DNA of 64,000 bases from Hyphomicrobiaceae bacterium (lineage in GTDB: Bacteria; Pseudomonadota; Alphaproteobacteria; Rhizobiales; Hyphomicrobiaceae), in assembly GCA_020442185.1 (NCBI GenBank), contig JAGRKS010000056.1, forward strand, positions 1-64,000, read 5' to 3'. The notes beneath the pieces were generated by a model. That model saw only the letters and a list, made by a program, of their open reading frames with translations, did not search any database and was not told the origin of the DNA. Position 1 is the stretch's first letter. Each line of letters starts with the position of its first letter. This document shows positions 1-64,000 of this stretch, piece by piece. Both the position numbers and the translations under genes were made by a program.

Positions 1-51
1 CACGCTCGGGGACCGACGCCAGAGGGTATAGGAGAAATGTGGGATTTTCGG

Positions 52-125
52 GCGGGTGTAGCTCAATGGTAGAGCAGCAGCCTTCCAAGCTGAATACGAG
101 GGTTCGATTCCCTTCACCCGCTCCA
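52..125 (+). tRNA. tRNA-Gly (anticodon TCC)
   Basis: A 74-nt cloverleaf with encoded CCA. The acceptor arm GCGGGTG pairs with CACCCGC, the D arm is GCTC/GAGC, and the anticodon loop CTTCCAA gives anticodon TCC, which reads GGA and GGG. The T arm holds GGTTCGATTCC. The 5' base of the anticodon stem appears to be a G-A mismatch, but the rest of the fold is standard. Confidence 0.97.
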
Positions 126-188
126 GCGCCATTTCCCTTTCGCGCCTCGCGCGGCGCCAGTTCAGCCGCCCGCACGCCCCTGCCGCAA

Positions 189-1064
189 CTACCGCGCAAG
201 CGCTTCCCGCATCGTCTGGCCGACGCGGCTTGCATCGCGCGCGACGATCACGCCGGCGGTTTCGAGCGCCGCGATCTTGTGCGCCGCGCTGCCGCGGCCG
301 CCCGTCGTCAGCGCGCCGGCGTGGCCCATCCGCCGTTCGGGCGGGGCGTGACGGCCGGCGACCAGCGCGACGATCGGCTTTGCTGCCTGCCGGGTCTGGA
401 GCAAGGCCGCAACCTCTTCCTCCTCGTTGCCGCCGATCTCGCCGATGACGATGATGCCGTCCGTTGCGGGGTCGTCGAGAAACAGCTCGACCGCCGCGCT
501 GAGGCTCAGACCGTGCACGGGGTCGCCGCCGACGCCGACTGTCGTCGATTGGCCAAGGCCTGCGGTCGTCGTTTGCAGCACGACCTCGCTCGTCAGCGAA
601 GCGGATCGCGATGCGATGCCGATACGGCCGGGCCGAGCGTCGACCGTCGACATGACGCCGAGCTGACCGATGCCGGGCGCGAGGATTCCCTGGCTGTTGG
701 GCCCGATCAATCGCGTCTTCGATCCGTTCAGCGCCTGGCGCACGCGCACCATGTCGAGCACGGGAATGCGCTCGGTGACGCAGACGAGGAGGTCGAGTTC
801 CGCCTCGATACCTTCGATCATGGCTGCGGCGGCATGCTCGGGCGGCACGAAGATCAAACTGGCGGCGGCGCCCGTCGCTTCCTTCGCCGCTGCGACCGTA
901 TCGAAGACCGGCAAATCGAGGTGGCTCCGCCCGCCCTTGCCGGGCACGACGCCGGCGACGAGCTTGGTGCCGTACGACAGCATGCGCGCGCAATGAAACG
1001 TCGCGGCGCGGCCGGTGAAGCCCTGGCACATGACCTTGGTGTCGGGCGTGACGAGTATCGCCAT
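189..1064 (-). CDS. succinyl-CoA ligase alpha-subunit-like protein (SucD/MtkB family)
   Basis: A 291-residue protein, close to the usual 290 of SucD. It would carry the CoA-binding Rossmann domain and the phosphohistidine domain of an NDP-forming acyl-CoA ligase. The N-terminal CoA-binding segment (CQGFTGRAATFH), GIGGDP-like turn (VGGDPVHG) and the active-site histidine in RMGHAGAL near residue 247 are present. GPNCPG of ordinary SucD reads GPNSQG here and SRSGTLT reads SRSASLT, so this looks like a paralogue and not the TCA-cycle enzyme. Its ATG overlaps the stop of the beta-like gene by one base (TAATG), and AGGAGG lies about 8 nt upstream, implying coupled translation. Malate-CoA ligase of the serine cycle is a plausible alternative substrate class, but no serine-cycle genes sit beside it. 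Confidence 0.85.
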   Translation of the reverse strand: MAILVTPDTKVMCQGFTGRAATFHCARMLSYGTKLVAGVVPGKGGRSHLDLPVFDTVAAAKEATGAAASLIFVPPEHAAAAMIEGIEAELDLLVCVTERIPVLDMVRVRQALNGSKTRLIGPNSQGILAPGIGQLGVMSTVDARPGRIGIASRSASLTSEVVLQTTTAGLGQSTTVGVGGDPVHGLSLSAAVELFLDDPATDGIIVIGEIGGNEEEEVAALLQTRQAAKPIVALVAGRHAPPERRMGHAGALTTGGRGSAAHKIAALETAGVIVARDASRVGQTMREALAR

Positions 1065-2248
1065 TATGCTGCCTCCTGCCGTGCGGCCTCGACGGCGATC
1101 CGCGCCGCCTCGGCCATGTCATCGACTGACGTGTAGACGACGCCATTGTTGCGCAGAACGGTCTCAGCGAACCGAGCGTTATTGCCGGCCATGCGTATCA
1201 CGATCGGCAAGCTGCGTCCGGCGCGCCTCATGGCGATGCCAATGCCCTCGGCGATCGTGTCGCAGCGCTGCATGCCGCCGCCGTGGACGTTGACCAGGAG
1301 CGAGCGGACGGAACGGTTCTGCAGCAACAGGCCCAGCCCCTTTGCGATGTCGAGGCTCGATGCGGTTGTGCGGATATCCATGAAATTCGCCGGCCGCCCG
1401 CCTGCGTCGACGACGAGGTCGTGGGTCGCGAGCGCCAGACCAGCGCCATTGACGACGCATCCGATCTCGCCCTCGAGCTTCATGTAGTTGATCTGGAACG
1501 ACTGCGCCTCGCGCTCGCTGGCATCGGCCGCGACGTCGACGTTGTGTGTCTTGAGGTCGGCAAGATCGGCCCGCCTGAAGAGTGCGTTGTCGTCGATCGT
1601 CACCTTGGCGTCGAGCGCGCAAAGTCGGCCCCGATCGGTCACCGCCAGCGGGTTGATCTCGATAAGCGTCGCATCGCATCCGAGAAACGCTGCGGCGAGA
1701 TTGCCAAGGACCGTCGCGAGGCCGGCGGCAAGGCGTTCCTCGCCCGCGATCCTCGCCGCGAACGCCTCGAAATTGCCGACGATGCGGGTGCCCTCGATCC
1801 GCAGGGGCAGACGGGCGATGATCGTATCGCCGTCGGCCGCGCGTTCTTCGATGTCGTCGCCGCCCTTGGCGCTCGCCAGCATGACGATGGTGCCGCTCAA
1901 CTTGTCGAGGGTGATGGCGACGTAGAGGTTGCGCGCGACCGTGATGCGTTCCTCGACGTGGACGGCCGAGACGTCGGCGCCGCGCGCGCCCGTTTGGCGG
2001 GTTACGAGCCGGCTGCCGAGGAGCTTGCGGGCCGCATCCTCGACCTCGGCGGGTGTCGAGGCGAAGCGGATGCCGCCGCCTGCCTTGCGGTCGCCGGCGA
2101 GAACCTGAGCCTTGACGACGAACTCAGAGCAGCCGAGCCGTCGTGCGGCCTGGCCGGCGCGATCTACGGAAGTTGCGACCTCGCCGATAGGGACCGGCAG
2201 CCCATAGGCCGCCAGAAGGCGCTTTGCCTGGTGCTCGTGCAGATCCAT
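1064..2248 (-). CDS. succinyl-CoA ligase beta-subunit-like protein (SucC/MtkA family)
   Basis: 394 residues from the chosen ATG (MDLHEHQAKRLL), which matches the canonical SucC/MtkA N-terminus and has GGGAGGAG four bases upstream; an in-frame upstream extension to 2296 is unlikely to be used. It carries an N-terminal ATP-grasp domain (KAQVLAGDRKAGGG, IEINPLAV, LDAKVTIDDNALFR) and a C-terminal CoA-ligase domain (EGEIGCVVNGAGLA). The normally strict GGGA turn after NF(L/M)DV reads NFMDIRTTA here, and VNIFGGI reads VNVHGGGMQ, so the phosphate-handling loop is altered. First gene of a two-gene operon with the alpha-like subunit. Substrate is unknown; succinate, malate or another dicarboxylate are all possible. 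Confidence 0.85.
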   Translation of the reverse strand: MDLHEHQAKRLLAAYGLPVPIGEVATSVDRAGQAARRLGCSEFVVKAQVLAGDRKAGGGIRFASTPAEVEDAARKLLGSRLVTRQTGARGADVSAVHVEERITVARNLYVAITLDKLSGTIVMLASAKGGDDIEERAADGDTIIARLPLRIEGTRIVGNFEAFAARIAGEERLAAGLATVLGNLAAAFLGCDATLIEINPLAVTDRGRLCALDAKVTIDDNALFRRADLADLKTHNVDVAADASEREAQSFQINYMKLEGEIGCVVNGAGLALATHDLVVDAGGRPANFMDIRTTASSLDIAKGLGLLLQNRSVRSLLVNVHGGGMQRCDTIAEGIGIAMRRAGRSLPIVIRMAGNNARFAETVLRNNGVVYTSVDDMAEAARIAVEAARQEAA

Positions 2249-2380
2249 GGTCTCCTCCCAGAGACGGAAGGCCCACCGAGCCGCACGTGCGGCCAATTCC
2301 GGAAATCGACTACTTATGGGCGTCGACCGGCGGGCTCAGGAATGCGGGCCTCGCGTTGATCGCGTTCCCCGCAGGCTTAT

Positions 2381-2397
2381 TGGCATACCATATGCCA
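2381..2397. promoter_or_regulatory. inverted repeat, possible operator of the acyl-CoA ligase pair
   Basis: TGGCATACCATATGCCA has perfect 6-bp arms (TGGCAT/ATGCCA) around a 5-bp spacer. It lies about 130 bp upstream of the beta-like subunit start in an otherwise featureless gap. TGG...CCA dyads of this size resemble operators of GntR-family regulators, but no such regulator is in the window, so the assignment is a guess. Confidence 0.4.
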
Positions 2398-3088
2398 GAA
2401 GGGTGGCCGTGTCGAGGGGACGATGCTGACGAATGCCTGACGGTCCCTTGGTCGGGGCCTGAAATCAGAATTCGGGATCAGGTTTGGTGTCATTGCCTTG
2501 CGTGGATATTGCCGTGCGTTGATCAAGTCCGGCCTTGTGCCGATCAGGAGCGCTCACACTCCGTGCGGCGTTATTCTGGCCGGCCGCAACTCCGATCGGG
2601 AGCGCGCAGAATTGAGAGTTGCCCGCAGCCAGGATGACACGAGAACGCGCCCCGGGACAGTGGCTATCGCGGCCGCGTCGTGGCGGAATGCATCGCCATT
2701 GCGAACAGCGGGGCCGCAGTGGAGATCGGCGCGACCCTCAAACGGAGCCAACAGGTTGTGACGTGCCGCATGGAATCGATTGCAGGCAAGCACGGTGCGT
2801 ATTTCTGCGGCGTCGTTCGAACTCTGAGGGATTGCGCGGCAGACCGCGAGCCGCCGAACCCGAGCGGATCAATTGCACGAGCCGTATCGTCAGCGAAAGG
2901 ATGCCACGACGCGTGCGCCCGAATTTCAGGCAATGACTGAAACATTAGGCAAGCGGCCGGCCTTCCAAAGTGGCTGTGCTAGGCTACAATGCATGCAGCT
3001 GATCATTTGGCCGATCACGTTCGCGATGGCGGCCATCGACCAGTTGAGCACGGCGGTCGAGACAAAACCCCCGAAACGAGAGGCTTGA
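2398..3088. other. intergenic gap without a supported gene
   Basis: About 690 bases between the ligase operon and the ATP-grasp operon. Several frames of 60-105 codons are open on both strands, but none has a good start, a ribosome-binding site or a recognisable domain. It must hold the promoter of the rightward operon; I cannot point to one with confidence. GAGAGG at about 3077 serves the next gene. Confidence 0.5.
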
Positions 3089-4507
3089 GTGGCGGTTCCT
3101 CCTTTTGATGAGATGCGCGGCTATGGTGACACCATCCGCTCCCCCTACCGGTCGATATCGAATTGGCTCGATACGCAGAAGATCGAGGACCTGAGAAGCA
3201 AGGGCATCGAAGCGGAAACGGTGTTCCGACGCATCGGCATCACCTTCAACGTCTACGGTGAAAAGGATGCCGCCGAACGGCTCATCCCATTCGACATCAT
3301 TCCGCGGGTCATCGACGCGGCCGAATGGCGTCGACTTTCCGCCGGCATAGAACAGCGCGTGCGGGCACTGAACGCCTTCATGCACGACATCTATCACCGG
3401 CAAGAGATCCTGAAGGCAGGGTTGATCCCTCCGGAACTCATCATCCAGAACTCGGCGTTCATTCCCGAAATGATCGGTGTCGATCCTCCGCGCGGCATCT
3501 ACGCCCATATCATCGGCGTCGATCTCGTACGCACGGGCGAGGACGACTTCTACGTACTCGAGGACAATACGCGCACACCTTCCGGCGTCTCCTACATGCT
3601 CGAGAACCGTGAGACGATGATGCACACGTTCCCCGAATTGTTCGAGCAGAACAACGTGGCGCCCGTCGAGGACTACACCGACAGTCTCCTGCAGACGCTG
3701 GCAAGCGTTGCGCCGAGCGGGTTGGATCGCGAGCCGACGATCGCGCTGATGACGCCCGGTGTTTATAATAGCGCCTACTTCGAGCATTCGTTCCTGGCCG
3801 ACGAGATGGGTATCGAACTTGTCGAAGGCCAGGATCTGATCGTGCTCGATGGCGAAGTGCACATGAAGACCACGCGCGGTCTGAAGCGCGTCGACGTACT
3901 CTATCGGCGCATCGACGACGACTACCTCGATCCGCTCGTCTTCCGAGCGGATTCGATGCTCGGCATTCCGGGCATCTTCGACGTTTATCGGGCCGGCCGT
4001 GTTTCGATCGTCAATGCGCCCGGCACCGGCATCGCCGACGACAAAGCCATCTACAGCTACATTCCGGATATCATCGAATTCTACACCGGCCGTCCGGCAA
4101 TTCTGAAGAACGTACCGACGTTCAACTGCCGCAAGCCGGAGGATCTCGCCTACGTGATCGAAAACATGGCCGAGCTGGTCGTCAAGGAAGTGCACGGTTC
4201 GGGAGGATACGGCATGCTGGTCGGCCCGTCGTCGACACAAGAGGAAGTCGAGCAGTTCCGCCTCAAGGTGAAAGCCCGGCCTGACAACTACATCGCCCAA
4301 CCGACACTCGCCCTCTCCACCTGCCCGACGCTGTGCAACACCGGGTTCGGTGCCCGCCACGTCGATCTCCGCCCCTTCGTCCTCGTCGGTGACCGGGTTC
4401 GCATGACGCCGGGCGGCCTGACCCGCGTTGCGCTGAAAGAGGGATCTCTCGTCGTCAACTCGAGCCAGGGCGGCGGCACGAAGGATACCTGGGTACTCGA
4501 AGAATAG
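3089..4507 (+). CDS. circularly permuted ATP-grasp family protein (COG2308 type)
   Basis: 472 residues from a GTG start supported by GAGAGG five bases upstream; an ATG at 3113 is the alternative. The length and the run of motifs (DLVRTGEDDFYVLEDNTRTPSGVSYM split over residues 150-172, VVKEVHGSGGYGMLVGP near 367-383, and a closing SSQGGGTKDTWVL) fit the circularly permuted type-2 ATP-grasp proteins. These are predicted to form an amide or peptide bond using ATP; the substrate is not established. It is followed by an alpha-E protein and a transglutaminase-like protein, the usual partners, which supports a shared peptide-modifying or peptide-cleaving pathway. Confidence 0.9.
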   Translation: MAVPPFDEMRGYGDTIRSPYRSISNWLDTQKIEDLRSKGIEAETVFRRIGITFNVYGEKDAAERLIPFDIIPRVIDAAEWRRLSAGIEQRVRALNAFMHDIYHRQEILKAGLIPPELIIQNSAFIPEMIGVDPPRGIYAHIIGVDLVRTGEDDFYVLEDNTRTPSGVSYMLENRETMMHTFPELFEQNNVAPVEDYTDSLLQTLASVAPSGLDREPTIALMTPGVYNSAYFEHSFLADEMGIELVEGQDLIVLDGEVHMKTTRGLKRVDVLYRRIDDDYLDPLVFRADSMLGIPGIFDVYRAGRVSIVNAPGTGIADDKAIYSYIPDIIEFYTGRPAILKNVPTFNCRKPEDLAYVIENMAELVVKEVHGSGGYGMLVGPSSTQEEVEQFRLKVKARPDNYIAQPTLALSTCPTLCNTGFGARHVDLRPFVLVGDRVRMTPGGLTRVALKEGSLVVNSSQGGGTKDTWVLEE

Positions 4508-4640
4508 GCGTGCCTCGCGAACGCCGGAGCGGCTTGTGCTTCGGCTTCGCGTTACACGGGCGTCGAGCCCCGGCTGCGGGTGCCACGATACGACGTTGAC
4601 GCCAAACGATGCTGACGATTGAACCCGAAAGCCGCGACAC

Positions 4641-5585
4641 ATGCTCGGACGCACCGCACACGATCTCTACTGGTTGTCACGCTACATCGAGCGCGCGGAA
4701 AACATGGCGCGCCTCATGGATGTCGGCTATCGCATCGGCCTCATTCCGCGCAGCGCCGGACGCCACCAGGAATGGCACTCGACACTCAAGAGTACCGGCT
4801 GCGCCAAGGGCTACTATGAGAAGCACGAGAAGCTCGATGCCCGCGCCGTCGTGAACTATCTGCTGGTGGATCAGGACAACCCCTCGAGCGTTCGTTCATG
4901 CCTGGCGGCGGCACGCAACAACGGGCGCGCACAGCGCACTGCCATCACCAGCGACATGTGGGAGAGCCTCAATCAGACTTATCTCGAATTCAGCCGGCTC
5001 AATCCGGCCGGAATCCGGTTGAGCGAGTTGCCCGATATCCTGCTCTGGGTGAAGCAGCGCTCGGCGCTCTTTCGCGGAACGTTGCTGAACACATTGCTCC
5101 GACGCGATGGCTTCTATTTCAGCCAACTCGGGACGTTCATCGAACGGGCGGACAACACCGCCCGCATCATCGATGTGAAGTACTATCTGCTGCTGCCGCA
5201 GAACGAGATCGTGGGCGGCGGTATCGACAACTACCAGTGGTCGGCGATCTTGCGATCGGTCTCCGCGCATCGCAGCTACAAGTGGACCTACCAGGAAAGC
5301 TACAAGCCCTGGCGGATCGCGGAATACATCATTCTCAATCCGGAGATGCCACGCTCGCTGCGCTTCTGTTCAAACGAAATATCCGAGGCGCTCGAAAGTC
5401 TCGCGCACGACTACGGCGGGCGACACGCCTGCCATCGTGTCGCCGAAGACCTCAAGCGACCGCTTGCCGCGACCACGATCACGCCGATCTTCCAGACAGG
5501 GCTGCACGAGTTCCTCGTCGAGTTCCTCGGTCGCAACAACCAGCTCGGCAGCGAAATTGCCGAGGCCTATCACTTCGTTTCCTGA
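4641..5585 (+). CDS. alpha-E domain protein (DUF403/COG2307)
   Basis: 314 residues, almost entirely predicted helical, with the typical opening LGRTAHDLYWLSRYIERAENMARLMD split over residues 2-27 and a second copy-like segment FIERADNTARIIDVKYY near residue 168. This family accompanies the circularly permuted ATP-grasp protein; the two are sometimes fused. No catalytic role is known. It sits 133 bp after the ATP-grasp gene and 35 bp before the transglutaminase gene, all on one strand, so one transcript is likely. Confidence 0.92.
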   Translation: MLGRTAHDLYWLSRYIERAENMARLMDVGYRIGLIPRSAGRHQEWHSTLKSTGCAKGYYEKHEKLDARAVVNYLLVDQDNPSSVRSCLAAARNNGRAQRTAITSDMWESLNQTYLEFSRLNPAGIRLSELPDILLWVKQRSALFRGTLLNTLLRRDGFYFSQLGTFIERADNTARIIDVKYYLLLPQNEIVGGGIDNYQWSAILRSVSAHRSYKWTYQESYKPWRIAEYIILNPEMPRSLRFCSNEISEALESLAHDYGGRHACHRVAEDLKRPLAATTITPIFQTGLHEFLVEFLGRNNQLGSEIAEAYHFVS

Positions 5586-5620
5586 CGCAAGGAGCGCGGC
5601 ACGAGCGGCTGCGAAGGATC

Positions 5621-6448
5621 ATGCTGATTTCGGTCAATCACGTCACGCGGTACGCCTACGAGGCGGAGGCGCGCTATTCCGTGCAGACTGTGCGCCTCAC
5701 ACCGCAGTCGTTCGCCGGTCAACGCGTGCTGGAGTGGAGCATCGACGCACCGGGGATCGAGACGGCATCGAAATTCGTCGATTGTTTCGGCAACGTCGCG
5801 CACCAGATCACGATCATGAAGCCGCATGACGAGATTGCCATTGCGGTAACCGGCAAGGTCGAGACGGAGGATCGCGCTGGCGTCGTCTCTGGAACAATCG
5901 AAGTGGCGCCGACACGCGTCTACCTGCGCACGACCGAGCAGACGGCGCCAGATGATGCAATTCGCCAGTTGGCGAAGGATGCCGCGACCGCCGACACGGC
6001 GCAGATCGCCCAGTTGCACGCCTTGATGGAAGCGATCGCCGATCGCGTCGACTACGAGCCGGGCAACACCCATGCGCATACCTCGGCCGCCGACGCTTTG
6101 GCCGAAGGCAAGGGTGTCTGCCAGGATCACGCGCACATCATGATCGCGGCGGCGCGCTTGCTCGACCTGCCGGCGCGCTACGTCAACGGCTATCTGGTCG
6201 GAGAGGCGGCGGGTGGCCATGCCTGGGCCGAGGTCTTCGTGCCGGGTCTCGGCTGGGTCGGCTTCGATCCCGCCAACCGCGTCTGCCCGACGGATACATA
6301 TGTTCGGGTGGCCGTTGGTCTCGATGCGGCATCCGCCCCGCCGATCCGCGGCACGCGTCGAGGCGGCGGCAAGGAGACGCTCGACGTATCGGTGTCGGCG
6401 GAATCTCCCGGGCAGAGCCAGTCGCAATCGCAATCTCAATCGCAATAG
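5621..6448 (+). CDS. transglutaminase-like cysteine peptidase family protein
   Basis: 275 residues from the ATG opening MLISVNHVTRYAYEAEARYS, the normal N-terminus of the family (an N-terminal beta domain followed by a transglutaminase core). The catalytic Cys is in GKGVCQDHAHI (about residue 167), the His in GGHAWAEVFV (about 202) and the Asp in GFDPANR (about 216). It is the third gene of the ATP-grasp/alpha-E operon, where an NTN-type peptidase (Anbu) is often a fourth member; none is seen here. The C-terminus is a run of Ser-Gln dipeptides encoded by a hexanucleotide repeat, ending at a TAG that differs by one base from the repeat unit. Confidence 0.92.
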   Translation: MLISVNHVTRYAYEAEARYSVQTVRLTPQSFAGQRVLEWSIDAPGIETASKFVDCFGNVAHQITIMKPHDEIAIAVTGKVETEDRAGVVSGTIEVAPTRVYLRTTEQTAPDDAIRQLAKDAATADTAQIAQLHALMEAIADRVDYEPGNTHAHTSAADALAEGKGVCQDHAHIMIAAARLLDLPARYVNGYLVGEAAGGHAWAEVFVPGLGWVGFDPANRVCPTDTYVRVAVGLDAASAPPIRGTRRGGGKETLDVSVSAESPGQSQSQSQSQSQ

Positions 6449-6454
6449 CAATCG
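6419..6454 (+). repeat. hexanucleotide tandem repeat (CAATCG)n
   Basis: About six imperfect copies of CAATCG (variants CAGTCG, CAATCT, CAATAG) encode the terminal Ser-Gln run of the transglutaminase-like protein. The stop TAG at 6446-6448 sits inside one unit (CAATCG to CAATAG) and the repeat continues for one copy beyond it. Slippage would change tail length in multiples of two residues. Confidence 0.85.
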
Positions 6455-6520
6455 ACGTTACAGCCGCAGTAGCATCCTTGCCGTGGCAGGCGGTGCCGAT
6501 CGCGTCTGGTGGCCCGAGGC

Positions 6521-7051
6521 TTACGGCCACCCAGGCGCACGAAAGACACCGAAACGCATCCCGGCGTAGCTAGCGCCCATTGCGACCGCGGTTGCGGCGA
6601 CGAGCGCCAGCAGCGGCGGTGTGCCAGGCCACCCGATCAGCACGCCAGCGAAGATCGCATAGTTGAGCGTGGCAGCAATGGCGGCAACGCCGGCATAGCG
6701 CGCGAACTCGCCGAGCGTCGGCGGCGTGGTCACGGCAAAGGTCAGCCTGCGATGCGATAGCCATCCGGCGATCAAGGCGAGAGCGATCGCAACGATGCGC
6801 GCGCCGAGGGGATGCCACCCGGCGCCAGAGGTGAGGGCCTGCAGTACGACTGCATCGACGCTGAAGGCGATCAATCCCGAGACGATGAAGCCGCCGCCGT
6901 GACGGACGAGGCCGCGACGCGACGGCTCTCGGCCTTCCAGGCCAGCGCCTTCTGGACCAGCGCCTTCTGGACCAGCGCCTTCGGGGACACGACGTTCGGT
7001 CGCATCGGCCCGCGGCCCCGCCTCCAGGTTCGGTTCCGCCGGTCCCGGCAT
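6521..7051 (-). CDS. GtrA-family membrane protein
   Basis: 176 residues. The first 45 are polar and Gly/Glu/Pro-rich, including near-identical EGAGP repeats. Four hydrophobic segments follow (about residues 53-70, 80-100, 115-135 and 143-162), as in GtrA proteins, which are thought to move polyprenyl-phosphate-linked sugars across the inner membrane. It is the last gene of a leftward operon: its ATG overlaps the stop of the deacetylase by one base (TAATG). The low-complexity N-terminus is unusual for GtrA and is encoded by a 15-bp tandem repeat. Confidence 0.88.
   Translation of the reverse strand: MPGPAEPNLEAGPRADATERRVPEGAGPEGAGPEGAGLEGREPSRRGLVRHGGGFIVSGLIAFSVDAVVLQALTSGAGWHPLGARIVAIALALIAGWLSHRRLTFAVTTPPTLGEFARYAGVAAIAATLNYAIFAGVLIGWPGTPPLLALVAATAVAMGASYAGMRFGVFRAPGWP
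6942..6986 (-). repeat. 15-bp tandem repeat inside the GtrA-like gene
   Basis: Three near-identical copies of CCAGCGCCTTCTGGA (plus-strand reading; the last copy diverges at its end) encode the EGAGP units in the N-terminal tail. The period is a multiple of three, so copy-number change keeps the frame. Confidence 0.8.
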
Positions 7052-7989
7052 TACATCGCCTCGCGTTCACGGCCCCAGTCGATCACCGGGCCGTTCGCCA
7101 GTCGCGACGGCCGCCACAGCCGATCTGTAAGCGGGTTCCGTTCGCCGAGGAAAGCCATTTCCGCCGAGCGTCGCGCGCGCACTGTGTCGAGTCCATCCAG
7201 TTCCGGCGTTGGAATGCCCGGGTGACACATCACCAGATGCAGGCGCCCGCGCGCTTTCCGCGCCCGTTCCATGTCGCCGGAAACGGCCGCGCCCGACTCG
7301 CGGAATGCCGAAACGCCAGCGAATGTGTCGTTCGCCGGGAAGCCGGCACGGAGAACGGCGTGTCGGAAGCCAGCGGCCAGGAGCTTCAGCACGCCGGACT
7401 TGGCAGCCGCGCCGCCGCGGCCTCGGCCGACCAGGTTCGCCAGGCGTTCGGAGGGGATGCGGATCAAGGGCCGGCGGCCGAATTCGGCATAGTGGCGTGA
7501 CAGGGCAGAGAAGAAGGCACGGCGCACAACGGGAAGCGCATGGACGTGCTGGTGGCCGTCGAGGAAATCCGGAGCGAAGCCGGTGGCGTCCTCGAATTCG
7601 GCAAGTTGTCGCGCGATTTCGAGCGCCATTTCCGTTTCCGCGTGCGCGCGATCATGACGCGAGAGTAGCGGCAGACGCATCAGTTTGGCGATTTCCGGAA
7701 ATTTGCCATCGGGAGCGATCGTCGCCATCCGCGTGAGCGGCGCGCCGAGCGTGAGGTTGATGTGCAGTCCGATCGCGATGCGATCACGCAGTGTCGCGAG
7801 CCGGGGAGCATCCTCGCGCCAACGTGGAAGCGTCACGATGGCACTCGCGGCCGATATGCGGCCATTGCGCGCCAGGCTCTCGATGCCGAGCGATATGCCG
7901 GCCGACATGGCGTAATCGTCGGCAACCAGAACGATGTTGCGCGCCAGCTCAGGCTGGGACCTGCTGACCGGGACGAGCTGCTGCGTCAT
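7051..7989 (-). CDS. ChbG/HpnK (YdjC)-family carbohydrate deacetylase
   Basis: 312 residues, a TIM-like barrel deacetylase of the YdjC family. The metal and catalytic motifs are visible: VADDYAMS near residue 23, GLHINLTLG near 73, DGHQHVHALP near 143 and VMCHPG near 252. The family removes N-acetyl groups from amino sugars (ChbG on chitobiose, NaxD on polyprenyl-phosphate-GalNAc) or acts in hopanoid side-chain synthesis (HpnK). The start overlaps the upstream glycosyltransferase by ATGA and the stop overlaps GtrA by one base. The neighbourhood points to a lipid-linked amino sugar and not to hopanoids, since no other hpn gene is near. Confidence 0.9.
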   Translation of the reverse strand: MTQQLVPVSRSQPELARNIVLVADDYAMSAGISLGIESLARNGRISAASAIVTLPRWREDAPRLATLRDRIAIGLHINLTLGAPLTRMATIAPDGKFPEIAKLMRLPLLSRHDRAHAETEMALEIARQLAEFEDATGFAPDFLDGHQHVHALPVVRRAFFSALSRHYAEFGRRPLIRIPSERLANLVGRGRGGAAAKSGVLKLLAAGFRHAVLRAGFPANDTFAGVSAFRESGAAVSGDMERARKARGRLHLVMCHPGIPTPELDGLDTVRARRSAEMAFLGERNPLTDRLWRPSRLANGPVIDWGREREAM

Positions 7990-9017
7990 GGATGTCCCTC
8001 CCTCGTCGGAGCTGGATTGGATGCAAGCGGCGGCAACGCCGTGGGCTCGACCGGCGCGATGCCGACAGTATCACCGACAAGATACAGCGGCCGCGCCTTG
8101 ACCTCGTCGTAGACCCGTCCGAGGTATTCACCGATCACGCCGAGCGATATGAGCTGGATGCCGCCGAGGAACAGGATCGATACGATCAGCGTCGGGTAGC
8201 CCGCGACCGGCTCGCCGACGATCAGCGTCTTGGCGATAATGAAGAAGCCGAAGACGAGTGCGATGAGCGAGATCATGAGGCCGAGGTACGACCAGATCCG
8301 CAGCGGGATGGTTGTGAAGGAGGCGATGCCGTCCAGCGCGAAGTGCCAGAGGCGGCGCATGTGCCAGCGCGAGCCCGGCTCCCCCTCGCGCTCTGCGACC
8401 GTGAATGGAACGCCAACCGACTTGAAGCCGATCCAGGCGAAAAGTCCCTTGTTGAACCGCGCCCGCTCGCCGATGCGGTTGACGGCATCGACCGCGCGTC
8501 GGCTCAGCAGCCTGAAGTCGCCCGCGTTATGGTGGAGCCTTGTGCCGGATAGTGAGCGGAAGGCACGATAATATAGCCGGGCCAAATGGCGACGGATGCG
8601 CCCGTCGGTGTTGCGGTCCGTGCGCTCGGCGAAGACGACGTCATATCCCTCCCGCCACTTCGCGATAAGTTCCGGAATCAACTCGGGCGGGTGCTGCAGA
8701 TCGCCGTCCATGATGATGACCGCATCGCCGGTCGCATGTCTCAGGCCGGCTGCGACCGCGATTTCCTTCCCGAAGTTTCGTGACAGTGCGACGCCCTTGA
8801 TGCGTTCGTTGCGAGCGTGTGCGGTCGCAATGGCCGCGAATGTCGCGTCGGTCGATCCATCGTCGACGGCGATCAGCTCGAAGTCGAGTTCGGTGGCGGC
8901 GAGTACCGGCTCGATCCGCTCCAGCAGGTGCGGGATGCCGCGTTCCTCGTTGAACAGCGGGATCACCAGGGAAAGGCGTGCCGTCGTATTCGAGGCTCTG
9001 GGCTGTTCAGCGGGCAT
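7986..9017 (-). CDS. polyprenyl-phosphate glycosyltransferase, GT2 (GtrB/ArnC/FlmF-like)
   Basis: 343 residues. The N-terminal GT-A domain has LVIPLFNEE near 18, AVDDGSTD near 51 and the metal-binding DGDLQHPPE near 105. Two hydrophobic helices follow (about 243-265 and 276-298), the arrangement of enzymes that transfer a sugar from a nucleotide donor to undecaprenyl phosphate at the cytoplasmic face. First gene of a three-gene leftward operon with a deacetylase and GtrA; ugd diverges from it on the other side. Donor sugar unknown; an N-acetylhexosamine would make sense given the deacetylase next door. Confidence 0.9.
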   Translation of the reverse strand: MPAEQPRASNTTARLSLVIPLFNEERGIPHLLERIEPVLAATELDFELIAVDDGSTDATFAAIATAHARNERIKGVALSRNFGKEIAVAAGLRHATGDAVIIMDGDLQHPPELIPELIAKWREGYDVVFAERTDRNTDGRIRRHLARLYYRAFRSLSGTRLHHNAGDFRLLSRRAVDAVNRIGERARFNKGLFAWIGFKSVGVPFTVAEREGEPGSRWHMRRLWHFALDGIASFTTIPLRIWSYLGLMISLIALVFGFFIIAKTLIVGEPVAGYPTLIVSILFLGGIQLISLGVIGEYLGRVYDEVKARPLYLVGDTVGIAPVEPTALPPLASNPAPTREGHP

Positions 9018-9343
9018 GGTTGGTCACGTCACCTTGCGGGGGCATTGCGGATTCCGGGACGGCTTTGTCGCACTCGACGGTGAAGCTCCGGACTGCGTCG
9101 TCATCTGGCGTCTGCGATACGCCTCTCTCTCCCCCGCCGTCCAGCCTTCTCGCATGCTAGCCGAAAGTCGAAGCACGATGAGTTTGCCGCCGCTCCCGCG
9201 ATCTTCAGTTGGAAAGGACTTTTGCACAACGGTGGTTGGACCATGTCGTCACAGGGCGTCCCGGTTGCTGGAGCTATTCATCGACCCGGGCTATATCGTG
9301 GTCGGGATTCGGAAGTTCAATTCGAAACACGGGGATCGGACAC
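9018..9343. other. divergent promoter region between the GT2 operon and ugd
   Basis: 326 bases between two genes reading away from each other. It must contain promoters for both. I see no convincing operator, hairpin or small gene. Confidence 0.5.
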
Positions 9344-10654
9344 GTGAACATCTGCATGATTGGCGCCGGCTATGTCGGCCTTGTTTCGGCGGCCTGCTTT
9401 TCCGAGTTCGGTTGGTCGGTGACCTGTGTCGACAACGATCCAGAGCGTCTGCGGCTGCTTGCGGCGAACAAATCGCCGATCTACGAGCCTGGCCTCGACG
9501 ATCTCATCGCCCGCAACAAGAGCGCCGACCGGCTGCGCTTCACCGGCAATCTCGCTGAGGCGATCGGTGCGGCCGACATCGTCTTTCTCGCCGTCGGCAC
9601 GCCGATGCGGCGCGGCGATGGCTATGCGGATCTGTCCTATGTCTATGCGGCGGTCGAGGAGCTTGCCCCGCATTTGCAGGGGTTCACGGTCATCACCACG
9701 AAATCGACCGTGCCGGTCGGAACCAGCCGCGAGATAGAGCGCCGCTTGAAGGCGATCCGGCCGGATGCCGATTACGCCGTCTGCTCGAATCCCGAATTCC
9801 TGAGAGAAGGCTCCGCCATCCAGGATTTCACCCATCCCGATCGCGTGCTTATAGGCACCGATTGCGATCGAGCGCGCGCAGTGATGGAGCGCCTCTACAA
9901 GCCGTTGTCACTGCGCAATGCGCCGGTGATGTTCGTTTCACGCGAATCCGCCGAGTTGGCGAAATACGCGGCGAATGCCTTTCTCGCATTGAAGATCAGC
10001 TTCATCAACGAGGTCGCGGATCTTTGCGAAAACGTCGGCGCCGACGTGCAGGAGGTCGCGACCGCTATCGGCAAGGACCGCCGCATCGGCGAGAAGTTCC
10101 TCCACCCCGGTCCCGGTTACGGCGGATCGTGTTTCCCGAAGGACGTCTCGGCGCTCGTTCGCACCGCGCGCGAGGTGCGCTCGCCGCTGTCGATCATCGA
10201 GCAGGTGCAAACCGTCAACGACGAGCGCAAGATCGCCATGGCGCATCGCATCGTCGAGACCCTCGGTGGTTCGGTGCGCGACAAGACGATTGCCGTGCTC
10301 GGCGTGACGTTCAAGCCGAACACCGACGATATGCGCGATGCGCCGAGCCTCGTCATCGTGCCGATGCTGCAAGAGCGCGGAGCGATCGTGCGCGTGCGTG
10401 ATCCCGAGGGGCGCCATCAGGCCGAACGGCTCCTGCCGGATGTCACATGGTGCGATTCGATCGCCGACGCTCTCGAGGGTGCTGACGCCCTCGTGGTTTT
10501 GACCGAATGGAACGAGTTCCGGGCCCTCGACCTCACCGCGGCACGCAAGGCGATGCGCGGCGACGTGCTGGTCGACCTCCGCAACATCTATCCGCCGAAG
10601 CTCGCGGTCGATGCCGGGTTCCGGTATGTCGGGGTCGGTCGGGGTTCCAAGTAA
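9344..10654 (+). CDS. ugd: UDP-glucose 6-dehydrogenase
   Basis: 436 residues from GTG at 9344, chosen because the NAD-binding fold must begin at NICMIGAGYVGLV; the family is about 435 long. It oxidises UDP-glucose twice to UDP-glucuronate in the cytoplasm. Visible motifs are the N-terminal GxGYVG, AVGTPM near residue 85, the catalytic cysteine in GPGYGGSCFPKDV near residue 260, and the C-terminal UDP-binding domain with VTFKPNTDDMRDAPS near 320. UDP-glucuronate feeds capsule, GalA or aminoarabinose pathways. The adjacent divergent polyprenyl-sugar operon suggests a surface glycolipid role. Confidence 0.95.
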   Translation: MNICMIGAGYVGLVSAACFSEFGWSVTCVDNDPERLRLLAANKSPIYEPGLDDLIARNKSADRLRFTGNLAEAIGAADIVFLAVGTPMRRGDGYADLSYVYAAVEELAPHLQGFTVITTKSTVPVGTSREIERRLKAIRPDADYAVCSNPEFLREGSAIQDFTHPDRVLIGTDCDRARAVMERLYKPLSLRNAPVMFVSRESAELAKYAANAFLALKISFINEVADLCENVGADVQEVATAIGKDRRIGEKFLHPGPGYGGSCFPKDVSALVRTAREVRSPLSIIEQVQTVNDERKIAMAHRIVETLGGSVRDKTIAVLGVTFKPNTDDMRDAPSLVIVPMLQERGAIVRVRDPEGRHQAERLLPDVTWCDSIADALEGADALVVLTEWNEFRALDLTAARKAMRGDVLVDLRNIYPPKLAVDAGFRYVGVGRGSK

Positions 10655-10752
10655 TCGGGTCGAAGCGGTCCAATCGCCAAATTTTTGGCCGCATGGATGT
10701 GAACCGGACGGCGAGGCGAACGGCTTAGCAAGTTCGAGCGAGGTTCGGAGGC

Positions 10753-12090
10753 TCAGCGTTCGCGGAACGCCTTCGCCAACTGGTCCTGGAGCGGCTTCAC
10801 GAGATAGGATAGCGCCGTGCGTTCGTTCGTCGTGATTTGCACGTCTGCTGGCAGGCCGGGCACAAGCCTGTTGTCGCCGAGCTTCGCCAGCTCCGCTTCG
10901 CCGATCGAGAGACGCACGAGGTAGAACGTGCTGCCGGTGCGCTTGTCTTCGGCAAGATCCGCCGAGATGCGCGTCACTTCGCCCATGACTTCCGGCGTCG
11001 TGCGCATGTTGAAGGCTGCGAAGCGGATGACCGCCGGGGCGCCGATGCGCACCTGCTCGCGGTCGCGCGGATCGATCATTGCTTCGATGACGAGCCGGTC
11101 GTCGTTCGGCACGATCAGCATCAGCGGCTCGCTCGGCGAGATGACGCCACCGACGGTGTTGATCGAAAGCTCGTGGACGATGCCATCCGTCGGTGCGCGT
11201 ATATCGACACGCTGCAACTGATCGAGGGCGGCGATCTTGCGTTCGCCGAGTTCCGCGATGCGCGTCTGCACGTCGCGAAGTTCCTTGACCACTTCGGTGC
11301 GGAATTCCTGCTCGCGCTGTACGACCGAGATTTCGATCTCGGTGATCTTTCCGCGCGTCTGCGCGGCGGCCGAGAGCAGTCGCGCATGCTCGCCTCTGAG
11401 TCGCGCGGCCTCGCGGCGCAGCGACATCATTTTCGAGGTCGTCACCAGCCGTTGCAACTCGAGGTCGGCGAGGCTTTCCAGCTCCTTGTCGATCAGCGTT
11501 ATTTCCGTTGCTTTCGCTTCGCGCTGGGAATCGAGCCCGTCGGATTCCTCCCGCAGCTGGCGGATGCGTTCCCTGAGCTGGCTCGTCTCGCTTTCCAGCG
11601 AACTGCGCCGGGAATTGAAGAGGCTGATCTCGCCCCGCACCGTTTCCTTTATCGCGGTCTCCCCCATGCGAGCGCGAATTTCTTCCGGAATGTCGATGGC
11701 TGGTGCATTGCCGCGCTCGGCCGCGAGCCGGGCTTCTCGAACGACGAATTCATCCAGTTGCTTCGTGATGATCTGCAGGTTGGCGCGGGTCATCGTCTCA
11801 TCGAGCCGAATGAGAAGGTCGCCGGCTGACACGCGATCACCGTTGCGCACGTGGATTTCCCCGACGACGCCACCGGTCGGATGCTGGACCTTTTTGACGC
11901 TCGAATCGACCACCACAGTCGCTCCGGCAAGGACGGCGCCGGCAATGTCTGTCGTTACGGCCCAGACGCCGACGCCGCCAAACAGAACGGCGACGACTGC
12001 AAACGCGCCGGCGATATAGGGCGCAAATGTTGCGCGGCGCACGGTCGGGACCGGGGCTCTAAGTGGCGGCGATTGAGGCGTCGATGTCAT
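10753..12090 (-). CDS. HlyD-family type I secretion periplasmic adaptor
   Basis: 445 residues: a short cytoplasmic N-terminus, one membrane helix (about residues 25-47), a lipoyl-like half with HPTGGVVGEIHVRNGDRV near 69-86, a long coiled coil (about 150-300), then the second lipoyl half (DIRAPTDGIVHEL near 305) and a beta-barrel end. It would bridge the inner-membrane ABC exporter to an outer-membrane TolC-type channel. Its start overlaps the stop of the ABC gene by ATGA. No tolC homologue or Gly-rich RTX substrate lies in the window. Confidence 0.93.
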   Translation of the reverse strand: MTSTPQSPPLRAPVPTVRRATFAPYIAGAFAVVAVLFGGVGVWAVTTDIAGAVLAGATVVVDSSVKKVQHPTGGVVGEIHVRNGDRVSAGDLLIRLDETMTRANLQIITKQLDEFVVREARLAAERGNAPAIDIPEEIRARMGETAIKETVRGEISLFNSRRSSLESETSQLRERIRQLREESDGLDSQREAKATEITLIDKELESLADLELQRLVTTSKMMSLRREAARLRGEHARLLSAAAQTRGKITEIEISVVQREQEFRTEVVKELRDVQTRIAELGERKIAALDQLQRVDIRAPTDGIVHELSINTVGGVISPSEPLMLIVPNDDRLVIEAMIDPRDREQVRIGAPAVIRFAAFNMRTTPEVMGEVTRISADLAEDKRTGSTFYLVRLSIGEAELAKLGDNRLVPGLPADVQITTNERTALSYLVKPLQDQLAKAFRER

Positions 12091-14234
12091 GATCCGCGCT
12101 CGCTGTGGTCGATCACGACGACTATACCGCCGAAGTCGTCGATGTTGTGCGGTTCCACACCAGAACTCGGAGTAGCGCCGGGGCCGGCCCCGTGTCCACT
12201 ACTCGGCTCGCTGCTCGCGTCGGGCCGCAGCGGCCGGGCTACTGCCGCGTGCCTCGCGAAGTCGATCGCCTCCACTGGGGCGGCCGCGTGGCGAGAAACG
12301 CCAGACGTGGCGCTGGCCGGTTGCAGCGCCGCGCCATGCGAAGGTGGCGGCGAGGCGAGTGCGACGGCATTGCGATCGATCGCCGATTCGCGGCCATGAC
12401 GGGCTACGCCGCTGGCGCCAGGTGCCGGTGGCGGCCCTGAGCCCGCGCCTTCGTCGTGCGCCTGGCCCGTGCCCTGATCCTGACCTGAACCCATGCCCGG
12501 AACCGCGGATTGGCCGGGCGCTGCGCCTTGCATGACTTTGCGCAGCACCTCGTCGCGCGGACCGAATGCTTTGACCTGTCCATCGGCGACCATCAGCAGC
12601 ATGTTGACGGCCGCGATCGCGGCGGGTCTGTGCGCGATGACGATGACGATACCGCCCCGCGCGCGGGCTGCGGCAATCGCCTGTGTCAACGCCGCTTCGC
12701 CATCGGCATCGAGATTTGCATTAGGTTCGTCGAGTACGATCAAGAACGGGTCGCCATAAAGCGCGCGCGCCAGCGCGATCCGCTGGCGCTGGCCGCCGGA
12801 CAGCTTCTGGCCATCATCGCCGATCCGGGTCTGATAGCCGTCTGGAAGGCGAACGACCAGCTCATGACAATTGGCCGCCCGTGCCGCGGCAATGATGTCG
12901 TCGCTTTTCGCCTCGGGATCGAAGCGCGCGATGTTTTCAGCGACGGTACCCTCGAACAAGCCGATATCCTGCGGCAGGTATCCGATGTGACGGCCGAGTT
13001 CCGTCGGCGGCCATTGGTCGAGCGAGGCACCGTCGACCCTGATGGCGGATGCGATATGCGACGGCTTCCATATGCCGACGAGGGCACGCCCAAGGGTCGA
13101 TTTTCCCGCTGCCGTGGCGCCGATGACGCCCATGGCATCGCCAGCCTGCAACTCGAAGTTGACGTTGCTGATAACCGGCTTCGATGCGCCGGGTGGCGCC
13201 ACGAAGAGATTATGCACTGAAAGCGACTTGTGCGGCGCCGGCAGCTTGAGCCGTTCCTGCTGGTCGAGGTCGACGGCATCGAAGAGGGTGACGAGACGGT
13301 GATACCCCTGGCGTGCGGCGACGAACCCGCGCCAGTGACTGATCGCCAGTTCGATGGGAGCCAGGGCTCGCGACAGCGTGATCGAGGCGGCGATGATGAC
13401 GCCCGCCGTAACCTCGCCCTTCACAGCGAAATACGCACCGAGTCCGAGCATGCCCGATTGCAGGAGCAGGCGCAGTATCTTGCTTGCCGTTCCGATCGCG
13501 GACGTCGCGTCGGAGGCGGCGGTGGTATCATCGACATAGCGCGTGTTGAGCGTCTGCCAGCGCGCGCCGATGCGCTCGCTCATGCCGAGTGCGCGACTTG
13601 TCTGGGCGTTGCGATGGGCCGCCTCCGCCAGAGTGCTGCGATCCTTGTAACTTTGCGCCGCACGTCGGACGGGAGCCGCGCTCGCCACTTCCGACCAGAT
13701 CGTGAGGCCGACGAGCAGCACGGCGCCGGCCGTCGCGAAGAGCCCGAGCATGGGATGCAACAGGTAGACGACACCCAGGTAGACGGGCAGCCACGGCATG
13801 TCGAACAGGGCCGTCGGCCCGAGGCCCGAAAGGAACTGGCGGATCGCATCGAGATCGCGGATCGGCCGTTCGCCCTCGAGTTCCCGCTGAGCGCGCAATG
13901 GCAACAGTTGCACGACTGCGAACACTTTGCCCGAGACATCCTCGTCGATACGCATGCCGACGCGGCTCATCAGGCGTACACGGAAAAAGTCGAGCAAGCC
14001 GTAGGCGACGTAGAGCCCGGCCATAAGCACCGACAATCCGACCAGTGTCGGCAGGCTGTGAGAGGTGAGGACGCGATCGTAGATCTGAAGCATGTACATC
14101 GAGCCCGTCAACGCCAACACGTTGACGATGCCCGAGAAGAAGCCCACCGCGACGAAAATCGCCCAGTTGCGCCTCAGCGCGGACATAATATCGTTCGCGC
14201 CGCGCCGGCCGCGTTGTCGCCTGTTCTTGCTCAT
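12087..14234 (-). CDS. type I secretion system permease/ATPase (PrtD-like)
   Basis: 715 residues. The transmembrane domain spans about 25-300 (helices near 25-45, 65-85, 150-180 and 255-290). The nucleotide-binding domain has Walker A GATAAGKST at 372-380, signature LSGGQRQR at 478-485 and Walker B FLIVLDEP at 497-504. Family members usually end near residue 570-580. This one continues with roughly 145 residues rich in Gly, Pro, Ser and Ala that close on a short hydrophobic stretch (GGIVVVIDHSE), an odd extension. Middle gene of a HlyC-like / ABC / HlyD operon read leftward. Confidence 0.94.
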   Translation of the reverse strand: MSKNRRQRGRRGANDIMSALRRNWAIFVAVGFFSGIVNVLALTGSMYMLQIYDRVLTSHSLPTLVGLSVLMAGLYVAYGLLDFFRVRLMSRVGMRIDEDVSGKVFAVVQLLPLRAQRELEGERPIRDLDAIRQFLSGLGPTALFDMPWLPVYLGVVYLLHPMLGLFATAGAVLLVGLTIWSEVASAAPVRRAAQSYKDRSTLAEAAHRNAQTSRALGMSERIGARWQTLNTRYVDDTTAASDATSAIGTASKILRLLLQSGMLGLGAYFAVKGEVTAGVIIAASITLSRALAPIELAISHWRGFVAARQGYHRLVTLFDAVDLDQQERLKLPAPHKSLSVHNLFVAPPGASKPVISNVNFELQAGDAMGVIGATAAGKSTLGRALVGIWKPSHIASAIRVDGASLDQWPPTELGRHIGYLPQDIGLFEGTVAENIARFDPEAKSDDIIAAARAANCHELVVRLPDGYQTRIGDDGQKLSGGQRQRIALARALYGDPFLIVLDEPNANLDADGEAALTQAIAAARARGGIVIVIAHRPAAIAAVNMLLMVADGQVKAFGPRDEVLRKVMQGAAPGQSAVPGMGSGQDQGTGQAHDEGAGSGPPPAPGASGVARHGRESAIDRNAVALASPPPSHGAALQPASATSGVSRHAAAPVEAIDFARHAAVARPLRPDASSEPSSGHGAGPGATPSSGVEPHNIDDFGGIVVVIDHSERGS

Positions 14235-14316
14235 GACGTTGCGGTCGCAGCCCCTTTGCAGGCGCGCACGGTATCGTGGCTGCTGTTCGCGATCTGGTTC
14301 GGCGCGGTCGTGTGGC

Positions 14317-14868
14317 TCATCCCGCGCTACTCGTGTCGGTCACCTGCGTCGGCTTGATGAAGCCGATTGCGACGCGCCCATTCGCATCCTTGACGCGGAT
14401 CTTGGGGCTAACCGCAGCAAGTTTCTTGCTGGTCAGTTCTCGCAGCAGCAGGCCGAGCGCCTGTTTTTCGCCAGCGGCCGCAATGATCCAAGGAATATCG
14501 CCCGATGACCACTCTTCGAGGCTCAGCTTCATTGGTTCGGTCAGGTTGGTCGAGAGGCGCTTGTCGACGTCCGGCGAGACCATGGCCCAAAGCACGGCGG
14601 CAACCGGCGCCGTGGCTTGCAGCTTGGCTTCGTGCGATTCCAGGATCGCGAATTGCTGGCGGGTGAGTGCGGGCAGCACGAGCCACTCGAGGTCGGCCAG
14701 CCTGAGGCCACGGAACTCGGGCGAACGCATCAAAAGCATGACGATACCGCCGAACGTGGCGCCGATCATCTTTGATTTGATCAGGTTCCGCTTTGCCTCG
14801 TCCGACAGCGTTGGGGGCTGGCCCGCCATCTGGCTGGGTGCCGCATCCTGCTTGGGCGTTTCTGACAT
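14317..14868 (-). CDS. HlyC-like (RTX toxin acyltransferase family) protein lacking the catalytic pair
   Basis: 183 residues. The core resembles toxin-activating lysine acyltransferases: MRSPEFRGLRLADLEWLVLP from residue 47, PVAAVLWAMVS near 88-98, and EEWSSGDIPW at 118-127. HlyC uses His23 (in SPLHR) and Asp92 (ten residues after the Trp of DWTSGD) to acylate pro-toxin lysines. The aligned positions here are Phe52 and Ala130, so classical acyltransfer is not expected. It heads the type I secretion operon, 82 bp before the ABC gene, which is where hlyC sits relative to hlyB. The role may be chaperone-like or may use other residues. Family assignment is from memory of the motif pattern. Confidence 0.7.
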   Translation of the reverse strand: MSETPKQDAAPSQMAGQPPTLSDEAKRNLIKSKMIGATFGGIVMLLMRSPEFRGLRLADLEWLVLPALTRQQFAILESHEAKLQATAPVAAVLWAMVSPDVDKRLSTNLTEPMKLSLEEWSSGDIPWIIAAAGEKQALGLLLRELTSKKLAAVSPKIRVKDANGRVAIGFIKPTQVTDTSSAG

Positions 14869-15158
14869 GGTGCTGCAACTCCCGTTGGTCGCATGCCGGT
14901 TTCAGGTCCCGGACCGTGGCCATTCTGCCGATCAAGTCTGACTGAATTGAATAGCACGAGTTGGCTGCGAACGGATTAACCCTTTGCGGCCATTTTTTCT
15001 TGCCGGGACCGGCCGGCGCAAACCGCAAGGTTGTTGCGGCCGCCCCGGTCTCTCGCGCACACTCCCGCCGGCCGCGGCCAACGTACCGAATTCAGTGCCC
15101 ACGCCGCCTCATGTCTTCTTGGTCGATTTCCCCATCATTCGAGGCCGCCCAGTTCAGC

Positions 15159-16040
15159 ATGTCGCAACATCATCCGATCATCACCGTAACCGGATCGTCA
15201 GACCGCGCGAACGAGAACATCCGCGAGACATTCGAACACATCTTCTGGCGCGAAAAAGTGTCGGCGGCCTTTATCGACGGCTCGGCATATCGCCGCTTCG
15301 ACCGGGCCGGCTTCGAGGCCGAACTGGTTCGCGCCCGGGTCAGAGGGCAGCGCCCCATCAGTCACTTCGGGATCGAGGCGAACCTCTTGTCGGAACTCGA
15401 GGAGACCTTCCGTCGGTATGGCGAGACCGGGACCGGCCGGACGCGCCACTATGCGCACTCCGAGGCTGTCGCGCTGCGGCACGGCGTACCGACCGGCACC
15501 TTTACGCCATGGCAACCGCTGCCGGAGCCGACCGATATCCTGCTCTATGAAGGCCGGCACGGTGCGCTGGTGACGGATGGCATCGACATCGCCCGGCACG
15601 GCGACATGAGGATCGGCGTCGTGCCGGTCATCAATCTCGAATGGATCGAGAAGATCCAGCGTGACAAGGCCGATCTTGGATATTCGACGGCGGCAATCAC
15701 CGACACCATACTGCGGCGCATGACCGACTACGTCGAGATAGTCTGCCCGCAGTTCTCGCATACGGACATCAACTTCCAGCGCATACCCATCGTCGACACC
15801 TCCAATCCCTTCATTGCCCGCTACGAGCCGACCGAAGAGGAAACGATGGTCGTCATACGTTTCCGCAATCCCCGCGGCATCGACTTTCCCTATCTGCTGT
15901 CGATGATCCACGACAGCTTCATGTCGCGCGCCAATTCGATCGTCATTCCGGGCGGCAAGCTCGATATCGCCATGCAACTGATCCTGATGCCCATGATCCT
16001 CCAACTCGTCGAGCGCTCGCGCCGTGCGCGCTGGCTTTGA
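15159..16040 (+). CDS. phosphoribulokinase homologue with a destroyed nucleotide-binding site
   Basis: 293 residues, collinear without gaps (from memory) with the class I proteobacterial phosphoribulokinase of Rhodobacter over nearly its whole length. Strongly conserved stretches include SHFGIEAN, YGETGTGRTR, IGVVPVINLEWI, PQFSHTDINFQR, VDTSNPFIARY and RFRNPRGIDFPY. PRK converts ribulose 5-phosphate plus ATP to ribulose 1,5-bisphosphate. Here the P-loop GSSGAGTST reads GSSDRANEN (residues 12-20), catalytic Asp42 is Ser, His45 is Arg and Lys53 is Glu. Glu131, His100, Arg168, Asp169 and Arg187 remain. Start chosen by homology; an upstream ATG at 15111 would add 16 residues. hrpB follows with a TGATG overlap. 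No RuBisCO in the window. Confidence 0.88.
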   Translation: MSQHHPIITVTGSSDRANENIRETFEHIFWREKVSAAFIDGSAYRRFDRAGFEAELVRARVRGQRPISHFGIEANLLSELEETFRRYGETGTGRTRHYAHSEAVALRHGVPTGTFTPWQPLPEPTDILLYEGRHGALVTDGIDIARHGDMRIGVVPVINLEWIEKIQRDKADLGYSTAAITDTILRRMTDYVEIVCPQFSHTDINFQRIPIVDTSNPFIARYEPTEEETMVVIRFRNPRGIDFPYLLSMIHDSFMSRANSIVIPGGKLDIAMQLILMPMILQLVERSRRARWL

Positions 16041-18703
16041 TGACGCGCATGACGACGCCCGTTCAGCTGCCGATCGATGCGGTACTCGACGAACTTGTCG
16101 AGGCCCTCGCGCGGGGAAACAACGCTGTTCTGGTGGCGCCACCGGGCGCGGGAAAGACGACGCGCGTGCCGCTGGCGCTGCGCGTCGCGCCATGGCTCGA
16201 CGGCCGCAAGATTCTGGTTCTGGAGCCGCGCCGGCTGGCGGCGCGCAATGCTGCGGAGCGCATGGCGGCGACGCTCGGTGAGCGGGTCGGGCAAAGCATC
16301 GGCATGCGTGCGCGTCTCGGCACGCGCGTCGGGCCGAACACGCGTATCGAGGTCGTGACCGACGGCGTCTTCTCGCGCATGGTGATCGCCGATCCCGAGC
16401 TGACCGGCGTCGGCGCGGTGCTGTTCGACGAGTTCCACGAACGCTCCCTCGATGCCGACCTCGGGCTCGCACTCGCGCTCGACTGCCAGCAGGGTTTGCG
16501 GCCCGATCTCCGCCTCCTTGTGATGTCGGCGACGCTCGAGGGTGAGCGCGTCGCCAAGCTCCTCGGCGGCGCTCCGGTCGTCGAGAGCCACGGTCGCGCC
16601 TTTCCGGTCGAGACCCGCTACGTCGGCCGCGATCCGGCCCGCCGCCTCGAGGACCAGATTGCCGACGTGATAATTCGTTCGCTGGCGCGAGACAGCGGAT
16701 CGATGCTCGTCTTCCTGCCGGGCCAAGCCGAGATTCGCCGCGTCGCAGATCGGTTGGCGGGCGCGCCTGGCGTTGAGGCGGGCAAACCGGGGGTGGTCAT
16801 CCAGGCCCTGCACGGTGGCATGGAGGCCGGTCTGCAGGACGCCGCCGTGGCGCCGGCTGCGCAGGGACAGCGGAAGATCGTCCTCGCCACCGCGATCGCC
16901 GAGACGTCGCTGACAATCGAGGGCGTGCGCGTGGTCGTTGATGCCGGCCTCGCCCGCGTGCCGCGTTATGAGCCCGATATCGGCGTGACGCGCCTCGAAA
17001 CGGTGCGCGCGTCACGAGCGTCGGTCGATCAGCGACGCGGTCGCGCCGGCCGGACGGAGCCAGGCATCTGCTATCGGCTATGGGACGAGCCCCAGACGCA
17101 GAGCCTCCCGGCCTTCGCAGATCCGGAGATCCGGGCCGCAGATCTCTCGGGGCTCATTCTCGACTGCGCTGAATGGGGGGTAGCGGACACGACCATGCTC
17201 GCTTGGCTCGATCCACCGCCGGCATCCGCAGTGCAGGCGGCACGCGAAGACCTGACCTTGCTCGGTGCCCTCGACGGCGACGGGCGGATCACCGGTCTCG
17301 GTCGGCTTATCCGATCCCTGCCAGTGCCGCCGCGAGTCGCGCGCATGATCGTCAGGGCGGAAGCTATGGGGTGTGGCGACGTCGCTGGCGAGGTTGCGGC
17401 CATCCTGGTGGAAAGAGGCCTCGGCGGCAACGACTGCGACCTCGCGCATCGTCTCGCAGCGTTCCGGCGCGATCGCGGACGGCGCGCCAGTGACATGCGG
17501 CGGCTTGCGTCGCGCTGGGTGGCACTCGTGCGGGAGACTTCGATAGCGCCGGATAATCCGCCGATGGCTGCGGCCGCCGAACGCGATCCGACCGCGACGC
17601 GCGCCGCTGGCGTGGGGCCTGGTTCTGGCGGCGGCCGGCCGGCGCGAGGCGATGGTGGCGGCGGCGGCGGCAGCGGCAGGAGCAGAAGTAGAAGCGATGG
17701 CGTGGCTCCGTCGGCCATGGGCGCCGATGACAGCGCGATGCTCGCGCGATGTCTCGCGGCCGCATATCCCGATCGGATCGCGAAAGCGCGCGGCGCTGCC
17801 GGCCAGTTTCTGCTGGCCAACGGCCGTGCCGGGCAGCTCGATGCCACGGATGCGCTCGCGCGCGAAGAGTTTCTGGTCGTCGCCGAGATGCAGGGCAAGG
17901 CGGCGCAGACGCGCATATTGCTTGCGGTCAGGGCATCGCGCGACGAGATCGAGGAGATCGCCAGCGATCGAATCGAGACATCCGACGAAGTTGCGTTCGA
18001 TGCCACGGCGGGCCGTGTGCGTGCCCGCCGCGTCGATCGCCTCGGCGCCATCGTTCTCGCCCAGTCGGCGCGCGCCATCGACTCGGGAGACGATGCCGCG
18101 GCGATGTTGGCGCGTGGTGCGGTTGCGGCGGGCGTCGACCGGCTACCCTGGTCGAAGGCACAGCGCCAGCTTCGCGATCGCATCGCGTTCGCTCGCGGCG
18201 CCGATGCCGATGCCTGGCCCGATCTGGGCGACCAAGCCCTGTCAGACGACGCTGGAGCCTGGCTGGCGCCGTTTCTCGGCGGCAAAACCCGGCTTGCCGA
18301 GATCACGGCGGACGATCTCGGCGCCGCTCTCGCGGCGCTTTTGCCGTTCGACCTGTCGCGCCGTCTCGATCAGGATGCACCGACGCACTTCACAGCGCCG
18401 ACCGGTAATCGCCACGCGATCGATTACGAGGGTGACGGTGCGCCGCGTCTCTCGATCCGCGTGCAGGAGCTGTTCGGACTGCGGGAGCATCCGGCGATCG
18501 CCGGCGGTCGCTTGCCGCTGACACTTGAACTGCTGTCTCCCGCCATGCGTCCGATCCAGGTAACGCGCGATCTTCCCGGGTTCTGGGCCGGTTCGTGGAC
18601 CGATGTCCGGGCCGAGATGAGGGGGCGATATCCGAAGCACGTCTGGCCGGAAGACCCGGCCTCCGCGACGGCGACGGCGCGAGCGAAGCCGCGGCACACC
18701 TGA
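16040..18703 (+). CDS. hrpB: ATP-dependent RNA helicase HrpB
   Basis: 887 residues from the ATG that overlaps the preceding stop (TGATG); ATG 16049 is the alternative. It is a DEAH/DExH helicase with motif I APPGAGKTT near residue 34, motif II DEFHER near 132, motif III MSATL near 161 and motif VI QRRGRAGR near 331, followed by the HA2 and HrpB-specific C-terminal domains. Between about residues 512 and 560 there is a Gly/Ser/Arg-rich low-complexity insert that is not typical of HrpB. The cellular role of HrpB is poorly defined. Coupling to the PRK-like gene is positional only. Confidence 0.93.
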   Translation: MTRMTTPVQLPIDAVLDELVEALARGNNAVLVAPPGAGKTTRVPLALRVAPWLDGRKILVLEPRRLAARNAAERMAATLGERVGQSIGMRARLGTRVGPNTRIEVVTDGVFSRMVIADPELTGVGAVLFDEFHERSLDADLGLALALDCQQGLRPDLRLLVMSATLEGERVAKLLGGAPVVESHGRAFPVETRYVGRDPARRLEDQIADVIIRSLARDSGSMLVFLPGQAEIRRVADRLAGAPGVEAGKPGVVIQALHGGMEAGLQDAAVAPAAQGQRKIVLATAIAETSLTIEGVRVVVDAGLARVPRYEPDIGVTRLETVRASRASVDQRRGRAGRTEPGICYRLWDEPQTQSLPAFADPEIRAADLSGLILDCAEWGVADTTMLAWLDPPPASAVQAAREDLTLLGALDGDGRITGLGRLIRSLPVPPRVARMIVRAEAMGCGDVAGEVAAILVERGLGGNDCDLAHRLAAFRRDRGRRASDMRRLASRWVALVRETSIAPDNPPMAAAAERDPTATRAAGVGPGSGGGRPARGDGGGGGGSGRSRSRSDGVAPSAMGADDSAMLARCLAAAYPDRIAKARGAAGQFLLANGRAGQLDATDALAREEFLVVAEMQGKAAQTRILLAVRASRDEIEEIASDRIETSDEVAFDATAGRVRARRVDRLGAIVLAQSARAIDSGDDAAAMLARGAVAAGVDRLPWSKAQRQLRDRIAFARGADADAWPDLGDQALSDDAGAWLAPFLGGKTRLAEITADDLGAALAALLPFDLSRRLDQDAPTHFTAPTGNRHAIDYEGDGAPRLSIRVQELFGLREHPAIAGGRLPLTLELLSPAMRPIQVTRDLPGFWAGSWTDVRAEMRGRYPKHVWPEDPASATATARAKPRHT

Positions 18704-18898
18704 GTGGCCCCGCGAACCCATGTCGGCAATTCGCGGGTTTGACCGCCAAGCGGACGCAACGCTCTTCCCTCGCAGCGGATCAGGTTCTAGTTGTGGTGCA
18801 GGCCGCCCTGCGCTCAGGACAGCCGGCAACGACGGCTGCCACGAAGTCGCTGCCGTCTCCACTGACGATCAACGAGCCGCTATCAGGGTCCGAGGACG

Positions 18899-20095
18899 AT
18901 GACGACGACAAGAGACGCGAAGCCCGAATTCCAGTGGAATGATCCCTTCCAGATCGATGCTGAACTCGGCGAGGACGAGCGCATGGTGTCGGAAACGGCG
19001 CGCCGTTATGCGGCCGACAAGCTCGCGCCTCGGGTTCGCGATGCTTTCCGCAACGAACGCACGGATCCTGAAATCTTCCGCGAGATGGGCGCGTTGGGTC
19101 TGCTCGGTCCCACGATCCCGGAGGCCTATGGTGGTGCGGGTCTCAACTACGTCGCCTATGGTCTGATCGCCCGCGAGATCGAACGGGTCGATTCCGGCTA
19201 CCGCTCCATGATGAGCGTGCAGTCGTCGCTGGTCATGCTCCCCATCCATGCATTCGGTTCACCCGAGCAGCGTCAACGATATCTGCCGGGCCTGTCGACG
19301 GGCGCGTTGATCGGGTGTTTCGGACTGACCGAGCCGGACCACGGCTCGGACCCCGGCTCGATGGCGACGCGTGCGCGCGCGGACGGCAGCGGATGGCGGC
19401 TGTCCGGCGCCAAGACCTGGATCAGCAATGCGCCGATTGCCGACGTGTTCGTCGTCTGGGCCAAGACAGATGACGGCCAGATCCGCGGCTTCGTTCTCGA
19501 CAAGGGAATGCCGGGCCTCTCTGCGCCACCGATCCATGGCAAGATCGGCCTCAGGGCGTCGATCACCGGCGAGATTGTCCTCGACGACGTCAAGGTTTCG
19601 GGCGATGCGATGTTGCCGAACGTCGCCGGCCTCAAGGGGCCGTTCACGTGCCTCAACTCTGCGCGATACGGTATCTCGTGGGGTGCGCTCGGGGCGGCGG
19701 AGGCCTGCTTCCACATCGCGCGCCAATACGTGCTCGACCGCAAGCAGTTTGGCCGGCCGCTGGCTGCGAACCAGCTCGTTCAAAAGAAGCTCGCGGATAT
19801 GCTGAGCGAGATCGCTCTTGGATATCAGGGGTGCCTGCGGCTCGGACGCATGAAGGACGAGGGTAGTGCCGCACCGGAACTGACATCGATCGTCAAGCGG
19901 AATTCATGCGGCAAGGCGCTCGAGATCGCGCGCACGGCACGCGACATGCTCGGCGGAAACGGCATATCGGATGAGTACGACGTCATGCGTCACATGGTGA
20001 ACCTCGAGGCGGTCAACACCTACGAGGGCACGCACGATGTCCATGCGCTCATCCTCGGTCGCGCGATCACTGGCATTGCAGCGTTCAACGGCTGA
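18899..20095 (+). CDS. gcdH: glutaryl-CoA dehydrogenase-type acyl-CoA dehydrogenase
   Basis: 398 residues, three-domain acyl-CoA dehydrogenase flavoprotein. FAD/substrate motifs [14 protein letters not shown] (near residue 138), KTWISNAP (near 171) and the C-terminal [20 protein letters not shown] with the catalytic Glu (near 375) match GcdH and not short-chain acyl-CoA dehydrogenases. GcdH oxidises and decarboxylates glutaryl-CoA to crotonyl-CoA in lysine, tryptophan and aromatic catabolism, passing electrons to ETF. It stands alone; a 195-bp gap precedes it and the next gene is convergent. Confidence 0.93.
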
Positions 20096-20181
20096 TCGGC
20101 TTGTTCGGGGCGTAAGCGCCGCTTCCACGGACGCCTGAGCGAAACTCGGAACAGCGGTGAGCGAAAACAAAATCTTACATG

Positions 20182-20922
20182 TCAGTTGGCGGTAGGGGCC
20201 AGCAGTTCGCGCGCGATGGGCGGCGGTGCGACGGGCACCAGCTTCCGGTCGAAATCGCGCCAACCGTCAGTGCCTTCGGGGAACCAGTAGAGCCTCGTGT
20301 AGCCGAGGCTTGCGGCGCGCTTCATCGCGTTCCACGACATCCAGCAATCGGCATAACAGAAAAGTATGAGCGGTCGGGTTCGGTCGCGTTCGGTGACGCG
20401 CGCGAGCTCGTGGGCGAAATAGGCGAGGACGACGGGATCGATCCTGCCACGGCCGACTTCGGGCAACCAGGTCGCGCCCGGAAGCGACGCGTGCGACTTG
20501 TTGCTGCGCCAGGCGCCGCTTGCTGGGTCAAATCCGGCACCGGTGATCGGGGAGACGTCAATCAGCCGGGCGTTTTCCTCGGCCAATAGGCGGTCTATTT
20601 CGTCGAGCCAGACCCTCTGCCCCACGGGAGGCCTATCCGGCACGGCGGCCTGATAGCGTTCGACGCGATAGCCGGTGTCCGGATCGAAATGGTCGATCTG
20701 CGGCGCGCCCGCGACTGCGGTTTGGTTGGCCATGACGAGCAGTGCGATAACACTCAGTACAAATGCGGCGGTGGCCTGCGGGGCGAGCAGCAGCGATGCG
20801 CCGCGGCCGCCAGGGGGCGGCGACCGGCGAAACATCAGCCACCGCGCCGAATAGCCTCGCGCGGCCTGCTTCGGCGACGAAATTACACAATCCGGCAAAG
20901 GCTTCTGCTTGACGATCGTCAT
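20182..20922 (-). CDS. PQQ-dependent catabolism-associated CXXCW-motif rhodanese-like protein
   Basis: 246 residues from an ATG that overlaps the beta-propeller stop by ATGA; an internal ATG (residue 30) would place a hydrophobic signal-like segment ([13 protein letters not shown]) nearer the N-terminus. The C-terminal half is rhodanese-like with [20 protein letters not shown] near residue 193, the Cys...Cys-Trp signature of the small proteins that accompany periplasmic quinoprotein dehydrogenases. The visible spacing between the two cysteines is three residues. Predicted exported; it may act on thiols of the SoxYZ-like carrier nearby. Second gene of a leftward pair. Confidence 0.85.
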
Positions 20923-21893
20923 TTCTTCGGCCGGATGGCGACGCCCCATGGATAGCGGCCAACGGTGATCGACTTGATCGGAACGAGGCGTGCCACGTCG
21001 ATGACGGTTACGTCGTTCGAAACGCCGTTGGTCGTGAACAGCCGGTCTTCCTCGGGCGTCAGCGCCAGATGCCAGACGCGCTGCCCGACGAGAATGTACT
21101 TCTTGACCTCGAACGTCCTGGTGTCGATCACGGCGACGCGGTTCGACGGGCCGAGCGCCACGAAGGCCGTCTTGTCGTCGCGGGTCAGTTTCAAGCCGAC
21201 GGGCTGAATGAGTTCGGTGCGGATGCCGGAGACGGCAAATGTGATCGTCTTGACGATCTTGCGGGTTGCCATGTCGATCACGGCCACGCTGCCGCCGATT
21301 TCGGAGGTGACCCACAGCATCGAACCGTCGTTGTTGAATTCGGCGTGGCGCGGGCGCGCGTCGACGAGGATGTTGTCGACCGTCTCGAACGTCTCGGTGT
21401 CGATGAGATGGGCCATGTTGGTCGTCTCGGACGTCGTAACGGCGATGCGGTTGTCCGGCGACACGGCCATGCCTTCCGGCTCGATACCGACATCGACCTG
21501 GCGCAAAACCTTGCGGCTTTCGAGATCGATGACAGTCGTGACGGCGTTGTCCTCGTTGGCGATGTAGAGACGCTTGTTGTCGGGCGAAACGGCGAATTGT
21601 TCGGGGTCGTCGCCGGATGGCAGGTCGTAGAGCAGCTTGTCCGTCGCGGCGTCGAATACCTGCACGGAGTCGCTATCGCTCGCGCAAACGAAAAACTGTT
21701 TGTAATCGCGTGAGAAGGTGATGCCACGCGGCCGCTGTCCGACGGCGAACGTGCGCACGACCGTTAGCGTCTCGCTGTCGATAACCGAGATCGTGTTGTC
21801 TTTCTCGTTTGAGACATACACTTCGTGTGCCGAGGCCAAACACGGGGTTGCCAGGAAGACCGAGAGCGGCAGTAGCATCAACCGTTGCAGCAT
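20919..21893 (-). CDS. PQQ-dependent catabolism-associated beta-propeller protein (YVTN type)
   Basis: 324 residues with a signal peptide ending near SAHEVYV (about residue 23), then roughly seven blade repeats of the form VYVSNEKDNTISVIDSET / LYIANEDNAVTTVID / VWHLALTPEEDRLFTTNG. These YVTN-repeat proteins accompany PQQ alcohol dehydrogenases (PedB-like in Pseudomonas), where the exact function is unknown. Divergent from the cytochrome gene across a 351-bp control region containing two copies of a candidate operator. Confidence 0.88.
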   Translation of the reverse strand: MLQRLMLLPLSVFLATPCLASAHEVYVSNEKDNTISVIDSETLTVVRTFAVGQRPRGITFSRDYKQFFVCASDSDSVQVFDAATDKLLYDLPSGDDPEQFAVSPDNKRLYIANEDNAVTTVIDLESRKVLRQVDVGIEPEGMAVSPDNRIAVTTSETTNMAHLIDTETFETVDNILVDARPRHAEFNNDGSMLWVTSEIGGSVAVIDMATRKIVKTITFAVSGIRTELIQPVGLKLTRDDKTAFVALGPSNRVAVIDTRTFEVKKYILVGQRVWHLALTPEEDRLFTTNGVSNDVTVIDVARLVPIKSITVGRYPWGVAIRPKK

Positions 21894-22056
21894 TGTTGTC
21901 CGCGGACCCTCGAGCCGGCCAATTCAGGCAAGACGTTCCTCAACCCACAGGCACTGCTGTCCAACAGCCTCGGCCCGGATAGAGCCCCGCCGCGCGCCTT
22001 CGATCGGGCCGCGTTCCGGAGCTTTCCCGGCAAGCTAGGTATCGGACGGCCGACTC

Positions 22057-22088
22057 CCAAGTGTACTATGGTACAATGTATCACTTGG
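22057..22088. promoter_or_regulatory. dyad CCAAGTG-N18-CACTTGG with inner TGTAC-TATG-GTACA
   Basis: Perfect 7-bp outer arms (22057-22063 and 22082-22088) and a perfect 5-bp inner inverted repeat (22062-22066 and 22071-22075). The inner part, TGTACTATGGTACAAT, matches the 17-bp element found upstream of the cytochrome and alcohol dehydrogenase genes at 12 of 16 positions, so it may be a third, more symmetrical copy. Confidence 0.55.
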
Positions 22089-22151
22089 TGGCAGGGCTTC
22101 GTAGCGAAAGTTGTCGTGTGACGGTGGTGGTGTCTGGTGTGCCGACAGTTT

Positions 22152-22168
22152 TTGCACTATTTGGCAAT
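22152..22168 (+). promoter_or_regulatory. shared 17-bp element, copy upstream of cytochrome c-550
   Basis: TTGCACTATTTGGCAAT, identical at 16 of 17 positions to 25758-25774 upstream of the PQQ alcohol dehydrogenase. It ends 76 bp before the cytochrome ATG. The TTGC...GCAA ends form an imperfect dyad. Candidate activator-binding site. Confidence 0.6.
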
Positions 22169-22244
22169 TCCTGGCCGGAACCCGCCTCGACTATCTTGTT
22201 CGAAACAAAAGCAATCAGATAACTGGAAACGCGGAGTGCTCTTC

Positions 22245-22676
22245 ATGAATCGGACCCGTGTCGTGGCGGCTCTTGTCGCCATGTGTGTTCTCGTTGCGGG
22301 TGGCATCGCCCAGGTCGAGGCGCACGGCGATGTCAGCCCGCAGCCCGTCGATACCACAGGACTTGAGCCCCTCGGTGAGACCTGGCTCGAAAAGAACCCC
22401 TATAGCGGCAACGAAGTCGCGATCAAGATCGGGTCGTCTGGCTACAATCAGAACTGCGCGCGTTGCCACGGCCTCGAGGTGATCTCGGGTGGTCTTGCTC
22501 CGGATCTTCGCTACCTTGAAAAGGGCGAGACGGGTGACGAGTGGTTCATGCAGCGCATCCGTCATGGCGCGACGATCAATGGCGTAACCAAGATGCCGGC
22601 TTTCGAGGGTACTCTCAGTCAAGAGGCCATGTGGGCGATACGCGCCTATATCGAAGCCAAGCACGACGACAGCTGA
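22245..22676 (+). CDS. pedF: cytochrome c-550 (PedF type)
   Basis: 143 residues from the ATG opening MNRTRVVAALVAM. A signal peptide runs to about residue 26 (VEAHGDV). One haem site CARCH lies at 71-75 and the likely Met ligand is Met117 in TKMPAFEG. Size and sequence (QPVDTTGLEPLG, WLEKNPY) match cytochrome c-550 PedF, the periplasmic electron acceptor of PQQ ethanol-type dehydrogenases, and not XoxG/MxaG. First gene of a rightward cluster. Confidence 0.9.
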   Translation: MNRTRVVAALVAMCVLVAGGIAQVEAHGDVSPQPVDTTGLEPLGETWLEKNPYSGNEVAIKIGSSGYNQNCARCHGLEVISGGLAPDLRYLEKGETGDEWFMQRIRHGATINGVTKMPAFEGTLSQEAMWAIRAYIEAKHDDS

Positions 22677-22697
22677 GCAGCCTGGCGCGTGTCAACC

Positions 22698-23594
22698 ATG
22701 CGACTTTGCAGGTCCCCCGGCGCGTGTCAGTTGCGAGCGAGGCTCCCTTGGAGCCTCGCTTTTCTCGCGTTTGCATTTGTTGTCGTCGGCTATGGCAGCA
22801 CACCCGCTGTGGCCCGCCCCATCGATGAAATCACTGCGTCTGGCGTACTGCGCGTCATCGTCTACGATGACAATGCACCATTCTCGTGGACCGCGGACGA
22901 TGGAAGCATCAAGGGTATCGATGCGGATATCGGGCGTGCCATCGCCGCACGCCTCGGCGTCAAGGCCGACATCATCGCGCGCACCGCTGGCGAGGAAGCC
23001 GACGACGACTTGCGATCGAACATCTGGCAGGGACCTCGCACCGGTGGCCTCGTCGGCGACGTCATGATGCATGTGCCGATGGAAAAGGAGTTCATCGCGC
23101 GCAACAATCTGGTCGCGATTTCGAATGCCTATCATCACGAACAGACGGTTCTCGTCGTTCACCCCGACATGGTCGATCCGGAGAAGGGGCTTGCCGCGTT
23201 CGATAGCGCGAAGCTCGCAGTGCAGTTCGCGACCGTCGCCCACTACTACGCGATGTTTGCCGACGCGGAGCGCTACAAGGCCAACATCAACCCATATCGG
23301 AAATTCGATGCGGTCGCGGAGGCATTCCTCGATCGCAGCAACGCCGGTATTCTCGGACGTCGCTCGGAGATCGAGGCGGCGCTTGCCGGCAAGGCGGGCG
23401 ACTTCCGCATCCTGCATCCCAAATTCGAGACGTACATGCGGATGGCGTGGACGATCGGCACCGCCGTCAAGTTCGATAGTCGCGACACGGGCTACGAAGT
23501 CGGCAAGGCCATGGCGGAACTCCGCGCCAGCGGCGCGCTCGAGCGGATATTCAAGGCCCATGGCGTAACGCTCGTCGAGCCGCCGGCGCCGTGA
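22698..23594 (+). CDS. quinoprotein dehydrogenase-associated periplasmic binding protein (XoxJ/PedA-like)
   Basis: About 298 residues from ATG 22698 (a GTG at 22689 is also possible). A signal segment ends near VARPIDEI. The rest is a family 3 solute-binding fold (GVLRVIVYDDNAPFSW, GIDADIGRAIAARLG, with a GLVGDVMMHVP hinge). Proteins of this type stand beside PQQ methanol/ethanol dehydrogenases (MxaJ, XoxJ, Pseudomonas PedA-like); rather than feeding an ABC transporter they may help activate or load the dehydrogenase. No ABC transporter genes accompany it here. It lies 21 bp after the cytochrome gene. Confidence 0.88.
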   Translation: MRLCRSPGACQLRARLPWSLAFLAFAFVVVGYGSTPAVARPIDEITASGVLRVIVYDDNAPFSWTADDGSIKGIDADIGRAIAARLGVKADIIARTAGEEADDDLRSNIWQGPRTGGLVGDVMMHVPMEKEFIARNNLVAISNAYHHEQTVLVVHPDMVDPEKGLAAFDSAKLAVQFATVAHYYAMFADAERYKANINPYRKFDAVAEAFLDRSNAGILGRRSEIEAALAGKAGDFRILHPKFETYMRMAWTIGTAVKFDSRDTGYEVGKAMAELRASGALERIFKAHGVTLVEPPAP

Positions 23595-23699
23595 CGGGCA
23601 GCTCGTCGCAAGCATCGGCACCATGGTTTGACGCTGGTACTCGCCTTGGGGCGAAATTGGCAGTAGAGTCGCAGCGAGACACAACATGGGGAACTCGAC

Positions 23700-24554
23700 A
23701 TGACGCCTCGGTGGACGAGACGGCTATCCGCGACGGCGGTGGCGATCTGTGCGAGCCTGGGCCTCGCCGCTCCCTCTTTCGCAGCGGCAGGCGACGACCC
23801 TTTGCGGTCCATCATGTGGACCGAGATGAAGGCGCAGTTCTTCGGTGACGCGAAGGTTGTTTTCGATGACAAGGTGCGCGTTGTCGTCCCCTCGATCGTC
23901 GAGAACCAGGCGCAGGTGCCGGTAACGGCCGATGCGCGCGGCGTTGAAGGCGTGCAGAAGCTCGTCGTCTTCGCCGATCTCAATCCCATTCAACACGTCC
24001 TGACCCTGACACCCCGAAAGGCGCACGCGTTCATCGCGTTTCGCATGAAAGTCGAGCAGGGCACGCCGGTGCGCGCAGCTGCCCTCACCGCGGATGGCGT
24101 CTGGCATGTCGGCGGCGTGTTCCTCAACGCGGCGGGCGGTGGATGTTCGGCGCCGGCAATGGCCCGCCAGGATGAGGATTGGAGCCAGACGGTCGGTCAT
24201 GCGCGCGGCAAACTGTGGCGCGAGGTAGACGGCTCGACACGGGTACGCTTTCGCGTCCGCCATCCGATGGACACCGGTCTCGCGCGCGACAACACGCCCT
24301 CGTTTTTTATCGAGCAGCTGGACATGCGGTCGGCCGACGGACAGTCGCTCGCTTCGCTGGAGTTGAAAGAGCCGGTCAGCGAGGATCCGACGTTGACGAT
24401 GATGGTGCGTCTGCCCGTTGCCGACAACGCGTTGACGATCGACGGCCGCGACAACGGCGGAGAAACCTATCGCTCTAAAATTCCCGCATCGTGGCGTCAG
24501 AGCGGTCTGACGAGCGGATTGCAGCAGCATGGACCGAGCCGTGACAGCCGCTGA
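23700..24554 (+). CDS. quinoprotein dehydrogenase-associated SoxYZ-like carrier
   Basis: 284 residues, signal peptide to about residue 30 (PSFAAAG). The N-terminal half is SoxY-like, ending in a Gly-Gly-Gly-Cys-Ser-Ala-Pro motif with Cys149. In SoxY this cysteine is a swinging-arm site that carries sulfur intermediates, although here it is internal and not C-terminal. The C-terminal half (RVRFRVRHPMDTGLARDN... to the end) is SoxZ-like. Part of the set defined bioinformatically as a quinoprotein relay system together with the metallohydrolase downstream. GGGGA lies upstream of the ATG. The substrate carried is not known. Confidence 0.88.
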   Translation: MTPRWTRRLSATAVAICASLGLAAPSFAAAGDDPLRSIMWTEMKAQFFGDAKVVFDDKVRVVVPSIVENQAQVPVTADARGVEGVQKLVVFADLNPIQHVLTLTPRKAHAFIAFRMKVEQGTPVRAAALTADGVWHVGGVFLNAAGGGCSAPAMARQDEDWSQTVGHARGKLWREVDGSTRVRFRVRHPMDTGLARDNTPSFFIEQLDMRSADGQSLASLELKEPVSEDPTLTMMVRLPVADNALTIDGRDNGGETYRSKIPASWRQSGLTSGLQQHGPSRDSR

Positions 24555-25626
24555 TCGTCCAATGCGATCGGGTGGCGCGGATGACGGTGTCAGGACGGAT
24601 GCCGGCTCCGCCATCACGGCTGCCGGCCACGGCGGCGAGCCTCGTGACCGAGCGCCAGCGGGGGTTTCGCGTCGCGAGGCATTGCGCGCGCTTGCAGGAG
24701 TTGCCTCGCTGCCGGCGATATGCGCGGCGTTCGATGCCGATGCAGCACCGCTTTCCTACAACCTGTCGCCGCAGCCGATCGGCGATGGCGTCTGGCTGAT
24801 CCGCGGCGCACAAGAGCCGATTGATCGTCAGAACGGCGGCGCCATAGCCAACGTCGTGATTTTCTCGAGTTCGGAAGGCGCAGTCGTTATCGATACAGGA
24901 CCATCGAAGCGATATGGCCTGGAACTCGCGTCGGCCGCCGAACGCCTGACGGGTCAACCGGTCGTGCGCGTCTACATTACCCACTTCCACCCTGATCACG
25001 TGTTCGGCAACCAGGCCTTTCCGGCCCAATCGCTGGCGGCGCCCCAGGGTGTTGTCGATGGCCTCGAATCGCTCGGCGAGGATTTCGCGGCGGCGATGTA
25101 CTATACGGCCGGCGACTGGATGCGCGGAACCGAAGTGGTCCGGCCGACGCGGATCGTGACGAGCGGGACTGAAGCGTTCGGTGGTCGCCGGTTCAATCTG
25201 CTGACGCTCGCGGGGCACACGAATAGTGATCTCGCGGTCTTCGAGGAAAACTCGGGAATTCTCGTCGCTGGCGATCTTGCATTTCTCGATCGCGCGCCGA
25301 CGACGCCGCACGCCGATCTGGCGACCTGGCGCACGAGCCTCACATCACTCTCAACGATCGAGCATCGCCTGCTCGTCCCAGGCCATGGTCCGGCGGAAGA
25401 TGGTCGTCGCGCGTTCGTGCAGACACGCGATTGGCTGGATGTGATCGAGGCGAAGATCCGCGGCGCCTTCGATCGCGGCCTGTCGATGACGGAGGCGATT
25501 GGCGAGCCTTTGCCGGCATGGACCGAAAAGGTTGCGCTCGCACGTTACGAATACGAACGCTCGGTCATGCATTTCTATCCAAAGCTGGAAGCGGGCGGCT
25601 GGCCGCGCGTCGACGAGAAGCGCTAG
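24529..25626 (+). CDS. quinoprotein relay system zinc metallohydrolase (SoxH-like MBL fold)
   Basis: 365 residues, starting inside the end of the SoxYZ-like gene (26-bp overlap). The N-terminus carries SRREALRALAG near 47, a twin-arginine-like export signal. The metallo-beta-lactamase motifs follow: THFHPDH at 151-157, GHTNSD near 208, AGDLAFLD near 225 and PGHGPAED near 260. Predicted periplasmic hydrolase acting on the Cys149-bound group of the SoxYZ-like carrier, by analogy with SoxH; this is inference from family naming and gene order. Confidence 0.88.
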   Translation: MDRAVTAADRPMRSGGADDGVRTDAGSAITAAGHGGEPRDRAPAGVSRREALRALAGVASLPAICAAFDADAAPLSYNLSPQPIGDGVWLIRGAQEPIDRQNGGAIANVVIFSSSEGAVVIDTGPSKRYGLELASAAERLTGQPVVRVYITHFHPDHVFGNQAFPAQSLAAPQGVVDGLESLGEDFAAAMYYTAGDWMRGTEVVRPTRIVTSGTEAFGGRRFNLLTLAGHTNSDLAVFEENSGILVAGDLAFLDRAPTTPHADLATWRTSLTSLSTIEHRLLVPGHGPAEDGRRAFVQTRDWLDVIEAKIRGAFDRGLSMTEAIGEPLPAWTEKVALARYEYERSVMHFYPKLEAGGWPRVDEKR

Positions 25627-25757
25627 TTCCGCTCTGCCCCGACGGTCCCGATCGCATTCAGCGGACGCCGGTTTCCTTTTCGGCCGATGTGCGACGCGCA
25701 AGAATTCGGCTGTTTCACTCGAAAACAGTGCTGCATTCAAAGCTCGCCGCGACATAA

Positions 25758-25774
25758 TTGTACTATTTGGCAAT
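25758..25774 (+). promoter_or_regulatory. shared 17-bp element, copy upstream of the PQQ alcohol dehydrogenase
   Basis: TTGTACTATTTGGCAAT, one mismatch from the copy at 22152-22168. It ends 107 bp before the dehydrogenase ATG. Flanking sequences are unrelated, which argues for selection on the element itself. Confidence 0.6.
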
Positions 25775-25836
25775 AAGCGCCCCGGACACCCTGCGATAAC
25801 GTCGCACTTGGCCAGACTTCCGACGCGCCGCTAGAG

Positions 25837-25848
25837 CCCGTTAACGGG
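25837..25848. promoter_or_regulatory. perfect 12-bp palindrome before the PQQ dehydrogenase
   Basis: CCCGTTAACGGG is a perfect palindrome 33 bp upstream of the ATG, probably within the promoter or the 5' leader. AAGGGG just before the start is the ribosome-binding site. Confidence 0.45.
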
Positions 25849-25881
25849 GAAGCAGCCAGGAAACCAACCAAGGGGATATCA

Positions 25882-27645
25882 ATGAAGACGTGGAAATGGT
25901 TCGCCACTGCGAGTGCGCTGGCGCTTTCCGTAACGCTTGCCCAGCCGTCGCTCGCCGACGTGTCGATCAACGACATCGTCAACGACGCCGCGACTGTCGA
26001 GGATGTCGTGAGCAACGGCCTTGGCCCGCAGGGCCAGCGCTACAGCCCGCTCGCGAAAGTCAACAAGGACAACGTCGCCAATCTTGTTCCGGCCTGGGCC
26101 ATGTCGCTCGGCGGGGAGAAGATGCGCGGCCAGGAAACACAGCCGCTCGTCAAGGACGGCGTGATGTACATCACCGGCTCTTACAGCCGGATGTGGGCGA
26201 TCGACACCAAGACCGGCCACGAGCTCTGGCAGTATGACGCCCGCCTTCCCGAAGGCATTCTGCCATGCTGTGACGTGGTCAACCGCGGCGCGGCAATTCA
26301 CGGCGACAAGGTGTTCTTCGGCACGCTCGACGCGAAGCTGTTGGCGCTCGACGCCAAGACCGGCAAGGTCGTTTGGTCGAAGAAGATCGACGACTTCAAG
26401 GCCGGCTTCTCCTATACAGCCGCTCCGCTCATCGTTCCGTCCGACAAGTTCGGTCCGATCATCGTCACCGGCGTTTCGGGTGGTGAGTTCGGCGTCGTGG
26501 GTCGTGTCGAGGCCCGCAAGGTCGATGACGGCACGCTCGTCTGGTCGCGTCCGACCATCGAAGGCCACATGGGCATGCTCGACGGCAAAGAGTCGACCAT
26601 GACGGGCAAGAAGAACGAGAGCTGGCCGGGTGATCTGTGGAAGACCGGTGGTGGCGCCACCTGGCTCGGCGGCACGTACGATCCCGAGACGAAGCAGATC
26701 TTCATCGGAGCGGGCAACCCGGCTCCCTGGAACAGCCACATGCGTCCGGGCGACAACAAGTGGTCGTGCTCGCGTTTGGCCCTCGATCCGGAAACCGGCA
26801 ACATCAAGTGGGGCTTCCAGACGACCCCGAACGATGGTTGGGACTTTGACGGCGTCAACGAGGTCGTCTCGTTCGACCTCAATGGCACGAAGGCCGCAGC
26901 GACGGCTGACCGCAACGGCTTCCTCTACGTGCTGAACCGCGAGAGCGGCAAGTTCATCGGCGGTTACCCGTTCGTCAAGAACATCACTTGGGCGAAGGGC
27001 CTCGACGCGAACGGCCGTCCGATCTACGACCCGGCCAATCGTCCTGGAAATCCGGCGAAGTCGGCCGATGGCAAGAAGGGCGCTGCGGTCTTTGCCGTGC
27101 CGAGCTTCCTCGGCGGCAAGAACTGGATGCCGATGGCCTACTCGAAGGACACGAAGCTGTTCTACATCCCTTCCAACGAGTGGGGCATGGACATCTGGAA
27201 CGAGCCGGTCACCTACAAGAAGGGCGCGGCCTACCTTGGCGCTGGCTTCACCATCAAGCCGATCTTCGACGACCACATCGGTTCGCTGAAGGCCATGGAT
27301 CCGGCGACGGGTCAGGTGAAGTGGGAATACAAGAACAAGGCTCCGCTTTGGGGTGGCGTTCTTACGACGGCCGGCGGTCTGGTGTTCTTCGGTACGCCCG
27401 AAGGTGACCTCAAGGCGATGGATGCCGAAACGGGCAAGCAGCTCTGGGCGTTCAACACTGGCTCCGGCGTTGTCGGTTCTCCCATCACCTGGGAAGAGAA
27501 CGGCGAGCAGTTCGTGACCATCGTGTCGGGCTGGGGCGGCGCCGTGCCGCTGTGGGGTGGAGAGGTCGCCAAGACCGTCGCTCACCTCAACCAGGGCGGC
27601 ATGGTCTGGACGTTCAAGCTGCCGAAGAAGCTCGCGCAGAACTAA
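25882..27645 (+). CDS. PQQ-dependent alcohol dehydrogenase with lanthanide-type Asp pair (PedH/ExaF/XoxF superfamily)
   Basis: 587 residues, signal peptide to about residue 25 (QPSLADV). An eight-bladed PQQ propeller with the vicinal disulfide Cys129-Cys130 and probable metal ligands Glu202 (GGEFGVVG), Asn279 (GAGNPAPW) and catalytic Asp321. Two residues on, Asp323 ([10 protein letters not shown]) is the extra acid typical of lanthanide-dependent enzymes, where calcium enzymes such as MxaF carry Ala. It oxidises primary alcohols in the periplasm and passes electrons to cytochrome c-550. The partner cytochrome is PedF-like and the GWDFDGVNE context resembles ethanol-type enzymes more than methanol XoxF, so I do not assign a substrate. 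A terminator follows. Confidence 0.93.
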
Positions 27646-27685
27646 GCGTGGGATCTTCGCTTGACAGCGAGAGTGCGGAATCTGG

Positions 27686-27720
27686 CCGGGGCGAGTGGGA
27701 AAGTCCGCTCGCCCCGGTTT
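27686..27720 (+). terminator. rho-independent terminator after the PQQ dehydrogenase
   Basis: Ten-base perfect arms CCGGGGCGAG (27686-27695) and CTCGCCCCGG (27708-27717) around a 12-base loop, followed by a short TTT. It separates the dehydrogenase from the response regulator. The T-run is short, so termination may be partial. Confidence 0.7.
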
Positions 27721-27814
27721 GCATATTGCAACCGCCGCTGTCCAATGTGACAGTGGCTTGGATCACAAGAGCATGACCCATCATGCCGTAGCGGTCGCTT
27801 GGGAGGATCGAGCG

Positions 27815-28477
27815 GTGCCCGCCAATTTTCTCGTCGTCGACGACCATCCGCTGTTCCTCGAGGCGCTGCGGCTATCATTGAATTCGGCCTATCCCGATGC
27901 GCGTATCGTGGAGGCGACATCGATTGCCTCGGCGCGCGAGGCGATTGCCACCGAAGGGCCGTTCGATCTCCTGTTGCTCGATCTTTCGATGCCGGGCACG
28001 TCGGGCTTCGACGGGCTTCTGGAACTCCGAACCCATCATCCAAAGCTGCCCGTCGTCATCTGCTCCGGACTCGAGGACCCGCGGATCATCCATGAGGCCA
28101 TGGTCTACGGCGCCGCCGGCTTCATTTCGAAGTCGGTGCGGCGCTCCGAACTGGCCTCGGCGATCGATCAGATCATGTCCGGCAGCGTCTATTTGCCCGA
28201 GAGCTACACGCCGCCCGATGGCGACACCGGCAGCGCCGTTGCCGATCTCGCAGCACGCCTTGCATCGCTGACGCCACAGCAGCTGCGCGTTTTGAAGATG
28301 CTGCGCCAGGGCATGCTGAACAAGCAGATCGCCTACGAACTCGACGTCGGCGAAACGACGGTCAAAGCGCACGTGTCCGAGATCTTGCGCAAGCTCAACG
28401 TCGCCTCGCGTACGCAGGCCGTGATCGAAGTCGGCAAGATCGGCTTCGATTCGATCATCGGCGGCGGTGACAACTGA
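27815..28477 (+). CDS. LuxR-family response regulator of the quinoprotein locus (AgmR/PedR-like)
   Basis: 220 residues from GTG at 27815, preceded by GGAGG eight bases upstream; ATG 27773 would add 14 residues lacking homology. The receiver domain has VVDDHP near residue 6, phospho-acceptor Asp in LLLLDLSMPG near 55 and a conserved Lys in ISKSVRR near 105. The C-terminal LuxR HTH is LTPQQLRVLKMLRQGMLNKQ...TTVKAHVSEILRKLNV near 150-200. Same architecture and placement as AgmR/PedR regulators of PQQ alcohol oxidation. No histidine kinase is adjacent, so the cognate sensor must be elsewhere. Confidence 0.9.
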   Translation: MPANFLVVDDHPLFLEALRLSLNSAYPDARIVEATSIASAREAIATEGPFDLLLLDLSMPGTSGFDGLLELRTHHPKLPVVICSGLEDPRIIHEAMVYGAAGFISKSVRRSELASAIDQIMSGSVYLPESYTPPDGDTGSAVADLAARLASLTPQQLRVLKMLRQGMLNKQIAYELDVGETTVKAHVSEILRKLNVASRTQAVIEVGKIGFDSIIGGGDN

Positions 28478-28505
28478 CCCAGATGGGGCCGTCTGATCCT
28501 GGCCC

Positions 28506-28570
28506 GTTGTGGTTGGCCTGTAGCGGTTGGCCTGTTGCGGGGTTGGTCCAGTGCGGTTGGTCGATTGCGG
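28506..28570 (+). repeat. degenerate 14-bp tandem repeats
   Basis: About four to five imperfect units of GTTGCGGTTGGCCT (for example 28506-28519, 28520-28533, 28534-28550, 28551-28564) in the convergent gap between the response regulator and the TPR gene. Non-coding; copy number may vary between strains. Confidence 0.7.
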
Positions 28571-28585
28571 CGCGCCGTGGACAGC

Positions 28586-28615
28586 AAAAACGCCCGGCCA
28601 TGGCTGACCGGGCGT
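28586..28615 (-). terminator. rho-independent terminator of the TPR lipoprotein gene
   Basis: Read on the minus strand: arms ACGCCCGG (28615-28608) and CCGGGCGT (28597-28590) with a 10-base loop, then TTTTT at 28590-28586. It lies 67 bp past the stop of the leftward TPR gene. Confidence 0.78.
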
Positions 28616-28682
28616 CGTTACCAAAAGGACGTGCTGCGGATGCCAGCGGTGCTCAACGAAGCTCCGCTCTGCGAGGCTCCGC

Positions 28683-29666
28683 TCAGCGCTGGGTCGCAAT
28701 CGCGACGTGCGAGTTCCAGCCACCCGTGATTGGCGAGGGCTCCGCCGAATTGCGCAGCTGTGGGCGCGCCGCCGCCGGCGCTGCGGAGGCGATGTTGCTC
28801 GGGGACTTTGCTGCTCGATCGGCGACGAGCTGCGGCGGCTGCCAGACACCGCCGGCGGGAACCGGAGCCACCTTCGGATCGAGACGCACGATCTGGCGGA
28901 CCATGTTCGTATCGGCCTGCGCCACCTGAGGTGCCAGGTCGCGCCGGCCCATAGCCGTCGCTTCGTCGTAGCGGCCCTGTAGACCGAGAACGAGGGCGAG
29001 GTTCTGGCGGGATTTCGCCGGTGCACCCTTGTTGAGGGCCGTGCGGAGCAGCTTCTCGCTGCGGTCCGGCTCGCCAGCCAGCGCATAGGCCATCGCGAGA
29101 TTGTTCATGACTCCCGGATTGCTGTTCGACAGCGCCATGGCGCGCTCGAAATAGGGGATCGATTCCTTGTAGGCGCCTTCCTTGGCGAGCACGGTTCCGC
29201 GAGCCGATATCACGCGCCAATCTGGCTTCGATGCATCGTCGGCGAAAGCAAGGAGGGGCTTGGCAACGCTGACCTGACCCAGGTCGAGTGCAAGGCGTCC
29301 ATATTCGCTGGCCAGTTCGCGGTTCTGCCCGTGATAAACGCCGGCCTGCTGCAACACGCCGAGAGCCTGCTTCTTCTGACCCATGGCCTTCAGATTGCGG
29401 GCATAATTGAGTGCGGTCTTCAAGTCGTTCGGCGACGACATGAATTTGCGGCCCCAATATTCCGTCGCCTTTTCGAGCTCGCTCTGCGAGTTTGTCGCAA
29501 CTTCGGCAATGGGTGCCGGCTTCGGCTTGGCAGCCAGCATTTGCGGCATCAGATCCGAAACCGCTCCGGCGCATCCGCCGAGCAGGGTTGATGCCGCCAC
29601 AGCGGCAGCCACGGCCACTTGCCTGACTGATTTGGTCTGATACCCGGCGGCACGGATGTGCGGCAT
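28683..29666 (-). CDS. tetratricopeptide-repeat lipoprotein (TadD-like)
   Basis: 327 residues. A signal peptide with lipobox LLGGC (Cys about residue 32) is followed by about four TPR units between residues 65 and 235 (ATEYWGRKFMSSPNDLKTAL, NLKAMGQKKQALGVLQQAG, ISARGTVLAKEGAYKESIPYFERAM, MNNLAMAYALAGEPDRSEKLL), then a Pro/Ala-rich tail. Resembles TadD, the pilotin-like factor of tight-adherence pili, but no other tad gene is near, so the name is tentative. A T-rich hairpin follows the gene. Confidence 0.8.
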   Translation of the reverse strand: MPHIRAAGYQTKSVRQVAVAAAVAASTLLGGCAGAVSDLMPQMLAAKPKPAPIAEVATNSQSELEKATEYWGRKFMSSPNDLKTALNYARNLKAMGQKKQALGVLQQAGVYHGQNRELASEYGRLALDLGQVSVAKPLLAFADDASKPDWRVISARGTVLAKEGAYKESIPYFERAMALSNSNPGVMNNLAMAYALAGEPDRSEKLLRTALNKGAPAKSRQNLALVLGLQGRYDEATAMGRRDLAPQVAQADTNMVRQIVRLDPKVAPVPAGGVWQPPQLVADRAAKSPSNIASAAPAAARPQLRNSAEPSPITGGWNSHVAIATQR

Positions 29667-29932
29667 CGATCGTCTCCCTCTCGCTCAATCGCTCTCTCGG
29701 CGATTCGCGTGTCCCATCGTCAGTTTCTGGCACACGGGTCAACAAAGGCTTAAGGAAGCGGATAGCCGGTACTGTGCGGGCGGGCAGGGCACGCGCCGGG
29801 ATCGTGGGGTGCTCGAAGTCCCAATCCGTCGGCGGGTAGTCGTCCGGCCGGTTCCGATGCTAAATTCCTACCCGGTTCGGTGCGCCAACGGACGGCGCTA
29901 CGCGAGCAGAACATGCAGGGACAAGAATTCAC

Positions 29933-31384
29933 ATGAGCGACTGGCTGGATCCATCCAGAAGGCGGGCCGTCGAAGAACTCTATTCCGCACATGGCGAAAC
30001 TGCGCTGCCCATACATCTCGTCGGCAGCGACACCGCGATCGATGCGATTGCCGGGCTGACGACCGCGCAACGTGCTTGGCTGACCGCAAACGGGTTCCAG
30101 TCGGCGATACCGAAGCGCCAGATCGGGTTGCCGGCTGCCGATGGCACGTTGGCGGGCATCGCCTTGGCGATCGGCGCGGGTGAGACCGGCGAGCCGTGCG
30201 GACCGTCCGATCTTCTGGTCGGCCAGGTTGCCCAATCCTGCCGGCCCGGCTGCTACAGCCTTGCGGGAAAGGTCACCAACGTTTCGCTCGCGGCCGTCGC
30301 CTGGGGGCTTGGAGCCTACCGCTTCGGAAACTACAAGTCGCCGCCCCAGACGAGCACGGTCGCTCGTCTCAGGTTGCCTGAGGGTGTCGATGCGGCGTCG
30401 GTTGCGGCGATCGTCGAGGCGACATGGCTCGGGCGCGATCTCATCAACACGCCCGCATCCGACCTCGGCCCGGCCGAACTCGAAGCCGCGGCGGCCGCGT
30501 TGGCCGCGCGGCATGGGGCCGACATCGAAGTCACGGTCGGCGACGATCTCCTCGACCGCAAATTTCCGATGATCCACGCCGTCGGTCGGGCCAGCACACG
30601 CCCCCCTCGCCTGATCGATATGACGTGGAGCAAGCCGGGCGGCAGCGCCAGCGCGCCGCGATTGACGCTCGTCGGCAAGGGCATTTGCTTCGATACCGGC
30701 GGCCTCGACATCAAGCCCGCCAGCGGTATGCTCTTGATGAAGAAGGACATGGGCGGCGCGGCCGTCGCACTCAGCCTGGCGCACATGATCATGTCCCATG
30801 GTCTCGATGTTCGCTTGCGGGTTCTGATCGCGGCGGCGGAGAACTCTATCGACGGCAACGCATTTCGCCCGAGCGACGTGCTCATGAGCCGGGCCGGTCT
30901 GACGGTCGAGGTCGGCAACACCGATGCCGAGGGACGTCTCGTGCTTGCCGACGCCTTGGCCCTCGCCGACGAGGAAGGCCCTGACATGCTCCTCTGTTTC
31001 GCGACGCTTACGGGTGCGGCCCGCGTCGCGCTCGGCCCCGATCTGCCGGCACTGTTCACCGACGATGCGGCCCTCGCGGACGTACTCGTCGATGCCGGGG
31101 AGCGGGTCGGCGATCCGATGTGGCGGATGCCGCTCTGGCGCGGCTACGATCGCAATCTCGACAGCGAGGTCGCGGACATGGGCAATGTTTCCGATGGTCC
31201 GTTTGCCGGCGCCATTACGGCAGCACTCTTCCTGCGACGCTTTGTCGGCAAGGCTCGCCAGTTCGCACATTTTGACCTCTACGGCTGGCGGCCGTCGCCA
31301 CGCGCACTCGGCCCGAAGGGCGGCGAGCCGCAGACGGCGCGCGCGATCTTCGAGGCGCTGCGGTCCGAAGGCGGGCTGTTGTGA
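29933..31384 (+). CDS. leucyl aminopeptidase family M17
   Basis: 483 residues. The catalytic domain holds the two-metal motifs: GKGICFDTGGLDIKP (about residue 247), KKDMGGAA (about 267) and the signature NTDAEGRLVLADAL (about 325). The N-terminal regulatory domain is shorter and divergent compared with PepA, as in many alphaproteobacterial paralogues. Removes N-terminal residues from peptides in the cytoplasm. Its TGA overlaps the GTG of the next gene, giving an operon with an NlpC/P60 hydrolase, a pairing common in this group and suggestive of peptidoglycan-peptide recycling. Confidence 0.93.
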   Translation: MSDWLDPSRRRAVEELYSAHGETALPIHLVGSDTAIDAIAGLTTAQRAWLTANGFQSAIPKRQIGLPAADGTLAGIALAIGAGETGEPCGPSDLLVGQVAQSCRPGCYSLAGKVTNVSLAAVAWGLGAYRFGNYKSPPQTSTVARLRLPEGVDAASVAAIVEATWLGRDLINTPASDLGPAELEAAAAALAARHGADIEVTVGDDLLDRKFPMIHAVGRASTRPPRLIDMTWSKPGGSASAPRLTLVGKGICFDTGGLDIKPASGMLLMKKDMGGAAVALSLAHMIMSHGLDVRLRVLIAAAENSIDGNAFRPSDVLMSRAGLTVEVGNTDAEGRLVLADALALADEEGPDMLLCFATLTGAARVALGPDLPALFTDDAALADVLVDAGERVGDPMWRMPLWRGYDRNLDSEVADMGNVSDGPFAGAITAALFLRRFVGKARQFAHFDLYGWRPSPRALGPKGGEPQTARAIFEALRSEGGLL

Positions 31385-32325
31385 GCCGGGGTGAAACAGG
31401 GCGGCACGGCGGATCATTGCCGATCCGTGGCGTTGCTCCGCGCGGAGGAGAGGGGCTCGACCCGCGTCGCCATCCGTGTCGCCCCGATCTCGCTTGCGAG
31501 ACGTTGCGCGGAATCGTACCGGCCGACCGGTACGTCACGGGGACACGCTGCCAGATCGTGCGCGCCACGGTGCCGCTGCGCGCCCGTCCGGACCTGTCGG
31601 CGGGAATGGACACCGAGTTGCTGTTCGGCGAGATGGTCCGTCTCTACGACGTCTCGGGCTCATGGGGTTGGGTGCAACTCGAGCGTGACCGCTATGTCGG
31701 TTATGTTCCCGCCAATACAATTTCGGAACGTCTCGTGCCGACCACGCACCGGGTGCGTTCGCTCGGTACGTTCGTGTACCCCAAGCCCGACATCAAGCTG
31801 CCACCGCTGGTGCATCTGCCACTTGGAGCAGAGATTACCGTGACGCGTACGCACGATGGCTTCCACGAGTTGGCGAGCGGCGGTTTCGTCGTCGTCCGCC
31901 ACGCAGCCGAGCATGCCAATCATGCGCGCGATTTCGTCGAAGTCGCCGAACGCTTCATCGGCACGCCCTACCTCTGGGGCGGACGCACGCACATCGGCAT
32001 CGATTGTTCCGGTCTGGTGCAACTGTCACTCGAGGCGGCCGGCCTCGATGCGCCGAGGGACAGTGACATGCAGCGCGAAGAGCTGGGCGAAGCGGTGCCC
32101 GTGCCGCCGGATCTCGAAGGACTGACGCGCGGCGATCTGATCTTCTGGAAGGGACACGTCGGTATCATGTCGGACGGCTTGATGCTGCTGCATGCCAACG
32201 CGCATCATATGGCCGTCGTGTTCGAGACGTTGCCCGAGGCCGTCGAGCGCATCGCCAAGGCGAGCGGCAATATCGTCGCTGTCCGGCGGCTCGCGGCACT
32301 CTCCGCTTCGGGAGCGAGCGCATGA
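31381..32325 (+). CDS. NlpC/P60 family peptidoglycan endopeptidase with SH3-like domains
   Basis: 314 residues from a GTG overlapping the aminopeptidase stop (GTGA). The first 45 residues are poor in recognisable structure. Two bacterial SH3-like modules follow (about 55-115 and 125-175), then a C40 peptidase domain with catalytic Cys in GIDCSGLVQLS (about residue 219), His in KGHVGIM (about 259) and a third polar residue in HANAHH (about 274). These enzymes cleave D-Glu-diaminopimelate bonds in muropeptides. No signal peptide is evident, so a cytoplasmic recycling role with the aminopeptidase is plausible. Confidence 0.9.
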   Translation: MSRGETGRHGGSLPIRGVAPRGGEGLDPRRHPCRPDLACETLRGIVPADRYVTGTRCQIVRATVPLRARPDLSAGMDTELLFGEMVRLYDVSGSWGWVQLERDRYVGYVPANTISERLVPTTHRVRSLGTFVYPKPDIKLPPLVHLPLGAEITVTRTHDGFHELASGGFVVVRHAAEHANHARDFVEVAERFIGTPYLWGGRTHIGIDCSGLVQLSLEAAGLDAPRDSDMQREELGEAVPVPPDLEGLTRGDLIFWKGHVGIMSDGLMLLHANAHHMAVVFETLPEAVERIAKASGNIVAVRRLAALSASGASA

Positions 32326-32705
32326 TGGACAATGGCGAGGCCCCGAATGGCAGGCAATCGGATAGTATCGAGACGTCCGCTGCCACGTTGTCGGCCGAGG
32401 AGAACGCGCGGATCTGGCGCACGGAGCGGCGCGCCTTGCGACTTGCGGCATTCGCGGCGACGTTGCTGGCGGCAGCACTCGCGTTGCCGCATCTGTTCGG
32501 AGATTCGCACGGCGTTCGATATGCGCTCATGCTGGTGGCACTCGCGATCATCCTTGCCGCAGCCATCATCCAGCTTCGCATCCGTTGCCCGCGATGCGGT
32601 GCGCGCCTCGCCATGCAATCGGCACTGATGGTGCCCGAGGGCTGTACATCGTGCGGCGTGCGGATACGCCATCCCGAACGGTTGGACAGCGAACTCGACG
32701 TTTGA
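32322..32705 (+). CDS. small membrane protein with C-terminal zinc ribbon
   Basis: 127 residues, ATGA overlap with the NlpC/P60 gene. Polar N-terminus, two hydrophobic helices (about 42-60 and 67-86), then a zinc-ribbon-like pair CPRCG (about 90) and CTSCG (about 107) near the C-terminus. I do not recognise the family. The tight coupling to the aminopeptidase/NlpC pair suggests a related cell-envelope function. Confidence 0.75.
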   Translation: MMDNGEAPNGRQSDSIETSAATLSAEENARIWRTERRALRLAAFAATLLAAALALPHLFGDSHGVRYALMLVALAIILAAAIIQLRIRCPRCGARLAMQSALMVPEGCTSCGVRIRHPERLDSELDV

Positions 32706-32804
32706 GGCTTCCCGGCGTTCGGCTCGTGTGTGATCCGTGGCGCAGCCGGCGCCGAAGCCGCAAGCTCCGGCAGGCGATCGCCGCAATCTCCGCGCGGCCG
32801 AATA

Positions 32805-33329
32805 TCAGTCTGCGCGGCGACGTTCACGGCGATAAGGAAGAAAGTGGATGTCCTCCGCGATCAGGTCGATGTCGGCCGTCGTATTGACGGTGGCGGCGAC
32901 GCTCCCCGCCGAATGGATCACCCGCCGTTGCCGCCAGATGTCGCGATCGGCCGGCGTGACGATCGTATCCGTCGCGACCGGTGTGCGTGTCCCGGCCGTC
33001 GACCACGTGCGGCGGACGACACGGCCTTCGGCGATGGCCACCGCCAGGGGCAAGAATACGTCGAGATCGGTGGTCGGCAGATCCTCGAATATCTGGTCGG
33101 CGATCATGATGTCGTGCTGACCGTCGGCGCGCAGGACGAGTTCGAAAGGGCATGCGCCCGGTTGCCGCGGCATGATCGAGAGGCGCCAGTAGTCGGCTGC
33201 GTTCGTCTCGCGGATCGTCGCGACGTCGGCGATGCTCGGCACCCAGAACTCGAACGACGCGATGATTGCCTGAAGCTTGGCGCGGTAGCGATCGTCGTGG
33301 CTCATCGCGCGGACTCCGAGGTTCGTCAT
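32805..33329 (-). CDS. conserved-looking hypothetical protein
   Basis: 174 residues, ATGA overlap with the upstream GST gene, which supports the start at 33329 although ATG 33305 (MSHDDRYRAKL) is a good alternative. Not recognised. It has a soluble alpha/beta look, with FELVLRADGQHDIMIADQIFEDLPTTDLDVFLPL in the middle (split), and no membrane segments or cysteine clusters beyond one Cys. Antisense frames are weaker. Coexpressed with the GST by position. Confidence 0.65.
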   Translation of the reverse strand: MTNLGVRAMSHDDRYRAKLQAIIASFEFWVPSIADVATIRETNAADYWRLSIMPRQPGACPFELVLRADGQHDIMIADQIFEDLPTTDLDVFLPLAVAIAEGRVVRRTWSTAGTRTPVATDTIVTPADRDIWRQRRVIHSAGSVAATVNTTADIDLIAEDIHFLPYRRERRRAD

Positions 33330-33988
33330 GGTGCCGATTGGGGCGTCGATTTGGGCGCCGATTGCGAGGCGATCAGCGCTGCATCCGCGCTACGTTGGCG
33401 TTGAAGCGCCGGACGCGCCAGGAGATCGGCGGAGTAGCGCCGGAAGGTCTCGGTCTCCGGCAACAATTTGAACTCGAGTCCCCAGCGGATGCCAGCCCCG
33501 ACGATGACATCGGCCGCCGAAAAGCGATCGCCAAGGATATAACGCGAGCTGGCGAGCGCACGCTCCAAAGTCGCGACGACGGCATCATAGCTGCCCCAAC
33601 CGAGCGTGCCGCGCGGGGCATCGGGCCAGCCCATGGCTTTGTGCGTAATGGCGGGCTCGAAACAGCTCGGCATGTAGAACAGCCATTTGAGGTAGGGCCC
33701 GCGCAGGGGATGGTCGATCGCCGGTGCGAGGTCCGCATCGGGGAACACGTCCGCGAGATAGCAGCAGATGGCGGCGGTTTCCGAAATCACGACGTCGCCG
33801 TGCGCCAGCACCGGCAGCTTGCCCATGGGGTTCAAGGCAAGGTGGCGCGGCTCATGTTGCTCGCCCTTCGAGATGTCGACCAGTGCGATATCGTATGGTC
33901 GGCCGACCTCTTCGAGCATCCACCTTGCGGTGAGCGATCGCGACGGCGCCCAGTGGTACAACAGAAGTCGATCCGAGGATTTAGCCAT
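33326..33988 (-). CDS. glutathione S-transferase family protein
   Basis: 220 residues. The N-terminal thioredoxin-like domain opens LLLYHWAPSRSLTARWMLEEVG, with Ser in place of the usual Ser/Cys in the S-x-[ST] region, and the cis-Pro motif MGKLPVL near 60 and ETAAICCYL near 75. The C-terminal helical domain has LGDRFSAADV near 155. Typical GST length. The tail after residue 205 is a short Ser/Gln/Pro repeat (QSAPKSTPQSAP). Substrate not predictable. Confidence 0.88.
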   Translation of the reverse strand: MAKSSDRLLLYHWAPSRSLTARWMLEEVGRPYDIALVDISKGEQHEPRHLALNPMGKLPVLAHGDVVISETAAICCYLADVFPDADLAPAIDHPLRGPYLKWLFYMPSCFEPAITHKAMGWPDAPRGTLGWGSYDAVVATLERALASSRYILGDRFSAADVIVGAGIRWGLEFKLLPETETFRRYSADLLARPALQRQRSADAALIASQSAPKSTPQSAP

Positions 33989-34051
33989 CCGTCGTTGTCC
34001 CCCTGGCGTCGATCAGCCAATCGTGCGGCGGTGGTGATCCGGCCCCGATGC

Positions 34052-35686
34052 TCAGCTCGCGAGCACGGCGCCGTGCTTGACGGTGAGGTCGAAGGCGGCC
34101 GCCAGCAGTGCGCGCGTATATTCTTCCCTGGGAGTGGAGAATACCACGTCGGCAGGGCCTTCCTCGACCACTTTGCCGTTGCGCATCACGATGACGTAAT
34201 TGCACAGGGCACGCACGACCTTGAGGTCGTGGCTGATGAACAGGTAGGCGAGATCGCGCTTCTTCTGCAGGTCGCGCAACAGATCGACGATCTGTGCCTG
34301 CACGCTCATGTCGAGCGCGCTCGTCGGCTCGTCGAGCATCACAAACTTCGGTTCCAGCACCATGGCACGGGCGATGGCGATGCGTTGGCGCTGCCCGCCC
34401 GAGAATTCGTGCGGATAGCGATCCTGCGCCTCGGGATCGAGCCCGACCTCGCGCAGGGCGTCGGCCACGCGCCGGCGGCGTGCATCGTAGTCGAGTTCTG
34501 GCTGCTGGATGACAAGACCTTCCTCGATGATCTGGCCGATGGACAGGCGCGGCGACAGCGAACCGTACGGATCCTGGAACACGATCTGCATTTCACGGCG
34601 CAACGGCCGCATCTCCTTCTGGGTGAGACCGTCGATCCGCCGTCCGACGTAGGCGATCGGCCCCTTCGACGAGATGAGGCGGAGGAGGGCGAGGCCGAGG
34701 GTCGTCTTGCCCGAGCCGGATTCGCCGACGACGCCGACGGTCTGGCCCGCGCGCAACTCGAGCGTCAATCCGTCGACCGCCTTGACGTGATCGACGGTGC
34801 GTTTCAAGAGGCCCGACTTGATTGGGAACCATACCCTCAGATCTTCGGTCGAGAGCACCACGGGCCGGCCCCTGTCTTCCTTCGGCGGATCGCCCTTCGG
34901 TTCGGCGTTGATCAGATGCCGCGTATAGGCGTGCTGCGGTTCGGTGAAGACCGCTTCCATCTGGCCTTGCTCGACGATCTGGCCGTCCTTCATCACGTAG
35001 ACGCGTTCGGCCATCTTGCGGACGATGCCGAGGTCGTGCGTGATCAACAGCATCGCCATGCCCATCTCCTTCTGGAGATCGGAGAGCAGTTCGAGAATCT
35101 GCGCCTGAATGGTGACGTCCAATGCCGTTGTCGGCTCGTCGGCGATCAGGAGATCGGGTTCGTTGGCGAGCGCCATCGCGATCATCACACGCTGGCGCTG
35201 GCCGCCGGACAGCTCGTGCGGGTATGCGCCGAGCCGCTTCTCGGGATCGCGGATGCCCACCTTTGCGAGCAGCTCGATCACGCGCTTGCGTGCTGATGCG
35301 TCGTCCATGCCGCGATGCAGTTTCAGCACCTCACCAACCTGCCTCTCGATCGTGTGCAGCGGATTGAGAGAGGTCATCGGCTCCTGGAAGATGATCGAGA
35401 TGCGATCGCCGCGGATCTTGCGCATTCGAGCTTCGGGTAGCTCCAGAAGGTTGGCACCTTCGAAAAAGATTTCGCCCGAGGGGTGGGACGCCGCTGGATA
35501 CGGCAGAAGGCGCAAGATGGACAGCGCCGAGACGGTCTTGCCCGAGCCCGACTCGCCGACGAGTGCGACCGTTTCGCCGCGCTCGATCCGGAACGATACG
35601 TGGTCGACCGCGAGTGCGCGGCTATCACCCTTGCCGAACGCGACGGAAAGGTTGCGGACCTGGACCAGAGTTTCACCTGCGGACAT
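34052..35686 (-). CDS. yejF: peptide/microcin-type ABC transporter, fused ATP-binding protein YejF
   Basis: 544 residues from the ATG MSAGETLVQ. It consists of two complete ABC domains in tandem. First: Walker A GESGSGKT near residue 43, LSGGQRQRV near 162, LLIADEPTTALD near 181. Second: GESGSGKT near 325, FSGGQRQRI near 435, MLDEPTSALD near 457. Energises import of oligopeptides (and microcin C-like compounds) with YejA, YejB and YejE. Last gene of a leftward five-gene operon, 7 bp after yejE. Confidence 0.95.
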   Translation of the reverse strand: MSAGETLVQVRNLSVAFGKGDSRALAVDHVSFRIERGETVALVGESGSGKTVSALSILRLLPYPAASHPSGEIFFEGANLLELPEARMRKIRGDRISIIFQEPMTSLNPLHTIERQVGEVLKLHRGMDDASARKRVIELLAKVGIRDPEKRLGAYPHELSGGQRQRVMIAMALANEPDLLIADEPTTALDVTIQAQILELLSDLQKEMGMAMLLITHDLGIVRKMAERVYVMKDGQIVEQGQMEAVFTEPQHAYTRHLINAEPKGDPPKEDRGRPVVLSTEDLRVWFPIKSGLLKRTVDHVKAVDGLTLELRAGQTVGVVGESGSGKTTLGLALLRLISSKGPIAYVGRRIDGLTQKEMRPLRREMQIVFQDPYGSLSPRLSIGQIIEEGLVIQQPELDYDARRRRVADALREVGLDPEAQDRYPHEFSGGQRQRIAIARAMVLEPKFVMLDEPTSALDMSVQAQIVDLLRDLQKKRDLAYLFISHDLKVVRALCNYVIVMRNGKVVEEGPADVVFSTPREEYTRALLAAAFDLTVKHGAVLAS

Positions 35687-35693
35687 GGCTTTC

Positions 35694-36908
35694 CTAGCGG
35701 AATGTCTTGCGCGGATCGAGCGCATCGCGCACGGCCTCGCCGATGAAGATCAAGAGCGACAGCATGATCGCAAGCGTGAAGAAACCCGTCAGTCCGAGCC
35801 ACGGGGCTTCGAGATGCTTCTTGCCCTGCAGCAGCAGTTCGCCGAGGGACGGCGAGCCCGGGGGAAGCCCGAGGCCCAGGAAGTCGAGCGCTGTCAGCGC
35901 GGAGATCGAGCCCGATAGCAGGAACGGAAGGAAAGTCAGCGTTGCCACCATCGCGTTCGGCAGCAGATGCTTGACCATGATTTTGCCGTCGGACAATCCG
36001 AGCGCGCGCGCCGCCTTGATGTATTCGAAGTTGCGCGCCCTCAGGAACTCGGCACGAACGACGCCGACAAGTGATGTCCACGAAAACAACAGCAACACGC
36101 CGAGCAGCGTCCAGAACCCGGGGATCAGTACGGACGATATGATCAGCAACACGTAGAGGTAAGGGATCGCCGACCAGATCTCGAGGAACCGCTGCAGAAA
36201 GAGATCGACGCGGCCACCGAAATAGCCTTGCACAGCGCCGGCCGCGACGCCGATGATCGACGACAGTGTCGTCAACAGGATGCCGAACAGGATCGAGATG
36301 CGGAATCCGTAGATGACCCGCGCGACGACGTCACGGCCCTGATTGTCGAGGCCAAGCCAGTTCGTATTGCCGAACTGATTGTAGCGGGCAAGCTGATCGG
36401 GCGGGGCCTCGCACAGTTCGGCGTCCGATGCCCAGGGTGGCGGCGCGGGATAGCCGAGGCACAAGCCATCGGCGTTCTTGCGGCGCGGATAGTCCTTGTT
36501 GATCGTATCGTAGGAATAGCGGATCGGCGGCCAGAGCATCCAGCCGTTGGCTTCGATCTCCTCGAGTATGACCGGGTCCTTGTAGTCGGTGACGGCAAGG
36601 AACCCGCCGAACTTCGATTCCGGATACTCGACGAGGACGGGGGACAGCAGTTCGCCCTTGTATCGGACGAGGATCGGCTTGTCGTTGGCGAGGAAGTCGG
36701 CAAACAGCGACAGTATGAAGAGCGCGAGGAAAATCCATAGGCTCCAGTAGCCGCGGCGGTTGGCCTTGAAGTTGTCCCATCGGCGCTGATTGACGGGTGA
36801 CAGGTGCAGCCGTTGCCGCAGGCGTGCGATGAGCCCATCGGAAGAGGGCCGTCGCTTGTCCTTGGCCGCGGCGGGTGATTGGCTTGCGGTTCGGGTCTTG
36901 GCGTCCAT
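35694..36908 (-). CDS. yejE: ABC transporter permease YejE
   Basis: 404 residues. A cytoplasmic N-terminus, one helix near 55-75, then the typical YejE periplasmic loop (FGGFLAVTDYKDPVI, WPPIRYSYDTI, PAPPPWASD) and five C-terminal helices with the permease EAA loop (RAEFLRARNFEYIKAARALG near 290). Forms the channel with YejB. Gap to yejB is 4 bp. Confidence 0.95.
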   Translation of the reverse strand: MDAKTRTASQSPAAAKDKRRPSSDGLIARLRQRLHLSPVNQRRWDNFKANRRGYWSLWIFLALFILSLFADFLANDKPILVRYKGELLSPVLVEYPESKFGGFLAVTDYKDPVILEEIEANGWMLWPPIRYSYDTINKDYPRRKNADGLCLGYPAPPPWASDAELCEAPPDQLARYNQFGNTNWLGLDNQGRDVVARVIYGFRISILFGILLTTLSSIIGVAAGAVQGYFGGRVDLFLQRFLEIWSAIPYLYVLLIISSVLIPGFWTLLGVLLLFSWTSLVGVVRAEFLRARNFEYIKAARALGLSDGKIMVKHLLPNAMVATLTFLPFLLSGSISALTALDFLGLGLPPGSPSLGELLLQGKKHLEAPWLGLTGFFTLAIMLSLLIFIGEAVRDALDPRKTFR

Positions 36909-36912
36909 CGGG

Positions 36913-38034
36913 TCAGACCTCCCGACTTTCGAAATCGATGCGCGGATCGACGATCGTATAGATGAAGTCCGACACGAGATTCACGACGAGGCCAAGAAGC
37001 GAGAAGATGTAGAGCGTAGCAAACACCACGGGGTAGTCGCGATTGATGATCGATTCGAAGCTCAGCAGCCCCAGACCGTCCAGCGAGAAGATCGTCTCGA
37101 TCAACAGCGAGCCGGAGAAGAACGCGGCGATGAAGGCGCCGGGGAAACCGGCGATGATCAACAGCATCGCGTTGCGGAAGACGTGACCATAAAGCACCTC
37201 CTTCTGCGAGAGGCCCTTGGCGCGCGCGGTGATCACGTACTGCTTGCGGATCTCGTCGAGAAACGAGTTCTTCGTCAGGAAGGTCATGGTGGTGAAGGCG
37301 CCGAGCCCCATCGCGATCAGCGGTAGCGTCAGGTGCCAGAAGTAGTCGACGATCTTGCCACCGGCCGAAAGCTGGTCCCAGTTGTCGGAGGTAAGCCCGC
37401 GAGACGGGAACCATTGCAGGAACGACGAGCCGGCGAACAGGACGAGGAGAAGAACGGCCACGAGGAACCCGGGCACGGCGTAGCCGAGCACGAGGAAGCC
37501 GCTGGTCCAGGTATCGAACGGTTCGCCATCCTTGACGGCCTTGCGAATGCCGAGCGGAATCGAGATCAGATAGGTGAGAAGCGTCATCCACAGGCCAAGC
37601 GAGATCGAGACCGGCAGCTTCTCCTTGATCAGCTCGAGTACCGAGGTGTCGCGGAAGTAGCTCTTGCCGAAATCGAATGTCAGATAGTTCTTCATCATCA
37701 GGAAGAAGCGTTCGTGGGCCGGCTTGTCGAAGCCGAACTGCTTCTCGAGGCTCTTGATGAACTCAGGGTCGAGGCCCTGTGCGCCACGGTACTTGGACGT
37801 CATCGGATCGGCGGTGTTCTGCCCGCCGGGGTTCTGTCCCGCCTGGCCGGAAAAGCCATCGCCGCCCGCGCCGGAGATGCGTTCCGTCGCCTGAACGCCG
37901 GTGCCGGTCAATTGCGCGATGACGCGCTCGACCGGGCCACCCGGCGCGAACTGCACGATGACGAAGCTGATCGCCATGATGCCGATCATCGTCGGCAGGA
38001 TCAGCAGCAGTCGTTTGATGAGATAGGCGGCCAT
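36913..38034 (-). CDS. yejB: ABC transporter permease YejB
   Basis: 373 residues with the DppB/YejB-type first helix ([32 protein letters not shown]), a periplasmic segment rich in Gly and Gln (about 60-95), and further helices ending in [17 protein letters not shown]. The EAA-like loop ([22 protein letters not shown]) is near residue 262. Partner of YejE in the same operon. Confidence 0.95.
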
Positions 38035-38073
38035 CGCGTTGTCACGTTCCCTTGTCAGCCGAGCGTCGGCGCG

Positions 38074-39951
38074 TCATCTCTCTTCGAGACGCTTCGCCTT
38101 CTCGGTGTCGTACCACCATGTATCGATTACGCCGCGAGCATACTTCGGCTTGACCGCCGGGCGCGAGAACTTATCCCAATAGGCGATGGCGTGTGAGGCC
38201 TTGAACCAGTGCGGCACCCAGTAGTAGCCGGCCCTCAGTACGCGATCGATGGCGCGCGTCGCCGTTTCGAGTTCGGCGCGCGATGTCGCGGCCATCACCT
38301 TGTCGATCAGCCCGTCGATGGCCGGATCGGCGATCCCTGCGAGATTGAAACTGCCGTCGGTTGTGGCGGAGTCGGAACCCCAGAAGCTCTTAAGTTCGAT
38401 GCCGGGCGTCAACCGCATCGAATAGCGCTGGGTCGTCAGATCGAAATCGAACGACTTGACGCGTCGTTCGTATTGCGCCGGATCGACGCGCCGCATCGTG
38501 GCATCGACGCCGATCGCGCGCAGGTTCTTCAGGTAGGGCGCGATGATGCGTTCGAACGACGGCGAGAAGATCAGCACTTCGAGGACCAGCGGCTCGCCCT
38601 TGGCGTTGGTTCGCACCGCCCCCTTCTGTTCCCAGCCCGCCTCGGTCAGGAGGTTGGCGGCTTGGCGCAGCAGTCGGCGGTCGCTTCCCGAGCCGTCGGA
38701 GACAGGTGGGACGACGGCCTCGGCGAAGATCTCGGGTGGCAGCGATTGGCGGTAGGGCGATAGCAGCGCCAATTCGGCCTCGCCGGGCGTTCCTTCGGCC
38801 TTGAGATTCGAATTCTCGAAGTAGCTCGCGGTGCGCCGATAGAGCCCGTAGAACAGGTTCTTGTTGGTCCATTCGAAATCGAACGCGAGGCCGAGCGCCT
38901 TGCGCACGCGCAAGTCCTTGAATTTCTCCCGTCGCGTGTTGATGAAGAAGCCTTGCGCGCCGGATGGTGTCTCGTCCGGCAACGTCTCCTTCTTCAGACG
39001 TCCCTCGCGAACGGCGGCCACGTCGTAGGCCGTTGCCCAGTCGACGGACGTGAATTCCTCGCGAAAGTCGAAGGTTCCCGATTTCAGGTTTGTCAGTTCC
39101 GCCGTCCGGTCACGATAATATTCGTACTTGAGCCGGTCGAAATTGTAGCGACCGCGGTTCACCGCGAGGTCGCGCGCCCAATAGTCGTCGCGGCGCTTGA
39201 AGACGACGAAGGCGCCCTGCTTGAATTCGGCGATCCTGTAAGGGCCGGAGCCGAGTGGCGGCTCGAGCGTCGTCTGGTCGAAGGCTCGCGTGGAATAGTA
39301 GGACTTCGAGAAGATCGGCAGAGACGCCACCGTAAGCGGCAGATCGCGCACGAGTGTGCCCTTGAACGTATATCGGACCGTCGCGGCATCGATCGCTTCC
39401 GCCTTGACGACGTCGCGCATCGAGATCCGGTAGCTCGGATGCCCCTTTTCCTTGAGCGTGTCGAACGAGAAGACGACGTCGTCGGCGGTCAGCTGCGTGC
39501 CGTCGGCGAATTTCGCTTCCGGGCGCAGATGGAACGTGACCGAAAGTCCGTCGGCTGCGACCTCGGCCGATTTTGCAACCAGACCATAGACGGCGTCGGG
39601 TTCGTCGGCCGCGCGCACCATGAGGCTGTCGAAAATGTACTCGAGCCCCTGTGCGGCATCGCCCTTCAGAATATAGCCGTTGAAACTATCGAACGTGATG
39701 CGGCCGGCCGAGCCGATCATGGACAGCGTGCCGCGTTTCGGTGCGTCCGGATTGACGTAGTCGAAGTGCGTGAACCCGGCGGGATACTTGAGCTTGCCGA
39801 ATGTCGAGAGCCCGTGCACGCCCCCCGCGGCATTGGCAATCGCTGGCGGGGCAAGGATCGCCACGAGGACGGCGATCGCCGAAGCGGTGGCAATGCCTCC
39901 CCGCGTCCGCGCTCCGGTCCAGGGATCGATCATGCGTGCTGGCGCTTTCAT
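38074..39951 (-). CDS. yejA: oligopeptide-type extracellular solute-binding protein YejA (copy 1)
   Basis: 625 residues, signal peptide to about residue 42 (AIANAAGG). Family 5 binding-protein fold with GLSTFGKLKYPAGFTHFDYVNPDAPKRGT (split) at the start of the mature protein, typical of YejA. Follows the other binding protein by only 3 bp, and the permease genes come next, so both binding proteins can serve one transporter. Confidence 0.93.
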   Translation of the reverse strand: MKAPARMIDPWTGARTRGGIATASAIAVLVAILAPPAIANAAGGVHGLSTFGKLKYPAGFTHFDYVNPDAPKRGTLSMIGSAGRITFDSFNGYILKGDAAQGLEYIFDSLMVRAADEPDAVYGLVAKSAEVAADGLSVTFHLRPEAKFADGTQLTADDVVFSFDTLKEKGHPSYRISMRDVVKAEAIDAATVRYTFKGTLVRDLPLTVASLPIFSKSYYSTRAFDQTTLEPPLGSGPYRIAEFKQGAFVVFKRRDDYWARDLAVNRGRYNFDRLKYEYYRDRTAELTNLKSGTFDFREEFTSVDWATAYDVAAVREGRLKKETLPDETPSGAQGFFINTRREKFKDLRVRKALGLAFDFEWTNKNLFYGLYRRTASYFENSNLKAEGTPGEAELALLSPYRQSLPPEIFAEAVVPPVSDGSGSDRRLLRQAANLLTEAGWEQKGAVRTNAKGEPLVLEVLIFSPSFERIIAPYLKNLRAIGVDATMRRVDPAQYERRVKSFDFDLTTQRYSMRLTPGIELKSFWGSDSATTDGSFNLAGIADPAIDGLIDKVMAATSRAELETATRAIDRVLRAGYYWVPHWFKASHAIAYWDKFSRPAVKPKYARGVIDTWWYDTEKAKRLEER

Positions 39952-39954
39952 GCT

Positions 39955-41832
39955 TCAGCGTCCCCTCGCGGCCTCGAGCGCCTTCACCTTCGCCGGGTCG
40001 ATCCACCATCCCGGCACCACGCCCGGCTGTTGTGACGGCAGGCGTTCGGGCCGGCCGAGCACGTCCCAGTAGGCGACGCGATCGTAGGGATAGTTCCACT
40101 GCGGCACGACATAGTTGTTCCACAGGAGGACGCGGTCCAGCGCACGCGTCGCCGCGATCAGATCGGCACGATCTGTCGCCGACACGATCATGTCGATGAT
40201 CTTGTCGATGGCGGGATTGCGGATGCCGATGGTGTTGTTGCTGCCGGACCGCCCGGCGGCGGCGGATCCCCAGTAGTCACGCTGTTCGTTTCCAGGCGAA
40301 TGCGACTGGGCAAAGCTGTCGACGATCACATCGTAGTCGAAGTCGTCGGTGCGCCGCTTGTACTGCGAGGTGTCGACGATACGCACGCTGGCCTGCACGC
40401 CGATCTTCTTGAGGTCCTCGATGTAGGGCAGAACGATCCGCTCGAAGTCGGGCTGCACCAGCAGGAACTCGGCCTTGAGCGGCTCTCCCGCGGCGTTCAC
40501 CAGCACGCCGCCCTTCATCGTATAGCCGGCCTCCCGCACGAGCCGCACCGCCTCGCGCATGTTGTTGCGATGCTCGAGCGGTGTCGTCGACGATGGATTT
40601 TCCCAAACCGTCGTGAAAACCTCGGGCGGTACGGCATCGCGAACCTTCTCGAGGATCTCGAGTTCTCGACCTTCGGGGAGGCCGCGCGCCGCCAACTCAG
40701 AATTGGCAAAGAAACTGCCGGCACGCACGTAGAGGCCGTAGAACAGGTTCTTGTTGAGCGAGTTGAAATCGAACGCGAGGTTGAATGCGCGGCGCACGCG
40801 CGCATCGGCGAACTGCGGCTTGCGCGTGTTAAGCACGAAGGCCTGCATGACGGCCACGCGCTGGTGCTTGATCGCCTCCTTCTTGACCCATCCCTTGTCG
40901 ACGGCCTCGAAGGTGTACTGCGTCGCCCAGCGGTTGGCGCTCGATTCGAACCATACGTCGATGTTGCCCGCCTTGAATGCCTCGAACGCAGGCGTCGCGT
41001 CGCGGTAATAGGTGTAGGCGATCTCGTCGTAGTTCCACTGGCCGCGCGAGGCGGGCACGTCGGCCGCCCAGTAATCCTTGACGCGCTCATAGACCAGCGA
41101 GCGGCCGGGATCGACCGACTTGATCTTGTAGGGGCCGGAGCCGAGAGGAACCTCGAGGCTCGACTTGGTGATGTCTCGAGGTTCGCCGTTGGCGGTCTTG
41201 CCTTCCCAGAAGTGGCGCGGCAGCACGTTCAACTGGCCGATGATGTGTGGGAGTTCACGGTTGCCCTTCATGTCGAATGTGAAGGTCACTTCGCGCTCGC
41301 CGGTCTTCTCCACCTTCGAGACGTTCTTGTAGTAGAAGGCATACCGTGGATGCGCGCGTTTGACCGCCTCGAGACTGAAGATCACGTCTTCTGGCGTGAT
41401 CGGTTTGCCATCGTGGAACCGCGCGCCGGGTCGCAGCGCAAACGTGGCCGAGGAATAGTCGGCCGGATAGCTCACCCATTCCGCCACGAGGCCATATTCA
41501 GCGGATGGCTCGTCCGGGTTCGATGCCATGAGCGAATCGTAGATGAGCTGCAGTCCGGTCGCCGCATCGCCCCGTACCGAGAACGGATTGAGGCTGTCGA
41601 AGGAGCCGAGATCCCACATCTTGAGGCGGCCGCCCTTCGGCGCGTCGGGGTTGACCCAGTCGAAGTGCTTGAAGTCGGCCGGCAGCTTCGGCTCGCCGAG
41701 TAGGGACAGCCCGTGATGGCGTTTGGTTGGCTGGCCGGTCTGCTCGGCGTGTGCGACGGGGGCCAGAAGCAGCGCAAGCGCGGATGCCGCCGCGATGCGC
41801 GTGCACTTGGAACGCCAGAACTGTCCGATCAT
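39955..41832 (-). CDS. oligopeptide-type extracellular solute-binding protein YejA (copy 2)
   Basis: 625 residues from ATG 41832 (MIGQFWRSK), chosen because a signal peptide (AAASALALLLAPVAHAEQ) follows directly; an in-frame upstream extension to 42045 has no homology. The mature start GLSLLGEPKLPADFKHFDWVNPDAPKGG parallels copy 1. The pair is clearly homologous but diverged, and is probably an old duplication giving two specificities. First gene of the yej operon. Confidence 0.93.
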   Translation of the reverse strand: MIGQFWRSKCTRIAAASALALLLAPVAHAEQTGQPTKRHHGLSLLGEPKLPADFKHFDWVNPDAPKGGRLKMWDLGSFDSLNPFSVRGDAATGLQLIYDSLMASNPDEPSAEYGLVAEWVSYPADYSSATFALRPGARFHDGKPITPEDVIFSLEAVKRAHPRYAFYYKNVSKVEKTGEREVTFTFDMKGNRELPHIIGQLNVLPRHFWEGKTANGEPRDITKSSLEVPLGSGPYKIKSVDPGRSLVYERVKDYWAADVPASRGQWNYDEIAYTYYRDATPAFEAFKAGNIDVWFESSANRWATQYTFEAVDKGWVKKEAIKHQRVAVMQAFVLNTRKPQFADARVRRAFNLAFDFNSLNKNLFYGLYVRAGSFFANSELAARGLPEGRELEILEKVRDAVPPEVFTTVWENPSSTTPLEHRNNMREAVRLVREAGYTMKGGVLVNAAGEPLKAEFLLVQPDFERIVLPYIEDLKKIGVQASVRIVDTSQYKRRTDDFDYDVIVDSFAQSHSPGNEQRDYWGSAAAGRSGSNNTIGIRNPAIDKIIDMIVSATDRADLIAATRALDRVLLWNNYVVPQWNYPYDRVAYWDVLGRPERLPSQQPGVVPGWWIDPAKVKALEAARGR

Positions 41833-42220
41833 CAAGGTGAGGTCCTTCCGCAATCGTGTCCCTTGGGGTTCGACACATACACGGTATACGGGCCTAAAGG
41901 AGCTTTGGGGCGACCGGAAGTTAAGTTTTGGCAATAGATGCGACAAGAGATGCGACAAGCCGAGCTTGGCATGCAATCCGGTGCCGGACGATTTCGCGCG
42001 GGGTTGCCGGCTGATCGCGCGGGAGCAGCGCGAAGCTCGCGGCATCCCCGGGCAGGCGTGCGGATTGGCGATTGCGGCAGCGGCTCAACTCAGATGGCCC
42101 GTACCGGGCGCTGCGCGCGGGCCCTCCAGTACACAGATAGGCCCGCCAACGCATTGGCGGGCCTATATAAATTATTGCATCCGGCGGCTTCGATCCGCTC
42201 GTCGGCAAGGCGTCGACAGC
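41833..42220. other. gap between yej operon and cytochrome gene, with a strong hairpin
   Basis: 388 bases holding the yej promoter (not pinpointed) and the 3' end of the cytochrome transcript. The only clear element is the 13-bp inverted repeat at 42137-42166. Confidence 0.5.
42137..42166. terminator. 13-bp perfect stem hairpin, likely terminator of the cytochrome gene
   Basis: Arms ATAGGCCCGCCAA (42137-42149) and TTGGCGGGCCTAT (42154-42166) with a CGCA loop. It lies 54 bp beyond the leftward cytochrome gene. The flank on the minus strand is not a clean T-run, while the plus-strand flank is AT-rich (TATAAATTATT), so the direction is uncertain and it could act both ways. Confidence 0.6.
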
Positions 42221-42748
42221 CTATTTCAGCGTCCCGAGGTAGGCGAGCAGACCTGCAAGATCGCCCTCGTCCTTGATGCCGCCGAAGGACATCTTCGTGC
42301 CCTTCATGTAGCCTTTCGGGTCGTGCAGGAAGGCGACGAGGTCGGTGGGCGTCCAGTTGCCGCCCTTGCCCTTCATCGCGTCCGAATAGCCGAAACCTGC
42401 ATGGCTCGCGACAGGACGGCCGACGATCCCATGCAGGTTGGGGCCGGTCTTGTTGGCGCCGCCATTATCGACCGTGTGGCAGGATGCGCACTTCTTGAAC
42501 ACGCCCTGGCCGGCTTCGGTGCTGGCGGAGGCCGCCGCCGCAACGACTTTTGCAGGGTCGAACGCGGCTTCAGGCGCCGCTGCTTCGGTCTTGGCACCGG
42601 CATTATCCGGCATCGGCAGCGTATAGCCGGCGACGTCTTCGCCATGGCCGGAGGTCCCAATCTCGATGGCCGTGCGCGCGCCGAAGATGATGAGCAGGGC
42701 GGAGAGCGCCGCAGCGGCGAATTTGGTCAGCTCGAAGGAATCCATCAT
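42221..42748 (-). CDS. cycM: membrane-anchored cytochrome c (CycM-like, c552)
   Basis: 175 residues. An uncleaved N-terminal helix (about 8-25) anchors the protein; an Ala/Glu/Pro-rich linker follows (30-75), then a class I cytochrome domain with haem site CASCH near residue 87, TGPNLHG near 101 and the Met ligand in KGTKMSFGG near 152. CycM carries electrons from the bc1 complex to terminal oxidase. Divergent from kdsB; the cycM/kdsB/pheA order is common in Hyphomicrobiales. Confidence 0.92.
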   Translation of the reverse strand: MMDSFELTKFAAAALSALLIIFGARTAIEIGTSGHGEDVAGYTLPMPDNAGAKTEAAAPEAAFDPAKVVAAAASASTEAGQGVFKKCASCHTVDNGGANKTGPNLHGIVGRPVASHAGFGYSDAMKGKGGNWTPTDLVAFLHDPKGYMKGTKMSFGGIKDEGDLAGLLAYLGTLK

Positions 42749-42970
42749 GTCTCGTCTCGGCCATTCCTGAAGTGTTGCGGGAAGTGTTGAGGGTTTGCCG
42801 GCGCCGGCGTCGCCTGCCGTCGCCTGCCCAGGTAATTCCGCGCCCGACTATAGGAATTTGCGCCTCTCTTGCAACCAGACTTCGGTCCGTTCTACAGACG
42901 GCCGGCGAGACGAATTGTCACCGAGCGACCAGCGAGAGCGGTCGCGACCCTCAAACCGGACAGGAATCCG

Positions 42971-43714
42971 ATGCCGCAGGCCCTCATAGTCATTCCAGCG
43001 CGCATGCAGGCGACCAGGTTGCCTGGCAAGCCGATGATCGACATCTGCGGTGAGCCGATGATCGTCCATGTGTGGCGCCGTGCAGTGGCCGCAGAATTGG
43101 GGCGCGTTGTGGTTGCAACCGATGCGCCGGAAATTTACGACGCCATCCGGAAGGCGGGCGGCGAGGCGGTGATGACGGCGGCCTCGCACTCATCGGGGTC
43201 CGACCGGGTCTATGAGGCGGTGAACAAGGTCGATCCCGAGATCGACGCGGAATTCGTCGTGAACGTACAGGGCGATCTGCCGACACTCGAGCCACGCCTG
43301 ATCGAAGCGTGCTTGAAGCCGCTTTTCGAGAAGGGGCCGCACATCGCGACGATCGCCACCGAGATCCGCGACGACGAGGAGCGCACCAATCCGAACGTGG
43401 TGAAGGTCGTCGGCACGCCGCTCGCGACCGCCGGCCATCTGCGCGCGCTTTATTTCACGCGCGCGACAGCGCCGCATGGCGATGGGCCACTCTATCATCA
43501 TATCGGCATCTACGCGTACCGGCGCACGGCGCTCGAGCGGTTCGTGACATTGCGACCGTCCTATCTCGAAACGCGCGAGCGCCTTGAGCAACTGCGGGCC
43601 CTCGAAGATGGCATGCGCATCGATGTGAGCGTCGTTGACACCGTTCCGCTCGGTGTCGATACTCCCGCTGATCTCGAAAGGGCGCGCGCCCTCCTGGCCG
43701 CTTCGACGTCTTGA
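42971..43714 (+). CDS. kdsB: 3-deoxy-manno-octulosonate cytidylyltransferase
   Basis: 247 residues from [21 protein letters not shown], the standard N-terminus with the nucleotide-binding signature. It activates Kdo as CMP-Kdo for lipopolysaccharide core synthesis in the cytoplasm. Other landmarks are [13 protein letters not shown] near 45, [12 protein letters not shown] near 97 (metal-binding Asp) and [12 protein letters not shown] near 175. The pheA start is 81 bp downstream on the same strand. Confidence 0.95.
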
Positions 43715-43795
43715 TCGCAACCGCGATCAGTTTCCTCAAACCGATCGTTCAGCGTCGCGCAGACTTCGATTTGTCGGCGGCGCAGTCAGTCGAAA

Positions 43796-53450: not shown

Positions 53451-54056
53451 ATGTCGAAGAAGATTGCAGGACCCGAGATTGAACGGCTGGTGCAGCTCCT
53501 CTCACGGCTGCCGGGGCTTGGGCCGCGCTCCGCGCGCAAGGCTGCTCTCGCGCTCATCAAGCGACGTGTCGAACTCCTCGTCCCGCTGGCCTCGGCGCTT
53601 GCCGACGCGGTTGATAAGATCGTCGTCTGCCCGGATTGCGGCAACGTCGATACGCTCTCCCCGTGCAGCATCTGCCGCGATGAACGCCGCGACCGCTCGT
53701 TGATCGTCGTCGTCGAGGAGGTTGGTGATCTTTGGGCGCTCGAACGCGCGAGCGTCATCAATGCCAGCTACCATGTGCTCGGCGGGCATCTCTCGCCACT
53801 CGATGGCATTGGCCCGGATCGTCTGAACATCGCGCGGCTCGTCGAGCGCGCTTCGGCGGCTCACGTTACGGAGGTGCTGTTGGCGCTGAACGCGACAGTT
53901 GAAGGTCAATCGACCGCGCACTACCTGACCGATCAGCTGTCGTCTTGCGATGTCGCCGTTTCGCGGCTGGCACAGGGCGTGCCGATGGGGGGCGAACTCG
54001 ACTATCTCGACGAGGGTACCCTTGCCGCTGCGATCAAGTCTCGCAAGCGGATGTGA
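53451..54056 (+). CDS. recR: recombination mediator RecR
   Basis: 201 residues. N-terminal HhH region ([17 protein letters not shown]), zinc finger with CPDCG near 62 and CSIC near 74, a Toprim domain ([17 protein letters not shown] near 84) and a C-terminal Walker-like segment ([20 protein letters not shown] near 178). Acts with RecFO to load RecA at gaps. Terminal gene of the dnaX block. Confidence 0.96.
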
Positions 54057-54544
54057 TCCGCAGGTTCGCGCACCTAGTTCCCACGGCTTCGCCGCGTCGA
54101 GCGGTCATGTGAATATCACGCGTGGAGCGATCCGTGCTCGCCGCGTCCGCGTTCTAGCTGCAGTTGGCGGATCGTGTCGGCCGTACGAGGATGTGCTGGG
54201 TGGTTCGTCCTGTCGCACGGGCTCGTGCTGACACAGACTGTTCTGGTCGTGTGTTGCCGTAGGATGCGGTTCCGTGTGAATGGAAACGGCACTAGTGTTC
54301 CGTCTCCGACACTTGGTTCCCCTTGCAGCACCCGATCGACTAGGTTTCGGAGACATATGGAACACGAGCCACTCTATGATTCGAGTGTTGCTTTTGTCAC
54401 CAACGCTTGGCAGGCCACCTTGCAGCAACCGGGGACCAAGCGTTATTGACGCGGCACTAGCGGGCCAGGATGTCCGTCTCACGGAAATATTGCAAGGCTG
54501 GCAGCGGTTGAGACCAGCGCTCGACGACGACCGAAAGTTTCCCG
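54057..54544. other. gap without a supported gene
   Basis: 488 bases between recR and the MATE gene. Short frames are open but none is convincing. A 10-bp inverted repeat CAACGCTTGG (54401-54410) and CCAAGCGTTA (54436-54445) is present; it may be a weak hairpin or operator. The sequence looks less codon-like and slightly lower in GC than its flanks. Confidence 0.5.
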
Positions 54545-55927
54545 ATGGATATCCCCGTCCCGTCAACGCCTCCCTCGCGCCCGGTTCGTCCGCCGCGCCA
54601 ACAGCCGGTATTCATCCAGGGCTCGCTGCTGCGCCACATCCTGGTGATGTCGGGAACTGGCGCGGTGGGTCTCATGGCGATTTTCGTCGGTGACCTCGCC
54701 AACATCTTCTTCTTGAGCCGCCTCAACGACGAAGCGATCGTCGCCGCGATCGGTTACGCCAGTTCGATACAGTTCCTGACGATCTCGATCGGCATCGGTC
54801 TCGCGATCGCTGCATCTGCTCTCGTCGCGCCGGCGCTCGGGGGCGGTCGGCGCACGCGGGCGCGGCGCCTTTCGGTCAACGCCCACCTCTGGACGTTCGT
54901 CGTTTCGTCGCTGTTGGCGCTCGGTGTCTGGCTCGCCATCGACCCGCTGCTGACCTTGTTCGGCGCGAGCGGCCGCACGAAGGATCTTGCGAGTTCGTAT
55001 CTCTCGATACTCGTGCCCTTCCTGCCGCTGCTGGCGGTGGCCATGACGTCCGCGGCGGTTTTGCGGTCCGCCGGCGATGCGCGCCGCGCGATGTACGTCA
55101 CGTTGATCGGCGCCATCGTCAACACGCTGCTCGATCCGATCTTCATCTTCGCCTTCGGGCTCGGCATCGAAGGCGCCGCCATCGCTTCGGCCATCTCGCG
55201 GCTCGCCGTCATCAGCGTCGGGCTCTACGGCGTCATCCGGGTCCATGGGCTTGTAACGCGCCCCCGCCCGCGTCCGTTCGTCTCTGACGCCATGCCACTC
55301 GCGGCCGTCGCATTGCCTGCCGTCTTGACGAACGTCGCGACGCCGTTCGCCAACGCTTACGTCACGATGTCGATGGCGGCGCACGGAGATAGCGCCGTTG
55401 CCGGCTGGGCGATCATCGGGCGTATTCTGCCTGTGGCATTCGGTGCGATCTATGCGCTGTCGGGGTCGATTGGACCGATTGTCGGCCAGAACCACGGTGC
55501 TGGTCGTCCTGACCGGATGCGCGAGGCGTTCACGCTGTCTCTCGCGGTCACGGCGGCGTTCACGTGTCTCGCCTGGCTCGCTCTCGCGATCTCGGCCGAT
55601 TGGGTCGTCGCGATGTTCCGCGTCTCCGGCGAGGCGGCCGATCTGATCCGCTTGTTCTGCCGCTGGCTGGCGCCGTTGTTCGTCTTTCTCGGCGCATTGT
55701 TCGTTTCGAATGCCGTATTCAACACGCTGCAGCGCGCGCACTATTCGGCGCTGCTCAACTGGGGTCGCGCGACGATCGGCACCATACCGTTTGTCGTTCT
55801 CGGAAGCCGCTACTGGGGCGCGCCGGGCGTGCTGGTCGGCAACATGATCGGTGGAATACTCTTTGGCTGCCTCAGTATCGTCTTGTGCTTCGGTGTAATC
55901 GCGTGGCTGTATCCCGACGATCGATGA
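54545..55927 (+). CDS. MATE-family efflux transporter
   Basis: 460 residues with twelve predicted helices in two related halves: opening LRHILVMSGTGAVGLMAIFVGDLANIFFLS and second-half start AVALPAVLTNVATPFANAYVTMSMA (both split). Sequence such as GVGxAxxxxVGQNxGAG appears as SGSIGPIVGQNHGAGRPDR near 310. Drug or metabolite efflux coupled to H+ or Na+. The N-terminal 25 residues are Pro-rich. First gene of the accessory region. Confidence 0.92.
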   Translation: MDIPVPSTPPSRPVRPPRQQPVFIQGSLLRHILVMSGTGAVGLMAIFVGDLANIFFLSRLNDEAIVAAIGYASSIQFLTISIGIGLAIAASALVAPALGGGRRTRARRLSVNAHLWTFVVSSLLALGVWLAIDPLLTLFGASGRTKDLASSYLSILVPFLPLLAVAMTSAAVLRSAGDARRAMYVTLIGAIVNTLLDPIFIFAFGLGIEGAAIASAISRLAVISVGLYGVIRVHGLVTRPRPRPFVSDAMPLAAVALPAVLTNVATPFANAYVTMSMAAHGDSAVAGWAIIGRILPVAFGAIYALSGSIGPIVGQNHGAGRPDRMREAFTLSLAVTAAFTCLAWLALAISADWVVAMFRVSGEAADLIRLFCRWLAPLFVFLGALFVSNAVFNTLQRAHYSALLNWGRATIGTIPFVVLGSRYWGAPGVLVGNMIGGILFGCLSIVLCFGVIAWLYPDDR

Positions 55928-56099
55928 AGCGCTGCGTACCGCTCCGCACGCGCCGCATGATCGGAAGCGGTCGCGGCGCGGTCGTCAGCAAGGGGGCTTC
56001 GGGAGCACACAGAAATGCACCAAGAAATCCAGACTCCAGGCTTGCGGCGCGCCGTTCTATCCGCGTCCCGCTTCGCCGCCATTGCCGTGGCCAGCTGAC

Positions 56100-57245
56100 A
56101 TGCGCAAGCCGCTGGTCGTCTCCGGTCCTCCGCGGCGCGTCGCGATCGTCGCGGCATCGGCGCGCAGTCTTGCGGTATTGCGCGGACCGTTGATCGAGAC
56201 GCTCGTCAGGCGCGGCATCGCAGTACTCTGCATCGCGCCGCAATTCACGACAGATGACGAAGCACGTCTTGCAGCGCTCGGTGCCGAACGCGAAGCCTTC
56301 GACTCCGAGCCAGGCGGCCCGAGGATGCTGCGCGACTGGCGCGTCTCCCGGTCGCTCGCTGAAATCTTCAAGCGCTGGCAAGCTGACGCCGTCATTGCAC
56401 AGTCGGGGCGGCTTATGTGCCTCGCCCTGATTGCCGGGCGCGGGTGCGGCGTCGGGCGTTGTCTCGCACTGGTCAACGAGTTGCCGATCGGGAGTGCTGA
56501 TAAAACTGTCAGCGCAGCGACCGAACGCATACCCGAGCGGCTGTTGGCAAAGGCATTTGCTGCGGCCGATGTCGTCGTGTTCCACAACCGCGATCAGCTT
56601 CGGCAGATCGAGCGCGCGGCGTTGCTGCCGCCCGGGGTCAAATCGCATGTCGTCGCTGGGGCGGGCGTCGATCTCGCGCACGTCACCGCGATGCCGCTGC
56701 CCGGAGCGGCTGATGGCATCGCCTTCCTCATGATTTCCACACTCGATCTGAGCCGGGGCGTGCTCGACTATTGCGCAGCGGCGCGTTCGCTTGCGCAACG
56801 CGCCCCCAATGCGCGATTTCGGCTAGCGGGACCAGCGGGCACCGGCCCGACGGGCCTCAGTCCTGATGCGCTCAAGCCTTTCTCCGACGTGGTGACGTTC
56901 GCAGGTCCGCTGGCCGACGTTCGCCCGGCTCTCGCGGACTGCCATGTGTTCGTCTATCCCTCGCACGGTGAGGGCATGCCGCGCGCCATCCTCGAGGCAC
57001 TGGCAGCGGGCCGCCCGGTCATTACGACCACGACACCCGGCTGCCGCGACACGGTCGATGATCGCGTCAATGGCTGTCTCGTCGCGCCGGGCGATGTCGA
57101 AGGCCTCGATGCTGCCATGGCGAGCTTTTTGAAGCGGCCGGATCTACTGCCGGCGATGTCGCGCGCGAGCCGCCTCAAGGCGGAGCGCCATTTCGACCAG
57201 CGCCGTGTGCTCGAGACGATCACCGCGGCGATCGGCCTCGGTTGA
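56100..57245 (+). CDS. glycosyltransferase family 4 (GT-B) protein
   Basis: 381 residues from ATG 56100. The C-terminal Rossmann domain has the retaining GT4 signature: FVYPSHGEGMPRAILEALAAGRPVITT near 284-311 (split; EX7E with Glu in GEGMPR and LEAL) and GCRDTVDDRVNGCLVAPGD near 313. The N-terminal domain is poorly conserved. Resembles enzymes of capsule or O-antigen assembly that add a hexose or N-acetylhexosamine to a lipid-linked acceptor. Stops 9 bp before the convergent RimB-RimK-like gene. Confidence 0.88.
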   Translation: MRKPLVVSGPPRRVAIVAASARSLAVLRGPLIETLVRRGIAVLCIAPQFTTDDEARLAALGAEREAFDSEPGGPRMLRDWRVSRSLAEIFKRWQADAVIAQSGRLMCLALIAGRGCGVGRCLALVNELPIGSADKTVSAATERIPERLLAKAFAAADVVVFHNRDQLRQIERAALLPPGVKSHVVAGAGVDLAHVTAMPLPGAADGIAFLMISTLDLSRGVLDYCAAARSLAQRAPNARFRLAGPAGTGPTGLSPDALKPFSDVVTFAGPLADVRPALADCHVFVYPSHGEGMPRAILEALAAGRPVITTTTPGCRDTVDDRVNGCLVAPGDVEGLDAAMASFLKRPDLLPAMSRASRLKAERHFDQRRVLETITAAIGLG

Positions 57246-57254
57246 TGCGGCAGT

Positions 57255-58469
57255 TCAGCCGGATGTGGCCTCAGGTTCGTTGCGGCGAATCCAGGATCGC
57301 ACATGGGCTTCGGCATCGGCGATCACGTGCTTCTCGGCCGAAACGCCGGCTATGCTCGCAAATCGCGACAATGGCGGCACCGCTGAAACACCGGCGACGA
57401 GGAAGCTTTCCGCTTGTGTCACGATGTCGATCGCAGCGAGGCGCAGGCCGAGCGCACGCGCGGCACGCAACGCCAGCTTTCGCGCTTCCTTCCCCGGTGG
57501 CTCCTCCATCGCCTTGAAGACGCCGCGCCGGTTTTCAATAGCGGCAACGACGGTGCGTCCGACGACGAGCATCGTGATGCGTCGTGCCGGTTCGGTGCGC
57601 CCAAGTGCGTCGCTCGCGCCATCCTCGCCGACACGGGCGGGGCCGGTGGTCGCAATGCCGTTCAGTGCGAGATGTTGGCGCAAGTGGAGCGCGTGTGCGA
57701 GACGATCGAGCGCGTCGGCGGAATTGAGGGCGTACGAACCCATCAGCTCGAGTTGCCGCAGGATCGAACGGGCATAGGCGCTCGAGCCGCCGCCGATCCG
57801 CGGGATGACGGCATCGAAGTGCGGCAGCGGTAGCTTGTCGATGCGGCAGCCGGGAGAGGCGCCGTCGAAGGTCATCTCCATGCGGGCGAGATCGAGTGTC
57901 TCGACGACATGCCCGCGTTCCGACGCGATTCGTGCGAGCCGGCTTGGTCCGCGTGCCGTCGGACGTCGCGTGAGGATGGCCATGCGGAGGGAACGATGCA
58001 CGGGATCGCGCCGCGGCAGCTGGCGGTACTGCAGGTATGAGAGCCTGCGCTGCCGGAACGACGATGTCGGGTCGACGAACATATCCTCGGCGATCGCCTG
58101 CCGACCGATCAGCATGCGATAGGCCATCGTCTCGCGGTTGGTCAGCGTAATCTCGACGGGCCATGTTCGCTCGCCCATCTGTATTGGTGTCGCGATGACG
58201 TAGCGGCGTTCTCGCTCGCCGTTGGAACTCGTGACCTCGCGGCGGCCGATCACCGGGGCCGAGCATGTAATCTCGATGTCGGTGCGCCCCCCGATTGGAT
58301 AGACCGAGAAGCGCACGAGCGGCGCATCGATCGGTCCGAACGGCTCGATCAGGTGGGCGTGCAGCGCGGACGTGCGCGCGCCGGTGTCGATCTTGGCCTT
58401 GACGGCGGGTAGGCCGAGTTCGGGCAGCGAAACCCATTCTTCCCAGCCGATGATGAACGGTGCCGGCAT
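57255..58469 (-). CDS. RimB-like retropepsin domain fused to a degenerate RimK-like ATP-grasp domain
   Basis: 404 residues from ATG 58469. Residues 1-150 form a RimB-type aspartic-protease-like domain (KIDTGARTSALHA near 25, MLIGRQAI near 120). Residues 160-260 match the RimK N-terminal region (MAILTRRPTARGPSRL, LPHFDAVIPRIGGG, LELMGSYALNSADALDRLAHALHLRQHL, split). The central ATP-grasp lobe that follows in RimK (PLVVKLVEGTQG ... LVQEYI) is missing, roughly 60 residues, and the metal motif VMEVNASPGLEG reads LVAGVSAVPPLSRF. It therefore should not ligate glutamate. The RimB half looks intact. Function may be proteolytic or regulatory on ribosomal protein S6-type tails. Confidence 0.8.
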   Translation of the reverse strand: MPAPFIIGWEEWVSLPELGLPAVKAKIDTGARTSALHAHLIEPFGPIDAPLVRFSVYPIGGRTDIEITCSAPVIGRREVTSSNGERERRYVIATPIQMGERTWPVEITLTNRETMAYRMLIGRQAIAEDMFVDPTSSFRQRRLSYLQYRQLPRRDPVHRSLRMAILTRRPTARGPSRLARIASERGHVVETLDLARMEMTFDGASPGCRIDKLPLPHFDAVIPRIGGGSSAYARSILRQLELMGSYALNSADALDRLAHALHLRQHLALNGIATTGPARVGEDGASDALGRTEPARRITMLVVGRTVVAAIENRRGVFKAMEEPPGKEARKLALRAARALGLRLAAIDIVTQAESFLVAGVSAVPPLSRFASIAGVSAEKHVIADAEAHVRSWIRRNEPEATSG

Positions 58470-58900
58470 GGCTTGCCGCTTCCTCCGAGGCAACCCTGTT
58501 CCGCCACGTGTGGCGTCGCGTCATAGTTGACCGACGGTGCGGCGAGGTTGGTGTCAACTATGGCGCGAAAAGCGCCACACGAAATCCAATATGTTGCTCG
58601 TGGCCCTGATGTCTCGCCAAAATCGGTAGCGGGTGGGGCGCTGATGCGATTTTGGCGTGACGGGACACGAGCCAATTCGATGCCCGCCGGCAGTGCGGCG
58701 GGGCAATGCGGGACGCACCGCTGAGGTTTGCGCTTCTGTGCCGGGCTATCTATATCGTATGGGCGACGTCGGTGGGCGAATATCGCTCGAGCAGCGTTCC
58801 TCCCGCGCGGCCGGTTTTCGGTCGGCATTGGCGGACGCCGGCACGGAACCGGCTTGGCGACGTCAGGCGCAGGGATGCGATACGCTTATTGGGGCTTTGT

Positions 58901-59635
58901 GTGCGAAGCGGGAAGACAATCGGCTGCGTCATCCCGGCGATGAACGAAGCGGCAGCCATCGGCCGCGTCGTCGCCGGCATTCCCGGCTGGGTCGATCATA
59001 TCGTTGTGGCCGACAACGGTTCGGTCGACGGAACCGACGACGTCGCGCGTACGGCCGGAGCAACCGTCGTCTACGAGCCGCACGTGGGCTATGGCGCCGC
59101 TTGCCTGGCCGGGATCAACGCCCTGCCGGATGTCGATGTGGTCGTGTTTCTCGACGGCGATCTTTCCGACGATCCAGACGACATGGCGGCGCTTGTCGAC
59201 CCGATTGCATCGGGCTCGTTCCAGTTTGTCGTCGGTTCGCGGGTGCGCGGGGTTGTCGAGGCGGGCGCCTTGACGCCGCAGCAGCGATTCGGGAACTGGC
59301 TTGCGACCGGCCTGATACGTCGGATATGGGGAGCGGAGTTCACCGATCTCGGGCCGTTCCGGGCGATCGAACGCGATGCCCTGAGGCGCCTCCAGATGTC
59401 CGACCGGACGTTCGGCTGGACGGTCGAGATGCAGATCAAGGCGGTGCGCACCGGTCTCTCGTTCTGCGAGGTTCCGGTCGCCTATCGCCGCCGCGTCGGT
59501 ACGTCGAAGATTTCCGGGACGGTTGGCGGCAGCTTGCGCGCTGGCGCCAAGATCCTGTCGATGATCGCGCGCGAGGCGCTCAGGCCGAACTCGGGCCGGA
59601 ACGAAGAGGTATCGCGTCAGCGGGGGGGGCGCTGA
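58901..59635 (+). CDS. glycosyltransferase family 2 (DPM1-like)
   Basis: 244 residues from GTG 58901, selected because the catalytic fold begins at TIGCVIPAMNEAAAIG; the frame is open for 65 codons further upstream without homology. Motifs: VVADNGSVDGT near 32, the metal-binding DGDLSDDP near 84 and FTDLGPFRAIER near 147. Unlike the GT2 near 8 kb it lacks C-terminal membrane helices. Probably makes a polyprenyl-phosphate hexose or transfers to a lipid-linked glycan. Context with GT4, AsnB and OpgC suggests a surface or periplasmic glycan. Confidence 0.82.
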   Translation: MRSGKTIGCVIPAMNEAAAIGRVVAGIPGWVDHIVVADNGSVDGTDDVARTAGATVVYEPHVGYGAACLAGINALPDVDVVVFLDGDLSDDPDDMAALVDPIASGSFQFVVGSRVRGVVEAGALTPQQRFGNWLATGLIRRIWGAEFTDLGPFRAIERDALRRLQMSDRTFGWTVEMQIKAVRTGLSFCEVPVAYRRRVGTSKISGTVGGSLRAGAKILSMIAREALRPNSGRNEEVSRQRGGR

Positions 59636-59731
59636 GCTGTTTGCCCGCCGTTCATATCCATATCCCCAATTGACCGACGATCGGCGCTCGCCGATGTCGT
59701 CGGTCTGCGGTCGATACCTGATCGGGCGCCT

Positions 59732-61771
59732 TCAACTCGCCGGTTCGGCGAAGTCTTCGTCGTGCCAGGCGAGCGCATCGGGACCGTTGGCAACGCCAGC
59801 TAGCGTTTTCCAGTCGGGCAGATCGGCGAGCGTTGGATCGATGAACGTATGATGCCAGAGCTGTGTCGCGACGACAGCGACCAGACCGAGTTCCATCGAG
59901 CTGCGACGATAGAGCGTGCTCGAAAGTCGAGCGTACTCGCGCTTCCAGCGGTGTACCGCGTCGACGTCGAAGTAGCCGGTCTTCTCGAGCGACTCGCGGC
60001 TCAGAAGCTGGTCCACATAGTCGAGGCGTGTATCGAGAAAGAAGCCGTCGAGTGGTGCGCGGAACATGCCCTTCTTGCGCCAGGCGACCTCCTTCGGCAG
60101 CCAGCGTTCTGCGACGACGCGCAACAGGTACTTCTCGCGCAGGCCGCGCAGCTTCCAATCGGGATGCAGCTTGGCGGTGTAGTCGAAGACGTCCTCGTCG
60201 AGAAACGGATAGCGCACCTCGACCGACTGGCTCATCGCAATGCGATCGCCCTTGAAGCTCAAGAGCTGCCCGGCAAGATGAACGCGACCTCCCCAGTAGA
60301 TCGCCTTGTTGATCGGGTGCCATCGCTCGACGCGGTCCAGATCAGGCTCGAGGACGCCATAGGGGTCGTGATCCGTCAGCCGGGCGAGCATGTCCTTGCT
60401 GAAGAAGCGGAACCGCGAAACGTTCAGAAGCCCATAGAAATCGTGGAACGCGTTGTGCCCGCCCGCGGACCGATCCAGCTTTTCGATGTAGCGTACGGCA
60501 TCGTCGTCGAAACCGAGCCAGGTCTTCAGGCGATTGCGAGCGAACTTGTCGAATGCCCCGCCGGAAATGCTGCCGAGTGTCCCGAGTACGCGGTTGATCT
60601 TGTACCAGGGGTAGCCCGCGAGCCACTCGTCGGAGCCCTCGCCCGTCAGCGCAACCTTGTAGCCTTCTTCCCGGACACGGCGCGCGAGCATCATCAATGC
60701 CGTGCACGATGTGTCGGTGACGGGCGATTCGGCCGCCAGAAGCAGCGACTGATAGGAGTTGACGATGTCCTCGGACCCGCACGGCACGACAAAGGGGTCG
60801 GCGGCGATGTGCTTCGACACGATGGCGGCCTGAGGCGTTTCATCGAGCTCCTTGTCGAGGATCTTGACGGTGAATGTCGGCGGCGCACGTCCGAGGATCT
60901 TGGTTGCCATCGCGACGACCATGCTCGAATCGACACCGCCGCTCAGGTACGAGACGACCGGCACGTCGGCCCTGAGCCGTCGCTTGACCGCCGCGTGCAG
61001 CACCTCCTCGAGCCCGTCGGCGAGCTGCTTTTCCGTGCCGGCAAGCCCCGCGTCGCCGGCGTCGGGAAAATCCATCGTCCAGTAGGCTCGCTCGGCGATC
61101 GTGGCGCGTTCGCCGTTCCGCCCTAGCTTGATCGACAGGAAGCGTCCCGGCTGCAGCAGCGAGATTCCCTCGAAACACGTGACGGGTGCGGGGACGGCAA
61201 GGAAATTGAAGAGCTGGTCGATGCCGCGGCGATCCGGCTTTGCTTCGACCAGCCCCGACATCAAGATCGCCTTGACTTCCGATCCGAACACCAACCACTC
61301 CGTGCCGAACTTCTCGACAACGGCCCAGTAGAGCGGGCAGATGCCGAAGCGGTCTCGGGCGAGGACGATCTGGCGGCGACGTTGATCGAGGAGCGCGAAC
61401 GCGAACTGGCCGCGCAGCGTCGCCAGCATGTCCTCCTTGTGATCCTCCCAGAGATGCGGAAGGATCTCGGTATCGGCGTGCGTCTTGAATGTGTGACCGG
61501 CAGCCTGCAGCTGTTCGCGCCGCTCGACATAGTCGAACATCTCACCGTTGTAGACGACCGCGACGTTTTGATCCTCGTTGAAAATGGGCTGCTGGCCGTC
61601 CTCGAGGCCGACGATGCTGAGACGACGCGCGGCAAATCCAATCGAAGGCCGCCTGAGATATCCCTCCTCGTCCGGGCCACGATGCGTAATGGCGCTGGCC
61701 ATTCGCGACAGCACTTCAGGCGATGGCGAGCGGCCGGTTCTGAGGTCGATGACGCCGGCAATTCCGCACAT
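59732..61771 (-). CDS. asnB: asparagine synthase (glutamine-hydrolysing)-type amidotransferase
   Basis: 679 residues. Processed or direct N-terminal Cys2 (MCGIAGV) of the class II glutaminase, with RLSIVGLEDGQQP near 50 and YNGEMFDY near 74. The synthetase domain has the PPi loop SYLSGGVDSSM near 262. Longer than E. coli AsnB (554) and similar to amidotransferases encoded in exopolysaccharide or exosortase clusters, which amidate sugars or peptides. Flanked by glycosyltransferase and OpgC genes, so a glycan-modifying role is at least as likely as housekeeping asparagine synthesis. Confidence 0.9.
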   Translation of the reverse strand: MCGIAGVIDLRTGRSPSPEVLSRMASAITHRGPDEEGYLRRPSIGFAARRLSIVGLEDGQQPIFNEDQNVAVVYNGEMFDYVERREQLQAAGHTFKTHADTEILPHLWEDHKEDMLATLRGQFAFALLDQRRRQIVLARDRFGICPLYWAVVEKFGTEWLVFGSEVKAILMSGLVEAKPDRRGIDQLFNFLAVPAPVTCFEGISLLQPGRFLSIKLGRNGERATIAERAYWTMDFPDAGDAGLAGTEKQLADGLEEVLHAAVKRRLRADVPVVSYLSGGVDSSMVVAMATKILGRAPPTFTVKILDKELDETPQAAIVSKHIAADPFVVPCGSEDIVNSYQSLLLAAESPVTDTSCTALMMLARRVREEGYKVALTGEGSDEWLAGYPWYKINRVLGTLGSISGGAFDKFARNRLKTWLGFDDDAVRYIEKLDRSAGGHNAFHDFYGLLNVSRFRFFSKDMLARLTDHDPYGVLEPDLDRVERWHPINKAIYWGGRVHLAGQLLSFKGDRIAMSQSVEVRYPFLDEDVFDYTAKLHPDWKLRGLREKYLLRVVAERWLPKEVAWRKKGMFRAPLDGFFLDTRLDYVDQLLSRESLEKTGYFDVDAVHRWKREYARLSSTLYRRSSMELGLVAVVATQLWHHTFIDPTLADLPDWKTLAGVANGPDALAWHDEDFAEPAS

Positions 61772-62206
61772 GGAGGTTCCCTTCCTTAGTTATTCTCGCG
61801 CCTGCTGCCGCGCGCGGACCACGCCGGATTGCCATTCTGCAACCGATCGATTGGCCCGATACGTTAACCAGATCCGCACGACCTGCCGGTTGCGGACTGG
61901 AGCACGGGTGAACTGGCCTTCGGAGCACCGGTCATCATTTGTCTGCTTATTAGCATGGTCGAACTTCATGGGGCGGCACATAGCACAGCTAGGTGAATGC
62001 GCGGCCAACAAGTTGAAGGTGTGGCTCGGATTGCCGGCGAGCGCTTGAGCGTCAATTGCTTTGCTTAACGATTCAAATACGGGGATGCCGCGGAAAATTC
62101 AGGAGTATCCCGAGCGACGCATGCCACGCGCCACATTGCCGTCGCGTTGGTAGATGCGGGCTTCTCCGGTGCGTATTTTAGGCGCTGTTGGAAATTCCCG
62201 ATGCCG
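61772..62206. other. gap between OpgC and AsnB-like genes
   Basis: 435 bases. It holds the promoter of the leftward AsnB-like gene and the 3' region of opgC. A frame of about 70-150 codons is open on each strand but without support. No clear terminator hairpin is visible. Confidence 0.45.
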
Positions 62207-63457
62207 TCAGGGCGTCATGGCCGGGCGCTGGCTCCCATCGCCGACGACTGCGGTGTCGCGAGACGGTCCGCGGCTGTCTACATCGCTATGCGATGGCAGA
62301 GGATTCCCTTGGACGTGCTTCGCCGCCTGCCAGGGCGAGGCCTTGAAATACGCTGTGACATAGGCCGTCGCCACGAGCCCTGCGAAGCCGATGAGATTGG
62401 TTGCGGTGGTCGTCAGCGGATTGCGGCCGACGACGTCGAGGAAAATGCCTCCGATCTGCGAGAGCACGACGCCTGCCATGAACACGGCCAGGGCCTGCTG
62501 GCCGACCTTGACGCAGACCGCGACGAGTGGCCCTCGCAGTCGCCGGCCGCACTCGCCCGCCGCGATATAGGCGAGGTAGGCGACGCTCAGGAAATGCAGC
62601 ATTCGGCCTGGTCGGAAATTCGTCTTGTCGATGACGGGCCAGAGCGCTTCGTTGCCCTGCTTGAACACCGCGAAGTTGTCGACGAACGGTACGAAAGCGA
62701 ACGGGACGAGTACGACGATGACGAACACTGCCGCCGCGATGAGCCGACGATCTATTGGTGGCGCCGGAATCCAGCCGCGCATGAATGCGAATCCGGCGAA
62801 GAACACGAGTTGCCATGCCAGCGGATTGAAGAACCAAACGTCGGCCTTGCCCGGAGCGGCGGGGAACGCCAGCACGCCTGTGGTTCCGACACACCATACG
62901 AGAATGACGAAAGCGAAAGCGGCGGCGGTGCTATGGCGGCTCGCCAGCATGACGAGCGGTAGCATCGCCAGGATCACGAGATACATCGGCAGGATGTTGA
63001 ACAAGCCGGGGACGAAGGTGAGCGTCATGACGCCGAGGATGTGGGCGGGTGCATCGGGTCCGAAAATTGCGCCGAGGCTCGACTGGCCGGCGATGGTGCC
63101 GCCTGTCTTCAGGAGCTGATCGGCCGCGACGAGCACCGCTGCCGACACGAAGAAGACACCGATGTGCGCCCAGTAGACCTGCCAGCAACGATGTGCGACG
63201 CGGCTGACGCCGGGCACGAAGCCGCGCTCGTCGAAGATCCGGCCGAAGGCGATGGCCGACGCCATGCCGGAGCAGAACACGAAGATTTCGGTTGCGTCGG
63301 AAAAGCCGAAGCGTGCCGGGATATAGTCGGCCCAAGCGTTATAGGGTGTGTGTGCGACGAAGATGATGAACATTCCGAGCCCGCGAAAGAAATCGAGGCG
63401 CACGTCGCGTTGACGATTGCGGACCGGTTCAAATTTGCTGCGTTGATGGGTGGACAT
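62207..63457 (-). CDS. opgC: OpgC-domain membrane acyltransferase
   Basis: 416 residues from ATG 63457 (MSTHQRSKFEPVRNRQRDVRLDFFRGL). About ten membrane helices, with the OpgC opening RDVRLDFFRGLGMFIIFVAH (residues 17-36) and the conserved TEIFVFCSGM near 56. OpgC proteins succinylate periplasmic cyclic or linear beta-glucans; in Hyphomicrobiales they modify osmoregulated glucans. No glucan synthase (ndvB/opgH) is in the window. Downstream is an AsnB-like gene on the same strand. Confidence 0.9.
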   Translation of the reverse strand: MSTHQRSKFEPVRNRQRDVRLDFFRGLGMFIIFVAHTPYNAWADYIPARFGFSDATEIFVFCSGMASAIAFGRIFDERGFVPGVSRVAHRCWQVYWAHIGVFFVSAAVLVAADQLLKTGGTIAGQSSLGAIFGPDAPAHILGVMTLTFVPGLFNILPMYLVILAMLPLVMLASRHSTAAAFAFVILVWCVGTTGVLAFPAAPGKADVWFFNPLAWQLVFFAGFAFMRGWIPAPPIDRRLIAAAVFVIVVLVPFAFVPFVDNFAVFKQGNEALWPVIDKTNFRPGRMLHFLSVAYLAYIAAGECGRRLRGPLVAVCVKVGQQALAVFMAGVVLSQIGGIFLDVVGRNPLTTTATNLIGFAGLVATAYVTAYFKASPWQAAKHVQGNPLPSHSDVDSRGPSRDTAVVGDGSQRPAMTP

Positions 63458-64000
63458 CGCAGTGCCCTTGCGGCTTGACGGCGGAATGCCGGCGGATGAT
63501 TTCGATCGCATTAGCGGGACGCGTGTCTTACGTGGGGGGCTTGTTCCGCGGTCCTTCCGCTTGTGCCGTCGCGAGAAGCGGAACGAAAGCCACCGTCGAT
63601 GTCGGCAGCGGCTTCAAACCGTTCGCCGCGCCGCCGCGACAGCGTCTCGCACAGCGGGCGTGGAATGCAAAACTTTGCCGTGATGGATCGGAACGAAGCT
63701 CCGACGCGCGGCCACTCTGCCTGAGGTCCCCAACGCAATTATGGCGAACCGGGGTCGCGATCCAGCATCTCCGTCGGGGCGCGGCTGCGACATTTTAGGC
63801 GTGATGGGCGGATAGCTATCGCCGTGTGAAAGGCGGAGGCTGCGAGGCCTGCAGGTGCAGAGTTGGAATTGATGCCGTCGCGTCAGAGGATCCATCAACA
63901 CTCAATTTCTGGCTTGATCCATGGATTTGAAGCGTCATTTCCGGATCAGACCGCGAAAGGGCGACTGTCTGGATCGGCCGCGCTGATCCGATCGCTCTGT
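63458..64000. other. window edge without a supported gene
   Basis: 543 bases upstream of opgC up to the window end. No frame longer than about 110 codons and none with recognisable sequence. It should contain the opgC promoter, which I cannot place. Confidence 0.45.

Follow-up and report, generated by a model that had tools for sequence, protein, structure and literature searches.

A predicted phosphoribulokinase pseudoenzyme encoded upstream of hrpB in a Hyphomicrobiaceae genus

The window analyzed here, which is the whole 64,000-nucleotide stretch from contig JAGRKS010000056.1 of a Hyphomicrobiaceae bacterium, encodes a homolog of phosphoribulokinase (PRK), a sugar-phosphate kinase that normally functions in CO2 fixation or methanol signaling. 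The gene for this homolog, named pseudo-PRK, is located between a type I secretion gene set and the helicase gene hrpB. The locus contains the following features:

10753..12090, minus strand: HlyD, partner of the type I ABC transporter, syntenic
12087..14234, minus strand: type I secretion ABC transporter, a conserved neighbor and syntenic marker
14317..14868, minus strand: HlyC/RTX-acyltransferase-like protein, a conserved neighbor and syntenic locus marker
15159..16040, plus strand: pseudo-PRK, predicted catalytically dead phosphoribulokinase homolog of 293 aa (from profile, alignment, and predicted structure)
15192..15218, plus strand: degenerate Walker A motif/P-loop, residues 12-20, GSSDRANEN (consensus GSSGAGTTS), from comparison with other PRKs
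15282..15284, plus strand: D42S, encoded by TCG; all 134 intact homologs have Asp here, and the ortholog from genome G002 has Ser (AGC)
15768..16037, plus strand: C-terminal domain (residues 204-293), in which the dead copies share 80% identity, with Arg234 and Arg257 among the shared residues
16037..18703, plus strand: ATP-dependent helicase gene hrpB; 4-nt overlap with the pseudo-PRK stop

The type I secretion and HlyC-like set (10753-14868) is a conserved feature of this locus in several family genomes; its HlyC-like protein (PF02794) is divergent and is matched by no NCBIfam model. Further downstream, positions 20182-27645 hold a PQQ alcohol dehydrogenase locus, which encodes a CXXCW protein, a beta-propeller protein (TIGR03866), the PedF cytochrome c550, a substrate-binding protein, a SoxYZ-like carrier, a SoxH-related metallohydrolase, and a PQQ alcohol dehydrogenase of the methanol/ethanol family, and which is followed by a gene for an ErdR-like LuxR-type response regulator (27695-28477).

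The pseudo-PRK gene is a single uninterrupted reading frame of 293 codons with an ATG start, and its GC content at the three codon positions (0.60/0.47/0.78) resembles that of the neighboring genes. The encoded protein scores 432.6 bits against the NCBIfam model PRK15453 (curated cut-off 362) and 170 bits against the Pfam PRK model (cut-off 22), and the gene is thus a bacterial-type phosphoribulokinase by descent. A gapless alignment to PRK, claimed by an earlier sequence-only reading of this DNA, was confirmed against the R. sphaeroides enzyme (1a7j_A) over residues 1-288; hence, the residue numbers of pseudo-PRK are those of R. sphaeroides PRK. The AF2 model built with 34 homologs has a mean pLDDT of 89.4, its lowest-confidence block falls on the former P-loop (residues 11-20, minimum pLDDT 63), and its best match among solved structures is 1A7J (TM-score 0.90, rmsd 1.8). 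Based on this confidence and this match, the PRK fold of pseudo-PRK is expected to be intact.

For comparison of individual residues we used 134 distinct full-length PRKs and 22 further top matches. The Walker A sequence GSSG(A/S)GT of active PRKs, intact in all 134 proteins, reads GSSDRAN in the window copy, and the catalytic base Asp42 is replaced by Ser42. The catalytic roles of Asp42 and of the P-loop Ser/Thr are known from mutagenesis of R. sphaeroides PRK, described in part in PMC5241800. The window copy is altered at Gly15, Gly17, Thr18, Asp42, His45 (to Arg), and the lid residue Arg173 (to Leu), all of which are invariant in the 134 other PRKs, and it has Glu19 at a position occupied by Ser or Thr in these proteins. 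The GSSDRANEN, D42S, and H45R changes had been correctly recognized in the sequence-only reading, which omitted R173L from its list. The same reading listed K53E with these changes; as an inactivating mark it was dropped, since position 53 is Lys in 59, Arg in 29, and Glu in 25 of the 134 intact PRKs, and Glu53 is present in 13 of 19 intact hrpB-linked homologs. The residues kept in the window copy include Arg49, Tyr98, His100, Glu131 (the Walker B position), Lys165, Arg168, and Asp169; thus, the reported retention of H100, E131, R168, D169, and R187 is correct and extends to K165. Arg31, Arg187, Arg234, and Arg257, which we take from the R. sphaeroides literature to be the NADH/AMP allosteric site, are retained both in the window copy and in its G002 ortholog. 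Because Asp42 and the P-loop are gone, no PRK activity is expected, and these substitutions indicate that it has almost certainly been lost.

The second dead PRK was identified in another species of the same genus (G002:C29:37553-38428). Its P-loop reads GTAGDATEA, and it carries the replacements of Asp42 by Ser, His100 by Asp, and Glu131 by Gln; it aligns to the window copy without gaps at 61% identity. The two copies have in common S9T, G17A, S/T19E, D42S, Q164E, and S229T, and both keep R49, Y98, K165, R168, and D169. Glu19 is encoded by GAG in both genes; Ser42 is encoded by TCG in the window copy and by AGC in G002, so the D42S replacement may have arisen twice, or its codon may have switched. 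Synteny between the window and G002 is complete over 16 kb, with HlyD, the type I ABC transporter, the HlyC-like protein, hrpB, and an acyl-CoA dehydrogenase in the same order around both copies, and in both genomes the end of prk and the start of hrpB share 4 nt. The source genome is fragmented into 218 contigs, which could raise the suspicion of an assembly or annotation artifact; however, a chimeric contig or a frameshift is ruled out by the open frame, on which the sequence-only reading had also relied, and by the like gene at the same locus and with the same neighbors in the separately assembled G002, leaving an artifact with a negligible probability. Another explanation is that the protein is still an enzyme, in which the altered nucleotide site supports a weak phosphotransfer reaction or one of another kind. 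Unusual P-loops are known among kinases, and the window copy keeps Glu131, Lys165, Arg168, and Asp169; however, the catalytic base Asp42 is gone in both copies, Glu19 stands in place of the conserved P-loop Ser/Thr, and G002 additionally lacks Glu131 and His100, making a surviving phosphotransferase very unlikely.

The clade of dead PRKs is small and comprises two species, one genus, and one locus. The altered motif is absent from the 134 distinct full-length PRKs and the 22 further top matches, all of which have an intact P-loop and Asp42. Among the matches read in 60 relatives and 103 family genomes, G002 has the single other dead copy; the top matches in samples of the order (397 genomes) and the class (385 genomes) all have the P-loop and Asp42 intact, and no further dead PRK was found among the 80 closest loci from 84,980 species genomes. 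In this wider search the best-scoring matches were read residue by residue, and a remote, independently arisen dead PRK could lie beyond them. The suggestion that GSSDRANEN-type loops mark a conserved clade therefore holds in part: two species share G17A, S/T19E, and D42S, whereas the full string is private to the window species.

The window genome encodes a further PRK on contig C106, which is intact and, judging from its sequence, probably active, together with FBPase, transketolase, RPE, and RuBisCO; the sequence-only reading had asked whether such genes exist elsewhere in the genome. RuBisCO and a separate intact PRK are present in four of four genomes examined from the genus. At the hrpB locus of the window genome, fbp and rpe are absent and the dead prk alone remains. 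In the sister species G001 and G003, prk itself is absent and about 220 bp separate the HlyC-like gene from hrpB; this clean deletion indicates that pseudo-PRK is dispensable.

Related genomes carry an intact PRK gene within an fbp-prk-rpe-hrpB arrangement or a variant thereof. Examples of this order or a close variant in Hyphomicrobiaceae-type genomes are the loci L172 (5089-10287), L153 (4153-9423), and L170 (3030-9648). The PRK-bearing genomes of the family are mostly positive for the methylotrophy marker Fae and mostly without RuBisCO. On the phylogenetic tree, the dead copies constitute one clade (SH-aLRT 97) within the group of hrpB-linked PRKs, and each of them is still placed in this group when the other is left out. 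Both copies evolve fast, as their tip lengths indicate (0.65 and 0.97 vs. a median of 0.12); long-branch attraction as the sole cause of their pairing is unlikely given the leave-one-out placement and the synteny, which is independent of the tree. Phylogeny and gene order together trace pseudo-PRK back to the hrpB-linked PRK found in methylotrophs of the Hyphomicrobiaceae type, with fbp-prk-rpe-hrpB as the presumed ancestral order. The sequence-only reading had drawn a parallel to the PRK of Methylobacterium, pointing to the nearby alcohol-oxidation locus. The parallel stands insofar as the ancestral gene of this locus was an intact PRK of a type that occurs mainly in methylotrophs without RuBisCO, but the proximity is neighborhood alone: the first of the PQQ alcohol-oxidation genes lies at 20.2 kb, with hrpB and the acyl-CoA dehydrogenase gene intervening, and a functional tie to them was given no weight.

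A full cbb operon in the genus would make the hrpB-linked PRK redundant, and we infer that this redundancy was followed by the loss of fbp and rpe, the inactivation of prk, and its deletion in one lineage. The genomes G091, G094, and G113, which belong to the same family, each encode two intact PRKs, one of them cbb-linked (L145/L171, L146/L172, and L147/L173, respectively); thus, the possession of two PRKs alone does not lead to the loss of catalysis. The cbb PRKs of these three genomes carry C-terminal extensions (305 aa). In another genome of the family, prk is reduced to its first ~100 codons and adjoins a start-less cbbL that lies in a different frame (L152, 4497-5553, G005:C109), which looks like a deletion inside the cbb operon.

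The redundancy could also mean that pseudo-PRK is a slowly dying fossil, dispensable once the cbb operon was present, the reading frame of which is kept mainly via its overlap and translational coupling with hrpB. The fbp and rpe genes already missing from the locus, the clean deletion in G001 and G003, the long branches, the 4-nt overlap in both species, and the different Ser42 codons are all consistent with such a fate. However, the differences between the dead copies are biased to third codon positions (0.28/0.23/0.54 at positions 1/2/3), and omega=1 is strongly rejected for the pair by pairwise GY94 likelihood (2dlnL = 194, p = 4e-44); synonymous sites are saturated and omega has no interpretable magnitude, so the test against omega=1 was used alone. 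In simulations of neutral drift at 0.3-0.8 substitutions per site, the frame stays open in 0.1-2.6% of trials. The 61% identity of the dead PRKs compares with 64% for HrpB, 60% for HlyD, and 56% for the type I transporter, their intact neighbors. The identity within the dead pair is 0.80 in the C-terminal domain, 0.63 in the lid, and 0.64 in the P-loop segment vs. 0.84, 0.93, and 0.84, respectively, within an intact hrpB-linked pair, and conserved active-site positions are altered in at least one dead copy more often than other conserved positions (10/16 vs. 10/78, Fisher p = 8e-5). These sequence comparisons indicate that constraint is relaxed at the P-loop and lid, whereas the C-terminal oligomer domain shows about the same degree of conservation as its counterparts in intact orthologs. 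Coupling to hrpB would preserve the frame but not the 80% identity of this domain, and hrpB manages without prk in G001 and G003; thus, we consider a fossil gene unlikely. Random decay across the gene, which the sequence-only reading had named as grounds for rejecting its proposal, is not the observed pattern, and its view that selection acts on the protein body despite the lost ATP and catalytic sites is supported by the rejection of omega=1 and by the C-terminal identity. A late inactivation that occurred independently in each lineage would mean that some of the purifying signal is older than the loss of catalysis; Ala17 and Glu19, being common to both copies, speak against this scenario. 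Pseudo-PRK is thus identified, from a comparison of two sequences, as a real pseudoenzyme in two of four species of the genus with purifying selection after the loss of catalysis. It is probably not a decaying pseudogene, and it has very probably retained a function at the protein level despite the dead site.

The loss of the catalytic centre from a protein kept in two species suggests a non-catalytic, regulatory role. In R. sphaeroides, PRK is an octameric, NADH-regulated enzyme (PMC5241800, PMC4806589), whose dimer and octamer interfaces are formed by the C-terminal domain (PMC5241800), and its activation by NADH ties the redox state to cbb expression via RuBP and CbbR (PMC4806589). In Methylorubrum extorquens, PRK is independent of RuBisCO and regulatory, and RuBP activates QscR (PMC8388818; Ochsner et al. 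2017, cited in PMC8388818 and PMC11252147). The conserved C-terminal domain and arginines, combined with this NADH-PRK-RuBP signaling, favor a non-catalytic partner of the active CbbP, and the explanation that we consider reasonably likely as a whole is a redundant hrpB-linked PRK kept as a CbbP-tuning pseudoenzyme. The fold, the C-terminal domain that forms the oligomer, and the allosteric arginines have been preserved, and pseudo-PRK would most likely act through these parts. It may serve as a regulatory subunit without catalysis of its own, joining CbbP in mixed octamers that would tune the CbbP output in response to NADH/AMP, and the altered output would in turn affect the RuBP supply and RuBP signaling through CbbR-type regulators. 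This mixed-oligomer mechanism, suggested by the conservation of the C-terminal oligomer domain, is proposed tentatively. Alternatively, pseudo-PRK may be a stand-alone sensor that binds Ru5P/RuBP or NADH/AMP and acts on HrpB, a LysR regulator, or another partner. Such a sensor would agree with R49, Y98, K165, R168, and D169 and the four allosteric arginines being kept in both copies, with the hrpB-linked relatives residing mostly in RuBisCO-less methylotroph genomes, and with RuBP being a signal in M. extorquens (PMC8388818). However, the losses at the Ru5P site differ between the species (H45R and R173L in the window copy, H100D in G002), so the capacity to bind sugar phosphates has not been maintained consistently, and we regard the stand-alone sensor as improbable.

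The preferred reading, a CbbP-tuning pseudoenzyme, has partial counterparts among known systems. Pseudo-PRK resembles R. sphaeroides PRK (1A7J) in its gapless alignment, predicted fold (TM 0.90), C-terminal domain, and allosteric arginines, but its P-loop and Asp42 are destroyed, and Ru5P phosphorylation cannot be assumed. With the regulatory PRK of M. extorquens it shares a genomic background, in that its hrpB-linked ancestors are mostly found in Fae-positive, RuBisCO-less genomes; however, signal production in M. extorquens depends on an active enzyme, whereas the catalytic site of pseudo-PRK is lost and its host genome encodes RuBisCO and another, intact PRK. Non-catalytic regulatory paralogous subunits, or prozymes, are represented by the trypanosome AdoMet decarboxylase prozyme and by ClpR in ClpPR. 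They are similar to pseudo-PRK in being dead paralogs beside a living oligomeric enzyme, with a conserved interface and a lost catalytic centre; the difference is that the co-assembly of pseudo-PRK with CbbP is hypothetical, and no such subunit is reported for PRK in the literature searched. No PRK pseudoenzyme is described in that literature, most subscription journals being outside its scope. A more specific and rather doubtful version is a PRK prozyme derived from a methylotroph RuBP-signaling PRK, which would co-assemble with the autotrophic CbbP and couple one-carbon/redox state to RuBP in lineages combining methylotrophy with the Calvin cycle.

PRK is one of two enzymes treated as Calvin cycle markers. 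A protein that is annotated as phosphoribulokinase well above the curated cut-off but has no catalytic centre can easily mislead the inference of pathways. The locus displays a series of steps, from the intact module in relatives through the cbb operon, the loss of fbp and rpe, and the loss of catalysis to the deletion in a sister lineage, and pseudo-PRK constitutes a natural experiment on the roles of PRK beyond catalysis. If the dead subunit does modulate CbbP, it would represent a new way of controlling the RuBP supply.
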